A stretch of 64,000 nt of DNA from an uncultured Bryobacteraceae bacterium (GTDB taxonomy: Bacteria > Acidobacteriota > Terriglobia > Bryobacterales > Bryobacteraceae), in the NCBI GenBank assembly GCA_938003835.1, contig CALKXJ010000007.1, positions 310,001-374,000 on the forward strand. Direction: 5' to 3'. This document shows positions 1-64,000 of the stretch, piece by piece; within the stretch, counting starts at the first letter, position 1; every line of letters begins with the position of its first letter. The notes under the pieces are model-generated. The model saw only the letters and a list, made by a program, of their open reading frames with translations, did no database searches and was not told the origin of the DNA. The position numbers and the translations under genes are program-made.

Positions 1-823
1 CGATCAGCTCATTGATCTCCCAGCGATCTCCGAACTGCTCGCCCACGGCGATGGGAACCTTCACCTGGGGACGGAGCTGCCGGTAGACGCCGGGGTTCTC
101 CGAACGGATGAGATCTTCGACGAAAAGCGGTTCCAGGGGCTCTAGCAGCGTGCTCAAGCGGATGGCGTCGGGCATATCGAGTCGGGTGTGGTAGTCGATC
201 GCCCAGTCGCCGTCGGGCCCGACCCCCTCGCGGATCTCCTGACAGCGCCGAACCGTCTCGCGCACCATGCGCATGGCATCGAACGGCTGGCCGGGACCAG
301 GGTCGGCCACCGAGGTGCGATAGGCGCGGAAACCTAGTTCGATGCAGGCGCGCGCCGTCTCTTTCAGTGAGCCCTTGCGTGGGAACGCGGTCGAGTAACA
401 CTCCACATATTGGCGCGTGAGTCCGCCGATGAGCTCATGCACCGGAACGCCAAGCGCCTTGCCCTTGATGTCCCACAACGCCAGGTCCAGTGCCCCCAGG
501 GCGTGAATCCGTTCTCGACCCGGCGGATAGAAGTAGTGGCGGTACATGAGCTGCCAGAGATGCTCGATGCGGTTCGGTTCCTCGCCGATCAGCAGCGCGC
601 CAAGCTGCGCGATGTTGTCCGCCGTACCGCCTTCGCCGATGCCGGTGAGGCCCTGATCGGTCTCCACCGTCACGATGTGATAGCTCTGGTTGAAAATCGG
701 GCGCGTAATCGGGGATTCGTAAAAGCGGATTCGCGTGATCTTCATCTTCGCCAGAGCCGCGCGCGCCCGCGCCAGAGGCCCGGCGCCCAACAGCGCCGAT
801 TGAAGCCAGCTTCGCCGTGTCAT
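1..823 (-). CDS. Mandelate racemase/enolase-superfamily protein, C-terminus cut by window edge
   Basis: Reading the minus strand from the ATG at 821-823 gives 274 residues without a stop to the window edge, so the C-terminus is missing. It opens with an RR-containing hydrophobic leader (MTRRSWLQSALLGAG), suggesting Tat-type export. A second in-frame Met (MKITRI) marks where the enolase N-terminal capping domain starts. The capping-domain hallmark ALWDIKGKALG is present, as are barrel motifs DYHTRLD, FVEDLIRSEN and VGEQFGDRWEIN. The Asp-His, Glu and Glu-Gln pattern resembles the gluconate/mannonate-type acid-sugar dehydratases of the superfamily; the usual KxK base motif reads RTS here. By family it would dehydrate an aldonic acid using Mg2+; the substrate cannot be told. 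It starts 34 bases after the preceding gene on this strand and may end that operon. Confidence 0.85.
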   Translation of the reverse strand, partial: MTRRSWLQSALLGAGPLARARAALAKMKITRIRFYESPITRPIFNQSYHIVTVETDQGLTGIGEGGTADNIAQLGALLIGEEPNRIEHLWQLMYRHYFYPPGRERIHALGALDLALWDIKGKALGVPVHELIGGLTRQYVECYSTAFPRKGSLKETARACIELGFRAYRTSVADPGPGQPFDAMRMVRETVRRCQEIREGVGPDGDWAIDYHTRLDMPDAIRLSTLLEPLEPLFVEDLIRSENPGVYRQLRPQVKVPIAVGEQFGDRWEINELI

Positions 824-857
824 CCTGTTCGGATATCGTAGCCTACCACGGGCCTGC

Positions 858-1622
858 TCAGGGCTTCTCCTGGACCGTCAGGGTGATCACCGTGCCCTCG
901 TCTTCCCGGCCGACGATCACCGAGGCCCGGCGGTCGTGTTCGCGGCTCGTCGCGCTGATCACGTCGGCCCGGCCTCCCTCGGTGTGGGAGGCGACGTCGA
1001 CCTTCATGCCTGCCCGCTCCAGTGCCCGGCGGTAGAAGGCGCTGACCCGTTCGACCGGATCCTGGGTCAGCAGAATCGTGGAGGCGAACTCGCCTTCACC
1101 GGTCCGGCTGGTCGTCGAACCCTTCACCTCCGCGCCTGGGTAGGCTGGCAGCCAGGCGGGAAGCCGGACTTCGCCGCCGGCCTGCCACTCGACGGTCCCG
1201 CCCCGGCCGGTAATCCGTCCGCCCCTTTCCTGCGCTGCAATCGTGCCGGCCTCGCCTTCGTCGGTTTCGAATGAAATCTTTCCCTGGCGGATTTGCTCGA
1301 AGTCCAGCGTCACCATCCTGCCCGAGCTTTTCTGGCGCAGGGTAACTTTACCGGCCGGTTCGTCAACATCGACCAGTTCGATATCCGGATTCGTGGCGGC
1401 CAACATCTTTGCCGCTGCCAAGCCGGGATTGGTTCGCATCAGATCGGCGTCGACGCCGGCCTGCTTGGCTTTATGCACCAGGAACAGCCCTCCTGTCAGA
1501 ACGGCCAGCCCTGCTACGAGGAGGAGGCCGGCCAGCACGAGCAGGACAATGACGACCGGGCTGCGCGCTTTCTTCGGGGGCAGAGCGGCCGGCGGCGGGG
1601 GCGTCGGGAAGGCGGAGGGCAT
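858..1622 (-). CDS. Membrane-anchored protein of unknown function
   Basis: This gene encodes 254 residues that I do not recognise as a named family. The N-terminus is Pro/Ala-rich and cytoplasmic-looking, followed by one strong membrane segment at about residues 22-50 (VVIVLLVLAGLLLVAGLAVL region). The remaining ~200 residues are predicted to lie outside the membrane. That part is beta-rich and contains a 'LPAWLPAYPGAEVKG' stretch followed by a segment about an exponent-like 'FYRRALERAGMKV' helix, an arrangement seen in several hypothetical acidobacterial proteins. The start is the ATG at 1622, with AAGGGAGA eight bases upstream as a good ribosome site. It follows mtnA by 63 bases on the same strand and is probably co-transcribed. 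Confidence 0.7.
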   Translation of the reverse strand: MPSAFPTPPPPAALPPKKARSPVVIVLLVLAGLLLVAGLAVLTGGLFLVHKAKQAGVDADLMRTNPGLAAAKMLAATNPDIELVDVDEPAGKVTLRQKSSGRMVTLDFEQIRQGKISFETDEGEAGTIAAQERGGRITGRGGTVEWQAGGEVRLPAWLPAYPGAEVKGSTTSRTGEGEFASTILLTQDPVERVSAFYRRALERAGMKVDVASHTEGGRADVISATSREHDRRASVIVGREDEGTVITLTVQEKP

Positions 1623-1685
1623 CGGAATCTCCCTTCTGGCTCCGAGCTTAACGCAATTCCCAGACAGGTGAGCGAGAAATCTCGA

Positions 1686-2737
<1,052 letters not shown>

Positions 2738-2744
<7 letters not shown>

Positions 2745-3490
2745 GCCGTTGACAGATCCTCCCACCGCGCCGCCAGGGCGACGAAGAAAACGAAGTTGTA
2801 GCCGGCGTGCATCACCGCAGCCGCCAGGGTCGAACCTGAGCGGTAGCGGACCCAGCCGAAGGCCGAACCGGCCAGCGTGATCAGTACGACATGCTGCCAG
2901 CTCCAGGCATACTGCGGGCCGTGCGGGATCGCGAACAGCGCGGCGGTCAAAAGAATCGCCGCGGCCGCTCCCAGCGACCGGGCTAGGAGCGGCTGCAAGA
3001 AGCCGCGGAAAATCAGCTCCTCACAAAGCGGCCCGAGCGTCACGGCAAAGATGCCCACCAGCACCACCGAGGCCTTATCGCGCAGCAGCTCCTTGATCGG
3101 CATGTCGATATCGGGCGTCCGCAGGGCCGCGCCGAGGGCGGCCACAGCGAGCGCCAAAACGGCGCCCGACAGCAAGAATGCGGTCAGTCTGCCGGCGGGA
3201 CGACGCCAGGCCAACGACTGCCAGAACGGCCGGCCGTAGCGCAGCTTGAGCAGCGCGTAGAGGCAAAGAAACCAGAATCCGTAGGCGAGGAACTGGACCC
3301 CGAGCACGGTGGCCGCGGAGCGGCCGGGATGACCCGTGACCGCCGCGACTACCATCACAAACGCGGCGGCGGCGACCACCGAAGGCAGAGCCAGCCCGAT
3401 CAACAGGGCCAGGTCCCGGTAGCCCCAGAAGGGCTCATCGGGGGGGGCAGCAGCAGTCAGCGGCTCGACTGGAGCACCGTCCGGAGTCAT
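2738..3490 (-). CDS. CPBP (CAAX-like) family intramembrane metalloprotease
   Basis: A polytopic membrane protein of 250 residues belonging to the CPBP/Abi family of glutamic-type intramembrane proteases. The hallmark EExxxR motif is visible as EELIFRGFL (about residue 160), with the second motif around HGPQYAW and the final His in HAGYNF near the C-terminus. There are about seven or eight hydrophobic segments. The family cleaves near prenylated or other membrane-embedded substrates; the substrate here is unknown. The ATG at 3490 overlaps the stop of the upstream gene in an ATGA junction, and the stop lies inside the mtnA start region, so it sits in the middle of a coupled operon. Confidence 0.88.
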
Positions 3491-4449
3491 CTCTCGTCGC
3501 GATCCGCCAGCACCGCCGCCAGAAGGGGAATCATCAGCTCATGGTGACCGGTGATGGCAATCCCCTGCCCACCGGCCTGTGCATGAGGCCGCGCCACCAC
3601 GTTGACGCGCGGGCGATAGTGCTGAAGGAAATCCAGGTTCGCGGTAGTGAAGTTCTTGAGCGGATGGCCCAGGTTTCGCACCACCGAGACGGCTTTGAGG
3701 AACACCTCGGGAAGGATGACCGCGGAACCGACATTGAGGTAGACGCCGCCGTCGTCGAGTTCCGCCACCAGCGTGCAAAACAGGCGAAAGTCGTGGTGCG
3801 TGGCGGCGCCCAGGGCCGCCGGGTCGAAGGCCGGGTGGGTGTGGGGCGTGTCGGCGCCGATGGCCACATGCACCGTAACCGGCACAGCGCCGCGCCAGGC
3901 GCCCACCAGGAGGCTGTAGGAGGCGAATTCGGGCGCCGCAACGCTCTCCAGGTGGCGACAGAGTGCCTCGCCCGCGCCAAGGCCGTCGCGCACGCCTTCG
4001 ACGATCGCCCGGCTCATCTCTCGCCCGGTTTCCTCCGCCGTGCCGAAGCGCCCGTCAGGCAGAACCGCCTCGACATCCTCGCTGGTGGCGCCTGCGAGAG
4101 CGATCTCGAAGTCGTGGATCGCAGCGGCGCCATTCAAAGCGAAGGCGGTCGCGAAGCCCCGGCGCGCCAGGTCGATCAGCACCGGCGCCAGGCCGCACTT
4201 GATCACGTGGCCGCCGAGCCCCCATACGATGGGCTTCTGTTTCCGACGGGCCGCTTCCATGGCGGCTACCAGCGCCCGCAGGGAGTCGGCGGCAAGCAGC
4301 CGCGGAAGGCCGTCGAGCCACTGGCCGGCGCGCATACCTGGCTGGGGCGCCGAGGCGAAATCCGAAGTGCGGACTTTCCCGCCCCGCTCACACAAGGCGA
4401 TGGTGGCGAGCCTGCCCAGCTCGAGAGGCTTTTGCGGATACTTGCTCAC
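3487..4449 (-). CDS. Deoxyhypusine synthase-like protein
   Basis: A 320-residue cytoplasmic protein. The segment GGHVIKCGLAPVLIDLARRG and the following FALNGAAAIHDFEIAL resemble the NAD-binding core of the deoxyhypusine/homospermidine synthase fold, where a similar NG..IHDFE element occurs. Further conserved-looking stretches are VHVAIGADTPHTHP, YLNVGSAVILPEVFLKA and ITGHHELMIPLLAA. The WGK-type motif carrying the active-site lysine of true deoxyhypusine synthase is not visible, so it is probably a divergent homolog with another reaction. The start is a GTG at 4449 without a clear ribosome site and could be further in. It heads the operon with the CPBP protease and mtnA; the possible polyamine link is an inference. 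Confidence 0.65.
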   Translation of the reverse strand: MSKYPQKPLELGRLATIALCERGGKVRTSDFASAPQPGMRAGQWLDGLPRLLAADSLRALVAAMEAARRKQKPIVWGLGGHVIKCGLAPVLIDLARRGFATAFALNGAAAIHDFEIALAGATSEDVEAVLPDGRFGTAEETGREMSRAIVEGVRDGLGAGEALCRHLESVAAPEFASYSLLVGAWRGAVPVTVHVAIGADTPHTHPAFDPAALGAATHHDFRLFCTLVAELDDGGVYLNVGSAVILPEVFLKAVSVVRNLGHPLKNFTTANLDFLQHYRPRVNVVARPHAQAGGQGIAITGHHELMIPLLAAVLADRDER

Positions 4450-4512
4450 GAAGAAAGGGGCTGCGGTGAGCCGCAGGGTTAAGCGAGGATTATAGCACCC
4501 CGCCGCGAAGCC

Positions 4513-4535
4513 GGGGCGGGGCGAGGCCCCGCCCC
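4513..4535 (-). terminator. GC-rich perfect hairpin after the TonB receptor gene
   Basis: Ten-base perfect arms (GGGGCGGGGC and GCCCCGCCCC) enclose a 3-base loop (GAG). It lies 16 bases beyond the receptor stop on the minus strand and just upstream of the deoxyhypusine-synthase-like gene. There is no clear T-run, so it may be a terminator without a U-tract or a dispersed palindrome. A near-identical hairpin is at 43351-43373. Confidence 0.55.
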
Positions 4536-4551
4536 AAGCATCGCGTCCCGG

Positions 4552-7500
4552 CTAAAAGCTCAACCGCAAACCCAGGCGGAATACCCGCTCGTCGATGCCC
4601 TCGCGGCCCGTGTTCCGCACACCCGTCACCTCGAAAACCCCGCTGCGGAAGCTGCCGTCAGGATTGAGCCGGAGGTTCGAGATGTTGTTGCTCGGATTGG
4701 CGAAGTGCGGCGTGTTGGTCGCGTTGAAGGCCTCAGCGCGGAACTCCAGCTTCCAGCGTTCACCCAAATCGAAACGCCGGAAAATACCCAGGTCGAGATT
4801 GACCAGGCCCGGGCCCCGCAGGATGTTGAAGCCGGCGGTGCCAAAGCGAGCCTCGGTTACTGAGGCAAACCGCGTCCAGTCGAAGAAGGCCATACCGGCG
4901 CCTACGCCGCCCAGTTTCTTGACCGGACCGGAACCGACCAGGTCGGCCCGCTGGGTGTTATGGGGTGCGTTGAGCGAAGTCCCCGCAGCGGTCACGCTGA
5001 ACGGGTTGCCCGAGTACGAACTGAACAGCGCGTTGATCTGCCAGCCGCCGGCCAGCGCCGCCGCCGCGCCGCTCGTAGCCCAGCGCTTGCCCCGGCCGAA
5101 CGGGAGCTCGTAGATGGTGGCCGCCTGGAGATTATGAGGTTGATCGATGTTGCAGAGTGAGCGGTTCAGATGAAAGTACTCCGGAATTTTAATCGCCGGT
5201 GCATCGCCGCTATTGCCGATTCCGGCAATCGAAGTGCACTTGGACCACGTGTAGGCCAGATAAAGCTGATAGCCGGCCGAGAAGGGCCGCTCCAGCGTCA
5301 CTTGCAGCGAGTCGTAATGGCTGTTGCCCACCGGGCCGACGATGCGCGTCGATGCCTGACGGCCGAATCGCTGGAAGAAGGGTTGGCTGGCCCGTCCGCC
5401 CCCAGGCAGGCCGTAATTCAGCTCAAAGAAGCCGAGGATGTTGTTCTGCCGCGTGGCGACGTAGCCCGCCTGGGCCACGTAGGCGCCCAGTTTCTTCTGT
5501 AAGGAAAAGTTCCAGGACTGGATGTAGCCCCGCTTGAAGCGGTCGGTGAGCGTGTTCACATCCACCGTACCCGGGATGTCGATGATGCCGTTTCCCAACT
5601 CGGGCTGCGAAACCGAGGGGATCCCATCGCGGAGCCGGCTAGAGGGCACAAAGGCATTCTCCCCGCTGATGGACAGCGATATCAGCACTGGGTGGTTGAC
5701 CCGCATCGGACGCGCGATGTTCCATGGGTCGTTCGTAATGCCGTAGCCGGCGCGGACCACGAAGGTTTCCGTGGCCCGGATGGCCAGGCCGACGCGCGGA
5801 GCAAACAGCGCCTTGCTGACCTCGACCCCGCAGTCCCGCGGGACGACACCGACACCGCAGACGTGCATCTTGTTGGTTGCCAAATTGTAGCGTTCCAGGC
5901 CGCGGTCGGGTCGAACCGGAATCGGGAAGTACTCCCAGCGCGATCCGTAGCTCAGCGTGACGCGCCGGCTCAACTGCCAGCGGTCACGCGCGTACAGGCT
6001 GTACATCGAGGTCCGGGTGCTGTACTGATCCGGGAACTGGAAGATCTTGCCGATCGAGCTGGGCAACCCGAGCAGAAACTGGCCGTAGGAGTTCCACTGA
6101 TTGGAGGCGGGGCCGCCGCGCAGCGTGGTGACGCCGCCGGCGAAGTTAAAGCCGCCGGCCCCCGGCTGCGTGCCGCCGTAGAACTCCGGCTGCGTGTGGT
6201 TGAGATTTTGGAAGGAGAACTCCATGCCCATGCGGACATCATGAGCTCCTTTGAGCCAGTTCAGATTGGCCTGATAGTTGTGCTGCGGATCCCAGCGGTA
6301 GTAGGGCATGTAACCCTCCGTCTCGCCGATGGTGGTGTAGCCACCGATCTGGAACCGCGGCCAGCCGCCCTCGAAGGGACGCGTGCCATTGGTGCCGGGA
6401 ATCCCGAGCACATCGAGGCCGATCCGTTTTTCGATGTCCTGCTGCGTCGCGTTCTGAATGGTAATGGTAAGGCCGATGTTCGCGTCAAAGATCAACGTCG
6501 GCGTAAAGACGTAGGTGCCCGCCCACGTCAGGCTGTGCGTGCCGCCGTAACCTTTGCCGGGGTTGGTGAACTGCCGGGCGACGTAGGGGCCGTGCTCGCC
6601 CAGCGACGTGCGAAAGGCGCGGGCGCAGAGCTGGTCGAAGTTCAGGTAGCTGTAGCGGCCGTACATGCTGAACTTCTCGCTGACGTTGTAGTTCACCTTG
6701 GTATCGAGCGTGTGGCGGTCGAAGGCGAACGGGCCGGCGCCGTAGTAGTTGTTGGTGAACCGGTCCGGGAAGGTGGGAAGCGGGGTTTGCTCGACCAGCT
6801 TCAGCGCGATCGGCTCGAAGCGCGACGCCGGGATCGTGTTGTTCGGGAACGGCGTCCGCCCGCTGCCATCGGAAGTTCCGGTCGCCGGATCGTAGATCGG
6901 CCGGTCCGATTCGGTCATGATCCCTCGCCGGGTGAGCTCGGTCGGCACGGTAAACAACTGCGAAGCGAAATCGCGCAGCAAGCTCGCCTCGTAGCTGGCG
7001 AAGTAGAACAGCTTGTTCCGGACAATCGGTCCGCCGATGGTGCCGCCCAACTGGTTGAAGATGTACTTGGGGTTGCGCTCACCCGGCGGGGAGAAGAACT
7101 GCCGCGCCTTGATCTTATTGTTGTTGTGGTACTCGAAAGCCGAGCCGTGCACCTCGTTGGTGCCGCTCTTGATCTGGACGTTGATGGCGGCCCCGCCGGC
7201 CAGACCCTGTTCGGCGTCAAAGCTGTTGGTCACGACGTTGACGGTTTCGATCGACTCGAGCGCGGGCACATAGGCGGTGATGTGCGGCAGCCAGACGTTG
7301 TACTGCGTGGCCCCGTCCAGCCGCACGTTGTTCGAGGCCGAGACGGTTCCGTTCACCTCGTACTGAAGCGAGCGGGACGGGTTCGACGGAATCGAGTGGG
7401 CATTCCGCGGTTGCGTGAAACCGGGCAGCATGCGGAACAGGTGCTGGTAGTTCCGGCCCGTAAAGATCGGGATGTTCACCAGCGTCTGCTTGCTGATTTC

Positions 7501-7944
7501 GGCGCGAACTTCGGCCCGGTCCGTCTGCAAGGCGGCGGCTTCCGCCGTCACCAGCACGGACTCGGCCACCGCGCCGACCGACAGCGTCACGTCCACCCGG
7601 GTGATGTTGTTAATCGTTACCGGAACACCCGTCCGGGAGTAAGACTGAAAGCCGGGCTTGCTGATCCGGACTTCATAAGTCCCCGTGGGAAGCGTGGGGA
7701 AGCTGTAGGCGCCGGTGGCGCTGGTTGTCGTCGAGCGCGACACACCGGTCTCGACATGGATTACGGTTACCGTGGCGTCGGGCACCGCGGCCTCGCTCGG
7801 ATCGACGACGTTGCCGACGATAGATCCGTACAGGACCTGTGCCTGAGCGGACGGCGCGCCGCCCCAAACCAGCAGGACGGTGAGGAACAGAGCGGATAGC
7901 AAACCCCGGCCCTTCCGGGGTTCCCGCGAACAGGCAAGACTCAT
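4552..7944 (-). CDS. TonB-dependent receptor, Oar-like, with carboxypeptidase-regulatory domain
   Basis: A 1130-residue outer-membrane receptor. A signal peptide (about residues 1-35, ending ...SAQAQ) is followed by a carboxypeptidase-regulatory-like beta-sandwich at roughly 36-115 (GSIVGNVVDPSEAAVPDA, TGAYSFPTLPTGTYEVR). A plug domain follows at about 135-260 (LDGATQYNV, INVQIKSGTNEVHGSAF) and then the large beta-barrel. The last residues (RLGLRLSF) end in Phe, as expected for recognition by the BAM machinery. Such receptors import oligosaccharides or other large ligands using TonB energy; the ligand cannot be told from sequence. AAAGGGGGT precedes the ATG at 7944. It appears to be a single-gene unit with a hairpin behind it. 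Confidence 0.93.
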   Translation of the reverse strand: MSLACSREPRKGRGLLSALFLTVLLVWGGAPSAQAQVLYGSIVGNVVDPSEAAVPDATVTVIHVETGVSRSTTTSATGAYSFPTLPTGTYEVRISKPGFQSYSRTGVPVTINNITRVDVTLSVGAVAESVLVTAEAAALQTDRAEVRAEISKQTLVNIPIFTGRNYQHLFRMLPGFTQPRNAHSIPSNPSRSLQYEVNGTVSASNNVRLDGATQYNVWLPHITAYVPALESIETVNVVTNSFDAEQGLAGGAAINVQIKSGTNEVHGSAFEYHNNNKIKARQFFSPPGERNPKYIFNQLGGTIGGPIVRNKLFYFASYEASLLRDFASQLFTVPTELTRRGIMTESDRPIYDPATGTSDGSGRTPFPNNTIPASRFEPIALKLVEQTPLPTFPDRFTNNYYGAGPFAFDRHTLDTKVNYNVSEKFSMYGRYSYLNFDQLCARAFRTSLGEHGPYVARQFTNPGKGYGGTHSLTWAGTYVFTPTLIFDANIGLTITIQNATQQDIEKRIGLDVLGIPGTNGTRPFEGGWPRFQIGGYTTIGETEGYMPYYRWDPQHNYQANLNWLKGAHDVRMGMEFSFQNLNHTQPEFYGGTQPGAGGFNFAGGVTTLRGGPASNQWNSYGQFLLGLPSSIGKIFQFPDQYSTRTSMYSLYARDRWQLSRRVTLSYGSRWEYFPIPVRPDRGLERYNLATNKMHVCGVGVVPRDCGVEVSKALFAPRVGLAIRATETFVVRAGYGITNDPWNIARPMRVNHPVLISLSISGENAFVPSSRLRDGIPSVSQPELGNGIIDIPGTVDVNTLTDRFKRGYIQSWNFSLQKKLGAYVAQAGYVATRQNNILGFFELNYGLPGGGRASQPFFQRFGRQASTRIVGPVGNSHYDSLQVTLERPFSAGYQLYLAYTWSKCTSIAGIGNSGDAPAIKIPEYFHLNRSLCNIDQPHNLQAATIYELPFGRGKRWATSGAAAALAGGWQINALFSSYSGNPFSVTAAGTSLNAPHNTQRADLVGSGPVKKLGGVGAGMAFFDWTRFASVTEARFGTAGFNILRGPGLVNLDLGIFRRFDLGERWKLEFRAEAFNATNTPHFANPSNNISNLRLNPDGSFRSGVFEVTGVRNTGREGIDERVFRLGLRLSF

Positions 7945-8103
7945 GCGCGACCCCCTTTACGCTAAGGTTTTATGACGCACCCAAAAAGACCCATGACGAT
8001 TTTAACCCCCGCCCCCGACAGCGCGCAAGTAAAATCTTGGGGCTCGAGGTGCGCCGGAGCCCACGGCGCGCCTTCTTGAAGCAACCTGTTGAAAATCGAG
8101 AGG

Positions 8104-10881
8104 TTAGAGACTGGATTGCCAGGTCTGCCACCCATTGCCGAGCACCTTGCGGAGCGCCTGCCCCGTGTAGCTGCGGCGGTGCCGGGCCACCTGTTCCGGA
8201 GTGCCCGTCGCCACCAGGTAGCCGCCCCGCTCGCCTCCCTCCGGGCCGAGGTCGATGATCCAGTCGGCCGACTTGATGACGTCCAGATGGTGCTCAATCA
8301 CCACCACAGTGTTGCCCAGGTCCACCAACTTCTGAAGCACATCGAGCAGCTTCTTGACGTCGTCGAAGTGCAGGCCGGTCGTCGGCTCGTCCAGAATATA
8401 GAGGGTGCGGCCCGTCTGGCGCTTGCTCAGCTCCCGCGCCAGCTTGATCCGCTGCGCCTCGCCGCCCGACAGCGTGGTCGAAGACTGCCCCAGGTGAATG
8501 TAACCCAACCCGACGTCATAGAGCGTCTGGAGCTTGGAGCGCACCTGCGGTATGTTCTCCATGACTCCCAGGACCTCTTCCACCGTGGCCTCGAGCAGGT
8601 CGGCGATCGAGTAGCCCCGGTACTTCACCTGTAAGGTCTCAAGGTTATAGCGCCGGCCGCGGCAGACGTCGCAGGTGACATAGACGTCGGGCAGGAAACT
8701 CATCTCGATCCGCTTCAGGCCGTCGCCCTGGCAGGCCTCGCAACGGCCGCCTTTCACGTTGAAGCTGAAGCGGCCCGGCTTGTAGCCCCGCTCGCGCGAC
8801 TCCGGCAGCATGGCGTAAAGCTCGCGGATGGGGGTGAAAGCGCCGGTGTAGGTGGCCGGGTTCGAGCGCGGCGTGCGGCCGATGGGTGACTGATCGATCT
8901 CGATCACCTTGTCGATGTGCTCGGCGCCGACGAGCGCTTGGTGTGCGCCGGCCTCGATGCGCGAGCCGTACAGCTCGCGCTTCAAGGCGCGGTAGACGAT
9001 ATCGTTCACCAGCGTGGATTTGCCGCTACCGGAGACACCGGTCACGACGATGAACAGGCCCAGCGGAAAGTCCACGTCGATGTTCTTGAGGTTGTGTTCG
9101 CTGGCGCCCCGCACGCTCAGGACCTTCCCGGTGCCGCGGCGGCGCACCGCGGGCACGCCGATCTGGAGCCGGCCGCTCAGGTAGCCGCCTGTAAGCGACC
9201 GCGGGCTGGAGGCGATCGCCTGGGGCGGCCCGCAGGCCACCAGCTCGCCGCCCAGGCGCCCGGCGCCTGGACCCAGGTCGATGACGAAGTCGGCCCGCTC
9301 GATCGTCTCCTGATCGTGCTCGACGACGATCACCGTGTTGCCCAGATCGCGCAGGCGGACGAGCGTGTCGAGCAGGCGGGTGTTATCGCGCGGGTGCAGC
9401 CCGATCGAGGGTTCATCGAGCACATAGAGCACGCCGCGCAGCCGGGAGCCGATCTGCGTGGCCAGGCGGATGCGTTGCGCCTCGCCGCCGGAGAGCGTGG
9501 CGGCCGAGCGGTCCAAGCTCAGATAGTCCAGCCCCACCGCCGCCAGGAACTCGAGCCGCGCGATGATCTCTTCGAGAATCCGGCCGGCGATCTGGCGCTC
9601 GCGCTCCTCTAACGTCCAGCCGCGCAGCAGGGGCAGTAGTCGCGCCACGGGCATGGCCACGAGCTTCGCGATGGTGACGCCTTTGACCTCGACGGCGAGG
9701 CTCGCCGGCTTCAGCCGGGCGCCCTTGCAAGCCGGGCAGACCGAGGGGGACATGAACTCGACCAGCCAGTCCCGGTAGCTCTCGCCGGCCTCCTCGTAAG
9801 TCTCCTTGAGCAGCCCCAGAATGCCGGCAAAGCCGTCGCCGCCCTCGAGGAGCAGGCTCTGGTGCCTCCTGGGCAGGTTTTCGAACGGCGCCGCCAGGTC
9901 GATGCCCAACCGCCGGGCGGCCTCCTTCAGGCGGTACTGAAAATAGCTCGATCCGGCGCCGGGCGCGAGCGCGCCTTCGAGCAGCGGCTTCGACGGATCG
10001 GCAATCACCTTGGCCGGGTCGAAGTCCCAGATGTCTCCAAGCCCGTGGCAGGTCTCGCAGGCGCCGTACGGGCTGTTGAAGGAAAACGATCGCGGCTCGA
10101 GCTGAGCGACGCTCTCGCCGCACTCCGGGCAGGCGAGCTTCTGCGAGAAGAGCGTCTCTTCACCGTTGACCACCGCCACCTGGATCAGGCCGCCCGCCAG
10201 CTTGGCCGCCGTCTCGATCGAGGCCTCGAGGCGGCTTTCCACACCCGGCTTGACCAGCAGCCGGTCGACGACCACCTCGATGGTGTGGTTGCGCCGCCGG
10301 TCGAGCCGGACGGGCTCGTCGAGCGGGCGCAGCTCGCCGTCGATGCGCGCGCGCACGAAGCCCTGGCGCGCCAGTTTTTCCAGCTCCTTCCGGTATTCGC
10401 CCTTGCGCCCGCGCACGATCGGCGCCAGGATCATCACGCGCTGATCAGCGCTGAGCCGCATGATCCGCTCGACGATCTGCCGGGTGTTTTGGGGCGAGAT
10501 CTCGACGCCGCAACGCGGGCAGTGCGGCTTGCCGATCGAGGAATAGAGCAGGCGGACATAGTCGTAGATCTCGGTGATGGTGCCGACCGTCGAGCGCGGG
10601 CTGCGGCTGGTGGTCTTCTGGTCGATCGAGATGGCCGGGCTCAGCCCGTCGATCGAGTCGACGTCCGGACGCTCCATCTGATCCAGAAACTGGCGCGCGT
10701 AGGGCGACAGCGTCTCCACGTAGCGGCGCTGCCCCTCGGCATAGATGGTGTCGAAGGCCAGCGTGGACTTGCCCGAACCGCTCAAACCCGTAATGACAGT
10801 GAGGCTATTGCGCGGGATCTCCACGCTCAGGTTCTTCAGATTGTGCATCCGCGCGCCGTGGACCCAGATGCGATCGAGCAT
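8104..10881 (-). CDS. uvrA: UvrABC excinuclease subunit A
   Basis: UvrA is the DNA damage-recognition ATPase of nucleotide excision repair, acting in the cytoplasm with UvrB and UvrC. The 925-residue product is full length. It has two ABC ATPase halves with Walker A motifs GLSGSGKST and GVSGSGKST and signature motifs [12 protein letters not shown] and [12 protein letters not shown], followed by DEPSIGLH and DEPTTGLH. Zinc-binding Cys clusters are visible ([43 protein letters not shown]). The open frame extends 39 codons upstream, but the ATG at 10881 ([10 protein letters not shown]) matches known UvrA starts. A GGAGGGGAAGG run lies about 20 bases upstream, somewhat far. It is transcribed divergently from the glycosidase-like genes, with ~109 bases between. 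No SOS operator was recognised. Confidence 0.97.
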
Positions 10882-10947
10882 AGACGGCCCGGGAGGGCCT
10901 TCCCCTCCATTGTCCCGCGCCAAGTCGCGATCGGGCAACGCCGGATC

Positions 10948-10953
10948 TATAAT
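10948..10953 (+). promoter_or_regulatory. Possible -10 element for the 10991 operon
   Basis: A perfect TATAAT sits 38 bases upstream of the ATG at 10991 in the divergent gap with uvrA. No convincing -35 box lies 16-18 bases further upstream, so this is only a candidate. A strong ribosome site, GGGAGGAG at 10979-10986, supports translation starting at 10991. Confidence 0.35.
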
Positions 10954-10990
10954 GGCGGAGGCCGCGCCGAAAGCGCGCGGGAGGAGTTTC

Positions 10991-13968
10991 ATGTACAAAC
11001 TATTTTTTCCGTAGCGTTAGCCCTGCCACTGGCCGCCCAGTCCGAGAAAGTGGTCCCGGCCGTCAATGAAATCGAGCCCTGGCAGCAGGTCGGCCAGCAG
11101 CCTTACGAGCTGACCTGGATCCAGCGCGAGCAGCACCCGGAGACGCTGGTGGATTTCGAAGACCTGACTGGTTGGACACTCGAGCTCCACGGCGGCGCCT
11201 CGGGCGAGCTGCGACGAAGCCGCGAGCAGCAGATGTGGGGCCAGTACGTGGCCAAGTTCCTTTATTCCGGCGAGGGCGACGAGAGCAGGATCGTGGCCCG
11301 GCCGCCAAAACCCATCGCGATCCCCGGGCGGTTCGATTCGATCGAGCTGTGGGGCTACGGCAACCGGTGGGCCTGGGTGCGGGATCCCTCCACGCCGGCG
11401 GCCGACGTCTCGATCCTGATCACCGACGCCCGGTCAAGAGAGTTCAAGATCCAGATCACTGACATCCGCTGGAAGCAGTGGTGGCTGATCCACCGCCGGG
11501 TGGCGCCGGAGACGCTGAAGGAGATCGTCTGGCCGGCGAGCTTCTCCGGCATCGAGATCTCCAAGATCCAGCACGCCGAGCCGAGGTACTTCTACTGCGA
11601 CTCCCTGGCTTTCTACACCGAGAAACTCCCGCCGCTGGCCTTGAAAAGGCAGCCGAAGCGGAACCTGAAGCCCTTTCGCGGTCAGATTCCGGGCCTGAAC
11701 ACGGGCGAGGGGACGCTCCCCTTCCCGACCCGCGAGGAGACGATCCTGCCGGCGAATTTCGAAAAGGAATTCAAAGTAAGCGTGCGCCGTCCGGAGCCGG
11801 GGCGCTTCGAGCTCGCCTACGAAGGCAAGGACGCGCGCATCGTCTACGAATACCGCCCGCGTACGGGAGAGCTTGCTGAGCTCACCGTGAGTGTCCACGG
11901 CGGAGCGCCCTTCCGGCCCATGGAGGGCGGCGGGGTACGCTTCTCTGACACGGCCGAGGGCCAGGTCTCGCGCGGCGAGCTCGTGGCCGCCTCGCTCGAG
12001 GACGGCGTCATCCAGGCCCGCTTCCGCCACGGCGCGCGACTGGTGGATTACGAGGTGCGGCTCTGGCAGAAATCGCTCGTCCTCGACGTCTGGTGCGACG
12101 GCGGCGAGGCGGCGGAGCTGAACTTCGGACGGGTGGCGGGCGTCAAGAATCCCCGGCCGCTGGTCGTGCCCTACCTCACCTATGGATCCACGAATCCGCG
12201 CGTGCTCCTGTCGGGCGATCCGTCCCGGCCGGTCTTCACCTCCATCTGGTTCGACTGGTACCGCTCCAACGCCTCCGAGCCCTACGCGACCAAGGAGCCT
12301 GCCGTCACCGCCGACGCTGCCGAAATCAACGGCGGCATGCGTTACATCCCGAAAACCGACGGGCTCAGGAACAACCTATACGAGCGGATCTTCGTGACTA
12401 ACTCGCCGGTCTATGAGGAGGTGCTGCCCACCATCGCCAACCCGCCCTCGCTGCGGCAACAGGAGGGCAAGCAGGTCATCTGGACGGTGACGGCGCCGAG
12501 CACCTTCGAATCGGACCACTTGCGCTGCCGCCGCATCCGCTCCTACGGGCTGGACAAGATCATGCAGCACAGCCACGAGGTGACCTGGCGCGACGAGGGC
12601 GACAGTTTTACAATGCGACTCCGCGCCTCGCCGCAGAAGGGAGGCGACGCCAGGCTCCAGTGGTATATCCAGGCGCAGAACGCCCTCGGCTGGCTCCAGG
12701 GGACTTACAGCAATTACACCGATTTCGCTCCGGTGAACACGAACTGGAGCCCGGATCACGTGCAACGGGAACCGGCCGGCGAGTGGCGCCGCGCCTGGCC
12801 GCGCAACTACGCCCTGAAGCCGGCCAAAGCCGTCGAGTTCGACGAGTATTACGCCAAACGGATCAAGGAGAAGTACGGCATCCGGATGTCCTACACCGAC
12901 GTCCACACGGCCGTAGCGCCGTGGCGTTACTGCGACTTCGACGCGCGGGTTCCCGGAGCGGGCACGTTTGCCGCGACCTTCTATGCTTACGGACAGCTTC
13001 TGCTCAACGACCAGAGGGTCTACGGGCCCACGCAGTCCGAAGCCACATACCAATGGCTCTATGCCGGCCTGGAATCCGGCAGCTACGGCTGGGTGTATAC
13101 ACAGGTCAACCTGCTGACCCATCCCCTCGATGTAGCATTCCAGCTGCTGAAGATCCACCCGCTCGAAGCCGATTACGGCATGGGCTACACCTACTACTAT
13201 CTGAGTCAGTTAGACGAGAAGTGGAAAGAGTCGCCCAAGAAGCGGGACTATGTGGACCTGTTTCTTGCCACGACCATCGGCTACGGCAACATGGGCTGGC
13301 TGGTCAACGATTGGGGCCTCGACGCCGAATTCGGCGTCGAGGCGATGGCGCGCTCTTACTACATGATGCAGCAGCTCCAGCAACAGTACGCCTTCGTGAT
13401 GCCCAGGCGGATCGAGTACGCCTCGGGCGACCGCATGGTCTCGGCCAGCGAAGCGCATGCCACCGGCGCCATCGCCGCCTCGCGGCTCCACGTCGAGTAC
13501 GAGAACGGCACTCATGTCTGGGTCAACCGCGGCACCGAGGGCTCCTGGAGGGTGCGCGATCCGGAAGGCCGGTCGGTCGAGCTGCCCGTAAACGGCTGGC
13601 TGGTCGTCAATTCGAACAACGGCTTCTACGAAATCTCAGCTTTGGTGGACGGACGCCGGATCGATTACGTCAAGTCGCCCGACTACGAGTTTCTGGACGG
13701 CCGTGGCGCCTGGACCGAACACGGCCGCCTGGGCGCCAAGGGCAGTGTGGCCCGGCGCAACCGCGGCGAGGTCATCGAACTCATCGACATTTACGGCAAT
13801 AACCGCATTGCCTTCGAGGCCGGCGAAGGGGTGCTGATGGCCTATGACTGGGAGGGCAAAAGCCTGGGTGAGGTGGCCACGAGTTCGGCCCGCGCCGGTT
13901 GGCGCGAGTTTCAGCCGGTGGCAGGGGGACGCAGCTATGTCTTCGCGCCGCGGGGAGGAGCCCAGTGA
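10991..13968 (+). CDS. Large secreted glycosidase-like protein, frameshifted near its start
   Basis: The coherent reading frame from about 11009 to the stop at 13968 has no ATG, GTG or TTG before the signal-peptide region. The only well-placed start is the ATG at 10991 (behind GGGAGGAG), and that frame stops at once (MYKLFFP*). One extra T in the T6 run at 11003-11008 would join them into a clean signal peptide, [17 protein letters not shown], and a product of about 992 residues. The mature part has an N-terminal jelly-roll-like region ([16 protein letters not shown]) and middle beta-rich domains. A C-terminal TIM-barrel-like part carries a Tyr-Thr-Asp motif ([12 protein letters not shown]) and PTQSEA, which may supply catalytic acids. 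I infer a glycoside hydrolase of unassigned family. Its stop overlaps the next start (GTGA). Confidence 0.7.
11003..11008 (+). other. T6 homopolymer at the apparent frameshift
   Basis: Six consecutive T residues separate the ATG frame from the long downstream frame. A seventh T restores a continuous signal peptide. It may be a sequencing error, a real mutation or a slippage or phase-variation site; the sequence alone cannot decide. Confidence 0.75.
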
Positions 13969-16061
13969 GGCTGTTGCTGCTGGCCCTTGTCCCGGCAGCC
14001 CTCGCCCAGCCGGCGGCGGACCTCTGGACCGCCGAGAACCAGACCCTCGCCATCGCCGTCAGCAAATCTACGGGCACCGTCGAGCGGCTCAGGGACCGCA
14101 TCAGCGGCGAGGACTATTGCCATCAGACTGTGTCGGGCGCCGTGCCCGGCCGCGCATTTGTCGTCGGCCCGCGCATCATCGGCCTCTCGGTCTTCGACGA
14201 GCTCACCGGCCGTGAATTTTCGGATCTGCGCGAACGCGCCGCCGTCCGCGTCGTGGAGGCTCAGGCGGACCGGCTCACGTTCGAGAAGCGGTTCCCTGGC
14301 GCCGAGTTCGTCATCCGCGAGAGTTACGTCCTGCATCCCGATCACATCCGGTGGAACGTCCGGATCAGCAAGAGCGCCGGGCGAGACCGCACGCTGCGCG
14401 TCGTCCACCTGGCGCCGCTTGCGCTCGGACCTTACCGGGGTTGGGCGCCGATTGCCAACGCTCCGTTCGAGATCAAGCCTTACCGGCCGTTCGCCATCGA
14501 GTACGGCCAGTCCACGGCCGGGTCGGTCGGCGAACGGCGGTGGCGCACGCTGATCCCGATGGTGGTTTTCTATGCGGAGCGGGAGCCCGGCGGCGGCGGC
14601 ACGGGTGATGAAGCTCCTGCGCCGGGAGCGACCGCGACCGCCTCGCGGCGCAGGGCCATCGCCTTCACTCACCCCTTCGAGGTGCCGGCGGTGCGGATCC
14701 GTTTCTTGAACAACACGAGCGCCCGCGCCGACTTTCACTGGAATTCGCGCCGTTACCCGCCCGCCGAGCGGCCGTATCTGGAGATCGTCAACGAGTATCT
14801 GGGCCTGCGGGAGGGCAAGGACGTCGAAACCGGCTTGCTCATCTCCGCGCACGAGGGCGACTGGCGCCCGGCGCTCGGCTGGATTTACGAAAAATACCGC
14901 GAGCACTTCGATCCGGACCCCCGCTTCGATCGCTGGGACGGCGTCTACATCCTCAGTCACGGGCCCTGGAAAGACTCCTATTCCGAGGCGGACAAGCGCA
15001 AGATCCTCGATGGCATGCGGGAGCGCGGCTTGCGTTGGGAGGAGCAGCACGGGCATTTCCCTTGGTACGGGCTGATGATTCCGCCGCCAGAGGTCAAGAC
15101 TTGGGTCTGCGAGTCGCACGATGAGCCGGGGTTTTCCAACTCCCGGGAGCGCATCGCCGCCCACGCACGCCTCGCCCGGGAATACGGCATCGGCACCTTC
15201 ATCTACTACAACCTCACCGAAGCCGAACACTGGTATGCCTCGCAGCAGTTTCCCGAGAGCATCGCCAGGGACGAAGAAGGCAGGCCGATTCTGGCCTACC
15301 GCGCCGCCCAGTACCCCGACAAGCGCGCCTGTTTCCTCATGAACGCCGACCCGGCCTCGCGGTTCCGCAAGCACATGATCGACCAGGCGCGCCGGATTGT
15401 CGAGGCATACCCCGCCGTCGCGGGCTTCTTCTGGGACGTCTACGGCCGCAGCTACATGTTCGACTTTGCCCACGACGACGGCATCACCATGGTCAACAAC
15501 CAGCCCGCCTACTATCCGGGCTTCATGTTTCAGCGCCAGATGCGCGACCACATCGGCCCCCTGCTGCGGGCCAAGGGCATGTGCATCACGGCGAACAAGC
15601 CCACCACGATCGCCGACTGCCGGGGAGTCGACGGGATCATGGCAGAGGAACACACGCCGGAAGAAGAGTTGCCGGACTGGATTCCCGCAACCAGTTTCGC
15701 CGGCCTGAACCGGCACGTGATGATACTCGACGGGCAGTCAGGCACGCGGGCGGAGCTGATGCTGCTCACCTGCCTTCGCTACGGCATGTTCTATTCCGAC
15801 ATCGGCACCCGCGACGCGAGAAGGAACGGGCTCCCGCCCGAGGTCGTGGCCGCCAACGCCAAACTGCCCCGTCGCTATCTGCGTTTCATCGGGCGGTTTC
15901 GCGGCAAGAAATGGATCCTCTATCCCCGGGCCCTCGAGCTGCCCCCGCACGCCGACGGCAACATCTTCGAGCTCAGAGACGCGAGCGTCATGATCACGAT
16001 GGTCTCCACCTGGCGCAATCTGCGCCGGGTGAGCGGCTTCGACCGCGACGTAAGGTCGTAA
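13965..16061 (+). CDS. Secreted TIM-barrel glycosidase-like protein, C-terminus probably truncated
   Basis: The GTG at 13965 overlaps the previous stop (GTGA) and has GGGGAGGAG at 13952-13960 before it, giving a signal peptide ([14 protein letters not shown]) and 698 residues. An N-terminal beta-sandwich (~20-270) is followed by a barrel from about residue 320. In the barrel, VAGFFWDVYGRSY is a likely nucleophile region and GIMAEEHTPEEE a possible acid/base region, a pattern common in clan GH-D/GH-H-type alpha-glycosidases. I infer a glycoside hydrolase but cannot name the family. The ending SGFDRDVRS is abrupt. In another frame KVVTIESR continues naturally, so the C-terminal beta domain was probably lost by an indel near 16050. 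It is coupled to the 10991 gene and may share its substrate. Confidence 0.72.
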   Translation: MRLLLLALVPAALAQPAADLWTAENQTLAIAVSKSTGTVERLRDRISGEDYCHQTVSGAVPGRAFVVGPRIIGLSVFDELTGREFSDLRERAAVRVVEAQADRLTFEKRFPGAEFVIRESYVLHPDHIRWNVRISKSAGRDRTLRVVHLAPLALGPYRGWAPIANAPFEIKPYRPFAIEYGQSTAGSVGERRWRTLIPMVVFYAEREPGGGGTGDEAPAPGATATASRRRAIAFTHPFEVPAVRIRFLNNTSARADFHWNSRRYPPAERPYLEIVNEYLGLREGKDVETGLLISAHEGDWRPALGWIYEKYREHFDPDPRFDRWDGVYILSHGPWKDSYSEADKRKILDGMRERGLRWEEQHGHFPWYGLMIPPPEVKTWVCESHDEPGFSNSRERIAAHARLAREYGIGTFIYYNLTEAEHWYASQQFPESIARDEEGRPILAYRAAQYPDKRACFLMNADPASRFRKHMIDQARRIVEAYPAVAGFFWDVYGRSYMFDFAHDDGITMVNNQPAYYPGFMFQRQMRDHIGPLLRAKGMCITANKPTTIADCRGVDGIMAEEHTPEEELPDWIPATSFAGLNRHVMILDGQSGTRAELMLLTCLRYGMFYSDIGTRDARRNGLPPEVVAANAKLPRRYLRFIGRFRGKKWILYPRALELPPHADGNIFELRDASVMITMVSTWRNLRRVSGFDRDVRS

Positions 16062-17287
16062 CCATCGAGTCGCGCCCGCAGGCACGGACTCCGGCATCCG
16101 GCTACGAACCACCTGCGCCTACCGCTGGGGCTACATCAAAGTACGCCGCGAATTCCTGCCCGCCCACAAGCCGGTGAAGTTGAAGGCTTCCAACGTGGTC
16201 TCGGCCATCGTCGATCCCAGTCTCGTCGATTACGGCTACCGGCCCGCAGTCGCCGAGGAGGTGAGCAACAACCCTCATGAGTGCACGAGCGGGCAGATCC
16301 GCCGATGGGGCAAGCTCCGGCCGGGGGTCTGCTTCGACTTGCCCTTCCGCACCCGCTACGTCCCCCGTTACACCGTTCTGGCCAACCACGGAGTGGAGGG
16401 GCTGGAGTGGTTCGTCAGCGACGATCTGGCGCAGTGGGACTACCAGCTCACCGGGCAGCCAGGTGCGGCGGCAGCCAGCATCTCGGCAAGCGCAGAGTCC
16501 TTGGGGATCCGGCTTTCCATCGACGCGCTCAACCTTTCCGCCGGCGCGGTGATGTCCCGGGGAGGCTTCCTCGGTTGGCGCCAACCGGCCACGTTCGACT
16601 CCTCCATCGGTGTTCTCGTCTTACCGGGGCGCGCCAACCGGCTCTGGCTTCACGATTCCATGCGTGGAGCGCGTCATCACGAGGCGCGTGAGCTCACCGA
16701 GGCGGACATTCGCGCCTGGGCCGAGGCGGGCATCCGCGAGATCACGCTCCACAACGACGGGGATGCCTTTGGCGACGGCATCTTTTGGCGGGACGGAAAC
16801 CACCCCCCGTATCCCCCGCCCATCATGCGGCGCATGGACCAGCTGATCGAGCTCTGCCACCAGCACGCCATACGGGTCGCGCCCTATTTCTCCAACCACG
16901 AGTTGCACCAGAGCACGGATGAGTACAAGAAGCATGTAGAGGAATGGGGACGTAAGCCGGCTCGAGCCGCTCGGAGACCTCGAAAACTACAAGTTTGCTG
17001 ACTGGCGCAACGGCGCGGTCATGCTTGATGACGCCGATTGTGCTTCGGCCGCTTACTGCCGGGACAACGAAGCCTATCTGCTGCTGGCGAACTTCAGCCC
17101 GACTCCGAAGCGCCTGCTGTGCCGGCTTCGTCCGGAGCGGCTTCCCCATCCTCTGCCGGGGCTGCGCACAGCGGAGCTCATCGAACGGGGACGCTCTTCA
17201 GCCGTGAACGCCGGCAAGCTCAGCCGGAGTGGCATCACCGTATCCTTGCCCGCCGATGAGGTCGTCCTGCTGCGGGTCGCGCGCTGA
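16062..17287 (+). pseudogene. Remnant of a glycosidase-like gene, paralog of the intact gene at 52897
   Basis: Two fragments of one protein remain. From about 16081 to 16950 one frame reads GTDSGIRLRTTCAYRWGY through WRDGNHPPYPPP and RVAPYFSNHE, matching residues ~120-385 of the protein at 52897-54951. A second frame (about 16951-17287) reads SRLEPLGDLENYKF through LLANFSPTPKRLL to the stop, matching that protein's last ~110 residues. Roughly 185 residues of the catalytic barrel, including the YYDW region, are missing at the junction. The N-terminal ~120 residues are also absent, their place taken by the broken end of the previous gene. A GTG-started frame at 16174-17001 exists but would be a non-functional chimera. 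Confidence 0.78.
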
Positions 17288-17301
17288 TCTGGCGCAGGAT
17301 C

Positions 17302-19365
17302 TCACGGCGAAACACTCAGGCTGACCGGCTCGCTCCGGGCCCCGCCGGCGTCGATCTGGAGGCGGACCGTGCCGGTGAGGCCGCGCGGCACTTCCACGTT
17401 GATCTGATTCAGCCCGGCGAAACCGATCGCCGCGCCCGCATAGAGCGGCTCGGCCGGCTCTCCATTGAACAGCACGCGTACGGGCGCTGCTGCCCAGATG
17501 GGCCGCTCCGCAGCCTGCCCGCTGTCAAGCGGCTCCTGAAGCTCACCGAGCCCGGTCAGCCAGATCGAGATGGCCTCCCCGGGCCGCACGGGATCCTCCG
17601 GCGTCGCCAGGCGTGGTGTCCCCGCGTGGGTGATGGCGGCAAGTCCGCCGACGGAGAAGATCGCCGGTGCCGTGGGCTCGACTCTCAGCGGCCAACTCAG
17701 GCCGGTGAAACCGGCCCGCCGGACAATGAGGCGCGCCTCGGCCGGCGTGTCGTAGGGTATTTGAAAGTTGATCTGCTGTGGGGAGACGTACCCCAGCGGC
17801 GCCGTCTGGCCTTCGATCAATACTTCCACGCCCGCCAGATTTCGCGGCAGCGGATGATCATACGCCCGAGCCGTGACCGCGGAGAGCTGCGAGCCGAAAA
17901 GCGTCGCCAGCCCGCCGGGGGCGAGCCGCGGCTGGAAGATCGCTGCGTCCGTGAGCGCGACAGGCCGCGGCGGCTCGTCGTCCACCTCGAAGCACCCTAG
18001 ATCGGGCGCGGCGTCACGGGGGCGGCCCAGAATGTCGTCGCGAGGCGCCTGGACCGGATCGGCGCGGCCGATGACCGCACTCGATGGGCCCGGAGCGCCG
18101 TAGAGCATCACCAGGCGCTCGAACTCCTCGCGAATCGTTAGGTTGCCGGAACGAAACCGGGTTCCCGTCCAGCGCGGCAGAACCAGCCCATCCTGAGGCG
18201 GTAACTTGGGGTCGCCGATCACGCGGCGCGCGTCGTCGCCCGGGTTCAAAACGTCGCCATCAGCCGGAAGAGGCCGTCCGCCGTTCCAGTAGAGATTGTT
18301 GTCAAGCCGGGCGTCGCGCGTCTCGGCTCGGTCGCCGTCGGAGAAGTCCTGCATCGTCCCGGTCGGATCGGCCCAGACGTTGGCGAAAAACCAGATCCGC
18401 TCGTTCACCGGGTTCCGGCCCTCCCGGTTCAAGCGCATGGCGAAAGCGTTGGCAGGGAGATCGCCCACGACGGTGTTGTGCCGGAAGATCACATCCCGCG
18501 CCCCCTTGACCCCGAAGGGAGCCCGCATGGGCTTCCGCGAGTTGCCAATCATCAGGTTGTTCTCGATGAGCACATCTTCGGCCTCGTGAAACGGCTGCCC
18601 GTCCTCACCGACCAGAACGAAGTAACTCCCCGGCGAGCCCTCCCAGTTCAGGAAAATATTGCGCTGGACCCGGATGCGCCGGTTCTCGGGCAGTCCGGCC
18701 GAGTTCTTGATCACGATGAAGCTGCCAGTGTCGGCCGCGTCCGTCCGGCCGCTTCCGGTGAAATCGTTGAAGAAAATGTTGTCGCGAATCGTCACGTCGG
18801 TGACGCCGTTGACGTCGATGTGCTCATCGTGGCCCTGCTGGTTGAACAGCACATTGCCCTCGATGAGGATGCGGCGGGCGACGTTGTTAACTTTCACGAG
18901 GTCGTTGTTGAAGGAGTCGTGGATGAGGTTGTCGCGGAGAACAATGTCCTCGGCGGCAAGGCCGCCGGCCTGCTGGATCTGCACCAGGATTGCGGCGTCG
19001 GCCTCCGGCCCGGGACGCGTGATCTCGAAGCCGGCCAGTTCGAGGTTGGCCGCTCCGAAGACTGCCACTACGCGCTCATCCGGCGTGCCGTTTTCGAGGC
19101 GCGCCCGGTACGGATGCTCCGCCCGAAATACGGCGCGGCGGCTGAAGCGCCGGCTCAGGCGGACCCGGCCCCGATAGACGCCGTCGCGGACGATGACCGT
19201 GCTGCCGTCGTCGGGAATGCTCGCGGCTGCATGAGTAAGGGTGGCCCAGGGCCGTTCGGCCGATCCATCGCCGGCAACGTCGCTCCCGTCCGGCGCCACA
19301 TAGTAGACTCCTCCGCGGGCGCTAACCGCCAGCACCAGAACCAGAAGTCCCAGCCGCGCGGTCAT
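17302..19365 (-). CDS. Secreted right-handed beta-helix protein with Solibacter-type C-terminal module
   Basis: A 687-residue secreted protein. After a signal peptide (MTARLGLLVLVLAVSARG) comes a DUF1565-like opening (VYYVAPDGSDVAGDGSAERPW). A right-handed parallel beta-helix spans about residues 60-400, with repeated coil motifs such as ILIEGNVLFNQQG, VTIRDNIFFND, IRVQRNIFLN and VLIENNLMIGN, as in pectate-lyase-like and mannuronan-epimerase-like proteins. The last ~230 residues (PRLAPGGLATLFGSQLS, GYVSPQQINFQIP, AISIWLTGLGE, LNQINVEVPRG) look like the TIGR03437 Solibacter C-terminal domain. The start overlaps the stop of the ceramidase-like gene (ATGA), so the two are coupled. Polysaccharide binding or cleavage is an inference. 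Confidence 0.85.
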   Translation of the reverse strand: MTARLGLLVLVLAVSARGGVYYVAPDGSDVAGDGSAERPWATLTHAAASIPDDGSTVIVRDGVYRGRVRLSRRFSRRAVFRAEHPYRARLENGTPDERVVAVFGAANLELAGFEITRPGPEADAAILVQIQQAGGLAAEDIVLRDNLIHDSFNNDLVKVNNVARRILIEGNVLFNQQGHDEHIDVNGVTDVTIRDNIFFNDFTGSGRTDAADTGSFIVIKNSAGLPENRRIRVQRNIFLNWEGSPGSYFVLVGEDGQPFHEAEDVLIENNLMIGNSRKPMRAPFGVKGARDVIFRHNTVVGDLPANAFAMRLNREGRNPVNERIWFFANVWADPTGTMQDFSDGDRAETRDARLDNNLYWNGGRPLPADGDVLNPGDDARRVIGDPKLPPQDGLVLPRWTGTRFRSGNLTIREEFERLVMLYGAPGPSSAVIGRADPVQAPRDDILGRPRDAAPDLGCFEVDDEPPRPVALTDAAIFQPRLAPGGLATLFGSQLSAVTARAYDHPLPRNLAGVEVLIEGQTAPLGYVSPQQINFQIPYDTPAEARLIVRRAGFTGLSWPLRVEPTAPAIFSVGGLAAITHAGTPRLATPEDPVRPGEAISIWLTGLGELQEPLDSGQAAERPIWAAAPVRVLFNGEPAEPLYAGAAIGFAGLNQINVEVPRGLTGTVRLQIDAGGARSEPVSLSVSP

Positions 19366-20819
19366 CGAGAGGCGGCAACCGGCGCCTCGGCCCAGAGGCT
19401 CTCGATCGCCTTCACCGTCCGATCCACCAGCACCTGGCCGCCTTCCGGCCCTACCCGCGTGCTCTGGACCACGGCGCCGTAGCCGCCCCCGCGCACGGCC
19501 CGCTCGGTCGGCAGATAGCCGCCGTTGCCCCCGGTCAACTGAATGACGAACGTCTGAAGCGCGGGGCTGCGCGCTTTGATCCGTACGCCGAACTCGGTGT
19601 AGAGCTCGAAGTCGTTCGTGGCGATGGCAACGTCCCCCAGCCGGAGCACATGAAGCTCCATCGGGTACAGGTCCACGCCGCTCGTCCTCTGCTTCTCGAA
19701 GCGCTCGACGACGCGCTGGTGCCAGCGGTAATCCCAAATCTCAGCCGGCTTGCCGGCATGGCGCGCGGCTTGCTCCCGCGCGGCGGCAGCTTCCTCTTGA
19801 GTGACGCGACGCTCCGGCAGCTCGATCGTCTCCACCCGATGCCGGAGCACGACATCGGCGCGCATATCCCGCCGTGCCGCCTCGTAAGCATCCTCCCAAC
19901 CGCTGACGATGCGCCGGGCAACCTCCTCAAGGCGCGTCAGGCCCCGCAGCCTTCGCATGCGCTCGTCGCTGGCCCTGCCATACATGGGCCGGGAGGTGAC
20001 GTCACCGCCCGCACCGGACCAGCCCAGTACGACCAGATCCACGCCGTGCCGAGCCCGCAGCATCTGGCGCACCGGGTGCCAGAAATCGGCGTGGATCGAG
20101 GAGCCGCCTTCGACCTCCTGCGCCGGGCACGGAACATCGATCGCTGTCGCGATGAGCCGCGACTCGCGGTCCCAGAAAAACAGCACGTCGAGGTCGTGAT
20201 CCTCCCGGGCCTCCAGGCCCAGGAAATCGGGCGCGGCGGTCGAGCCGTACATCACCGCACGGCCATCGGCATAGACCGCGCGGCGATTGTGCGCCACCAC
20301 CGCCTGGCTTTGGCCCCAGCCGACTTTGCCCGGCTGGCGCCGCCTCCATGCCTGGATCACGGCCTCGGCCACCCGCTCGGTCAGGAATTCGACATAGGCG
20401 GCGGGCCGCATGACATCCTCCGGGAGGGTGTAGCCGCCTTCGGCGGTGACCGGCGCCGTATGGGTATGCGTGGCGCTGAGAAAGAGCTTGTCAGCGTCGA
20501 AATCGGGCAGGCGCGGCTTCACCTTGCTGCGCACCCGCTCGAGAACGCCGCTCCGGATCGCCACCAGGTCGCAGGAGACCATGATCGCCTGGTCGAGAAC
20601 CGTTGCTCCGTCGCGCGACTCGAGAGCCAGAACCGAAGCCGATAGGGGTGTTTCCGGCTTGGTCGAGACGCGGAGGCGGCGCTGCCCGTCGAGCGCCACC
20701 GGCTGCGCGGGCGTGATGTCGGCCACGGCGGCGCCGATAAAGAGTTCGGTGGCCGGGCACGCCCAGGCCGCCAGGAGCGCGCTCAGGCCGAACCAGCCGG
20801 GGAACCGGGACCAAGGCAT
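19362..20819 (-). CDS. Secreted neutral/alkaline ceramidase-like hydrolase
   Basis: A 485-residue protein with a signal peptide (about 1-24) and the N-terminal pattern of neutral/alkaline non-lysosomal ceramidases: IGAAVADITPAQPVALDG, VSCDLVAIRSGV and the metal-site motif SATHTHTAP. GNGGYLPTE near residue 445 also fits the family. Known members hydrolyse the amide bond of ceramide using a zinc centre. Many bacterial relatives sit in carbohydrate loci and may act on other substrates, so the substrate is open. It is shorter than typical ceramidases (about 640 residues or more) and lacks their C-terminal domain. It lies between the alpha-L-fucosidase and the beta-helix gene in a minus-strand operon. 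Confidence 0.75.
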   Translation of the reverse strand: MPWSRFPGWFGLSALLAAWACPATELFIGAAVADITPAQPVALDGQRRLRVSTKPETPLSASVLALESRDGATVLDQAIMVSCDLVAIRSGVLERVRSKVKPRLPDFDADKLFLSATHTHTAPVTAEGGYTLPEDVMRPAAYVEFLTERVAEAVIQAWRRRQPGKVGWGQSQAVVAHNRRAVYADGRAVMYGSTAAPDFLGLEAREDHDLDVLFFWDRESRLIATAIDVPCPAQEVEGGSSIHADFWHPVRQMLRARHGVDLVVLGWSGAGGDVTSRPMYGRASDERMRRLRGLTRLEEVARRIVSGWEDAYEAARRDMRADVVLRHRVETIELPERRVTQEEAAAAREQAARHAGKPAEIWDYRWHQRVVERFEKQRTSGVDLYPMELHVLRLGDVAIATNDFELYTEFGVRIKARSPALQTFVIQLTGGNGGYLPTERAVRGGGYGAVVQSTRVGPEGGQVLVDRTVKAIESLWAEAPVAASR

Positions 20820-20841
20820 CGTGTGGACCTCCTCGCGGGCG

Positions 20842-22287
20842 CTACAGGGATCGGCAGGCGATCCGGAAGGTGTAGGCGTACCGGCACGGCCGCCGCGCCG
20901 GAGAACGGATTCGCAGGCCGCCCGCCTCCGCTCGCCATTCGATCTTCTCGTCCGAGCCCAGCATGTCCACCTTGAGCACCTCTCTTCCGGCCAGCGAGCT
21001 CAGCAGCAGATCTTCCTCCGGCCACTCGAGCGCGATCGCATAAAGCGTATTGCCCCGGCGCGTGAAGCGCACATCGCCGTCCTTGTGCCTTTCCCAGTAT
21101 CGGGTGCCGTAGATGGCCTCGCCGTTGACGCGCAGCCACTCCCCCACGGCCCTGAGCGTCTGAACCATGACCTCCGGAATGGTGCCGTCAGCGCGCGGGC
21201 CGATGTTGATCAGCAGGTTGCCGTTCTTACTGACGACGTCAACCAGGTAGTCCACCACCTGGTTCGCCGTCATGTAATCGCCGAGCGGCAACCGGCGGTT
21301 GTAGCCCCAGGAGGTCGGATCCAGCGAATCGCAGGTCTCCCACTTCTCCTGGACAATGCGGTCCATGCGAGCCCGCTCGGGCGTGGCGAAATCTCCCAGG
21401 GGCTTGCCGTCGACGTCCAGCCCCCAGCGGTCGTTGGCGGCGACCTCGTCGGGATCCTCGGAGTTGTTGTAAAAGTAGGCCAGCACCTGTTTGCTGCCCC
21501 AGTAATCCGCGGGCAGAGGATTGCCCTGGCGGTCACGCACGGGCCCGACGCGCACGTCGCCCCACAGGATACTCGGCTTGTAGAGATCCACGAGCTCCTT
21601 GATCGAGTTATTCATATACTCGACCCAGTCACGCCCGGGATAACGCGGGTCCCAGAACGTATAAGTCGTGTTATGGTAAAAACCCATCTTCATGCCCAGG
21701 GCGCGCACGGCCTTGGTGAGCTCGCCGGCCAGATCCCGGCCCGGACCCATCTCCACCGAGTTGCGCTTCGTATACTGGGTCGGCCAGAGCGCGAACTCGT
21801 CGCCGTGTTTGGCGGTCAGCACCACATAACGCGCCCCCGCGGCCCGGAACAGCTCCGCCCAAGCGGCTGGGTCGAACTTCTCCGCACGGAACATCGGAAT
21901 GAACTCGTCGTAGGCGAAGTTCGGTCCCCAGTTCTCCAGGTGGTACTGGACGGCTTCTTCCCGGACGTTTGCTTCAAAAAGCGTCTCAGGCAGATCGCCG
22001 CGGGTAGCCGTGTAAGGCGGACCGCCGAAGAGAAAGCCGTAGCTTGCCTTCGGACTGATGAAGTCGACATACCATTCATGGAACGCTGGCACGGCGTACG
22101 GACCCCAGTGGATGAAGATGCCGAACTTGGCGTCCTCGAACCATTGGGGCGCTTTGTGCTTGCGCAGCGACTCGGTGGTCGGTTGATAGCGTTCCGCCTT
22201 GCGTGCGCCCTGCCCGGCTGCGAGGCTGCCTGCCAGGCCGAGGCCCAGGAAGGCCGCCGTCGACAACCAGAAAGTCCGTCTCATCAT
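20842..22287 (-). CDS. Alpha-L-fucosidase, GH29 family
   Basis: This 481-residue enzyme should remove alpha-linked L-fucose from glycans outside the cytoplasm. After an RR-containing signal peptide (MMRRTFWLSTAAFLGLGL) comes the family opening WFEDAKFGIFIHWGPYAVPAF. YVVLTAKHGDEFALW follows, and the probable nucleophile Asp244 sits in LWGDVRVGP. LLINIGPRADGTIPE is a further GH29 hallmark. The open frame extends upstream into the oxidoreductase gene. The ATG at 22287 is chosen because GAGGAGG lies eight bases before it and the signal peptide starts there. It follows the Gfo/Idh/MocA gene by 17 bases and precedes the ceramidase-like gene by 22, forming a glycan-degradation operon. Confidence 0.93.
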   Translation of the reverse strand: MMRRTFWLSTAAFLGLGLAGSLAAGQGARKAERYQPTTESLRKHKAPQWFEDAKFGIFIHWGPYAVPAFHEWYVDFISPKASYGFLFGGPPYTATRGDLPETLFEANVREEAVQYHLENWGPNFAYDEFIPMFRAEKFDPAAWAELFRAAGARYVVLTAKHGDEFALWPTQYTKRNSVEMGPGRDLAGELTKAVRALGMKMGFYHNTTYTFWDPRYPGRDWVEYMNNSIKELVDLYKPSILWGDVRVGPVRDRQGNPLPADYWGSKQVLAYFYNNSEDPDEVAANDRWGLDVDGKPLGDFATPERARMDRIVQEKWETCDSLDPTSWGYNRRLPLGDYMTANQVVDYLVDVVSKNGNLLINIGPRADGTIPEVMVQTLRAVGEWLRVNGEAIYGTRYWERHKDGDVRFTRRGNTLYAIALEWPEEDLLLSSLAGREVLKVDMLGSDEKIEWRAEAGGLRIRSPARRPCRYAYTFRIACRSL

Positions 22288-22304
22288 GACCGCTGCCTCC
22301 TCAC

Positions 22305-23642
22305 TTAAACTTGACCGGGTTCGGGATGGACCCAGGGCGAGCGATAAGGGCGCCGGAGCAGGCGATTCGCCTCGGGGTCTCCCACCACCTGGTGAGTAGC
22401 CGGGTCCCAGGTGAGCGTGCGCCCGAGCTCCAGAGCGATGTTGCCCAGGATGCAAGAGGCGCTTGAGATGTGCCCCTCCTCGATATCGGCCACCGGGCGC
22501 GACCGCGCGTCGATGGCCGCCAGAAAATCTTTCATGTGATAGCGGATCGCCGGAGCCACGTGGCGTTCGAGCGCCTCTTCGGTCTTGTCTTCCGGATACT
22601 GCTCCAGCTCATAGGTCACGTCGCGGCGAATCGGCTGCGCGCCCTTCTCTAGCGGAATGTAGTCGTAGCGGAAGACGCTCGCCTTGAGCGTCCCTTTCTC
22701 GCCGTAAAAGATCGCCGCCCAAGGATAGTCCGGATCGGGCGGATGGCCCCAGCTGCGGTGCTGCCAGACGATCTTCAGATCGTCGTAGTCGAAGGTGACG
22801 GTCTGCGTGTCGGTGATGTTCGCCTTGCTGGCCTTGTCGATCAGGATCCCGCCTGAAGAGGCGATGCGCCGCGGCCAGCCCAGGCTCAACATCCAGCGGA
22901 CCATGTCCAGCATGTGTATGCACATGTCGCCGACGATGCCATTGCCGTACTCCATGAAGGCGCGCCAGCGGCGCGGGTGGACAAGGGCGTTGTAAGGCCG
23001 CATGGGCGCCGGCCCGGTCCACATCTCGTAGTCCAGATAATCGGGCGGCGCCGTATCCGGCGGATTCTCCCGCGCCCGCATGTGATAGTAGCAGCAGATC
23101 TCGACTAGGCCGATCTTGCCGAGCTTGCCCTCGGCGAGAATGCGCTCGCGCGCCTCCACCAGGTGCGGCGTCGAGCGGCGCTGGGTGCCCACCTGTACCA
23201 CGCGGCCATACTTGCGCGCTGCCTCAACCATCGCCTGCCCTTCGATCACATCGACGCTGATCGGTTTCTGCACATAGACGTCGGCGCCTGCCTTGACTGC
23301 CTCGATCATCGTGAGGGCGTGCCAGTGGTCGGGCGTGGCGATCAGAACGATGTCGAGATCACGCTCGGCAAGCATCTTTCGGTAGTCGGTGTAGGTGCGC
23401 GGCCGTTTTCGTGAAGCCTGGCGTTCGGCCGCCATGTCGGCGGCCTTGGCCAGCATGATCTTGTCGACGTCGCACAGCGAGACGACCTCGACCGGCGCCA
23501 CCTGGATGAGACGGAACAGGTCGCACTTGCCGTACCAACCCGAGCCGATCAGCCCCACACGGCGACGTTTCTGCTGATCGTAGGCGGCGGTTCGAAGAGC
23601 CAGACCTGCGGCCGTGGCGGCCAGAAACTGGCGGCGGTCCAT
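22305..23642 (-). CDS. Gfo/Idh/MocA-family oxidoreductase with Tat-like signal
   Basis: A 445-residue NAD(P)-dependent oxidoreductase. An RR leader (MDRRQFLAATAAGLA) suggests export, as in many exported Gfo/Idh/MocA members. The Rossmann nucleotide site reads VGLIGSGWYGKCD and the family motif ATPDHWHALTMIEA is followed by VYVQKPISVD, the counterpart of the EKP motif with Gln replacing Glu. GDMCIHMLDMVRWML fits the C-terminal substrate domain. Exported relatives act on sugars or glycosidic bonds, sometimes by an oxidation/reduction glycosidase mechanism. It is the first gene of the operon with fucosidase, ceramidase-like and beta-helix genes. Confidence 0.9.
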   Translation of the reverse strand: MDRRQFLAATAAGLALRTAAYDQQKRRRVGLIGSGWYGKCDLFRLIQVAPVEVVSLCDVDKIMLAKAADMAAERQASRKRPRTYTDYRKMLAERDLDIVLIATPDHWHALTMIEAVKAGADVYVQKPISVDVIEGQAMVEAARKYGRVVQVGTQRRSTPHLVEARERILAEGKLGKIGLVEICCYYHMRARENPPDTAPPDYLDYEMWTGPAPMRPYNALVHPRRWRAFMEYGNGIVGDMCIHMLDMVRWMLSLGWPRRIASSGGILIDKASKANITDTQTVTFDYDDLKIVWQHRSWGHPPDPDYPWAAIFYGEKGTLKASVFRYDYIPLEKGAQPIRRDVTYELEQYPEDKTEEALERHVAPAIRYHMKDFLAAIDARSRPVADIEEGHISSASCILGNIALELGRTLTWDPATHQVVGDPEANRLLRRPYRSPWVHPEPGQV

Positions 23643-23704
23643 CGAGACACTCCTTGTGTGGCGTTGAGTACCTGCTTATCTTAGCCGAGAGCGCGCCGCA
23701 CGGG

Positions 23705-24949
23705 TTATTCGTCCGTGAAGCGAGGTTTCACCAGATCGCCCGGTTGCAACTCCTGGTCAGTCGCCAGGGCGACGGCGTCTCCTTCGGCGAGACCACGCAC
23801 CACCTCGACGCGGGTGATGCTGGCGATGCCCAGCTCGATGGGCCGCCAGGCGACCCGGTTACCCTCGAGCACCAGCACGCCGCTGTCCTCACCCCGCCGC
23901 CGTAGCGCCTCCTTGGGAATAGTGAGCGCGTTCTCGACCACGCGGGAGCGGATTTCAATGTTGACATTGGCGCCCGGCACCAGGTCCAGGTCGGTGTTGG
24001 CGATTTCGCCAATGACCTCGCCAATCTGGCGTGTGCCCAGCTTGACGATCTGGGTCGCGCCTTTCTCGACGACGCCTTGCCACTGCTTGCCCGGCCTTGC
24101 GTCCCAGGTGATGATGACCGGCATGCCCACGGCAACGCCGCCCAATTCCGGCTCATCCACGTAAATGAGCACCCGCACGCTCTCCAGGCGACCGATCTCG
24201 GCGACCGGTTCGCCCGGTTGGACATAGCTGCCCGGGCGCACCGGGAGGTCGTAGATGACGCCGTCGGAAGGGGCGCGGATCCGGCTCTGGGCCAGACGGC
24301 GGGCAGCCTGCTCGCGGTCGGCGACGGCCTGACGTAGGCGCGCCTCGGCGGCGGCACGGTCAGCCGGAGCCACCAGGGCCGCCCGGCGGCGCTTCTGCGC
24401 CTTGAGCTCCAGTTCGGCTCTCCGGACCCGGTCGCGCGCCTGAAGCACCTCCTCGCGCGTGGCCGCCTGTTTTTCGAGCAGCCGGGTCAAAGACTCGAGC
24501 TCGCGCCGCGCCGCGGCCAGCTCCTCCTCCGCCGCCGCGATGGCGGCCTCCACAGCCGCCCGCTCCGCCGCCCTGCCGCCCTCTTCGAGCATCTTCAGCG
24601 TCTCCTGAGCTTCCCCGATGCGCGCCTCGGCGGCGGCCAGATCCTTCTCAGCCCCCTCCGTGGCCAGCTCCACCAGCAGCTCCCCGCGCCGGACGCGCCG
24701 CCCACGTTCGACGAGGACCTTCGCGACCACGCCGGCACGTTCGGCCGGAACCGGCGTCCGCGCCAGGGGTTCGACCTTGCCATTCGTGCGAACGGTGCTG
24801 GCCAGCGTCTGGCGGCGCGCCCGGGCAAAGGGAACCTCCCGGGGATCCTCGCGGCTCAGGAAATGCCACACTCCGCCAGTGACGGCGGCAAGCAGCACAA
24901 GCACGAGGGCGAGCTTTTTCAAAGCGTCATTGTAGCGCGAGCGGCGCAC
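23705..24949 (-). CDS. Efflux-type periplasmic adaptor (membrane fusion) subunit
   Basis: A 414-residue HlyD/MFP-family protein. One N-terminal membrane anchor (about 10-28, LALVLVLLAAVTGGVW) is followed by a barrel-sandwich half (TVRTNGKVEPLARTPVPAE, VAKVLVERGRRVRRGELL). A long Ala/Glu/Arg-rich coiled-coil hairpin spans about 85-200. The second lipoyl half (IRAPSDGVIYDLPVRPGSYV) and beta-barrel regions follow. Such adaptors bridge an inner-membrane ABC or RND pump to an outer-membrane channel. No pump gene is adjacent in this window. It is divergent from the receptor at 25041 with 91 bases between. An in-frame TTG ten codons in is an alternative start. Confidence 0.88.
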   Translation of the reverse strand: MRRSRYNDALKKLALVLVLLAAVTGGVWHFLSREDPREVPFARARRQTLASTVRTNGKVEPLARTPVPAERAGVVAKVLVERGRRVRRGELLVELATEGAEKDLAAAEARIGEAQETLKMLEEGGRAAERAAVEAAIAAAEEELAAARRELESLTRLLEKQAATREEVLQARDRVRRAELELKAQKRRRAALVAPADRAAAEARLRQAVADREQAARRLAQSRIRAPSDGVIYDLPVRPGSYVQPGEPVAEIGRLESVRVLIYVDEPELGGVAVGMPVIITWDARPGKQWQGVVEKGATQIVKLGTRQIGEVIGEIANTDLDLVPGANVNIEIRSRVVENALTIPKEALRRRGEDSGVLVLEGNRVAWRPIELGIASITRVEVVRGLAEGDAVALATDQELQPGDLVKPRFTDE

Positions 24950-25040
24950 CGGGCCCAGTCAACAAGTTTTCAATTGTTCGTCAGAGAAACGTCATGCTCG
25001 TTTCTTACACTCGGAGGTTCCTGCAACGAGGATTCCGTTC

Positions 25041-28000
25041 ATGCACCGAAATCAGCTCACCGTTTCCCGCCAGTTCTGTGTACTCGGTCTCGCCCTCGCA
25101 CTCGCCTCCCCGCTTCGGGGCCAGTCGGTCTTCGGCGCCATCGTCGGCAGCGTGCGCGACCCCTCCGGGGCGGCCGTCGCCAATGCCGAAGTTAAAGTCA
25201 AGAACCTCGATCAGAGCCTGACGCGCGAGGGCCGAACCAACAATCAGGGCGATTACGACATTCAGAATCTGCCGCCGGGCACCTACTCGGTGACCGTCGC
25301 GGCCAAGGGCTTCCGCGAGTTCCGCGCCGAGCGCGTTGTGCTCGAGGCTCGCCAGATCGCGCGGGTCGATGCGGCGCTGGCGATCGGCGAGCTGGCGCAG
25401 CAGATCAGCGTCACCGCCTCCGGCGCCGTCGTGACAACGGAAACGCAGACCATCTCGAGCGCCCTTACGCGCACCGAGGTTCTCACCCTGCCGGCGAACT
25501 TCCGCGGCGCCCGCACCACCAGCCCCTACCTGTTGCTTTACGCCTTGCCCGGCGTTCAGGCCGACTCCGGCAACGCCTTTTCGATCCAGGGCGGCATCCC
25601 GGCGCAGGCGAACATCTCCCTCGACGGCATCTCCACCATCGACGTGCGCGGCAACAGCCCGCTGCGGGAAATGTTTCCCTCGATCGAGGCGATTGCCGAA
25701 ATGCGCGTCCAAGGGGTAGGCAACAACGCCGAATACGGCCAGGTGGGCGACATTACCACCGTCACCCGCGGCGGCACCAACCAGTTCCACGGCTCCGCCT
25801 TCTGGTACCACCAGAACCGGGCCCTGGACTCTCGCCCGTTCGGCGCCGTCACCACGCCCCAGAAATCAGCGAACACTTTTGGAGGCAGTCTCAGCGGGCC
25901 GCTCCGGCGTGACCGGACTTTCTTCCTCGGCACGATTGAGCGCATGGACTACCGCAGCGGCGCCCTGGTGCAGAACACCGTACCCACCGCCGCGCTCAAG
26001 GCCGGCAACTTCTCCGCCGAAGGCGTCGACGTCCGCGATCCCTTCAACAACGGCGCCCCCTTTCCGAATCGACAAATCCCGGCGGCGCGTTTCAATGCCG
26101 CCGCGCTCGAGGTCCTGAAGCTCTACCCGGAGATCAACTTCGGCGAGACCCAGCGCGTCGTCTCGGCCAACTTTCGCGAGAATCGCCCCGCCCCGGACGA
26201 TTCCATCCAGTTCGATATCCGGCTGGATCACCAGTTTAGCGACCGCCAGCTTCTGTTCGGGCGGCTCAGCTGGAAGGATCTGGACCAAATGCGGCCGAAC
26301 ATCCTCCGGCTGCCGGCCGACACGGGCATCAATGACAATCGCTCGATTGTCCTGGCCCACAACTTCACCGTCGGCCCCACCTTGCTCAACGAGTTCCGCT
26401 TCGGCCTGACGCGGAATGAGCGCGGCAATCAGTTCCCCTTTGACGGCGAAGGCTTCGCCCGCCGCCTCGGCTTGCGCGGCCTCGGGCCGAGCTATCCCTA
26501 CAAGGACGGCATGCCGTCCATCAGCTTCGCGCCGAGCCCCATCACGGCCTTCTCGAAGGGCCGGCCCGGCACCGTGCTCTCTGAGCTTTACCAGATCAAC
26601 AACAACACCACCTGGCAGCTCGGCCGCCATACCCTAAAGTTCGGCATCGACGTCCGCCGCGTGCGCACCACTGACGTCATCAGCTTCACTTCCGGAAACG
26701 ATTACGGCGATTTTCTCTTCAACGGCACTTTCGCCGGGGATCCGTTTGCCGACTTTCTGCTCGGCGTCCCCGCGATCACGGGCTTTGCCAAGATCGGTCC
26801 GGATCTCGATGGCCGCTCGGTGCACTGGCACGGCTTCGTCCAGGACAGCTTCCGGTTGAGCCAGCGGCTGACGCTCGAGCTCGGCCTGCGCTACGAGTAC
26901 CATCCTCCCTTCACCGACGCCGGTGACAACATCGGCAACTTCGACCGGTTCACGCCGGTGACCGGCCGCATCCTGATCCCCTCGAGCGACACCGCGCGCA
27001 AGCTGCTGGCACCGGGCTTCCTGCAATCGGTCAACGCCTGTCCCGGCTCGGCCATCGGCGGCGTGCCCTGCACGCCGATCGTCACCGCGCGCGAGGCCCG
27101 CTACCCGGAGGGGCTGCGCCAACGCGACCGCAACAACTTCAATCCGCGCTTCGGCTTCGCCTGGCGGCCCTTCGCCGACGGCCGCACCGCCATCCGCGGC
27201 GGTTTCGGGCTCTACACGATGACCCAGCTCGGCGCCATCTACTACTCGCTAACGGCGACCACGAGCTCCGACGTGCGCTCCTTCAACAACGGACTCCGCA
27301 GCGGCCGGCCCATCTTTGCCTGGCCGGACACCCAGGATCCGGCCTCGCAAGGCATTCGGGCCGCCTCGCTCGGCACCTTCGAGTTCCGCACGGCCAATCA
27401 GGTGGACATGCGCGATCCCTACGCAATGCAGTGGAGCGTGAGCGTCGATCGCGAACTCGGGCGCTCCACCGGCTTGCGCGTGAGCTACATCGGCATGCGG
27501 AGCGTCAAGCTTCCCTACGCGCCCGACATCAACCAGCCGGTGCCTTCCAGCCGGCCCTTCCGCGAGCGCCCGCTCCTCGAGCGGCCCTTCCCCAACTTCT
27601 CGCTGGTTTACAGCCGCGACAACGGCGCCAATGCGATCTACAACGCCCTTCAGGTCGAAGTGAGTCGGCGCTTCGCCGGCGGGCTCGCTTTCCAGAGCGC
27701 TTACACCTGGGCGAAAAACCTGGCCGACAACGCCGGTCCGGCGCCCTCGAGTTTCGCCGGCGAGAATGGCGGCGGGCGGTTGTCGAACTCGCTCGACCGG
27801 CGCGCCGACCGCGGCAACGTCTATGGCACGCGGCAGCACCGCTCGCTGACGACGCTGGTCTACGAGTTGCCGCTCGGCCGCGGCCGTCGCTTCGGCGCCG
27901 ATGTCGGTCCCGTCGCCGATGCCCTCCTCGGCGGCTGGCGTCTCAGCTCGATCTTCCTGCTCCAGTCCGGCCCCTGGCTGACGCCGATCATGAGCGGCGG

Positions 28001-28436
28001 CGATCCGTCGGGAACCAACGCGGAACGCCGCGGCACGCAGCGGCCGGATCGCATCGGCCACGGCTCAGTGCCCGAGCCGACTGCTGACCGCTGGCTCGAC
28101 CGCAACGCCTTCGTCTGCCCGGGACGCGAGCCCGGCTCGGCCACGCAGTTCAACTGCAACGTGACCCCCATCGGGCGCTTCGGCAACTCGGGCGTCGGCA
28201 TCGTCAAGGGCCCGGGCACGGTGGGCCTCAATCTGGCGCTGGCGAAATCCTTCCGCCTGAGGGAGAGCTGGAAGCTCACGCTCGAAGGCGCCTTCACCAA
28301 CGCCCCAAATCACGTGAACCTGGCCGATCCGGCGCTCAACATTGCCGGCAGCGCCTTCGGGCGCATCACCTCGGCCCGCGGCGCCGAAGCCGGCGGCAGC
28401 CGCGTCGGGCAGATCTCGGCGCGCTTGGATTTCTGA
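25041..28436 (+). CDS. TonB-dependent receptor, Oar-like, with carboxypeptidase-regulatory domain
   Basis: A 1131-residue outer-membrane receptor. Its signal peptide (about 1-28) is followed by a carboxypeptidase-regulatory-like domain at ~30-110 (GAIVGSVRDPSGAAVANA, GDYDIQNLPPGTYSVTV). The plug at ~120-245 includes SIQGGIPAQANISLDGIST and VTRGGTNQFHGSAFWYH. The barrel ends in SARLDF, with the C-terminal Phe expected of outer-membrane proteins. It differs clearly from the receptor at 4552 and probably takes up another ligand. The ATG at 25041 has GAGG about ten bases upstream. It is followed after 60 bases by an amidohydrolase on the same strand. Confidence 0.93.
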   Translation: MHRNQLTVSRQFCVLGLALALASPLRGQSVFGAIVGSVRDPSGAAVANAEVKVKNLDQSLTREGRTNNQGDYDIQNLPPGTYSVTVAAKGFREFRAERVVLEARQIARVDAALAIGELAQQISVTASGAVVTTETQTISSALTRTEVLTLPANFRGARTTSPYLLLYALPGVQADSGNAFSIQGGIPAQANISLDGISTIDVRGNSPLREMFPSIEAIAEMRVQGVGNNAEYGQVGDITTVTRGGTNQFHGSAFWYHQNRALDSRPFGAVTTPQKSANTFGGSLSGPLRRDRTFFLGTIERMDYRSGALVQNTVPTAALKAGNFSAEGVDVRDPFNNGAPFPNRQIPAARFNAAALEVLKLYPEINFGETQRVVSANFRENRPAPDDSIQFDIRLDHQFSDRQLLFGRLSWKDLDQMRPNILRLPADTGINDNRSIVLAHNFTVGPTLLNEFRFGLTRNERGNQFPFDGEGFARRLGLRGLGPSYPYKDGMPSISFAPSPITAFSKGRPGTVLSELYQINNNTTWQLGRHTLKFGIDVRRVRTTDVISFTSGNDYGDFLFNGTFAGDPFADFLLGVPAITGFAKIGPDLDGRSVHWHGFVQDSFRLSQRLTLELGLRYEYHPPFTDAGDNIGNFDRFTPVTGRILIPSSDTARKLLAPGFLQSVNACPGSAIGGVPCTPIVTAREARYPEGLRQRDRNNFNPRFGFAWRPFADGRTAIRGGFGLYTMTQLGAIYYSLTATTSSDVRSFNNGLRSGRPIFAWPDTQDPASQGIRAASLGTFEFRTANQVDMRDPYAMQWSVSVDRELGRSTGLRVSYIGMRSVKLPYAPDINQPVPSSRPFRERPLLERPFPNFSLVYSRDNGANAIYNALQVEVSRRFAGGLAFQSAYTWAKNLADNAGPAPSSFAGENGGGRLSNSLDRRADRGNVYGTRQHRSLTTLVYELPLGRGRRFGADVGPVADALLGGWRLSSIFLLQSGPWLTPIMSGGDPSGTNAERRGTQRPDRIGHGSVPEPTADRWLDRNAFVCPGREPGSATQFNCNVTPIGRFGNSGVGIVKGPGTVGLNLALAKSFRLRESWKLTLEGAFTNAPNHVNLADPALNIAGSAFGRITSARGAEAGGSRVGQISARLDF

Positions 28437-28496
28437 GATCCGGTCCGCCGCTCCGGGATAGAATGAGTGTGGTTTCGTTTGATCCCTGGAGGACGG

Positions 28497-29720
28497 ATGG
28501 CGAGCACTCACCCGGAAGCATCGCGCCGGACGTTTTTGACCTCTTCGTTCGCCGCGGTAGGCGCCACGGCGGTCGCCTGCCGCCGGGCGGCGCCCCCTGA
28601 AGAAAAACCCGCCAAGGCGCCCCTGGCTCTGGAGGACTTTCGGCCCATCAGCATGCTGAAGGTGCCGGAGACCAGAATCGAAAAGGCAAAGTTCCCGGTC
28701 ATTGACGTACACACGCACGTCTACATGTACCCGAGCCTGCCAGGCAAGGACGTCGGGGCCGTGGCCGCGGTCATCCCGCCGGAGCAGGTCGACCAGATCG
28801 TCAAGCTGATGGATGAGCTCAACATTAAGCTCATGATTAACTCGACCGGCGGCTACGGCGAGCGTCTGAAGCAAACCATCGAGGGGCTCGTCCAGCGCCA
28901 TCCCGGACGGTTCCTCACCATGACCGAGCCCGCCTGGGAAAGGATCACCGAGCCGGGCTACGACAAGTGGCAGGCCGAGGAGATCGCCCGCGCCAAAGAG
29001 ATGGGCGCCGTGGGAATCAAGGTGCTCAAGATCCTCGGCCTCTACCTCCGGGAGAGGCTGACCGAGGGGCCGCTCATCAAAGTCGATGATCCGCGTTTCG
29101 ATCCGATGTGGGAAGCGGCGGGTAAGCTCGGACTGCCCGTCGCCATACATACCTCCGACCCGGACGCCTTCTTCACCCCGGTCGACAACCGCAACGAGCG
29201 CTGGGAGGAGCTTGGCAACCATCCCGACTGGTCCTTTTACGGCAAGGACTACCCGACAAAGCCCGAGTTGCTCGCCGCGCGCAACCGCGTGATCGCCCGG
29301 CATCCCAAGACGATCTTCATCGGCTACCACGTAGCCAACCACCCGGAGGATCTGGCCGAAGTCAGCTCCTGGCTGGATCAGTACCCCAACCTCTATGTGG
29401 ACATCGGCGCGCGGCTCGGCGAGCTCGGACGGCAGCCCTACACGGCGCGAAAATTCTTCCTCAAGTATCAGGACCGGATTCTGTTCGGAACCGACGCGAC
29501 GCCCAACGCCGACGCGTATCCTCAGCAGGATCTCAAGCCGGAGATGTTCCGCATCTATTTCCGCTTCCTCGAGACCATGGACGAGTACTTCGACTACTCG
29601 CCGGCGCCGACGCCGCCACAGGGCCGCTGGCGCATTTACGGCATCGGCCTTCCGGACGAGGTGCTCAAGAAGGTCTATCACAACAACGCCGCTCGGCTGT
29701 TCGGGCTGAAACCGATCTAG
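28497..29720 (+). CDS. Exported amidohydrolase (amidohydrolase 2 type)
   Basis: A 407-residue metal-dependent hydrolase of the amidohydrolase superfamily. The leader contains RRTFLTSSFAAVGATAVAC, a Tat-like signal that may end in a lipobox Cys. Metal ligands are seen in DVHTHVY (HxH, about residue 70), VAIHTSDP, FIGYHVANHP and FGTDATP. The C-terminus reads KKVYHNNAARLFGL, typical for this subfamily (decarboxylase/hydrolase group). The chosen ATG at 28497 has GGAGGACGG directly upstream; an earlier in-frame ATG at 28467 lacks a site. The substrate is unknown. The gene follows the TonB receptor and precedes an outer-membrane barrel protein by 11 bases. Confidence 0.85.
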   Translation: MASTHPEASRRTFLTSSFAAVGATAVACRRAAPPEEKPAKAPLALEDFRPISMLKVPETRIEKAKFPVIDVHTHVYMYPSLPGKDVGAVAAVIPPEQVDQIVKLMDELNIKLMINSTGGYGERLKQTIEGLVQRHPGRFLTMTEPAWERITEPGYDKWQAEEIARAKEMGAVGIKVLKILGLYLRERLTEGPLIKVDDPRFDPMWEAAGKLGLPVAIHTSDPDAFFTPVDNRNERWEELGNHPDWSFYGKDYPTKPELLAARNRVIARHPKTIFIGYHVANHPEDLAEVSSWLDQYPNLYVDIGARLGELGRQPYTARKFFLKYQDRILFGTDATPNADAYPQQDLKPEMFRIYFRFLETMDEYFDYSPAPTPPQGRWRIYGIGLPDEVLKKVYHNNAARLFGLKPI

Positions 29721-29731
29721 CCGGAGCCCCT

Positions 29732-30964
29732 ATGCAACCACGGCGGGGCTGCCGGGCTCAAAAGCCGCTCACCGATAGGAACAAGCGCTGGATCAGGCTG
29801 TTTGTCGGGGCCGCCCTGCTTTGTCCCGGTCCCGTCGTCGGACAACGCGCCTCTTTTGGATTCGTCGGGGGCACCCACCTGACACGCGATTTCCCAATTT
29901 CCCGGACCGTCTTCACCAATCCGGACATCCCGCAGGGCCCGGTGACGTTCGATCTGTTTTCCGAAACCCGGAGCCTGCTATGGGGCCTCGCCGTCGAGAT
30001 CGATCTGGGCAAGGGCTTCTCTCTTGAAGGCAATGCGCTGCACCGCAACCTGCACCTCGAGCAGCGGTTCATTTACCCCGAGGAATCGGCGACCGGCTAC
30101 GGCCGGCTCACCGTGGGCACGTGGGAGTGGCCGGTTCTGGCCAAGTACCGCCTGCCCGGGCGCGGCGCCGTCCGCCCGTTCCTCCAGGCGGGGCCGTCCT
30201 TCAGGACACGCCACAATCCCGCCCCGACGGAGCCGTCGCAGTTTGGCGGGACAGTGGGAGCGGGCATGGAGTTTCGCTTCCACCGCTTCCGGCTATCGCC
30301 CGCATTACGCTACACGCGCTGGCGCTACGACGGTGATTACCCGCGCATCGCGACGAAACGCGATCAGGTCGAGCTCGTGACCGGATTGCGCTATGCCACC
30401 TCGGTGCCGGCCTGGCGGTTCGGGAGCAAGAAGCTGCATTTTGGACTGGTGGGGGGCGGCCCGCTCACCGGCGGAATCGCCGAGGTCGGCCGGCCGGAAC
30501 GGCTCGACGAGAAGCGGGGATACGCGGGCGGCCTGGCGGTCGAGGTGGGGCTCAATCGACGTGTCGCGGTCGAAGGGAACGGCCTGTACCGGCCGTATCG
30601 CGCCTACCGCTATACCATCTTCGAATCCCCTGGCATCACGCCGCGCGAGGTCTCCTTCGAGTTCACGGTGCTCACCTGGCAATTCCCGGTGCTCGCCAAG
30701 TACCGCTTTCTGCCGGAGTCCAGGCTTCGGCCGTTCGTCGCCGCCGGGCCTTCCTTCCGGTTTGCGGGAAACCTGAACGGCTTCAACCCTTCGCGGCTGG
30801 GTTTCACCGCCGGCGGCGGCTTCGAGACCGATTACAAGAGCGCGAAGATCAGCCCGACGCTGCGGTTCACGCGCTGGGCCCGTGATCCGGCAGGGTCCGG
30901 CTTTTTCCCCAGCCCCCGCACCGCGCCAAACCAGGTGGAAATGCTGGTGTCAGTGACCTTTTGA
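29732..30964 (+). CDS. Outer-membrane beta-barrel protein with two tandem barrel-like repeats
   Basis: A 410-residue protein with an N-terminal leader (to about residue 38) and two similar halves of ~190 residues. The first half has FGFVGGTHLTR, WEWPVLAKYRLPG, RPFLQAGPSFR and LSPALRYTRWRYD. The second has FGLVGGGPLTGG, WQFPVLAKYRFLP, RPFVAAGPSFRF and ISPTLRFTRWARD. Both halves have the alternating amphipathic strands of OmpA-like/outer-membrane beta-barrel domains of about eight strands, and the protein ends in Phe (LVSVTF). It may form two small barrels or one larger 16-strand barrel. Function is unknown; position suggests co-transcription with the amidohydrolase. Confidence 0.75.
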   Translation: MQPRRGCRAQKPLTDRNKRWIRLFVGAALLCPGPVVGQRASFGFVGGTHLTRDFPISRTVFTNPDIPQGPVTFDLFSETRSLLWGLAVEIDLGKGFSLEGNALHRNLHLEQRFIYPEESATGYGRLTVGTWEWPVLAKYRLPGRGAVRPFLQAGPSFRTRHNPAPTEPSQFGGTVGAGMEFRFHRFRLSPALRYTRWRYDGDYPRIATKRDQVELVTGLRYATSVPAWRFGSKKLHFGLVGGGPLTGGIAEVGRPERLDEKRGYAGGLAVEVGLNRRVAVEGNGLYRPYRAYRYTIFESPGITPREVSFEFTVLTWQFPVLAKYRFLPESRLRPFVAAGPSFRFAGNLNGFNPSRLGFTAGGGFETDYKSAKISPTLRFTRWARDPAGSGFFPSPRTAPNQVEMLVSVTF

Positions 30965-30988
30965 TCCCCCAGTACGATGCCGCTGTCC

Positions 30989-32329
30989 TCAGGCCGCAGG
31001 GCCGGCGGTCAGAGCGGTCAGGCCCCTGCGCACCGGCGAGGCGCCGCGTTGCTTCGTCGAGCGCGTCCTGGAGGCGGACGCCTCGGGTCGCCAGATGCGC
31101 CCGTCCAGGCGGGCGGCGATCATTTCCTGGCGGACCTTCTCGAAGCGGGCCGTGCCAGGCTCATAGCCGGCGGCGACAACATCGTCGTCGGTGATCTCCT
31201 GCGCAGTCAGCAGATACTTGGTCAGGTAGTTCCGGATCCGATCGTGCACCAGGCGATCTTTGGTTGTGACATAGACGAGCAAGATCTGCTCGCCCGGCAC
31301 GCCGCGCAGGGCCTCCCAGACCAGCGAGGGCCGCTGAAGCTTTGCCGCCTTGAGCCTTTTCTCCAAAGGCCGCACGGCAGCCTCGAGCCTCTTCCAGCCC
31401 TCGGTCTCCTGCTTTCCCATCTCCAACCGTTTGGCAAAACCAGAGCGCTCTTTCGGCGGGAGCTTCTCGGTAATGAGCGCCAGCAGGAGCGCCAGGGAGT
31501 CGACCGCGAGCGGCACGCCGAAGGGAATGAGCTGCCGGGCCTTCTGGAGTTTGGCCAAGGCGCTCAGATTCAGCCGGGGGCCCGAAAGGCTTGGGGAAAC
31601 GAGCCGCAACAGGCGTTCTTTGTCGAGCGCCGCGATGACGTCGGTCAGGGCGGGCTCGCGGGCAATCTGGCGCAACTCCCCCAGCAGGCTCCGCGGCGCA
31701 ATCAACGCCTCGATGCCTGCCTGCCGGGCCGCTTCATACTGCTGCTGGGTCCGGGGCTCCACGGTGAACCCGAGCCGGACGCGGAACCGGACCAAGCGCA
31801 TCAGGCGCACCGGATCGTCGAACAGCGTCGTGTTGGAGTTGGCCCGCAGCTCTTTCTGATGCAGGTCTCCCAATCCGTTGGCCGGATCGAGCAGTAGCCC
31901 GCGCGAGGCTGGATGTAACGACAATGCAATCGAGTTGACGGTGAAGTCCCGGCGCAGCAGGTCCTGATGAATCGGGGCAGGCTCCACCTGAGGCCGTCCT
32001 CCCGGTTTTGAATAACGCTCCGTGCGCGCCATGCCGATTTCGGCGGTCACCCCGTCAGGAAACACCAGTTCGGCCGACTTGCGCGTCTCGTCCTGAGCGA
32101 GGATCCACGCCCCGCTTTCCTCGGCCACCCGGCGCGCCAGCGCGAGGGCGTTGCCCTGAAAAGCGAAATCCAGGTCGGTGATGGGGAAGCCACCCAGCAT
32201 ATCGCGCATCGCGCCGCCGACCAGAAAGAGCGGCGGACCGATCTGTCGGGCCGCCTGGTCGATCGCCGCAAGCGCCCTGCCCTGTTCCGGGCTGAGATGG
32301 CTTTCGAGCATAAACATGTAGTCGCTCAT
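30989..32329 (-). CDS. cca: CCA-adding enzyme / poly(A) polymerase family nucleotidyltransferase
   Basis: A 446-residue class II nucleotidyltransferase that should add or repair the 3' CCA of tRNA. The catalytic head is LVGGAMRDMLGG followed by TDLDFAF carrying the two metal-binding Asp. RRDFTVNSIAL, DPANGLGDL and DDPVRLMRLVRF are the following family motifs in normal order. The C-terminal ~50 residues are basic and poorly conserved. The open frame extends eight codons upstream, but the ATG at 32329 has GGAGGGGAGGA nearby and is preferred. It lies 79 bases downstream of the recombinase gene on the same strand. A poly(A) polymerase role cannot be excluded. Confidence 0.88.
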   Translation of the reverse strand: MSDYMFMLESHLSPEQGRALAAIDQAARQIGPPLFLVGGAMRDMLGGFPITDLDFAFQGNALALARRVAEESGAWILAQDETRKSAELVFPDGVTAEIGMARTERYSKPGGRPQVEPAPIHQDLLRRDFTVNSIALSLHPASRGLLLDPANGLGDLHQKELRANSNTTLFDDPVRLMRLVRFRVRLGFTVEPRTQQQYEAARQAGIEALIAPRSLLGELRQIAREPALTDVIAALDKERLLRLVSPSLSGPRLNLSALAKLQKARQLIPFGVPLAVDSLALLLALITEKLPPKERSGFAKRLEMGKQETEGWKRLEAAVRPLEKRLKAAKLQRPSLVWEALRGVPGEQILLVYVTTKDRLVHDRIRNYLTKYLLTAQEITDDDVVAAGYEPGTARFEKVRQEMIAARLDGRIWRPEASASRTRSTKQRGASPVRRGLTALTAGPAA

Positions 32330-32408
32330 CGCAGTCCTCCCCTCCGCCGGCAAGCTCCGGCGTCGCCTGGCCGGCGTCGCCAGCAGCCGCCGGCGTCCAC
32401 CATGACGC

Positions 32409-33296
32409 CTAGGCTCGCGGATGATGCGTGTCTACAATCGATTGCAGCCGGGACTTCATGACGTGCGTGTAGATTTGCGTCGTCGAGATGTCCGCATGTC
32501 CCAGCATGGTCTGCACGCTCCGTAAGTCCGCACCTCCTTCGAGCAGGTGTGTGGCAAAGCTGTGCCGGAGCACATGGGGACTCAGGCGTCGCCGCAGGCC
32601 GGCTTTCCGGCCGTAGCCTGCCAGAGACTTCCAGAAACCCTGCCGCGTCAGCGGGCCGCCCCGGGCCGTGACAAACAGATACGGGCTGGAGCGCCCTTTG
32701 AGCAATTGGGGCCGTGCTGTGGCGAGGTACCGCTCGATCGCCGCCAGGGCTACCTTGCCGACGGGAACCATCCGCTGCCGGTTTCCTTTCCCGATGACTC
32801 GCACCAGGCCGAGTTCTCGATCCACGTCGGAGCACCCGAGCCGGCACAGCTCGGAGACGCGCAAGCCGGATGCATAGAGAAGCTCGATCATGGCACGGTC
32901 GCGCACGACGGTCGGCCGATCGCCTTCCACCGCGGCGATCAGTTGCTCTATTTCCTCTCTTGTCAATAACTTAGGTAGACGAGCCCAGAATTTGGGCGAA
33001 ATCAGCAGCGCCGTCTCCTCCCCGTCAATCCACCCTTCCCGCAGCAGATAGCGATAAAAATTCCGCAACGTAGCCAGATGGCGCGCCATCGATCGGCTGG
33101 ACAACCCGGCGGCGCTCAGATCGTCCAGGTAGCGGCGAAGTTGGTCGGCCCGGGGAATCTCGGGCCCCAGCCGGGCGGCCAGCCGCTCCAGATCCTGCCG
33201 GTAAGCTGCAATCGTGTTCGGCGCCAGCCCTTTCTCGATGCGGCAGTAGTTCAGGAACGACGGGATAGCCGCCGACAAAGGTGCCACATGCGCCAT
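32409..33296 (-). CDS. xerD: Tyrosine recombinase, XerC/XerD type
   Basis: A 295-residue site-specific recombinase of the length and layout of chromosomal Xer proteins, which resolve chromosome dimers at dif. The N-terminal SAM-like domain reads FLNYCRIEKGLAPNTIAAYRQDL. The catalytic residues are in order: Arg in YASGLRVSELCRL, Lys in IGKGNRQR, HxxR in HVLRHSFATH, His in LGHADISTT and nucleophile Tyr in QIYTHV. The ATG at 33296 is chosen over upstream in-frame codons because homologs begin there. No integrase-like mobile context is nearby, which supports a housekeeping role; XerC or XerD cannot be separated safely. Confidence 0.88.
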   Translation of the reverse strand: MAHVAPLSAAIPSFLNYCRIEKGLAPNTIAAYRQDLERLAARLGPEIPRADQLRRYLDDLSAAGLSSRSMARHLATLRNFYRYLLREGWIDGEETALLISPKFWARLPKLLTREEIEQLIAAVEGDRPTVVRDRAMIELLYASGLRVSELCRLGCSDVDRELGLVRVIGKGNRQRMVPVGKVALAAIERYLATARPQLLKGRSSPYLFVTARGGPLTRQGFWKSLAGYGRKAGLRRRLSPHVLRHSFATHLLEGGADLRSVQTMLGHADISTTQIYTHVMKSRLQSIVDTHHPRA

Positions 33297-33357
33297 TGAG
33301 CCAATGATACAATAATTCGGAAATTGTTTTAAAGAGCTGCCCGGCAGCCTGCCGCCT

Positions 33358-33837
33358 TTGACCGGCTCGACACACAAGAAGGTTATCATCGAACGGTTTG
33401 ACCGGGAACCGCTCAAGGGCTACGTCAATCCGCAAACTTGGCTTACGCCGGACCGCCTCGAGCTGATCAGCCCTGCCGGCGCCGCCGTCAGCATCCCCTA
33501 CGACGACGTCAAAGTCGTTGCATTTGTTAGGGATTTTGAAGCAGAAGGCTTCGCGCGCACCCGGCGGGCCTTCACCAGCCGCCCCAAAGCCGAAGGACTC
33601 TGGGTGCACCTGCTGTTTCGCGACGGGGATGCCGTCGAAGGCCTGATGGCGAACAATCTGCTCGAATCCGGCCCGGCGGGCTTCATGGTGACGCCGCCGG
33701 AGGCCGCCTCGAACGTCCAGAAGCTCTTCGTCCCGAGGGCCGCGCTCCGCGAGCTCAGGGTCCTGGGCGTAGTCGGCAGCCCGCTCCGGCGCAGGAAGCG
33801 AGCCGTCGCGGAGGAGCAGATCAGGCTGTTCGAGTGA
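33358..33837 (+). CDS. Small protein of unknown function, DUF6982-like
   Basis: A 159-residue soluble protein without signal or membrane segment. Its pattern (HKKVIIERFDREPLKGYVN, VKVVAFVRDFEAEG, LLFRDGDAVEGLMANNL, GFMVTPPEAASNVQKLF, VPRAALRELRVLGVV) resembles a widespread bacterial family I recall as DUF6982, with two small beta-barrel-like halves. The start appears to be a TTG at 33358, the first canonical start after an in-frame stop, with weak ribosome binding. It is divergent from the xer gene with 61 bases between, where TACAAT occurs at 33308-33313. Its 3' end overlaps the next gene, on the opposite strand, by 17 bases. Confidence 0.65.
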   Translation: MTGSTHKKVIIERFDREPLKGYVNPQTWLTPDRLELISPAGAAVSIPYDDVKVVAFVRDFEAEGFARTRRAFTSRPKAEGLWVHLLFRDGDAVEGLMANNLLESGPAGFMVTPPEAASNVQKLFVPRAALRELRVLGVVGSPLRRRKRAVAEEQIRLFE

Positions 33838-34132
33838 CCTCGCCGGGCACCTCCGGCGCCTCGGCGTCAACCAGTTGCCAGCGCGCTTCCTCGAGGCCGA
33901 CGTACTTGCAGACGCGCAGCTCGCCCGCTTCGGTCTCGAGCGCGTCGCCGATGGCAAGCGGGCGTTGCTCCTCGCGGAGGCGTTTCCAGGCGGCGTAGAG
34001 GTTCGGGGCCTCGACGTCGCCGCCCTCGGAATAGTCGCGCCTCTTGAGCCAGGCGATGCCGCTGGTGTGGGGGGCCCAGCGGACGGCCTCGCGGAGGTGC
34101 GCTTTGAGGCGGTGAATGCGGAAGCGGGGCAT
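33821..34132 (-). CDS. Small hypothetical protein
   Basis: A 103-residue protein starting at the ATG at 34132, with no clear Shine-Dalgarno. It is basic at the N-terminus (MPRFRIHRLKAHLREAVRWAPH) and acidic towards the end. Its middle carries VEAPNLYAAWKRLREEQRPL followed by IGDALETEAGELRVCKYVGLEEARW. The composition is protein-like and similar short proteins recur in related bacteria, so it is kept as a real gene. Function unknown. It converges on and overlaps the 33358 gene by 17 bases. Confidence 0.6.
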   Translation of the reverse strand: MPRFRIHRLKAHLREAVRWAPHTSGIAWLKRRDYSEGGDVEAPNLYAAWKRLREEQRPLAIGDALETEAGELRVCKYVGLEEARWQLVDAEAPEVPGEVTRTA

Positions 34133-34205
34133 GGCCGCACGTTAACATATCACACCGCAATTGTTTCGAACAAGGCCCCGCCCCGCCTGCGGTACACTAC
34201 CTCCG

Positions 34206-34763
34206 ATGCCGTTTGACTCCAGCGACTACGGCCCCCAGGTCCAGGCCATCCTCGCCCTCGACGGCGACGGCTGGCGCCTGATGCCGCTCGCCGGCGGCGC
34301 CTGCTCCTCGCCCGAAGCCGCCGCGCGCCTCCGCTCCGCGCGCGCCTCCGAGCTGTTCCCAACCGCCCGCGCGCCCGAGGCGGCCCTGAGCGGCCTCTGG
34401 CTGTACTTCTCCTGCCTCGATGAGTCCCACCGCATCTCCCAGCGGATCGACACCCCCGAGGGCAGCTTCTGGCACGGGATCATGCACCGCCAGGAGCCCG
34501 ATCCTGAAAACGCCGCCTACTGGTTCCGCCGCACCGGACGCCATCCCGTCTTCGAGCCGCTCCGCCAGGACGCCGCGCGGATTCTCGAAGCTTTCCCCGA
34601 GGTCGCCTTCCGGCCGGGCTCGGCCTGGGATCCCTTCGCTTTCATCGACTTCTGCGAGCAGGCGCGGCGCAGGCCCGGTTCGAAGGAAGAGGAGGCGGCC
34701 CGGCTGATCCAGCGCGCCGAATGGCAGCTTCTGTTTGACTACTGTGCGAGGGCGATCCGATGA
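34206..34763 (+). CDS. Hypothetical cytoplasmic protein
   Basis: A 185-residue protein without signal peptide or membrane segment and of no family I recognise. The segment ALSGLWLYFSCLDESHRISQ followed by FWHGIMHRQEPDPENAAYWF has many Trp, His and Phe residues in a conserved-looking block. The ATG at 34206 is chosen because the upstream in-frame extension (from 34161) is unlike protein. Its stop overlaps the start of the zinc dehydrogenase (ATGA), so the two are translated together and may serve one pathway. Confidence 0.65.
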   Translation: MPFDSSDYGPQVQAILALDGDGWRLMPLAGGACSSPEAAARLRSARASELFPTARAPEAALSGLWLYFSCLDESHRISQRIDTPEGSFWHGIMHRQEPDPENAAYWFRRTGRHPVFEPLRQDAARILEAFPEVAFRPGSAWDPFAFIDFCEQARRRPGSKEEEAARLIQRAEWQLLFDYCARAIR

Positions 34764-35854
34764 AGGCTCGGGCGGCCGTACTGGCGGCATTCAACCAGCC
34801 GCTTGAAATCCGGGAGTACCCGGTGACCGCGGCGCTCGCGCCCGGCGAGGCCCTGGTGAGAGTCGAAATGGCCGGCATCTGCGGTACCGACGTCCATCTG
34901 TGGAAGGGCGAGCTTCCGGTGCCCGTGCCGCTCATCATGGGCCATGAAACCGTAGGACGCATCGAACGGCTGGGCGAGGGCTTGAGCCGCGACTGGCGCG
35001 GTGCGCCGCTCGAGGTCGGCGACCGCGTCACCTGGGCCAGCTCGATCGTCTGCGGGGAATGTTACTTTTGTCGCGTCAAGCGCCAACCGACGCGCTGCGT
35101 CTCGCGCAAGGCCTACGGCATCTCCTACCGAGCCGATGAGCCGCCCCACTTGCGCGGCGGCCATGCCGAGTACATCCACCTGCGGGCGGGCACGGCCATC
35201 TTCCGGCTGCCGGAGAGCCTCTCCACCGAGGCGGTCGTGGGCGCAGGCTGTGCGCTGGCGACGGCGATTCACGGCGCCGAACGCTGTCCGGTCGAATGGA
35301 CCGACACGGTCGCCGTGCAAGGCACCGGCCCAGTGGGACTGGCCGCCATCGCCGTGGCGCGGCAGTCCGGCGCGCGGCGGATCATCGCGCTCGGCGGCCC
35401 CCCGCACCGGCTCGAACTCGCCCGCCGCTTCGGTGCCGACGCGGCGATCGACATCGCCGTCACCGCGCCCGAAGAGCGCCGCCGGCGCGTACTCGAAGAA
35501 ACCGGCGGCTACGGCGCCGAGGTCGTCATCGAGTGCGCCGGCGTGCCCGAGGCGGTGGTCGAGGGGCCCGAGCTGTGCTGTGACAGCGGCCGTTACCTGG
35601 TTCTCGGCCAGTACGCCAACGCCGGCAACATCTCATTCAACCCGCACGTGATCACGCGCAAGCAGCTCGAGATCCGCGGCTCCTGGGGGTTCGAGCCACG
35701 CCACGTCGACCGGGCCCTGCGCTTCCTCGGGCTCGGCCGCTGGGCCGAGCTCTTCGCAGGCGAGATTACCCACCGTTACCCGCTCGACCAGGCGCAAGAG
35801 GCGCTCGAGACCGTCCGCCTGTGGCGCGCGGGCAAAACGGTGCTCGTCCCGTGA
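34760..35854 (+). CDS. Zinc-dependent alcohol dehydrogenase (MDR family)
   Basis: A 364-residue medium-chain dehydrogenase. The catalytic zinc ligands appear in GICGTDVH and MGHETVG, and the structural zinc Cys in CGECYFCRVKRQPTRC. The Rossmann site reads AVQGTGPVGLAAIAVA. Family members oxidise sugar alcohols, polyols or aldose sugars with NAD(P)+. The neighbourhood contains many sugar genes, so a polyol or sugar substrate is plausible but not shown. It overlaps the upstream hypothetical gene by four bases; a hairpin about 95 bases downstream may end the transcript. Confidence 0.9.
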   Translation: MKARAAVLAAFNQPLEIREYPVTAALAPGEALVRVEMAGICGTDVHLWKGELPVPVPLIMGHETVGRIERLGEGLSRDWRGAPLEVGDRVTWASSIVCGECYFCRVKRQPTRCVSRKAYGISYRADEPPHLRGGHAEYIHLRAGTAIFRLPESLSTEAVVGAGCALATAIHGAERCPVEWTDTVAVQGTGPVGLAAIAVARQSGARRIIALGGPPHRLELARRFGADAAIDIAVTAPEERRRRVLEETGGYGAEVVIECAGVPEAVVEGPELCCDSGRYLVLGQYANAGNISFNPHVITRKQLEIRGSWGFEPRHVDRALRFLGLGRWAELFAGEITHRYPLDQAQEALETVRLWRAGKTVLVP

Positions 35855-35949
35855 GAAACCGCCATCAGCGACGGTAGCCTGCCCGGAATGCAACCGGCCC
35901 CGCCACAGACAGCCATGCAGCTCTGCGGTCACCAGCCCGGTGGCGCGCC

Positions 35950-35972
35950 AAGGGCGGCGTACCGACGCCCTT
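35950..35972 (+). terminator. Possible terminator hairpin after the dehydrogenase
   Basis: AAGGGCG and CGCCCTT form a seven-base stem around a nine-base loop, ending in TTTCG. It lies in the 241-base stretch 35855-36095 that holds no convincing gene or RNA. It could serve the dehydrogenase on the plus strand or the 36096 gene on the minus strand. Confidence 0.35.
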
Positions 35973-36095
35973 TCGAAACTCGCCAGGACGGGCCGGCGGG
36001 CGCAACCAGACGGTCCGGCCGCCGACCAGGCCCTCACCAGCTAGGGCCCGAGCTGATCTCCTCTTTCGGTCGGCGTTCAGCGCGGCGGTCGATGC

Positions 36096-37841
36096 TCATT
36101 CGACCGTATTGCGGCGGAAGTCGAGCTTGCGCCGCTCGGCGCCGTATTTGATCAGAAGCTGCTCGGAGTCGACCGCCGCTTCCAGAAACGGCCCGCCGAA
36201 CAGCGGCCAGTTCTCGTAATCGAGCGGGCGGCCGTCGACCCGCGGCGTCTCGCCATAGGTGAACTCCAGGCGCCGGCCCCGCAGCGAGCGGAAACTCACC
36301 GACGGCACAGGCTCGAGCCGGTAGTCGAGCGGGAGCGCGAGGATCGCCTTGCGGAAAGCAGCCAGATCCGCAAATTCGCTCGCCGCAGCCGCCTGGACCA
36401 CGACGCCGTTGTTCAGATAAGGACTGAACAGGCGCCGCCCGCCGCCTTGGATCGGCTTGAGCGTGTAACGCTCGAGCGGCCGCGCGGCGATCAGCGTCTG
36501 GTTACCGCGCAGAAAGATCCAGCCCGAAGGATCCTCGACGAATTCATCGAGATCCTTCGAGAGAAACCCGTTGATGTGCGGGAAGCGCGTGAGCGGCGGG
36601 ATCGAGTAAAGCGCGATCACCGTGTCCTCGTCCTGCATGATCTTCTCGAACGGCGAGCCGCCCAGAAACTTGTCCGGCGAATCGTAGGTGCGTTTGGATC
36701 GCACCACCTCCTCGATGCCGAAGTCCGGGCCGAAGCTGAAATAGGACTGCAACTCGTACAGCGACGAGTAAGGGTGCATCGTAAAGAAGGTATTGTGGAC
36801 CCCGCGCGGATCCGGCACCGCCCAGGTGACGTCCCAGGAGTGCTGCTGGATGGGCTGTAGGATGCCGCCCTGGTCGGATCCCACCGCATATTCGCGGCGC
36901 ACGTAAGTGGTCTTGTAGACCGGCCCGTGCAGCTCGTCGTGGAACCGCCACCGGTTGCGCGTCCGCTTGCGTTCATAGTGCGTGTAAGGCTTCGAGCGGT
37001 CCCAAGCGATCTTCTCGAGAATCGCCGGCGGCCGGTAGGCCGAGGCCACCGAGTAGTAGAGCGCGTAGCTGATCATCGGCTCCGGTTTCGGCCCCAGCCC
37101 GAACAGCAGGTAGCCGAAATCGCCGGCCACGCTGTGCCACTTCTCAAGCACGATCTTGTCGTCGGTGCGCGCGTGGCTGCCCACGTAGATGCCGTCCAGG
37201 TTCTCCACCGCATAGTCGGCGATGAGATAGTCGAGCATCATCTCGGCCCGCTTCCTCATCACCGGATCCTCGGCCCAGGCGGCCAGATACGACATGGGCA
37301 GCAGGAACACGCCCAGATAATGCGTGCAGTCGTATTCGCCCTGGCCGCGGCGCGTCGTCAGGCGCATCCAGGAGTCGATCCAGGCCGCGGCTTCGCGGAA
37401 GTTCTCCTCCGAGGACTTGCCGTTAAACCAGCGCTCGCCGGACTCGCCCCGCCAGCGCTGCGCCATCAGGTACATCGAGGTGTAGTAGAGCAGCCAGTGG
37501 TTTTCCGTATCGCCGCGGAAGGGCATATAAGTGCGCCAGGCCTCCCGCAGCGCCTGCCGCGCCTCGTCGCTCAACTGGCCCCGGTCGAGATAGGCGACCG
37601 CGGTCGCCTGGAACTGCCAGAACATGTCGCCGTGGATCGGCGGCTTGAGCAGCTCGATCAGGCGGCGCGAGCACCAGGCGGGATCCTTGCCGAGCTTCAG
37701 GCGCGCGGCGATGGTGGCGTAGCCGAAATCATCACGCTTGGGGTGAGCGTAGTAGTCGATCAGCTCGCGCACGCGCACCTCGAACGGCGGGGCCCCAGCC
37801 CAGGCGGCCGTGGCCAGCAGCCAGAGTCCCAGAACCTTCAT
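36096..37841 (-). CDS. Secreted hypothetical protein, possible polysaccharide lyase-like toroid
   Basis: A 581-residue protein with a signal peptide (MKVLGLWLLATAAWAGAPP). The first ~280 residues are helical and rich in aromatic residues (MFWQFQATAVAYLDRG, DTENHWLLYYTSMYLMAQ, EYDCTHYLGVFLLPMSYLAAW), like the alpha/alpha-toroid of heparinase and alginate-lyase families. The rest is beta-rich (NGVVVQAAAASEFADL). A NHWxxxY pattern is found in such lyases, but no family can be named with confidence. The ATG at 37841 overlaps the stop of the Asp-box protein gene (ATGA), so both are coupled. A role in polysaccharide breakdown is inferred. Confidence 0.65.
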   Translation of the reverse strand: MKVLGLWLLATAAWAGAPPFEVRVRELIDYYAHPKRDDFGYATIAARLKLGKDPAWCSRRLIELLKPPIHGDMFWQFQATAVAYLDRGQLSDEARQALREAWRTYMPFRGDTENHWLLYYTSMYLMAQRWRGESGERWFNGKSSEENFREAAAWIDSWMRLTTRRGQGEYDCTHYLGVFLLPMSYLAAWAEDPVMRKRAEMMLDYLIADYAVENLDGIYVGSHARTDDKIVLEKWHSVAGDFGYLLFGLGPKPEPMISYALYYSVASAYRPPAILEKIAWDRSKPYTHYERKRTRNRWRFHDELHGPVYKTTYVRREYAVGSDQGGILQPIQQHSWDVTWAVPDPRGVHNTFFTMHPYSSLYELQSYFSFGPDFGIEEVVRSKRTYDSPDKFLGGSPFEKIMQDEDTVIALYSIPPLTRFPHINGFLSKDLDEFVEDPSGWIFLRGNQTLIAARPLERYTLKPIQGGGRRLFSPYLNNGVVVQAAAASEFADLAAFRKAILALPLDYRLEPVPSVSFRSLRGRRLEFTYGETPRVDGRPLDYENWPLFGGPFLEAAVDSEQLLIKYGAERRKLDFRRNTVE

Positions 37842-38821
37842 CGGACCACCTCCGGAATGAACCGCATGCGAAAGGCGACGCTTTCATCGAGCCCGTAGCG
37901 ACGCCAGGATCGACCGGCGTCCTCGGAGACATAGAGCGCCTCCTCGTGCACGCTCGCCAGCATGCGCCCGGGACGGTCCGGATCGAACACCACGCTCCAG
38001 ACGTCGCGCAAGGGCAAGCCGTTGTTGCGCTCCTGCCACGTCTTGCCGCCGTCCTCGGAGACCACCACTCCAGGTCCCCAGCCGCACAGGGCGATCCGCT
38101 GCGGATTGGTCGGGTCGAAAGCAATGTCGTAGAGGTTCCGGTCCACGCCCACCTTGCCGGAGTTTTCGAAGGTGCGGCCGCCGTCGGTCGAAACGAACAG
38201 GCCGCCCCGCTGGGTCACCGCGAGCCAGTGATCGGGATCGTGGGGCGACTGCTGGATGTACATGATCTGGAACCCTGCGGCCCCGGCCAGGCGCCAGCTC
38301 CGGCCGCCATCCTCGCTCAGATAGAGACCGGACTCGCCCCCGCAAACCAGGCGTCCGGCCCGAGTGCGGTCGACGCGGACCGATTCGGTGTAGCGCCGGC
38401 GCGGCAGCGGGTGCACCTGCTCGAAGGTGGCGCCTCCGTCCCGCGTCACCTGCAACCCATTCACATAGGCGAAGTACACCGTGCCGGGCGCGTTCGGGTC
38501 CACGGAGAGATCGCGGAGTTCCGTCACCTGGTGATCGGTCAGAATCCGCCAGCGACGCCCGCCCTCGGCGGCCCGGATCAGGCCGTTGCCCGCCGCCAGG
38601 TAAAGCGTCGAGGGATCGCGGGGATCGTAGTCGACAGCCAGAACGAGCGGATGATTGAGGCCCCGGTGCTCGAATCCCCCGCCGGGCGATTCGACGAATA
38701 GCCCGCTCGTTTTGAGCGGCAGCCCTCCCACCCAGTTCTTCTGAATGCGCATGCACAGCCAGAGCCGGTGTTCGGCCGCCAAGCTCGCCGCCAACGCCAG
38801 TGCAAGTAACAGACAGCGCAT
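37838..38821 (-). CDS. Secreted Asp-box (BNR) repeat protein, beta-propeller
   Basis: A 327-residue protein with a signal peptide (MRCLLLALALAASLAAE). It contains at least five Asp-box repeats of the form S/T-x-D-x-G-x-x-W/F: VTRDGGATF, LSEDGGRSW, VSTDGGRTF, VSEDGGKTW and VSEDAGRSW. They are spaced about 40-65 residues apart and indicate a beta-propeller like sortilin/VPS10 or sialidase folds. No sialidase arginine triad was recognised, so a binding or scaffold role is as likely as catalysis. The ATG at 38821 is chosen for the signal peptide; the frame is open 24 codons upstream. It is divergent from the M16 operon with 80 bases between. Confidence 0.82.
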   Translation of the reverse strand: MRCLLLALALAASLAAEHRLWLCMRIQKNWVGGLPLKTSGLFVESPGGGFEHRGLNHPLVLAVDYDPRDPSTLYLAAGNGLIRAAEGGRRWRILTDHQVTELRDLSVDPNAPGTVYFAYVNGLQVTRDGGATFEQVHPLPRRRYTESVRVDRTRAGRLVCGGESGLYLSEDGGRSWRLAGAAGFQIMYIQQSPHDPDHWLAVTQRGGLFVSTDGGRTFENSGKVGVDRNLYDIAFDPTNPQRIALCGWGPGVVVSEDGGKTWQERNNGLPLRDVWSVVFDPDRPGRMLASVHEEALYVSEDAGRSWRRYGLDESVAFRMRFIPEVVR

Positions 38822-38901
38822 AAATGAGACATGATAACAGGCGCGGCGGCGGGCATTGCTACACTGAAAGAAATCTCTCGCATTGGAGCGCACATAACCG
38901 C

Positions 38902-40410
38902 ATGAGAAGAATTCTCCGGCGCAGCTTGGTCTTTGTCCTCGCCGCGGGCGCCTGCCTGGCGCAAAGCCTGGCCGAGTTCGAAAAGCGGGTGAGCGAATTC
39001 ACCCTGGAAAACGGGATGCACTTCATCGTGCTCAAGCGCGACCCGGCCCCGGTGGTCTCCTTTTTCGCCTACGTGGACGCCGGGGCGGTAAACGACCCCC
39101 GCGGAAAGACCGGGCTCGCTCACATGTTCGAGCACATGGTGGGCAAAGGGACCACGCGCGTGGGCACCACCGATTACGCGCAGGAAAAGCAGGTCCTCGA
39201 GGAGATCGAGCGAATTTACGACGAGATCGACAACGAGCGCCGCAAGGGTTCCAGGGCTGACCGGGCCCGCCTGGACGAGCTCGAGGCCCGCCTGCGCGCC
39301 GCCATCGAGAAGGCCAACCAATTTGTCAAGCCGAACGAGTTTGTCCGCCTCTTCGAGGCCAACGGCGCCGTCGGCTTCAATGCGGGCACCGGCAGCGACT
39401 ACACGGTCTATTTTTGCAGCATGCCGGCCAACCGGCTCGAGCTCTGGTTCCTGCTCATGTCGGAGTGGTTACGCCAGCCGGTCTACCGGGAGTTTTACAA
39501 AGAGCGGGACGTGGTGCGCGAAGAGCGCCGGATGCGCGTCGAATCCAGCCCGCAAGGCAAGCTCCAGGAGGTGCTCATGGCGACGGCCTTCCTGGCGCAC
39601 CCCTACAGGATCCTGGTCGGCTGGGCAAGCGACATCGACAACCTCCGGGCGCGCGATGCGGCGGAATTTCACCGCACTTACTATGTCCCGAGTAACATCA
39701 CGATCGCAATCGCCGGCGATGTGGAGGCGAACGAAATCAGGCTTCTGGCCGAGCGATACTTCGGGCGGATCCCGCCGGGACCGGAGCCTCCGCGCGTGAT
39801 TACCGAGGAGCCGCCGCAGGAAGGCGAGCGGCGGGTCACGGTCGAGACTCCCGCGCAGCCGATCCTGCTGGTTGCCTACAAGCGGCCTGACCAGCGCCAT
39901 GCCGACGATCCGGTTTTCGACGTGCTGGCCAGCCTGCTGGCGAGCGGCCGGACCGGCCTGCTCTACAGGGAGCTCGTGCGCGACAAACGCATCGCTCTGG
40001 CCGCCGGCGCCGTCCCGGCGGTCCCGGCCGCCAAGTTCCCCAGCCTGTTTCTGATCTACAGCGTCCCGAACGCGGGGCACACCATCGAGGAGAACGAAAA
40101 AGCGGTGTATGAGATCCTCGAGCGGCTCCAGCGCGAGCCGGTCGAGGAGGCGGCGCTCGCCCGCGTCAAGACCAAGATCCGCGCCGATCTCATCCGGCAG
40201 CTTGCCTCCAACGCGGGCCTGGCGCGCCAGCTCGCTTTCTATCACGTGAATTACGGCAACTGGCGGACCCTGTTTACAGGCATCGAGGAAATCGAGAAAG
40301 TGACCGCCGGGGACGTGCAGCGGGTTGCGCGCCAGTATCTGAGGCCCAGCAAGCGCACCGTGGCCTACCACGTCAGGCCCGAGGCCAATCCCGAGGAGGG
40401 GCGGCGATGA
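38902..40410 (+). CDS. M16 zinc metallopeptidase, catalytic subunit
   Basis: A 502-residue exported peptidase of the insulinase/processing-peptidase family. After a signal peptide (RRILRRSLVFVLAAGACLAQ) the inverted zinc motif HxxEH is seen as HMFEH at residues 74-78 within TGLAHMFEHMVGKGT. The second half carries the typical M16 C-terminal domain with LLYRELVRDKRIALAAG. Such enzymes degrade peptides inside a clam-shell chamber, often with an inactive partner. The ATG at 38902 follows the signal-peptide boundary. The stop overlaps the start of the partner gene (ATGA). Confidence 0.92.
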   Translation: MRRILRRSLVFVLAAGACLAQSLAEFEKRVSEFTLENGMHFIVLKRDPAPVVSFFAYVDAGAVNDPRGKTGLAHMFEHMVGKGTTRVGTTDYAQEKQVLEEIERIYDEIDNERRKGSRADRARLDELEARLRAAIEKANQFVKPNEFVRLFEANGAVGFNAGTGSDYTVYFCSMPANRLELWFLLMSEWLRQPVYREFYKERDVVREERRMRVESSPQGKLQEVLMATAFLAHPYRILVGWASDIDNLRARDAAEFHRTYYVPSNITIAIAGDVEANEIRLLAERYFGRIPPGPEPPRVITEEPPQEGERRVTVETPAQPILLVAYKRPDQRHADDPVFDVLASLLASGRTGLLYRELVRDKRIALAAGAVPAVPAAKFPSLFLIYSVPNAGHTIEENEKAVYEILERLQREPVEEAALARVKTKIRADLIRQLASNAGLARQLAFYHVNYGNWRTLFTGIEEIEKVTAGDVQRVARQYLRPSKRTVAYHVRPEANPEEGRR

Positions 40411-42500
40411 CCAGGCGGCTGGCACTTGCATTGTTGCTCGCGGCACTGGCGGCGGCGCAGGATGTGCCCGCCGTCGAAGAGCTCAAGTTTCCCCCGCTCA
40501 AACAGGTTCAAATCCCCAAGGTCGAGACCTTCACGCTCCCCAACGGGATGCGCCTGTACCTGCTCGAGAACCGCGAACTGCCCCTCATTGGCGGCTTCGC
40601 TCTGGTGCGCACCGGGAACCTTTTCGATCCGCCGGAGAAGATCGGGCTGGCCAGCCTCACCGGAGACGTGCTGCGGACCGGCGGCACCGCGGAGAAGACC
40701 GGCGACGAGATCGACGAGCTGCTCGAAAACCTTGCCGCCTCCATCGAAAGCGGCATCGGAGAGACGAGCGGCACGGTCTCCTTCAACTGCCTCCGCCAGG
40801 ACGTCGACGAAGTGCTGGCCGTCTTCAAGGCGCTGCTGACGGCGCCGGCCTTCCGCCAGGAGAAGCTCGATCTGGCCAAGACGCAGTACCGAAGCATGAT
40901 CGCCAGGCGCAACGACGATGCCGGCGCCATCGCCTCGCGCGAGTTCTCCCAAATCATCTACGGCCGGGACAATCCCTACGGCTGGCGTATGGAGTACGAG
41001 CATCTGGACCGCATCAGCCGCGACGACCTCATGGCATTCCACAAACGCTACTTCTTCCCGGCGAACATCCTGCTGGCCGTCCAGGGGGATTTCTCCGCCG
41101 CGGAGATGAGGGCCAAACTCGAGAAGCTTTTCGCCGACTGGCAGGTGAAGCAGCCGCCCGTGCCGCCCTTCCCAGAGGTGAAGGCGCGTCCGGCGCCCGG
41201 CATCTATCTGGCGGAGAAAGAGGACGTCAACCAGACCTTTTTCCGGATCGGCCATCTGGGCGGCCTGTTGCGAGATCCGGACTTCCCCGCCCTCGAGGTC
41301 ATGGCGGACATCCTGGGCGGCGGCTTCTCCAGCCGCCTGTTCGCCCGCGTGAGGACCCAGCTCGGCTATGCCTACAGCGTCGGCGCCTCCTGGGGCGCCA
41401 ACTACAACCATCCGGGAGTCTTCCGGATCGCCGGCAGCACCAAGTCGGAATCGACCACCGAGACGATTCGCGCCATCCTCGAAGAAGTTGAGCGGCTCCG
41501 CAACTCCGAGGTAACCGACGAGGAACTCAAGACCGCGCAGGACACGGTGCTGAACAGCTTCGTCTTCAACTTCGATCAACCTTCGAAGACGCTAAACCGG
41601 CTGGTCCTGTACGACTATCACGGCTATCCCAAAGACTTCATCTTCCGTTACCAGAAGGCTGTAGCCGCCGTAAGCAAACAGGACATCCTGCGCGTGGCCA
41701 GGAAATACCTGCGGCCGCAGGATCTGACCATCGTCGCGGTGGGCAAGCCTTCGGACTTCGGCACGCCGTTGGCGGAGCTCGGGCTGCCGGTCCACAAGAT
41801 CGACCTCACCATCCCGGAACCCAAGCGCCAGGCGGCGCGCGCCGATGCGGGGAATCTGGCGAAAGGCAAGGAGCTGCTGGCGCGGGCGCAGCAGGCCGTG
41901 GGCGGAGCCGAGAGGCTCGCCGGCGTCAAAGACATTCTGATGACTTCCGAGATCGTCCTCCAGGGCATGGGCGCCGGTATGCGGGCCTCGCAGACCAGCC
42001 GGTGGCTGGCGCCGTCCGTCATCCGGCAGGACCAGCAATTGCCTTTTGGGGCGGTGAGCTCCTACTCGGACGGTCAGACAGGTTGGTTGGCCACCCCGCA
42101 AGGTGTGCAGCCGATGCCCGCGCCGGTGATGCGCCAGGTGCGGGGCGCACTGCTGCGCATCCTGCCCTCTTTGCTCCTGAGTGACCGGCTGCCGGGCCGC
42201 CAGGTGAACCTGATCGAAGAGGGTGTGATCGAGGTCCAGGACAGCTCGGGCGAAAGCGTCCGCCTGAGGCTCGATCCGGAAACCGGGCTGCCGGCGGCCC
42301 TCATCTATCCCTCAATTCAGATGAGCGGGCCGCCGTCCACCACCGAGGAGATCCTGGAGGACTGGCGCGAGACCGGCGGGCTCAAGATGCCGTATAAAAT
42401 TACGATCCGGAGGGATGGTGCGCCATACGCGGAAGTGACGGTGCGGGAAATCCGTTTCAACACGGGCTTGACCGAGGAGGAGTTGAGCAGCAAGCCATGA
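40407..42500 (+). CDS. M16 non-catalytic partner fused to a lipoprotein-sorting-like domain
   Basis: A 697-residue exported protein. Residues ~40-460 form an M16 peptidase fold (FTLPNGMRLYLLENRELP, GGGFSSRLFARVRTQLGYAYSV). The zinc motif position reads SLTGD inside GLASLTGDVLRTGG, so it cannot bind zinc in the usual way; in M16 pairs such subunits carry the RY-type substrate site. The last ~220 residues, from KGKELLARAQQAVGGAERL, form an extra domain that resembles the whole of the next protein (42497-43291), including GLKMPYKITIRRDG against VQLPYVIQRYQDG. It is coupled on both sides by ATGA overlaps. Confidence 0.9.
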   Translation: MTRRLALALLLAALAAAQDVPAVEELKFPPLKQVQIPKVETFTLPNGMRLYLLENRELPLIGGFALVRTGNLFDPPEKIGLASLTGDVLRTGGTAEKTGDEIDELLENLAASIESGIGETSGTVSFNCLRQDVDEVLAVFKALLTAPAFRQEKLDLAKTQYRSMIARRNDDAGAIASREFSQIIYGRDNPYGWRMEYEHLDRISRDDLMAFHKRYFFPANILLAVQGDFSAAEMRAKLEKLFADWQVKQPPVPPFPEVKARPAPGIYLAEKEDVNQTFFRIGHLGGLLRDPDFPALEVMADILGGGFSSRLFARVRTQLGYAYSVGASWGANYNHPGVFRIAGSTKSESTTETIRAILEEVERLRNSEVTDEELKTAQDTVLNSFVFNFDQPSKTLNRLVLYDYHGYPKDFIFRYQKAVAAVSKQDILRVARKYLRPQDLTIVAVGKPSDFGTPLAELGLPVHKIDLTIPEPKRQAARADAGNLAKGKELLARAQQAVGGAERLAGVKDILMTSEIVLQGMGAGMRASQTSRWLAPSVIRQDQQLPFGAVSSYSDGQTGWLATPQGVQPMPAPVMRQVRGALLRILPSLLLSDRLPGRQVNLIEEGVIEVQDSSGESVRLRLDPETGLPAALIYPSIQMSGPPSTTEEILEDWRETGGLKMPYKITIRRDGAPYAEVTVREIRFNTGLTEEELSSKP

Positions 42501-43291
42501 CGCGGCGGACGGTCCTCGGGATGCTCGCGGGCGCCGTGTCGCTGGGCGCACAAAGCAGGCAGGAGCGGGGCAAGCAAATCATCGACGCGGCGATCGCCGC
42601 GCTCGGCGGCGAGAGGTTCCTCGCGCTTCGCAATCGCGTGGAAAAGGGCCGGGCTTACTCCTTCTATCAGGAGAAACTCGCCGGCCTGGCCAAGGCCACG
42701 GTCTACACGCGGTATCTGGCGCCCGCCAATCCGCCCAAGATTGACGACTTCTACTTGCGCGAGCGGCAGGCCTTCGGCGACGACGAGGCCTGGGCCGTGC
42801 TCTTCACCGAGGAGGACGGCTGGGAGATCACCTTCCGGGGCGCGCGGCCGCTACGCCAGCAAACGATCGAGCGGTTCCGTGACAACCGCCAGCGGGACAT
42901 TTTCTATATACTGCTGCGGCGGCTGGGCGAGGAGGGCCTGATCATCGAGCATCGCGGCTCCGACGTGGTGGACAACCGGCCGGTCGATGTCGTCGATATC
43001 ACCGACGCCAAGAACCGCGTGGTCACGGTCTATTTCCACCGCTCGACGCGGCTGCCCATCCGGCAGGTCTTCACCCGCCGGGATGAGCGGCGCATCCCCC
43101 ACGAAGAGGTGACCGTCTTCGACAAATACCGCGACGTCGGCGGCGTGCAACTGCCCTACGTGATCCAGCGCTATCAGGACGGCCAGCGCACCTTCGCCAT
43201 GTTCGCCGAATCGGTTCTGATCAATCAGGATCTCACCGACGAGAAGTTCACCCTTCCGCTGAAGCTGAAGATCCTGGAGCGGCAAAAATGA
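42497..43291 (+). CDS. Exported lipoprotein-sorting (LolA/LolB)-like protein
   Basis: A 264-residue exported protein with an RR leader (MTRRTVLGMLAGAVSLGAQ). The mature part is a half-open beta-barrel type sequence, from GKQIIDAAIAALGGERFLAL through VYFHRSTRLPIRQVF to LPYVIQRYQDG. It is like outer-membrane lipoprotein-sorting domains that bind lipid or hydrophobic ligands. It is a paralog of the C-terminal domain of the preceding M16 partner. A terminator-like hairpin follows at 43300-43323, closing the three-gene operon that begins at 38902. The ligand is unknown. Confidence 0.75.
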   Translation: MTRRTVLGMLAGAVSLGAQSRQERGKQIIDAAIAALGGERFLALRNRVEKGRAYSFYQEKLAGLAKATVYTRYLAPANPPKIDDFYLRERQAFGDDEAWAVLFTEEDGWEITFRGARPLRQQTIERFRDNRQRDIFYILLRRLGEEGLIIEHRGSDVVDNRPVDVVDITDAKNRVVTVYFHRSTRLPIRQVFTRRDERRIPHEEVTVFDKYRDVGGVQLPYVIQRYQDGQRTFAMFAESVLINQDLTDEKFTLPLKLKILERQK

Positions 43292-43299
43292 ACCGTCTC

Positions 43300-43323
43300 G
43301 CTCCGGAGCTCGTACGCCGGAGC
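43300..43323 (+). terminator. Hairpin closing the M16 operon
   Basis: GCTCCGG and CCGGAGC form a seven-base perfect stem with a ten-base loop, nine bases after the stop at 43291. There is no T-run behind it. The LysR promoter follows almost at once. Confidence 0.5.
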
Positions 43324-43327
43324 AAGC

Positions 43328-43336
43328 TGTTATAAT
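43328..43336 (+). promoter_or_regulatory. Extended -10 promoter for the LysR gene
   Basis: TGT followed by TATAAT matches the extended -10 consensus (TGnTATAAT). No good -35 lies at the usual distance, which extended -10 promoters do not need. Transcription would start near 43343, placing the hairpin at 43351 in the 5' leader. Confidence 0.6.
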
Positions 43337-43350
43337 CGAGACAACTTTTT

Positions 43351-43373
43351 GGGGCGGGGCTCGGGCCCGCCCC
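43351..43373 (+). repeat. GC-rich palindrome in the LysR leader
   Basis: GGGGCGGG pairs with CCCGCCCC across a seven-base loop, 15 bases before the LysR start. It closely resembles the hairpin at 4513-4535. It may be a dispersed palindromic element or a leader structure that affects translation. Confidence 0.55.
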
Positions 43374-43388
43374 GGGTGAAAGCCGGTC

Positions 43389-44318
43389 ATGGATCTCGAC
43401 CAGCTACACACATTCCTGGAGGTGGTGCGGCTGAAGAGCTTCTCCAAGGCGGCGCAGACCTGCTTTCGGAGCCAGCCGGCCATCAGCGCCCAGGTGCGGG
43501 CACTCGAGCAGGAACTGAACACCTCCCTGTTTCACCGTTTGGGGACTCGCATCGAGCTGACCGAGGCTGGCAAGATCTTCCGAGACTACGCCGAGCAGAT
43601 GCTCGAACTACGGCGCCGTGCCGAGGAGGCGATCCACGAACTCGAGCGCACGCCGCGCGGCGAGCTGGTTATTGCGGCCAACGAAGCCACCTGCCTCTAC
43701 GTGTTGCCTGCCGTCTTTGCCGATTACAAGCGGGAGTTCCCGCATGTCGAGCTCCGGCTGGAGCGGGCCTTCGGGGCGCGCGCGCTCGAGGCCGTGCTCG
43801 AAAACCGCGCCGACTTCGGCTTCGCGCAGCTTCCGATCAACGACAAGCGATTGCAGGTGGCGCGGATTCACACCGACGAGATCAAGCTGGTCGTGCCGCC
43901 GGGCCACCGCCTCCTTACCCGCCGCTTTGCGCTGCCGAAAGACTTGGTGGGAGAGCCTCTGCTGCTGCCGCGGGCCGGCACGACACGCGCCCGCCTGGAT
44001 GCCTGGCTCGAACCCGTCGAGGAGGAGATCCAGGTGTCGATGGAGCTGGACTCGACGGAGATGACCAAGCGCTCGGTGATGGCCGGGCTGGGGCTGGGCT
44101 TTTTGGCCAGTTCGACCTGCCGGGAAGAGTTCAGCGCCGGAACGCTGGCGGGCGTCTCGCTCGGCCCGGAACCGATGGTGCGGCAACTTGGCCTGATTTA
44201 CCGCAAGGATAAGGCGCTGTCCCGAGCCGCACTCGCCTTCATTGAGATCACGCTCCGGCACGCGCATGCCCGGGACGGAGCGCGCAAGGAGCGGCGCCGG
44301 GAGCCATCGGAGGGCTGA
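43389..44318 (+). CDS. LysR-family transcriptional regulator
   Basis: A 309-residue DNA-binding regulator. The N-terminal winged helix-turn-helix reads MDLDQLHTFLEVVRLKSFSK followed by SQPAISAQVRALEQELN and LFHRLGTRIELTEAG. A linker helix and a periplasmic-binding-protein-like effector domain follow from about residue 90 (GELVIAANEATCLYVLPAVF, MAGLGLGFLASSTC). The layout resembles CysB/CbbR-type regulators; the effector and targets are unknown. No divergent partner gene is present, so it does not show the usual LysR arrangement. An extended -10 and a GC-rich hairpin lie in its leader. The tail (about 20 residues) is strongly basic. Confidence 0.92.
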   Translation: MDLDQLHTFLEVVRLKSFSKAAQTCFRSQPAISAQVRALEQELNTSLFHRLGTRIELTEAGKIFRDYAEQMLELRRRAEEAIHELERTPRGELVIAANEATCLYVLPAVFADYKREFPHVELRLERAFGARALEAVLENRADFGFAQLPINDKRLQVARIHTDEIKLVVPPGHRLLTRRFALPKDLVGEPLLLPRAGTTRARLDAWLEPVEEEIQVSMELDSTEMTKRSVMAGLGLGFLASSTCREEFSAGTLAGVSLGPEPMVRQLGLIYRKDKALSRAALAFIEITLRHAHARDGARKERRREPSEG

Positions 44319-44320
44319 GA

Positions 44321-44677
44321 ATGGAGCCGGAGCGGCTGATCGAGAAATGCTCGACGATCTTTATCGCCGCGGGCAACCAGGTCCGGGTCTTTCACTCACT
44401 CGAGGAGGTGCCGGAAGAGCTGCGGGAGAGGCTGCTGGAGACGACGCGCGGCGCCTCAGCAGCCACCATCCTCATTGCCGACCAGCGAGGCCGGGAGGAA
44501 ATCCTCCGCGCGGCCCAGGCGCCGACTTCGGAGTTTGACCGGCGTTGGGCGGCGGTCATGGCGTCACCGCCGGCTCGGCCAACCGCTCTGCTCGGCAGGG
44601 CGCGCAAGCTCTGGCCAGTCGCTCTGGCGGCAGCGCTCGCCTGTCTTTTCTGGTTCGTCCTCGCCTGGCAGAGCTGA
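44321..44677 (+). CDS. Small membrane protein of unknown function
   Basis: A 118-residue protein starting two bases after the LysR stop. The first ~75 residues look soluble (LIEKCSTIFIAAGNQVRVF, ATRGASAATILIADQRGREE) and one membrane segment lies at about 97-116 (WPVALAAALACLFWFVLAW), leaving almost no tail outside. It resembles a C-tail-anchored protein. I recognise no family. Co-transcription with the LysR gene is likely from the spacing. Confidence 0.65.
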   Translation: MEPERLIEKCSTIFIAAGNQVRVFHSLEEVPEELRERLLETTRGASAATILIADQRGREEILRAAQAPTSEFDRRWAAVMASPPARPTALLGRARKLWPVALAAALACLFWFVLAWQS

Positions 44678-44717
44678 GCGGCCGCACCGTTGGCCTGCGT
44701 GATATCCTTTCCCTGAA

Positions 44718-45590
44718 ATGGCCTGGAACGTACTCGTGTTGGGCAGCTTGGGCCAGTTGGGCAGCGAACTGGTGCGCGAGTTTCAAGCCAGGGGTCACAG
44801 CGTCAGCGGCTACGACCGCGCTGAGGTCGACATCACCGACGAGGCGCAAGTCGAGCAGGTCATCGCCCGCATCCGGCCCGAGCTGGTGATCAACGCCGCC
44901 GCCTACAACCAGGTGGATGTCGCCGAGCGCGAGCCGCAGGCGGCATTCCTGGTGAATGCTCTCGCCGTCCGCCATCTGGCCGTCACCTGCCGCCAGTGGG
45001 ACATCCGGCTGGTGCACTACTCCACCGATTACGTCTTCGACGGACGCGCCGGGCGGCCCTATACCGAAGAGGACCCCACCCACCCGCTGGGCGCTTATGC
45101 GGTCTCGAAGCTCGCCGGCGAGCTCTACGCGCAGGCCTATCTGGAGGCGCCGCTGATCATCCGGACCTCGGGGGTCTTCGGCCCCGCCGGGCGCCACACC
45201 GCCCGCGGCAATTTCATCGAGCTGATGCTGCGCCTGGCCGCCGAGGACCGGCCGATTCGCGTCGTCGAGGACCATTTCGCTTCGCCGACCTACGCGCCGG
45301 CGCTCGCCGCGAGAACGGCGGACCTGGTCGAGCGCGGCGCCTCCGGGATTTTCCATCTCGGAGGGGGAACCGCCATTTCCTGGTTTGACTACGCGGCGAT
45401 GATCTTCCGCCTCGCCGGCATCGCCGCCCGGCTCCAGCCCACCAACGAGCGCGAATACCGCACGGCGGCGCGGAGGCCCAAGTACTCGGCGCTCTCCAAT
45501 CGCAAGGCGGAGGCCTTCGGCATCGCGCCGATGCCGCCACTCGAGGAGGCCGTGCGCGAGTACCTGGACAGGCGCGAAAAAATGAATTGA
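44718..45590 (+). CDS. rfbD: dTDP-4-dehydrorhamnose reductase
   Basis: A 290-residue SDR-type enzyme that should perform the last step of dTDP-L-rhamnose synthesis, reducing dTDP-4-dehydrorhamnose with NAD(P)H. The nucleotide site reads VLVLGSLGQLGSELV, INAAAYNQVD is the family hallmark, STDYVFDG marks the active site and YAVSKLAGE contains the Tyr and Lys of the catalytic YxxxK. No rfbA, rfbB or rfbC gene is adjacent. The last codons overlap a good promoter for the next gene. Confidence 0.93.
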   Translation: MAWNVLVLGSLGQLGSELVREFQARGHSVSGYDRAEVDITDEAQVEQVIARIRPELVINAAAYNQVDVAEREPQAAFLVNALAVRHLAVTCRQWDIRLVHYSTDYVFDGRAGRPYTEEDPTHPLGAYAVSKLAGELYAQAYLEAPLIIRTSGVFGPAGRHTARGNFIELMLRLAAEDRPIRVVEDHFASPTYAPALAARTADLVERGASGIFHLGGGTAISWFDYAAMIFRLAGIAARLQPTNEREYRTAARRPKYSALSNRKAEAFGIAPMPPLEEAVREYLDRREKMN

Positions 45591-45615
45591 GATTTGAAAC
45601 TCCGGGGTGTACAAT
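45587..45615 (+). promoter_or_regulatory. Sigma-70-type promoter of the receptor pseudogene
   Basis: TTGAGA (45587-45592) and TACAAT (45610-45615) are separated by 17 bases, one of the best promoter matches in the window. It begins within the rfbD stop region and lies 77 bases before the pseudogene ATG at 45692. Confidence 0.65.
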
Positions 45616-45691
45616 GCCCTGGAGGCTTGGGCGGGGAGGAAAACAGGGTCTGCCTCCGTTTTGGGAAGCCTCGCCGGAGGTCTATACCGCT

Positions 45692-48600
45692 ATGGCTTCG
45701 TCTCGAGGTGTGCGCAGCCCAAGGCTGCGCTCGCTGTTTCCGCTTGCGTTGCTGCTGCTGGCCTCCACGGCATATGGACAAGGCGATCGCGGCACGATCA
45801 CCGGTCTGGTCACCGGCAGCACGCAGGCCGCCATTCCCGACGTGGAGATCGTCGTGACCCACGTCGCCACCAATGTTCAAACCACCACGCGCAGCGGGCC
45901 GACCGGCGTCTACAACCTGTTGCGCCTGCCCGTGGGCACATATACCCTCGTCGCCCGCAAGGAGGGCTTCCGGACCTACCAGCAGACGGACATCCCGGTC
46001 CGCGTCGGCGAGACGATCCGGCTGGATATCACCCTCGAGGTCGGCCAGCTCACCGAGCAGGTCACCGTCGTCGGCGCGGCCCCGCTCATCCAGTCCGAAT
46101 CGGCCGAAGTGGGCCTGGTGCTCACATCCTCGCAGTTCACCGAGCTGCCGCTGACGCTCGGCGGCGGCATCCGCAACCGTCCTCCTTCATCCTTCTCCAG
46201 CCCGGCGTCAGCCACACCGGCACCTAGGAAAAGCACGTGAACGGCAACCCCGCCTTCACCGATCAGGTTTACTACGACGGCATCGCCCTGAGCCGCGGCG
46301 ATCTCTCCAACGACGGCGAGGTAACCCGTCCGTGGATGCAATCGCCGAGTTCAAGCTGATCTCCAACAATTACTCCGCCGAATACACGCACGCCCTGGGA
46401 GGCGTCACCACATTCACCTATCGGAGCGGCACCAATGATCTGCATGGTGTGCTGTTTTTCCTGAATAGCATCGAGAAATAAGGCCCGTAACTTCTTCCAG
46501 GCGAGCAAACCGCCGTACAAGCAGAACGAGTGGGGATTTACCGTCGGCGGACCGATTTTGCTCCCCAAGATTTACGACGGGCGCAACAAGTCGTTTTTCT
46601 TCTTCTCGCTCGACCAGTTCTACGTCCGGAGCCCCGGATCGCCCGGCCTTTCCACGGTCCCCACCAGCCGGATGCGGCAGGGCGACTTCACCGAGTGGGT
46701 CGAGGCCGGACGCGGGCTCATCTACGACCCGGCTTCGGGAAGGCGGGACGCCTCCGGCGCCTATTTGCGGGACCCGTTGCCCGGCAACATTGTGCCCAGA
46801 AACCGGTGGAGCAGCATCTCCTCGAAGATGGTTGCGATGCACCCGCAGCCGACCTACCCCGGATTGACAAACAACTACCAGGCGGTCACCGGCTCTCGCG
46901 AGCAGGCTCACCGCTCGAGCGGTTTCAAGATCGACCATGTCTTGACCAACACGCACCGGCTGAGCGGCATGTTCAACTTCACCGACCGGCCGGCCGTGAA
47001 GTGTCGCGGCGGCAACAACACCTCCTGGAGCCTGGCGGGCGATCTGGAGTGCCACAACATCCAGCGCGTCACAACGCGGCTCGTGAGGTTGAATTACGAC
47101 TGGACGGTGAGCCCGACGGTGCTGAACCGGCTCTCCGCCGGCTTGTCGCGCTTCCGGAATCTGAATTTCTCCGTGCACTTCCGCAAAGGCTGGATCGACA
47201 AGATCGGGCTCAAGGGGGTAGGGTACGACCTGTTCCCCTGGGTGGATTTCAACCACGACTACATGCGGTTCGGCGACACCATCGCCTCGGACAATTACTC
47301 ACCAATTTCACCTTCCTCGATACCATCAGCGTTATGCGGGGGAACCACACCCTCAAGTTCGGCGGAGAGGTGCAGCGGCACCGGAACAACTTCCGTGATT
47401 ACGGGACCACCGGCGGCAACTTCCCAGTTCAACCAGCTCTCCACTGGACTGCCGGGCGTCTCCCGCAGCGGTAACTCCTGGGCCAGTTTTCTCCTCGGCG
47501 ACGTCTACAGCGCCTCCTACTTCCCGTACCTCCAGTACGGCAACCGGAACGGCTATTACAGCCTGTGGATGAACGACGACTGGAAGGTGACGCCGAAGCT
47601 GACCTGGAATCTCGGCATGCGGTGGGAAGTACAGCCCGGCTTCACGGACCCCAACAACCGCCTCTCTTACATGGATCCCTCGGTGCCCAACCCCGGCGCG
47701 GGCGGGCTAAAGGGCGCGTACATCTTCGCCGGAACCTGCCAGGGCTGCTCCGGTTTCACCAGCACCGGCAACACCCACTGGAGAGATTTCGCGCCGCGTT
47801 TCGGTATGGCCTACCGGTTGACGGACAGGATGGTCGTCCGCGGCGGCTACGGCATCTTCTTTGCCCAGATCATCACCCAGGGCACGGGCGTCACTGGTCT
47901 TCGCGAGGGTTACAACGTGACGGCCGCCTTCTCGACGGCCGACAACGGCATCACGCCGGCGTTCAACTGGGACAACGGCTTCCCGCAGAACTTCAAGCGG
48001 GCGCCGCTGATCGACCCGACGTTGGAAAACACGCAGAGCGCGACGCTGGTGGACCGGGACCGCAGCACGCTGGTTCCCTACACGCAGCAGTTCAACCTGC
48101 TGATCGAGCGGCAGGTGGGACAGAACACCTCCTTCAGCGTGGGCTACGTCGGCAACCTCGGGCGGCGCATTCACGCCTCGATGAACTGGAATCAGACCGA
48201 CCCCCGGTATCTGGCGCTCGGCGCGCTGCTGCAACGCAACATTCTCGACGCGCAGGTCGAGGCGGCGGGCTTCGGCGAACCCTATCCCGGCTTTGCCGCG
48301 CAGTTCGGGGCGCGCGGGACTCTCGTGCAGGCCCTCAACGCGTTCCCGCAGTTCACCAGCGTGAGCCAGGCCGGCTCCACCTTCGGCCTGTCTTCCTACC
48401 ACTCGCTCCAGATCAGCGGTGAGCGGCGGATGAGTCGGGGCCTGATGTTCACCCTCGCCTACACCTTCTCGAAATCGATCGCCGACACCGAGGGCTTCTC
48501 GACCGGCACCGGGGCGATGAATTGGTTCAACCGCAAGCTGGACCGCTCCATCACCTCGATCGACCGGCCGCACATCCTGACCGTCAGCTACATCGATGAG

Positions 48601-49115
48601 CTGCCGGCGGGCCCGGGAAAGCCGTTCCTGTCAAGCGGCCCCGCTTCGAAGATCCTGGGCGGCTGGAAGATCACCGCGCTCCACATGTACTCGAGCGGCA
48701 CGCCATCTCCGTCACCATGAACAACAACTTGCCGCTCGGCAACAACTCCCAGCGGCCGCATGTCGTTTCGAGCGAGCTGCGGACCTCGATCAGCGCCGGC
48801 GACTTCGACCCGGGCCGGGGCGACTTGTGGTTGAATCCTGCGGCCTTCGCGACCCCGGGGCCCTTCCCCTTCGGGAACGCCCCGCGCTACACCAACGCGC
48901 GGATTCCGACTCGCCTTTCCGAGTCCATGGGCCTGCTCAAGGACACGCGGATCGGCGAGCGCTTCAACCTCCAGTTCCGGTTCGAGACCTCTAACCCGTT
49001 CAAGCGGGTGGTGTTCGGCGGACCGACGAGCAACTTCTCCTCCGGCGCATTCGGACGCATCGGCAGCGACTGCGGCGGCCGGCAGATCACCTTGGGCTTG
49101 AAGCTCTACTACTAA
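45692..49115 (+). pseudogene. TonB-dependent receptor gene with many frame disruptions
   Basis: The product would be a ~1140-residue Oar-like receptor: signal peptide (MASSRGVRSPRLRSLFPLAL), carboxypeptidase-regulatory domain (GTITGLVTGSTQAAIPDVE), plug (VNGNPAFTDQVYYDGIA, TYRSGTNDLHGVLF) and barrel ending LGLKLYY. The reading frame shifts near 46180, 46322, 46480, 47295, 47423 and 48703. A TAG at 46225-46227 replaces what is probably Trp. The shifts at 47295 and 47423 compensate, with coherent NHTLKFGGEVQRHRNNFRDY between them in another frame. One shift (46322) fits the loss of one A from AAA. The promoter and GGAGG ribosome site remain. Neighbouring genes are intact, so decay is likelier than general sequencing error. 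Confidence 0.85.
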
Positions 49116-49128
49116 GGGGCGGCGAACG

Positions 49129-49157
49129 GGCCGGAGGCGGGCCGACCACCTCCGGCC
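49129..49157. terminator. Bidirectional hairpin between convergent genes
   Basis: GGCCGGAGG and CCTCCGGCC form a nine-base perfect stem with an 11-base loop between the receptor pseudogene (plus) and the VWFA gene (minus). Its place between convergent stops suggests it ends both transcripts, though T-runs are absent. Confidence 0.55.
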
Positions 49158-50110
49158 TAGCTTCGCTTCAGCGCGTAATAACCTTTGCGGGCCTGGACGC
49201 GAAGTCCTTTCTGTTTGGTCTGGATCTCCAGGCGGCGGAAGCTGCCGTCTTTGGCCGGGTTCGTCGGCGTATAGCCGATGGAGTACTGGCTGCGCATCTC
49301 CTCCTGGATCTCGGCGAAGATCGCCTCGAGCGGCTCGCGGCGCGAGACCCGGAACACCCGGCCGCCGGTCTCCTCCGCCATGCGCTTCAGTGTCCCGTAG
49401 CCGTCCGCAAAAAACTGGTAGCGCGGGTCGGCGTAGTAGATCGCGTAGATGATCGCGTCCGCTTTCTGGGCCGCCTCGACGGCCTGCTCGCGCGACAGCC
49501 GGCTGCCCACATCCACCCCGTCGCTGATCACCACCATCACCTTGCGGCCAACTTCTCTCTGGAGCCGCTCGACGGCGGCCAGGTAGACGGCATCGTAGAG
49601 GACGGTGCCGCGCGGTTTGCCGGTGGGCACCGGCGGCGGAAGAACCCCGCCGACAGCAGCGTTCAGGCGCAGCTCCTCCAAGGCCCGGCGCAGCAGGGGG
49701 ACCGACCCGGTCAGATCCTGGAGCAGCTCCGCATCCACGCCGAAGCTGATCAGGAAGGCCAGGTCTTTCGGCCGGAGCACCTCGGCGAGGAAGCGCGCGG
49801 CCGCCTGCTTCTCGATCTCGATCAGGCTCTCCTGGCTCTTGCTGACATCCACCAGCAGACCGATCGTGAGCGGCAGGTCGGTCTCGCGCGAGAAGTAGCG
49901 GATCTCCTGGGGCTTGCCGTCCTCGAGCACGATGAAGTCGTCCTTGGTGAGATTGGCGACCAAGCCCCCCTTTTTGTCTCGCACGGCGCACAGGACATTT
50001 ACCACGTCGACCTCGACGGTGATCCTGGGCAGCTCCTCGGCAGGCTGCTGCGCCGCCGCGGGGAAGCCGGCGGCCATCGCCAGGGCCGCTCCGATCGCCA
50101 ACAGTCGCAT
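49157..50110 (-). CDS. Secreted VWFA-domain protein, acidobacterial type
   Basis: A 317-residue exported protein. After a signal peptide (MRLLAIGAALAMAAGFPAAA) comes the opening VEVDVVNVLCAVRDKKGG..LTKDDFIVLEDGKPQEI, typical of the VWFA-related acidobacterial family (TIGR03436 type). The von Willebrand A domain (~85-270) has the metal site pattern as LLVDVSKSQES, with DVSKS as the DxSxS MIDAS motif, and VVISDGVDVGS later. The C-terminus has QYSIGYTPTNPAKDGSFR and VQARKGYYA. The family is secreted and expanded in Acidobacteriota; the role is unknown. The ATG at 50110 is chosen over an upstream in-frame ATG for the signal peptide. Confidence 0.88.
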   Translation of the reverse strand: MRLLAIGAALAMAAGFPAAAQQPAEELPRITVEVDVVNVLCAVRDKKGGLVANLTKDDFIVLEDGKPQEIRYFSRETDLPLTIGLLVDVSKSQESLIEIEKQAAARFLAEVLRPKDLAFLISFGVDAELLQDLTGSVPLLRRALEELRLNAAVGGVLPPPVPTGKPRGTVLYDAVYLAAVERLQREVGRKVMVVISDGVDVGSRLSREQAVEAAQKADAIIYAIYYADPRYQFFADGYGTLKRMAEETGGRVFRVSRREPLEAIFAEIQEEMRSQYSIGYTPTNPAKDGSFRRLEIQTKQKGLRVQARKGYYALKRS

Positions 50111-50160
50111 GACGCTACAATGACATAGGGTTAGATGCGCGGCCAGACGGCCTTGTTTCG

Positions 50161-50787
50161 ATGCGGAAGGCTCTTTCACACCTCAAGCAGAATGACCCTG
50201 TGATGCGCCGTCTCATCGAGCGCCTCGGCCCTTACCGGATCGAGTACGCCCCGGCGGACTTCTCCACCCTGGTGCGCTCGATCGTCTTGCAGCAGTTGAG
50301 CGGGAAAGTCGCCGTCACCCTTTACCGGCGTCTGGTCGAGGCGCTAGAGGACGGCGGGGCCGTGACGCCCGAGGCCATCCTCCGCCTCCCCGAGCACCGG
50401 ATGCGGGCGATCGGGCTGTCCGGAGCCAAGATCAGCTACATTCGCAACGCAGCGCGGGAGTGCGCCGAAGGGCGGCTCGACCTGGGCCGGCTCGAGACGG
50501 CCCCGGACGAGGAGGTCATTCGCGAGCTCACCCGGATCAAGGGGATCGGGACTTGGACGGCTCACATGTATCTGATCTTCGCCCTCCGCAGGCCCGACGT
50601 GCTGCCGGTCGGGGACCTGGGCATCCGGGTGGCGGTGCATCGCGAATACCACCTGCCCGATCTGCCGGCCCCCGCCGAGGTGGAGCGCCTCGGGCGGCCC
50701 TGGCGGCCCTATGCTTCGGTGGCGAGCTGGTATTTGTGGCGAAGTCTGGGCGACGGCGCCGGCCTGTATCCGAAAACCGATTCCTGA
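50161..50787 (+). CDS. alkA: DNA-3-methyladenine glycosylase II-type (HhH-GPD)
   Basis: A 208-residue base-excision repair glycosylase that removes alkylated bases. The helix-hairpin-helix reads LTRIKGIGTWTAHMYLIFAL and is followed by the catalytic Asp152 in LPVGDLGIR. LVRSIVLQQLSGKVAVTLYRR is the typical N-terminal signature. It is of the short type lacking the AlkA N-terminal domain. The ATG at 50161 lies 50 bases from the divergent VWFA start. The PfkB gene starts five bases after its stop, so the two may be one transcript. Confidence 0.9.
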   Translation: MRKALSHLKQNDPVMRRLIERLGPYRIEYAPADFSTLVRSIVLQQLSGKVAVTLYRRLVEALEDGGAVTPEAILRLPEHRMRAIGLSGAKISYIRNAARECAEGRLDLGRLETAPDEEVIRELTRIKGIGTWTAHMYLIFALRRPDVLPVGDLGIRVAVHREYHLPDLPAPAEVERLGRPWRPYASVASWYLWRSLGDGAGLYPKTDS

Positions 50788-50792
50788 ATTCG

Positions 50793-51689
50793 ATGGCATG
50801 CATTCTCAGCGTAGGCGAGATTCTCTGGGACGTCTTCCCGGAGGCCGAACACCTGGGCGGCGCGGCCTTCAACTTCGCGGCGCATGCGGTGCGGCTCGGC
50901 CACGAGGTCTTCTTCATCAGCGCCGTGGGCGAAGATGAGCGGGGCCGGCGGGCGCTCCGGCGTGCGCGCGAGCTTGGGCTCTCCACGCGATTCATCCGGA
51001 TCGTCGAGGGCGCACCGACCGGCTACGTGACCGTGAACCTCGATCCGGCCGGCGTGCCGAGCTTCGTGATTCACCGCCCGGCAGCCTACGACCTGGCGAG
51101 GCTGGAGCCAGCCGAACTCGCCGAGCTGGCCGCCCGGAGGCCGCAGTGGATCTACTACGGCACGCTCTATCAGATGCACGACGGCGCCCGGCGCCTGACG
51201 CTGACGCTGCTCGAGGCCTTACCCGCCGCCCGCCGCCTCTACGACGTGAACCTGCGCAAGGACTCTTACACGCCGGATCTGGTCCGGGACCTGCTCGGCC
51301 GGGCCTCGGTGGTGAAGCTCAATGAAGGCGAAATGGAGGCGCTCGCCGCGATGCTGGGATTGCCCGCCGCCGTGGAGCCTTTCTCGAGGGCGCTGGCCGA
51401 ACGCCACCGGCTCGAGGCCGTCTGCGTGACGCTCGGACCGGCAGGCTGCTCGCTGCTTGTCGGCGGCGAGTTCGTGACCGCGCCGGGCTACTCTGTGCAG
51501 GTGGCCGACACCGTGGGCTCGGGCGACGCCTTCGCCGCCGCGCTCGTGCACGGCCTGAGCGCCGACTGGGGGATCGCCCGGGTGGCCGACTTTGCCAACC
51601 GGGTCGGGGCGCTCGTGGCCTCCCGGGAGGGCGGCACGCCCCTGTGGAGCGTCGACGAGGCGCTGGCGCTCGGCGCCGCCCGGCCCTAG
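50793..51689 (+). CDS. PfkB-family carbohydrate kinase, fructokinase-like
   Basis: A 298-residue ribokinase-fold kinase that phosphorylates a sugar with ATP. The N-terminal substrate site is seen in GEILWDVFPEAEHLGGAAFNFAAH, part of which matches the PfkB signature 1 (GGAAFNFA). The C-terminal signature reads VADTVGSGDAFAAALVHG, with the catalytic Asp in GSGDAF. The N-terminal block favours fructokinase-type members over ribokinase. The start at 50793 gives the usual ILSVGEILWD opening. Its stop overlaps the stop of the convergent enolase-superfamily gene by four bases. Confidence 0.9.
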   Translation: MACILSVGEILWDVFPEAEHLGGAAFNFAAHAVRLGHEVFFISAVGEDERGRRALRRARELGLSTRFIRIVEGAPTGYVTVNLDPAGVPSFVIHRPAAYDLARLEPAELAELAARRPQWIYYGTLYQMHDGARRLTLTLLEALPAARRLYDVNLRKDSYTPDLVRDLLGRASVVKLNEGEMEALAAMLGLPAAVEPFSRALAERHRLEAVCVTLGPAGCSLLVGGEFVTAPGYSVQVADTVGSGDAFAAALVHGLSADWGIARVADFANRVGALVASREGGTPLWSVDEALALGAARP

Positions 51690-52804
51690 GCGACGCGGAA
51701 CTTCGCGATCGCCTCCTCGTCCAGATCGATGCCCAGCCCGGGCTCCTGGGGTATCGCCAGGTAGCCGTCCTGAGCCCGGAGCTTCTGCCGCGTCAGAAAC
51801 TCGCGCAGGTTGGTCTCCTCCTCGGCGACGAACTCGCAGATCAGCGCGTTGGGAATCGAGGCCAGCCAGTGGAGCGCCGCCGTGACGTTGATGTAGGTGG
51901 TAAAGCCGTGATTGGCCACGGGCAACCCGCGGTCCCAGGCCAGCGCGGCGATCTTCATCGCCTCGGTGAAGCCGCCGCAGCGCGTCAGGTCCACCTGCAC
52001 GACGTCGATGCGCCCGCGATCCATCAGATCGAGAAACGACTGCCGGTTGCTCTCCTCCTCGCCGGCGGCGATGCGGACGTGCGTGGCTTCAGAAAGCTTG
52101 CGGTAGCCGTCGTAATCGTCCGGCCGCAGCGGCTCCTCCAGCCAAAAGATGTTGTAGTCGGCAAAGGCGCGGGCTCGCTGAATAGCCGTCTTGGCGTCCC
52201 AGACCAGCCCGGCGTCGATCATCAGGTCGGCGTCGTCGCCCAGGCCGCGCCGGGCCTCGCGCACCAGCGCGATATCGGTCTTCTCGTCCTGGCCCATGGG
52301 ATCCCAGCCGAACTTCACCGCGGTGAATCCCTGGTCGCGATAGCGGCGGGCGAGCTCGCCGGTCTTCTCCGGCGTGGCGCCGAACAGCGAGCTGGCGTAA
52401 CAGCGCATGCGCTGGTGAAATCCGCCGCCAAGCAGCTTCCACACCGGCAGCCCCAGCGCCTTGCCTTTGATGTCCCAAAGCGCGATGTCGATCCCGCTCA
52501 TGGCGTGCAGGCCCGCGCCACGGCGGCCGCCGTAGATGTTGGCGCGGTACATCTTGTGCCAGATCTTCTCAGTCTCGAACGGATCCTCGCCGACGACCAC
52601 CTGAGCCAGGCCCGCGGCCGTGGTGTGCGAGAAGGGGCCTTCGATGGCGCCTTTGACGGCCATCGGGTTCGAATCGACTTCGCCGATGCCGGTGATGCCC
52701 GCGTCGGTCTCCACGCGCACGATCAGCGCGTCCTGGCCGCTGTCGCACTGGTACTTGACCTCGGGCTGGCGCACGTAGATGGCTTCGACTTTGGTGATCT
52801 TCAT
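51686..52804 (-). CDS. Mandelate racemase/enolase-superfamily protein
   Basis: A 372-residue cytoplasmic enzyme, full length. The capping domain ends in IDIALWDIKGKALGLPVW. Barrel motifs follow in order: AVKFGWDP (Lys), DAGLVWDA (metal Asp), LEEPLRPDD (metal Glu), IAAGEEES (metal Glu), QVDLTRCGG (Asp) and NHGFTTYIN (His). This Lys/Asp-His dyad set is that of the mandelate-racemase subgroup, whose members are mostly acid-sugar dehydratases; the substrate is not visible. Unlike the gene at the left edge it has no signal peptide. The ATG at 52804 matches family starts. It is divergent from the glycosidase-like gene at 52897. Confidence 0.92.
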   Translation of the reverse strand: MKITKVEAIYVRQPEVKYQCDSGQDALIVRVETDAGITGIGEVDSNPMAVKGAIEGPFSHTTAAGLAQVVVGEDPFETEKIWHKMYRANIYGGRRGAGLHAMSGIDIALWDIKGKALGLPVWKLLGGGFHQRMRCYASSLFGATPEKTGELARRYRDQGFTAVKFGWDPMGQDEKTDIALVREARRGLGDDADLMIDAGLVWDAKTAIQRARAFADYNIFWLEEPLRPDDYDGYRKLSEATHVRIAAGEEESNRQSFLDLMDRGRIDVVQVDLTRCGGFTEAMKIAALAWDRGLPVANHGFTTYINVTAALHWLASIPNALICEFVAEEETNLREFLTRQKLRAQDGYLAIPQEPGLGIDLDEEAIAKFRVA

Positions 52805-52896
52805 ACGGGGCGACTTTACCACAGGGAGCCGGCGGGCGAGCAGGCGGAGAATCCGCTCCGTTGATATGCTGATTCGGCGGGAAAGGAGACCATCTG

Positions 52897-54951
52897 ATGC
52901 GACCGAAGGCAGAGGCATTCGTGGTTGTGCTGCTCGTGTGGGCGGCTGGGGCGGTCGCCGCGGAGGCGAACCTCGAAGCGCCCGGAGGCGGCCCCATCCG
53001 GGTCGAGGAAAGGCCCGGCGAACGCATAACGGTGACGACCAACTACTGGCGTCTCAGTTTCGATCTGCAAAGCGGTGGCGCGCTCGATACGATCGTCTTC
53101 CCGCACGCTTCCGGCAGGAACGTGCTCGTGCGGCCCTTCCGCATGTACGTCAATGACTGGGAGGCGGCCTACACTCCGAAGCTCGAAGTGCGCCGCCTGG
53201 AGCAGGGCGGCCTGGTGCGCCTGAGCTTTGCCGGCCGGTTGGCGAGCTCCGGCCGAACTGCGGCGCCAGTCGAGTTCGAAACGAGCTGGGTCCTGTCGCC
53301 GTTCGTCGCCCGGGTGGACTACAAGCTCCGCTTCCTCGAGGATGTCGCGGCTGCGCGCGTGGGCGTCGGCTCCACGGCGGTGCGGCGCGAGCTCAACGAA
53401 TGGGGCCTGCGCGTCGGCCTGACCGACGACCCAGATCGCAGGAAGATGGCGCCGGCCAGCTTCGGCCGGGCGGCCCGCGCCGGCGAAGTGCTCTTCCGCG
53501 AGCATCATGCCCCGATCTATGTGCTGCTGTTTGACCGCGCGGTCGAAGGTTTCGACATCACCATGGGCAGCGATCTGGCCACCTGGGAGACCGGCCTCAC
53601 CGGGCGGGGCGGCATCGGTCGCTACGAGGCGCGCGTCACCCAGGAGGCGATCGAGCTTGCCATGGAACCGCTCCGCGTCCCGCAGCCGCTACGCGTGGCC
53701 AAGGGCGAGCGCACGTTCCGCTACTGGCTGGGCCTGCCGCGCATCGTGGAGAAGGCCGACCGGCGCTGGCGCCACCTGATGTTCCATAACCACCCCTGGC
53801 CGTCGGACAACGACGTCAAGGTCTGGGCTGCGAGTGGCGTGAACATCGTCCGGCTGCACAACGATTACGCCGACGACGGCAAGTTCTGGCGCGACGGCGC
53901 CTGGCCGCCCTACGACGAGGCGGGCATGGCCGAGATGCGGCGCGTGATCGCCGCCTGCCGCCGCCACAACATCCGTGTGGTGCCTTACTTTTCGATCCAC
54001 GAGTTTCACCCGGAAGCGCAGGGTTACGCCGAGAACGAAGCCAGGTGGGCGCGAACCGTCGACCAGGCCGGCACGGTCTTTCATAACTTGATCGGCAAGG
54101 GCGAGTTCGGCGCGCAGATGTGCCCGCAGTCGGATTGGCTGGACAGGCGCAAGCATGACGTCGAGCAGGCCTACCGGGAGCTGGGCTTCGATGGTATTTA
54201 CTACGACTGGGTGATGACGCTCGCCTGCACGAACAAGAACCACAATCCGAACCTGCACCTCGGCACCGACGGCGTTATTGACATGCTGGCCTGGACCCGG
54301 CGGCTGCTCGGCGACAAGGGCACACTGATCCTGCACCTCTATGGCAAGATGCCCTCCATTGCCTTCGAGAACTTCGCCGATCTGGTGGTGAACATGGAGG
54401 AGATTTCCGGCGCCGAGAAGCTCATCGAGCTCGACGAGGTCCCCGTGGTAACCGTGCTGGCCGAGAGCATCATGCGCTCCCCCTGTCCCTCCTATCGCAA
54501 GGACATGGCGGTGGAGCGGAACCGGCGCAACATCGCCCACATGGTGGTGCTCGGCATGTTCCCCTGGGCGCTCGGCCCGGGCGACGGCACTTACGAGGAG
54601 ACGCTGAAATTGTTCCGGGCCTTCCAGCCCTATCGCCTGGAAGACTACCGCCTGCGAGACGTTTACTCGGGTGCGGTGCGGACCTCCTGGGAGGATGTCT
54701 ATGCGGCGGTCTACACCTCGCCGGAGCGCGCCGTGGTGGTGCTCTCGAACGCCTCGGCGGAGAAACGCCGGAACGTGGTCTGGCGGCTGCGTCCGGCCGA
54801 GCTCGGCCTCCCGGCGGCGCGGGTGGCGATCAAGGACGTCAAGACGGGCGCCTCGCGGGATCTGCCCGCAGCGGCGCTCACCGACGGCAGCCTGCTGACC
54901 GAACTCGACGGCTACGAGTACAGGCTCTTTGAAATCTCGCCCGCCCGATAG
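52897..54951 (+). CDS. Secreted TIM-barrel glycosidase-like protein
   Basis: A 684-residue exported protein starting at an ATG behind GGAAAGGAGA. After a signal peptide (VVVLLVWAAGAVAAEA) come beta-sandwich domains to about residue 280. A TIM barrel follows, with VNIVRLHNDYADDGKFWRDG, RVVPYFSIHEFHPEA, GFDGIYYDWVM (Asp likely nucleophile) and VVNMEEISGAEK (possible acid/base). A C-terminal beta domain ends in YRLFEISPAR. I recognise the general architecture of alpha-glycosidase-like clans (DUF6259-like), but not a defined GH family. It is the intact paralog of the remnant at 16062-17287. Confidence 0.75.
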   Translation: MRPKAEAFVVVLLVWAAGAVAAEANLEAPGGGPIRVEERPGERITVTTNYWRLSFDLQSGGALDTIVFPHASGRNVLVRPFRMYVNDWEAAYTPKLEVRRLEQGGLVRLSFAGRLASSGRTAAPVEFETSWVLSPFVARVDYKLRFLEDVAAARVGVGSTAVRRELNEWGLRVGLTDDPDRRKMAPASFGRAARAGEVLFREHHAPIYVLLFDRAVEGFDITMGSDLATWETGLTGRGGIGRYEARVTQEAIELAMEPLRVPQPLRVAKGERTFRYWLGLPRIVEKADRRWRHLMFHNHPWPSDNDVKVWAASGVNIVRLHNDYADDGKFWRDGAWPPYDEAGMAEMRRVIAACRRHNIRVVPYFSIHEFHPEAQGYAENEARWARTVDQAGTVFHNLIGKGEFGAQMCPQSDWLDRRKHDVEQAYRELGFDGIYYDWVMTLACTNKNHNPNLHLGTDGVIDMLAWTRRLLGDKGTLILHLYGKMPSIAFENFADLVVNMEEISGAEKLIELDEVPVVTVLAESIMRSPCPSYRKDMAVERNRRNIAHMVVLGMFPWALGPGDGTYEETLKLFRAFQPYRLEDYRLRDVYSGAVRTSWEDVYAAVYTSPERAVVVLSNASAEKRRNVVWRLRPAELGLPAARVAIKDVKTGASRDLPAAALTDGSLLTELDGYEYRLFEISPAR

Positions 54952-54959
54952 CCCGCGGC

Positions 54960-55259
54960 TCAGCGCTCTTCGAGCGCCCGGGCAACGGCCCGCTCGAGCT
55001 CCTCCCTGGGCAGCGCGGTGCTGATGAACAGCTCCTGGCGAGCTCCGCCGGCCAGCGCGATCGCTTTCCAGCCGTTCTTGGTCGGCACGGTGAGGCGAAT
55101 GCGGACCGTGCCGCGGGCGTCGCGCACCGGGCGAATGACGCCGGGGATAATCGAGCGGATCTGCGGGTTGGCTTCGAGCAGGCGCTCCAGCACCTCGCGC
55201 AGCCCCTCGAGGATGCTGTGCTCGACCTTGAGCCTGCCTTTGGCCGCGCGCAGTTTCAA
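54960..55259 (-). CDS. DUF2103-like predicted metal-binding protein
   Basis: A 99-residue basic protein. The sequence KGRLKVEHSILEGLREVLER, then SIIPGVIRPVRDARG and NGWKAIALAGGARQELFIST, follows the pattern of the DUF2103 family, annotated as predicted metal-binding. The start is taken as the TTG at 55259 because GGAGG lies five bases upstream and it overlaps the pcm stop (TTGA). An ATG further upstream at 55304 would lie deep in pcm and add an unlikely Arg-rich tail. It is the last gene of the bamA-like to pcm cluster. Confidence 0.7.
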   Translation of the reverse strand: MKLRAAKGRLKVEHSILEGLREVLERLLEANPQIRSIIPGVIRPVRDARGTVRIRLTVPTKNGWKAIALAGGARQELFISTALPREELERAVARALEER

Positions 55260-55918
55260 TCGAACCTCCAGCCCTCGCCGCCTTGGAGCGGCACAAAACG
55301 GCACAGCGCGGCCACCCGCGTCGAGGTGGCGCCGCCGGATTTCGTGAGCACGATCAACTCCTGTTCGTCGAGTGAGCCGATGGGCATGACCAGCCGTCCC
55401 GGATCCCTGAGCTCGTCCACGAGCGGAGGAGGGATCTCCGGCGCCGCGGCGGCCACGGAAATGGCGTCGTAGGGCGCCTCGGGCGGGTATCCGAGGGAGC
55501 CGTCCCCCAGAATGACGCGGACGTTGGCGCCGCAGCCTGCAACCTCGAGATTCCGCCGCGCCATCTCGGCCAGCTCGGGAATGATCTCGATCGTGATGAC
55601 CTCGCGCGCCAGCGCGCCCAGCACGGCGGCGTGATAGCCCGAGCCGGCCCCCACTTCGAGCACCTTTTCCGTGCCCTTGAGCTCGAGCGCCTGGACCATC
55701 AGGGCAGTGATGTACGGCTGAGAGATCGTTTGCCCGCAGCCGATCGGGATCGGCTCGTCGCAGTAGGCGTTGTGGCGGTAGCGCTCCGGCACGAACAGCT
55801 CGCGCGGGATGCGGCCCATCGCCTCGAGTACGCGCTCGTCGCGAATGCCTCGGGCCTTCAGGTGGCGCTCCACCATGTAGCGGCGCTGCGCCTCGGTTGC
55901 CGTCACTGCCCCGTTCAC
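55256..55918 (-). CDS. pcm: Protein-L-isoaspartate O-methyltransferase
   Basis: A 220-residue AdoMet-dependent enzyme that methylates damaged isoaspartyl residues to start their repair. The family motifs are all present: IPRELFVPERYRHNAY, IGCGQTISQPYITALMVQ, the AdoMet loop VLEVGAGSGYHAAVLG, and the C-terminal PGRLVMPIGSLDEQEL. The start is taken as the GTG at 55918; an internal ATG 14 codons in (MVERHLKARG) is an alternative since many homologs start near there. It lies 29 bases after the tamB-like gene and overlaps the DUF2103-like start. Confidence 0.93.
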   Translation of the reverse strand: MNGAVTATEAQRRYMVERHLKARGIRDERVLEAMGRIPRELFVPERYRHNAYCDEPIPIGCGQTISQPYITALMVQALELKGTEKVLEVGAGSGYHAAVLGALAREVITIEIIPELAEMARRNLEVAGCGANVRVILGDGSLGYPPEAPYDAISVAAAAPEIPPPLVDELRDPGRLVMPIGSLDEQELIVLTKSGGATSTRVAALCRFVPLQGGEGWRFD

Positions 55919-55947
55919 GCGCCTTCTATCCTCGCACAGCGCCGCCG

Positions 55948-58900
55948 CTAAAAGCGGCGCCGGTAGACGAAATCGATGCCGAAGACGCCGTTGCTGTCCC
56001 GCACGGCATTCACCGACCAGTCCCGGCTCAGGTTCCACTCGATGCGGACAATCTGCTGCTGCGTGCGGGCAAGGTTGGTGACATAGGTCAGCGTGATCTC
56101 GCGGGAGACCTGCTGCTCGATGGTGACGTAGGTCTCCGGCGTATTGTCCACGCCGGTAAGCTGCGGGTCGATCTTGATGCGGCTGACGCCGAAAAAGCGC
56201 TGGAGGCGGCTGGAAACCGGCGTCGCCAGCGCCTGGCCGAGCAGGCTGTTGCCGCCGGCTTGAAGGAAACTCTGCGAGGTCGCGGCTTGACCGCCGGGCG
56301 CTCGCGTAGCCTCGGGAGTCCGGCCCACGGTCAGAAGCGCCAGGATCTCCTGCGACTGAAGCGGCGGGTCGGAACGGTAGGTGAAGTTGAGCTGGTCGAG
56401 CGGCCCGGAGAAGTTGATCATCACCGTATAGCCGCGCACCTTCGTCTCCAGATCGAGCGCCAGGACCGGCTCGATCTTGGCCGGGTTGAAGAAGGTGATC
56501 TCGCCCTGCGAGATCGTGTAACGGTTGCCGAAAAAGATGATCTCGCCCTGGTTGATCGCCACGCGGCCAAGCAGGACGGGCCGGGCGGGCCCGCCGCGCA
56601 GGCGCAGATTGGCCTCGATTTCGATGTCGCGCGTGAGCGACGTGGAAAACTCCGCCTCCCCGGCGGTGACGATGGCGACATCGAAAGCCATGCCGCGCAG
56701 GAACGGGCTGGTCACGGCCGGACGGGTGGCCGGGCGCGCCGTCTCCGAAAGGATGCCCCCGATGTCGGTGCCGGTGAGAAACGTCGCGCGTTGCACCGAC
56801 ACTTCGCCGGAAAGCAGGCTGCGCGTGGAGGAGCCGGTGAACTCGAGCCTGGCATCGAGCACCGTGCTCACATCGGCCGGGTAACGTAAACGGACGCGCT
56901 TGGCCTCCATCTGGAGCCGGTAGACGAGCTCCTCGCCTCCGAAGGCCACGAAGCCGGTGAGCGCCAGATCGCCGCCGCCCGTCTGTGCCCTCAGTTCCTC
57001 GACGGTGGCCCGGTTGCGATCGAACAGGATCGAGCCGGATGCCTGCTCGAGCCCGTTCGGAAAGTCCTTCAGGAAGAAAGAGGCCTTCTGGAAGCGGAGG
57101 CGGCCGAAGAGCTGCGGCTCAAGCAGCGAGCCCCGCACGGTGACGCTCAACTCCGAGCGGCCTTCGGCGATCAGGTTCGGCTCGAAGGCGCTTAGCACGG
57201 CCAGATCGAGCGAGCCGTCGATCAGCAGGTTCCACGGATTGCGCCGGGGAAAGCTGAGCGTGCCCGAGGCGGCCAGGTCCGTGCCGGTCGAGACGAGACG
57301 CGCCTGCTGTATTTGGATCCCTCCCGGGTTGATGGCGAAAAGAAGCGGACCCGCGTTCCGGAGCGTCAGGTCTCCCCGCCGGGCAGGGTCGACCCTTGCC
57401 GTCGGGGTGAGTTCGAGACGGCTCACGCGGGCCATGCCGCGCCAGGCCGCCGGCCGGAGCACCGGCCCGGTAAAGGCGACCTCGCCGTCCAGGCTGCCCT
57501 CCACGGGCAGCTCGCGATCTTGATCGCCCAGAAGCCCGAGCTCCGCCAGCACGCCCAGCGTAAGCCCGTTGAACCGGATCTCGCCCAACCCAAAGGATTC
57601 GCCCATCAGGCTCCATTCCGCAGCGGCGGTGAGCCTGGCGCCCTTCAGGTTTGCCTCGCCACGAACTCTCAACAGGTCATCGCGCGAGCCGGCCTCCAGC
57701 CGCAAATTGCCGAGCGGCTGCTTTTCCAGGCTCGCCTCTCGCAGGTAAGCCTCGCCGCGCAGCGCCCTCAGGCGAGGGGAAGAACCGACTTCCACGACGC
57801 CGTTCGCCCGCCAGCCGAACGCGCCATCGAGTCCTTGCCGGAGGCCGCGCACGGCCTGAAACTGAGCCAACCGGAAGGCCGCCCCCTGGGTGGTGAACTC
57901 CAGCTCGCCGCGGCGCCAGTCGCCGCGCTGCGGGCGGTAGACGCCCGAGAAAGCGGCGGTGCTCGCTCCAGCGCTGAGCCGTCCTGATACGAGTTCCACC
58001 GCCGCCTTCCCGTAGCGGACCTCGGCCTCGAGCCCGTCGAATCTCTCGCCGTAAGCTCGCAGCTCAGCTACGTGAACGCGGGCGAGCACCTGTGGTGCGG
58101 CGACCGTGCCGTCGAGTTTGGCTGCCGCCGAAAGGGTGCCGGCGACGGGCAACTCCTGCCCCGCTTCCCGCAATGCCTCTTCGAGCGAGAGACCGGTTAG
58201 GGTCACGTGGCCGGCCAGCCGCGACTCGGCAACCGGCCGCCAGCGGGACAGTCCGATCCCGAGATCGCCCTCCAGGCGAGCCCGGTTTCGCCGCACCGTC
58301 AGATCTCTGACACTGAGAGCCCCTGGCTGGAGGTCAACTTCAGCGGTGATGCGGTCGATGCGGTGGCCGCTGTACTCCAGAGGCCCGGCCACAAGCCTTC
58401 CTCTCAGATGCAGCCCCTCGAGCGGCCCTGCGAGCTGGCCTTCGAAGCGCGCTTCGCCACCGGCGAGTTGTACCGGCAGAGACGCGGGCACTTCCTCAGA
58501 AAACAGTGCCGCCGCTGGGAGCAGCTCCTCCAGGCTCTTCGAAGCCAAGGCAAGCTTCATCCTCTCGTGGGGCGCCCCGGAGAAATCCAGCCGTGTCGAC
58601 CCCGTGCTCAGAAACGAATCGCCGAATCGGAGCACTCGACCCCGATGGAGGTAGGCCAGCTCGATGACGCCCGCAAGCGGACGCTCCCCGGCGGCTGCAA
58701 TGCCAAGCTTCAAGCCGGCGGCCAACTCGGGTGCGCCGGGCGCCTTCCAGCGCCCGCGCAGGGAGACGGCGCCCGAGACGAGGCCGGTCCAGGGCAGCCG
58801 CTTCGGCCCCAGGCGCGCGGATACTTCCTCAAGCGGCAACGAGCTCAGGTCGCCGCGCAGCTCAAAGGCGCCCGTGCTTTCCACCACCGCCGCCCCGCGG

Positions 58901-59928
58901 AAAACGCCTCTTAGTGCGCGAACCTCCAGATCCCGGGCGTCAATCCGTTCCGGCGTCGCCTCCAGATTGGCACGCGCCCCAATGTTGTCAAGGCGGACGC
59001 CGTCCCGCGCGAAGGCCAACCCCGCAGCGTCCGCACTCGCCTGAATCGAATACCTGCCGCCAGCCACCCAGAACTGCCCGTTAAAGTTCGCCTTTCCGGC
59101 AGGAAGCAGCGGAAGGCCGAGCGGGCGGGCCAGATCCGCCATCGCGGCTGAGCCGGCATAGTCGAACTGGGCCTCAAAAGGGCGGAAGCTTTGGATCGCG
59201 CCCGCAACCTCCACCGTCGATGAACCCGAGCGAAACCGCGACCGGCCGAGCTGCAAGCGGTTAGCCTCCAGGATCCATGCGATTTCCGAGGAATCAAGCG
59301 CGAGCGGCAACGAAACCGGGGCCGCCAGCTCGAAGCGGTCCAGGCGCAGCGTTCCGAGATAGCGCGCCGCAGGCGGTTCATAGATCCCGCTCAGCCGGAG
59401 GTTACGGGCAGCGAAATCGAGCGGGACGCGGCGGTCGTCGAGGAGAACAGTGCCCCGGCGAAGCTCCAGGCGCCGGATCGCCAGCTTCAAGAGGGGCTCC
59501 AGAGGATCGCCCGCGGGGCTCGTCTCGGGCAGGTGCGGTAGATTGATCCGCCCGTAGTCGTCGAACTTCACGAAGACCTCCGGCTCCTCGATGGCGAGCA
59601 GCGCAATGTCGATGTCGCGTCGCAGAAAGGAGACGATCCTCAGCCCGATGACGATGGAGCGGGCGCGGAACAGCGGCGGCCCGTGCTCGGGCTCGGCGCC
59701 GCGCAATTCGAAGGCCTCGAGCCGGGCTTCGAGTCTGGTCCAATCGAACTGAAACGATCCGAGTTGGCCCTTGCCGCCGGTGATTCGCTCGGCCTCCGCC
59801 ACAATGCGCTGGCGGACCTGTTCGGCAAACCAGGCGGAGCGCACGAGCAGGACCGCGGTCAGAACGACCGCCAGCACAAGCGCCGCCGCCAGGCTGAGCG
59901 CGAAAACCAGGCGGGAGCCGCGGTTCAC
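55948..59928 (-). CDS. tamB: TamB-like translocation and assembly protein (DUF490)
   Basis: A 1326-residue envelope protein. One N-terminal membrane anchor (about 5-30, LVFALSLAAALVLAVVLTAVLLV) is followed by a very long repetitive beta-rich region of the AsmA/TamB type, which forms a lipid-carrying groove across the periplasm. The C-terminal ~350 residues are the conserved DUF490 domain (SYGNRYTISQGEITFFNPAK-like region, FSGPLDQLNFTYRSDPPLQS), ending in FVYRRRF with a terminal Phe. TamB proteins work with Omp85 partners in barrel insertion and phospholipid transport. The GTG at 59928 is chosen for GAGGAGG seven bases upstream and the GTGA overlap with the SurA-like gene. Confidence 0.9.
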   Translation of the reverse strand: MNRGSRLVFALSLAAALVLAVVLTAVLLVRSAWFAEQVRQRIVAEAERITGGKGQLGSFQFDWTRLEARLEAFELRGAEPEHGPPLFRARSIVIGLRIVSFLRRDIDIALLAIEEPEVFVKFDDYGRINLPHLPETSPAGDPLEPLLKLAIRRLELRRGTVLLDDRRVPLDFAARNLRLSGIYEPPAARYLGTLRLDRFELAAPVSLPLALDSSEIAWILEANRLQLGRSRFRSGSSTVEVAGAIQSFRPFEAQFDYAGSAAMADLARPLGLPLLPAGKANFNGQFWVAGGRYSIQASADAAGLAFARDGVRLDNIGARANLEATPERIDARDLEVRALRGVFRGAAVVESTGAFELRGDLSSLPLEEVSARLGPKRLPWTGLVSGAVSLRGRWKAPGAPELAAGLKLGIAAAGERPLAGVIELAYLHRGRVLRFGDSFLSTGSTRLDFSGAPHERMKLALASKSLEELLPAAALFSEEVPASLPVQLAGGEARFEGQLAGPLEGLHLRGRLVAGPLEYSGHRIDRITAEVDLQPGALSVRDLTVRRNRARLEGDLGIGLSRWRPVAESRLAGHVTLTGLSLEEALREAGQELPVAGTLSAAAKLDGTVAAPQVLARVHVAELRAYGERFDGLEAEVRYGKAAVELVSGRLSAGASTAAFSGVYRPQRGDWRRGELEFTTQGAAFRLAQFQAVRGLRQGLDGAFGWRANGVVEVGSSPRLRALRGEAYLREASLEKQPLGNLRLEAGSRDDLLRVRGEANLKGARLTAAAEWSLMGESFGLGEIRFNGLTLGVLAELGLLGDQDRELPVEGSLDGEVAFTGPVLRPAAWRGMARVSRLELTPTARVDPARRGDLTLRNAGPLLFAINPGGIQIQQARLVSTGTDLAASGTLSFPRRNPWNLLIDGSLDLAVLSAFEPNLIAEGRSELSVTVRGSLLEPQLFGRLRFQKASFFLKDFPNGLEQASGSILFDRNRATVEELRAQTGGGDLALTGFVAFGGEELVYRLQMEAKRVRLRYPADVSTVLDARLEFTGSSTRSLLSGEVSVQRATFLTGTDIGGILSETARPATRPAVTSPFLRGMAFDVAIVTAGEAEFSTSLTRDIEIEANLRLRGGPARPVLLGRVAINQGEIIFFGNRYTISQGEITFFNPAKIEPVLALDLETKVRGYTVMINFSGPLDQLNFTYRSDPPLQSQEILALLTVGRTPEATRAPGGQAATSQSFLQAGGNSLLGQALATPVSSRLQRFFGVSRIKIDPQLTGVDNTPETYVTIEQQVSREITLTYVTNLARTQQQIVRIEWNLSRDWSVNAVRDSNGVFGIDFVYRRRF

Positions 59929-60584
59929 TGGAAAGCCTCCTCGCGATACTCGATATTCGCCTGCGCGGCGGCCGCGGCCAGCCACCGATCCAACGCCTCA
60001 TCGACCCTCCGGCCGATGAGAATCTCCTCGATCTCCTCGCGCGCCTCTTCGAGCGGCGGCGGCGAGCCCTGCCCGTCCGAGCGGAACCTGGGCAGAAACT
60101 CGTCGCGATAATAGGCCTCCACCTCCGCATCGCTGACGGCGATGCCGGGCCGGAAGCGGAAGTCGATGAAGCGCAGCGTCATGATCTGGCGCAGGAGGCT
60201 CCGCCGCAGCTCGGATTCGGTGATGCCGTACTCGGCCAGGCGGGCCTCGAAGATCTGCGGCGAGCCGGCGCGCTTTCGGAGCTGCTCGAGCACCGCGTCG
60301 ACGTCAGTCGCTGAAGGCGCCGGGTAGCGGAGAATCTCCATCTCGCGCTGCACGAGCGCCTGCTCGACCAGGCGTTGGGCCGCCGCGCGCCGGGCGGCCG
60401 CCGAGAGATCCGGCGCCTCCTCGTTCAGGAAGGCCGCCACGCGGATGTGGCTCGAAATGTCGCTGGTCGTGATCACGATCCGGTCCACGGTGACCGCTAC
60501 ACGGTCGATAACCTCCGCTGCAAGGGGCAGTCCCAGGGCCAGCGTCACTAGGAAACTGCCCCGGCGCCGCACGGCTGCCTCCAT
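59925..60584 (-). CDS. SurA N-terminal-like periplasmic chaperone without PPIase domain
   Basis: A 219-residue exported protein. After a signal peptide (SFLVTLALGLPLAAEV) comes a SurA-type N-terminal helical domain (VIDRVAVTVDRIVITTSDIS, AAAQRLVEQALVQREME, VEAYYRDEFLPRF, IEEILIGRRVDEALDRWL). No parvulin peptidyl-prolyl isomerase domain is present, since the protein ends soon after the helices. It probably carries unfolded outer-membrane proteins across the periplasm. Its ATG overlaps the stop of the BamA-like gene by one base (TGATG) and its stop overlaps the tamB-like GTG, a strong sign of shared function. Confidence 0.82.
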   Translation of the reverse strand: MEAAVRRRGSFLVTLALGLPLAAEVIDRVAVTVDRIVITTSDISSHIRVAAFLNEEAPDLSAAARRAAAQRLVEQALVQREMEILRYPAPSATDVDAVLEQLRKRAGSPQIFEARLAEYGITESELRRSLLRQIMTLRFIDFRFRPGIAVSDAEVEAYYRDEFLPRFRSDGQGSPPPLEEAREEIEEILIGRRVDEALDRWLAAAAAQANIEYREEAFQ

Positions 60585-63529
60585 CAGAAGGTTTGCCCGA
60601 TGGAGAAGAAAAACTGGAACGGGCTGATCCGCTGGTGAGTCCGCTCGCCGCCGCCTAGCACAAGCTGTTCCGGAGTTCCGCGAAAGCCGAAAAACCGGGG
60701 CGAATTGGGACCGTAGGCTAAATCGAGCCGAATCGGTCCGACCGGCGTCCGGTACCGGATTCCAAATCCGAAAGCGTGCACCATGTAATCGAAATCCCGC
60801 TCGTCGCGTTGGCGGAACCGCAGGGAAACTTTGCTCAGGCTCGAGTAAATGTTGCCGGCGTCGTGGAACAGGACTCCCCCTATATTGTCGCCCAGCAAGG
60901 GAAACCTCAGCTCGAGGTTGTGCATCAGCAAAGCCTGGCCGCCGATGACGAATCCGGTGCTCAAGTCGCGCGGCCCGGCCTGGTTCTCAGGAAAGGCCCG
61001 CAGCGAGGCGGCGCCTCCGGCAAAGAATCGCTCGGCCAGCGGGATCGGCTTGACGATCGGATCGGCGGCCGTGTTGAACAGCCAGCCCATGGTAAAGGCC
61101 CGGGCCAGCACCACCTCCTTGCCGATGCGGTGATAGGTCGCATTGCGTGCGCTCAGGCGCAGGTATTCGGTCTCCGAGCCGAAGACCTTGGAGGCCAGAG
61201 CGAGTTCGACAGCGCTATAGGAACCACGCGTCGACTCGATCGGGTCGTCCCGCCGGTCCTCGATCAGTCCGCCGGAGACGAAACCGACCCGGGCCGCCTG
61301 CGCGAAGATCGGGATCAGCTCGCGCGAGATCTTCACATCCCGCAGGTTGGTCTGCCGGAACGTATAGCCGTACCTGAGGGTAGCGGCGCGCGAAAGCCGC
61401 AGGTTGTTCTGGACCGAACCCTCGGCCCGGGCGCTCGAAAACGTGTTGATGTCCCGGGAGAAGTCATACAGGCCGGTGAAGGTCAGACTCAGGTTCTCGC
61501 GGCCTTCAAACTGCGGCGCGAGATAATTGGCCAGCGCCCGGCGCCGGGTCTCCGAGGCCTGCGCCTGGAATCCAAAGGTGTGTCCCACGCCGAACATATT
61601 CAGCCGGCTGAAGCCGAACGAGACCCGGGGGCTGAAACCGGCGCTTCCGGCGGGATTGTCGAAGTTGGGCTGGCCCCCGCCGATGCGCGCGATCTGGGCG
61701 CCGAAACCGACATTCACCGAGTGCCGGCGAGCCTCCTCGAACTGATGCAAGACGTACTTGCTCCGCTCGTCGCCATCGGGGTTCTGAATCGCCGCATCCA
61801 CCCGGGCGAAGATGCCGAGGTCGTACAAGCGTCGCTGCGTCTGCACCAGGCGGCTCTGCGAGAGCGGATCGCCCGGACGGAGTGCGAACCGGCTGGTTAC
61901 CAGGTCCGGATCGGTGGCCCGCAGACCACCGATCAAGGTGGCGCGCACCAGCCGTTGCGGCCCCTCCTGGACGGTCATTCTCACGCGGACCTGGTGTCGA
62001 TCCGGAATCTCTTCGCGGCTCCACTCCAGTCGGGCTTCCAAATAGCCGCGGCTGTAATAGTAATCGAGCACGTTGTCCCGGTCGGCGGCGATGTTGACTT
62101 CACTGTACGGCTGGCCCGGCAGCGAGGCCAGCAGCGAGCGGACCGCCTCCTGATGCTCCGGACTGACCCCTTCGAGCGACAGCTCGGCCACCCGCCACTG
62201 CTCGCCCTCGTCGATTTCGATGATCACGGCGACGTCACGCGCCTTGCCGCGGTACGGACTTTCGATCCGCGCCGTGACCTGAACGTCGCGAAAGCCGTTG
62301 GCCTGGTACAGCTCGCGAATGGCGTTGAGATCGTCCTCGAGCATCGTCCGGCTGAAGCGCCCATTGCGGTACCGCACCGGCGTGGCCGGGATGATCCCAA
62401 TCCGTTCGCGAATCGTCGCGTCGTCGAAGTACCGGTTGCCGTCGATCTCCAGATGGACCAGCCGGTAGCGGCGCCCGGGGTCGATGACGAACTCGATTAA
62501 CTGAAAGTCCGGCAGCGGCTCGGTCTGACGGAAGGTGACGGTGGCGTCGAAATAGCCCCGGTTCTGGAGATACTCGGTAAGGTTGCGGGCCCCTTCAACC
62601 AGCAGGTTCCGATCAACCGACTGCTCCTGAAAGGTTGGGACCAGCCGACGCAACGTTCCCGAGGAGACGCGGCGACCGGCGGTGACGATGCGCACCCGCG
62701 GCCCCTCCTCGATCACAATCGTCGGCACGATCCGATTCGCGGAGCGATCGTAGTCGACTCGCTCCAGAATCACCCGGTTCAGCAGGCGGTTCTCTTTCTG
62801 GAACCGCCGTCGAATGCGCTCGAGACCCTGCTGGAGGCGCCGTTCAGTGACGACCCGCCAGCCCGGCAAGAACCAGCCGCGCTGCCATCGTGTCGCCTTG
62901 ATGACGGGCTCCACCTTCTCCGGCGGCACACCGCGAACCACCGGCTCGCCAAACCGGGCGCGTGGGCCGGGGTCGACCTGGAAGAGGATGTTTACCTGAG
63001 AGAAGGCGGGTTGGTAGTCGAGAAACCGGTCCACCTTGGCCTGGTAGAAGCCGTTGTTGCGGAGCACGGCGACAATGTTGTCCATGGCCGCACTGGCCTG
63101 CTCCTCGCGGAATTCCCGCCCCAACTCCAGACGCGCTGCGTTGATGAGCTGACCGCGGTTCGGCGGCTCGGGCACCCCCTCGACCGAGACACGCCCGATG
63201 AACCACGTCGTGCGGGTGAGAAACTCCACCACCACGACGCCGTCAACCACCTCCACGTCCGCGGCGATGTCACGGTAGCGGCCGGTCGCATACAACCGCG
63301 CCAGGCTCTCGCGCACCGCTTCGAGTCGCAGGGGCTCGCCGACGCGCAGGGGTAGGAGCCCGTACAACTCCTCCTCCGGTAAGGGCTGAAGACGGGGCTC
63401 GAACAGGATCCGGCTCACCGGCTTGCCCTCGTAATCCCGAGGCTCGGCGTAGAGCGCCCCTCCCTGCCAGCCGCACCAACACAAGCCCAGCGCGACGATG
63501 GCAGCGTTCCAGCGGCCCACTGACGCCAT
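60584..63529 (-). CDS. bamA: BamA-like outer-membrane assembly protein with about seven POTRA repeats
   Basis: A 981-residue Omp85 protein. A signal peptide precedes about seven POTRA-like repeats at residues ~40-600, beginning near RILFEPRLQP, VSVEGVPEPP, PVVRGVPPEK, TAGRRVSSGT, LEIDGNRYFD, LSLEGVSPEH and LIGGLRATDP. The 16-strand barrel (~610-981) has the conserved loop-6 region FFAGGAASLRAFPENQ, where LRAF stands for the usual VRGF-type motif. The last residues (FQFFFSIGQTF) end in Phe. E. coli BamA has five POTRA and about 810 residues. The ATG at 63529 is chosen because the signal peptide begins there. It leads an operon with SurA-like and TamB-like genes. Confidence 0.9.
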   Translation of the reverse strand: MASVGRWNAAIVALGLCWCGWQGGALYAEPRDYEGKPVSRILFEPRLQPLPEEELYGLLPLRVGEPLRLEAVRESLARLYATGRYRDIAADVEVVDGVVVVEFLTRTTWFIGRVSVEGVPEPPNRGQLINAARLELGREFREEQASAAMDNIVAVLRNNGFYQAKVDRFLDYQPAFSQVNILFQVDPGPRARFGEPVVRGVPPEKVEPVIKATRWQRGWFLPGWRVVTERRLQQGLERIRRRFQKENRLLNRVILERVDYDRSANRIVPTIVIEEGPRVRIVTAGRRVSSGTLRRLVPTFQEQSVDRNLLVEGARNLTEYLQNRGYFDATVTFRQTEPLPDFQLIEFVIDPGRRYRLVHLEIDGNRYFDDATIRERIGIIPATPVRYRNGRFSRTMLEDDLNAIRELYQANGFRDVQVTARIESPYRGKARDVAVIIEIDEGEQWRVAELSLEGVSPEHQEAVRSLLASLPGQPYSEVNIAADRDNVLDYYYSRGYLEARLEWSREEIPDRHQVRVRMTVQEGPQRLVRATLIGGLRATDPDLVTSRFALRPGDPLSQSRLVQTQRRLYDLGIFARVDAAIQNPDGDERSKYVLHQFEEARRHSVNVGFGAQIARIGGGQPNFDNPAGSAGFSPRVSFGFSRLNMFGVGHTFGFQAQASETRRRALANYLAPQFEGRENLSLTFTGLYDFSRDINTFSSARAEGSVQNNLRLSRAATLRYGYTFRQTNLRDVKISRELIPIFAQAARVGFVSGGLIEDRRDDPIESTRGSYSAVELALASKVFGSETEYLRLSARNATYHRIGKEVVLARAFTMGWLFNTAADPIVKPIPLAERFFAGGAASLRAFPENQAGPRDLSTGFVIGGQALLMHNLELRFPLLGDNIGGVLFHDAGNIYSSLSKVSLRFRQRDERDFDYMVHAFGFGIRYRTPVGPIRLDLAYGPNSPRFFGFRGTPEQLVLGGGERTHQRISPFQFFFSIGQTF

Positions 63530-63532
63530 GAT

Positions 63533-63544
63533 AACCGATCGGTT
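63533..63544. promoter_or_regulatory. 12-base palindrome between divergent genes
   Basis: AACCGATCGGTT is a perfect palindrome in the 33-base gap between the BamA-like gene and the ThiF-family gene. It is a candidate operator for one or both, but no regulator is known. Confidence 0.35.
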
Positions 63545-63562
63545 GTTAGTATCTGGGTTAGG

Positions 63563-64000
63563 ATGCAGGAGCGGGACTGGGCGCGGTACTCCCGGCAGAT
63601 CGTCTTCGCCGGGCTCGGAGAGGCGGGCCAGCGGCGGCTCATGGAGTCGCGCGTCGTGATCGCCGGCTGCGGCGCACTCGGCAGCTTCCAGGCCATGGCG
63701 CTCGCACGGGCCGGCGTCGGCTACCTCCGCCTGGTGGACCGCGACTATGTCGAGTGGAGCAATCTCCCGCGCCAGTGGCTGTTCGAGGAAAACGACGCCG
63801 AGGAGGGGCTGCCCAAAGCGATCGCTGCCGCCCGGCACTTGGCGCGCGTCAATTCCCGGGTGCGCGTCGAGCCGGCGGTCGCCGACCTGACACCGGAAAA
63901 TGCCGCGGAGCTGCTCGGCGGAGTCCACCTGATCCTGGACGGCACCGACAACTTCGAGACGCGCTATCTCATCAACGACTTCGCCGTCCGCGAGGGCCTG
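63563..64000 (+). CDS. ThiF/MoeB/HesA-family adenylyltransferase, cut by window edge
   Basis: The plus strand from the ATG at 63563 stays open for 146 codons to the window edge, so only the N-terminal part is seen. It reads RYSRQIVFAGLGEAGQRRL, the nucleotide-binding loop VVIAGCGALGSFQAMALARA, VDRDYVEWSNLPRQWLF and LILDGTDNFETRYLIND, all standard for E1-like enzymes. These activate the C-terminus of a ubiquitin-like sulfur carrier (ThiS, MoaD) by adenylation. The zinc CxxC motifs and any rhodanese domain lie beyond the window, so ThiF, MoeB or a moonlighting member cannot be separated. It is divergent from the BamA-like gene. Confidence 0.88.
   Translation, partial: MQERDWARYSRQIVFAGLGEAGQRRLMESRVVIAGCGALGSFQAMALARAGVGYLRLVDRDYVEWSNLPRQWLFEENDAEEGLPKAIAAARHLARVNSRVRVEPAVADLTPENAAELLGGVHLILDGTDNFETRYLINDFAVREGL

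Follow-up and report, generated by a model that had tools for sequence, protein, structure and literature searches.

Predicted LolA/LolB-type half-barrels on, and encoded beside, an inactive M16 peptidase subunit in Bryobacteraceae

Introduction

Half-barrels of the LolA/LolB fold often hold acyl chains or other hydrophobic ligands, and M16 peptidases include two-chain pairs such as 3amj, which we take to be the SPH2681/SPH2682 pair of Sphingomonas sp. A1. This pair appears in a table of a 2025 review, which, in its accessible portion, describes the substrates of prokaryotic M16 proteases as "poorly defined" and nowhere uses the word "lipoprotein" in its main text (PMC12731061). Few natural substrates of bacterial M16 proteases are known. 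For LolA3 of P. gingivalis, the available text reports a 13-strand sheet with a short C-terminal helix, the lack of both the LolB-type leucine and the LolA-type arginine, and a suggested separate function (PMC13103446). Among the listed titles and abstract openings of a literature set from which subscription papers were mostly absent, no description of an M16-LolA fusion was found. Here, we describe an operon in which an inactive M16 subunit ends in a domain with a predicted LolA/LolB-type fold and is followed by the gene for a free protein of the same predicted fold.

Gene organization and M16 subunits

The window, a stretch of 64,000 nucleotides from an uncultured soil bacterium of the Bryobacteraceae (assembly GCA_938003835.1, contig CALKXJ010000007.1, positions 310,001 to 374,000 of the forward strand), contained a three-gene unit on one strand: an M16 protein with the motif HMFEH, an M16 protein without HxxEH and a free LolA-like protein. 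The nearest named relatives of the locus were Bryobacteraceae, Solibacteraceae and Bryobacterales bins. The active subunit was encoded at 38824..40410 (+; longest open reading frame 528 amino acids), although from the sequence its true start is likely the ATG at 38902, in front of a hydrophobic, signal-peptide-like N-terminal stretch. Its zinc motif HMFEH comprised residues 100–104 (39121..39135, +). The inactive subunit (40407..42500, +; 697 amino acids) had a Sec-type signal-peptide-like N-terminus and carried the LolA-like domain at its C-terminus (residues 478–697; 41838..42497, +). The free protein (42497..43291, +; 264 amino acids) also had a signal-peptide-like N-terminus, as judged by eye, and no cysteine. 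Both gene junctions were ATGA overlaps (40407..40410 and 42497..42500, +). From the signal peptides and the fold, we infer that all parts of the unit act in the periplasm. Few flanking genes were shared between the window and six related loci. Further downstream, the open reading frames at 45587–46240 and 46558–48720 resembled, by eye, a single TonB-receptor-type outer-membrane protein, presumably with a carboxypeptidase-like N-terminal domain, that was split over the two frames by a possible frameshift.

Both M16 subunits matched PF00675 and PF05193 above the Pfam cut-offs, the active one as Peptidase_M16 and Peptidase_M16_C and the inactive one with E-values of 7e-7 (PF00675) and 4e-43 (PF05193). 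The HxxEH motif was present in all eight related active subunits compared (HMFEH in seven, HLIEH in one) and absent from the inactive subunit and from all nine of its relatives compared. With the M16 domains present and the motif missing, the 40407 protein fits the inactive M16 partner that the first-pass annotation had taken it to be. Residues R316 and Y323 (41352..41375, +) fell in invariant columns of an 11-row alignment with relatives (A5). Within the searched stretch, the R-x6-Y spacing recurred in eight of nine inactive-subunit relatives, the exception being L013, in which the open reading frame starts further upstream; no R/Y pair was found in the searched stretch of the active subunit. 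The best solved relative of the inactive subunit was 3amj_B, a zinc peptidase inactive subunit (E 8e-46, residues 38–447). By sequence, the two proteins would thus form an M16B-type heterodimer. Since the pair displays the usual division between a zinc site and an R/Y pair, the fused module appears to be an add-on outside catalysis. In the active subunit, 133 residues lay between the first histidine of HMFEH and E233, a candidate third zinc ligand picked by eye, and residues 104–233 were rich in charged residues and had a coiled-coil look by eye. All Pfam and NCBIfam matches in the operon were confined to the M16 parts; the fused domain had none, so automatic annotation with these libraries would leave it unnamed.

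Similarity and predicted fold of the two half-barrels

The fused domain (residues 478–697) and the free protein aligned collinearly over their full length in a single BLASTP comparison (52/234 identical, 22%; 102/234 positive; E 5e-12). The common order of motifs noted earlier for the two regions was confirmed, as the motif pairs all lie inside this one alignment. The Smith-Waterman score of 115 was approximately 18 SD above the mean of 2,000 shuffles (31, SD 4.7, maximum 52), while the M16 part of the inactive protein and the active subunit scored 33 and 30 against the free protein. A profile of 51 fused-type sequences and one of 43 free-type sequences aligned over 217 columns with a probability of 99.8%. 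Alignment A3 took in 50 of 61 relatives and alignment A4 30 of 32 downstream proteins. In a sequence search of the PDB, query P0002 gave four chance-level matches alone (best E 0.38).

AlphaFold models built on the two alignments had mean pLDDT values of 95.3 (fused domain) and 95.6 (free protein). Each was a half-barrel of 13 antiparallel strands with helices in its mouth, as is characteristic of the LolA/LolB superfamily, and the elements came in the same order in both: after a long and a short N-terminal helix, six strands led to two helices, which were followed by another seven strands and a short C-terminal helix. A check for differing predicted folds of the two regions thus gave the same order and strand number. 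LolA/LolB-superfamily entries ranked first for both models in Foldseek searches of the PDB. At E-values up to 0.001 there were 52 and 42 matches, mostly LolA, LolB and their relatives, with MucB/RseB, LprF, VioE and others among the rest. The leading solved matches were 3bk5, 4z48, 3buu and P. gingivalis LolA3 and LolB, followed by LolB and LolA of other bacteria. The VIA Z-score for 3bk5 was 17.2 against the fused domain (197 aligned residues, 3.5 Å) and 18.9 against the free protein (211 aligned residues, 3.8 Å). Because both high-confidence models are LolA/LolB half-barrels with the same element order, the earlier guess at the fold holds.

By fold, we place both half-barrels in the superfamily without assigning them to LolA, LolB or RseB proper. 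Pfam returned no match for the LolA-like domain in either the inactive subunit or the free protein. At E-values up to 0.1, LolA_like (PF17131) matched 1 of 43 free-type rows and 4 of 51 fused-type rows, of which three are standalone proteins and the fourth is a fused domain from a different family; its cut-off was exceeded by the standalone protein L072 only (40.1 against 30 bits), and two of the matching standalone rows (L060, L069) exceeded that of another family, DUF620. PF03548 (LolA) did not match these two window proteins at E-values up to 1 and matched 4 of the 51 rows of A3 weakly (best E 0.044). The same genome had one PF03548 match, in a separate gene (G000:C19:33464), and the fused and free proteins therefore need not serve bulk lipoprotein transport. 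The predicted β2–β3 loops of the two proteins, the site of the LolA arginine, contained no arginine; 48 of 51 fused-type rows had one just within strand 3, and 11 of 43 free-type rows had one at loop position 57. No cysteine of the LolB lipoprotein type was found in the N-terminus of the free protein, and the fused domain is internal. F70 of the fused domain was located in the two-residue turn that forms the β3–β4 loop, a position occupied by phenylalanine in 8/8 rows of A1 and 23/51 rows of A3; the corresponding loop of the free protein had no large hydrophobic residue. Hydrophobicity alternated unevenly along the strands and gave no clear indication that they line a cavity.

Distribution

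The free gene was detected in 146 of 150 Bryobacteraceae genomes (profile search, E 1e-10; three second rows omitted). The fused-type profile matched 139 of the 150 at E 1e-3, including 26 genomes in which the best E-value was above 1e-20; at least one of these weaker matches (G090) was the free protein by position. We typed 114 fused-type rows with E-values up to 1.9e-23, omitting 13 rows that were second hits in a genome already included. The free gene was directly downstream in 96 of the 114, of which 95 were found within 400 bases by script and one (G086) had a two-base overlap. Fifteen of the other 18 rows had a free gene elsewhere in the genome (in two pieces in G126), and the remaining three were one that ends at a contig end (G124), one at a contig start (G085) and one partial match (G095). 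HMM searches confirmed both M16 part and free gene in 30 loci (L018–L047); in the other rows an attached M16 part is presumed, and the open frames of G128 and G046 were too short to reveal an M16 part. Two genomes of genus g73 (G133, G147) had 10 and 13 fused-type matches each, the next highest number among the 150 being 8.

We fetched 40 free-gene loci from the 51 genomes in which no fused-type row was linked to the free gene. In 12 of these a domain-less M16 pair was directly upstream of the free gene, and in 28 there was no M16 match in the stretch, some stretches ending at contig ends. Together with L015 and L077, of which the latter is known without its upstream part, this gave 14 operons combining an unfused M16 pair with the free gene. 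In L077 and L015 the free gene directly followed an inactive subunit whose end has no LolA-like domain. Overall, in 110 of 146 genomes the free gene was next to either a fused-type row or an M16 partner without the domain. Fused and unfused operons both occur naturally in Bryobacteraceae, which allows comparison beyond engineered forms. M16 was matched at E 1e-60 in 25 of the 31 family genomes lacking a linked M16 pair or a clear hit. In six of these 25, the M16 partner belonged to the same type (E 4e-177 or better) and had no adjacent free gene; all six were fused, too few to tell whether fusion and adjacency are related. Fourteen more distant M16 loci of those genomes were fused in four cases and unfused in ten. 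The idea that the domain was lost solely where the free gene adjoins was set aside, since the unfused operons had been located through the free gene.

Across Acidobacteriota, 187 of 297 sampled genomes matched the fused-type profile (E 1e-3, standalone proteins included), 69 matched the free-type profile (E 1e-10) and 163 were matched by the inactive subunit at E 1e-100. The same fusion, sought in other M16 operons, was present in 13 of the 29 best-scoring loci outside the window (14 fused and 16 unfused with the window included). Its absence from the other 16 shows that the protease does not need the domain. Eleven changes of the fused state were counted on a tree of 70 inactive subunits, at least seven of them forced by starred branches; such counts cannot separate gain from loss, and repeated loss is preferred because the fused domains of Bryobacteraceae form one clade. 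The C-terminal LolA-like module is thus an optional addition whose presence changes frequently on the tree. In the two inactive subunits recovered from beyond Acidobacteriota, in Ratteibacteria and Elusimicrobia bins (L016:224-1669 and L017:5974-7335), the fused domain was absent. Both started with lipoprotein-like signals (LTGC and FTGC), so the partner there may be membrane-anchored.

Outside Bryobacteraceae, 20 free-gene loci were fetched of 66 genomes matched, and none of the 20 stretches contained an M16 match. Seven of them, from five family codes, contained a Pfam-confirmed lpxC gene (L098, L099, L101, L105, L106, L107 and L113), a hint of a role in lipid A or the outer membrane. Neither the window nor any of the 40 stretches from Bryobacteraceae yielded lpxC. 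In other families the fused domain and the free gene appeared, by eye, to be negatively associated, an impression confounded by relatedness. Searches of plasmids returned 112 records for query P0001, none with 80% query coverage, and no match for query P0004 at E 0.01. The four plasmid records examined encoded M16 proteins of 469, 946 and 421 amino acids (three from Bacteroidota) and 952 amino acids (an alphaproteobacterium), according to annotated coordinates.

Proposed function

We tentatively propose, with a probability of roughly 0.4, that the half-barrel is a docking or capture module for hydrophobic or acylated envelope substrates of the M16 pair, and that the free protein is a matching soluble binder. 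The half-barrel on the inactive subunit would grip an envelope substrate, such as a mis-sorted or damaged lipoprotein, a signal-peptide remnant or an outer-membrane peptide, by its hydrophobic or acylated part while the clam-shell M16 chamber cuts the peptide part. The free protein would bind the same sort of ligand, would have come to adjoin the M16 pair in Bryobacteraceae and could assist the protease whether or not the fused module is present. Lipoproteins or hydrophobic peptides at the outer membrane may be M16 substrates, as the first-pass annotation had suggested, and the fused and free LolA-like proteins hint at a connection between protein breakdown and outer-membrane upkeep. A recurrent LolA-like module with a linked free protein offers a concrete, assayable hypothesis for the M16 pair, namely lipid or lipopeptide ligands.

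Two other readings are serious rivals to substrate capture. First, the LolA-like proteins may act independently in the envelope, for example in glycolipid or pigment carriage, and share an operon with the M16 pair but not a substrate. In 28 of the 40 stretches fetched within the family and in all 20 outside it, no M16 match accompanied the free gene, which may thus mainly serve a purpose other than proteolysis. That fused and free half-barrels also occur apart counts against an obligate partnership. The fused domain is also dispensable, given the changes on the tree and the 16/29 loci that lack it, and the accessible part of a study on Flavobacterium describes a flexirubin-pigment operon with LolA/LolB paralogues (PMC11885536). 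Tight linkage within the family, in 96 of 114 fused-type rows and 14 domain-less operons, is harder to reconcile with mere co-residence, while the flanking genes vary between the window and the six related loci, and we consider independent roles somewhat unlikely.

Second, the half-barrel could be a lipid sensor that gates proteolysis in the manner of MucB/RseB, with bound lipid A or a mis-sorted lipoprotein altering the opening of, or the access to, the M16 chamber. MucB, according to the available text, senses lipid A through a hydrophobic cavity and releases MucA, which AlgW can then cleave (PMC7400510); MucB and RseB were among the fold matches, with VIA Z-scores of 7.2–7.8, and 7 of the 20 loci outside Bryobacteraceae had lpxC close to the free gene. 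A Z-score near 7, however, is within the common-fold range according to the tool's note, and the RseB/MucB matches stop near residue 209 and so cover the N-terminal part alone. The protease is, moreover, often kept where the fused domain is absent. We regard gating by a sensor as unlikely. More unlikely still is a relay in which the free protein would hand acylated or hydrophobic cargo mouth-to-mouth to a LolB-like domain on the inactive M16 subunit, which would offer the protein part to the chamber; if it existed, it would be a lipoprotein-turnover machine at the outer membrane in which a sorting fold is used for destruction.

Origin of the two half-barrels

In an 87-row tree, which omits 13 more Bryobacteraceae loci and six repeat loci and holds one gene of one genome twice (L089/L105), fused-type and free-type sequences were split at a branch with 99% SH-aLRT support, and both sides contained Bryobacteraceae together with other families. 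Forcing the two Bryobacteraceae groups together made this quick tree 40 log units worse, a borderline result in the AU test (p 0.0502). A more careful tree of 45 rows, picked after the borderline test to balance the groups, supported both sides at 100/99, and uniting the two Bryobacteraceae groups was 53 log units worse and rejected (AU p 0.0005). Because the rows of the trees were gathered with one profile built from each group, intermediates may be under-sampled. The fused domain and its free counterpart look like ancient paralogues, on two branches of one family that both extend beyond Bryobacteraceae.

The alternative, that the C-terminal domain is a recent copy of the neighbouring gene that arose within the operon or the family, fits the finding that the two are mutual best non-self matches in their own genome (E 6.9e-4 and 1.4e-4) and the unclear rejection by the 87-row tree. 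The free-protein profile, however, detected homologues in other families with E-values as low as 4e-35, and the fused domain of its own genome was not among its matches at E 1e-10; with each protein nearer to its counterparts in other families than to the other, and both groups joined to relatives outside the family in the 45-row tree, a local duplication is highly improbable. Of the earlier proposal of a duplicated LolA/LolB-like domain, the fold has therefore stood, on the models, Foldseek and VIA, and the duplication within the operon has not.

Comparison with known systems

The best NCBIfam relatives of both M16 subunits were YfmF/YfmH, an M16 pair associated with EF-P modification, at scores far below the equivalog cut-offs (91.1 against 285 bits and 53 against 250 bits). 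For the half-barrels, the LolA-superfamily and DUF1329 structures 3bk5, 3buu and 4z48 were among the leading matches of both models, with 10–14% identity (VIA); we know of no link between these proteins and a protease.

The locus resembles SPH2681/SPH2682 (3amj) in being a two-chain M16B pair whose inactive partner matches 3amj_B over residues 38–447. The 3amj_B chain has 424 amino acids, and the match ends before residues 478–697, the LolA-like part of the inactive partner; no such part is mentioned for SPH2681/SPH2682 in the accessible portion of the review, which also gives 80 residues from H51 to E131, approximately 53 fewer than the 133 in the active subunit described here (PMC12731061).

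MucB/RseB is similar in that, in the available text, a proteolytic step is under the control of a lipid-binding, LolA-like N-terminal domain (PMC7400510). It differs in having a second, C-terminal domain, which is absent here, the mature part of the 264-residue free protein being one predicted half-barrel, and in that MucB shields the substrate and stands outside the protease itself.

LolB carries an N-terminal cysteine, unlike the free protein. LolA3 and LolB of P. gingivalis (9tp6 and 9tpm) are free proteins with no protease fusion and share 7–13% identity with the domains described here. Their structures nevertheless gave VIA Z-scores of 15.2 and 13.7 with the fused domain and 16.5 and 15.5 with the free protein, and LolA3, as described in the accessible text (PMC13103446), has the same 13 strands and short C-terminal helix as both models.
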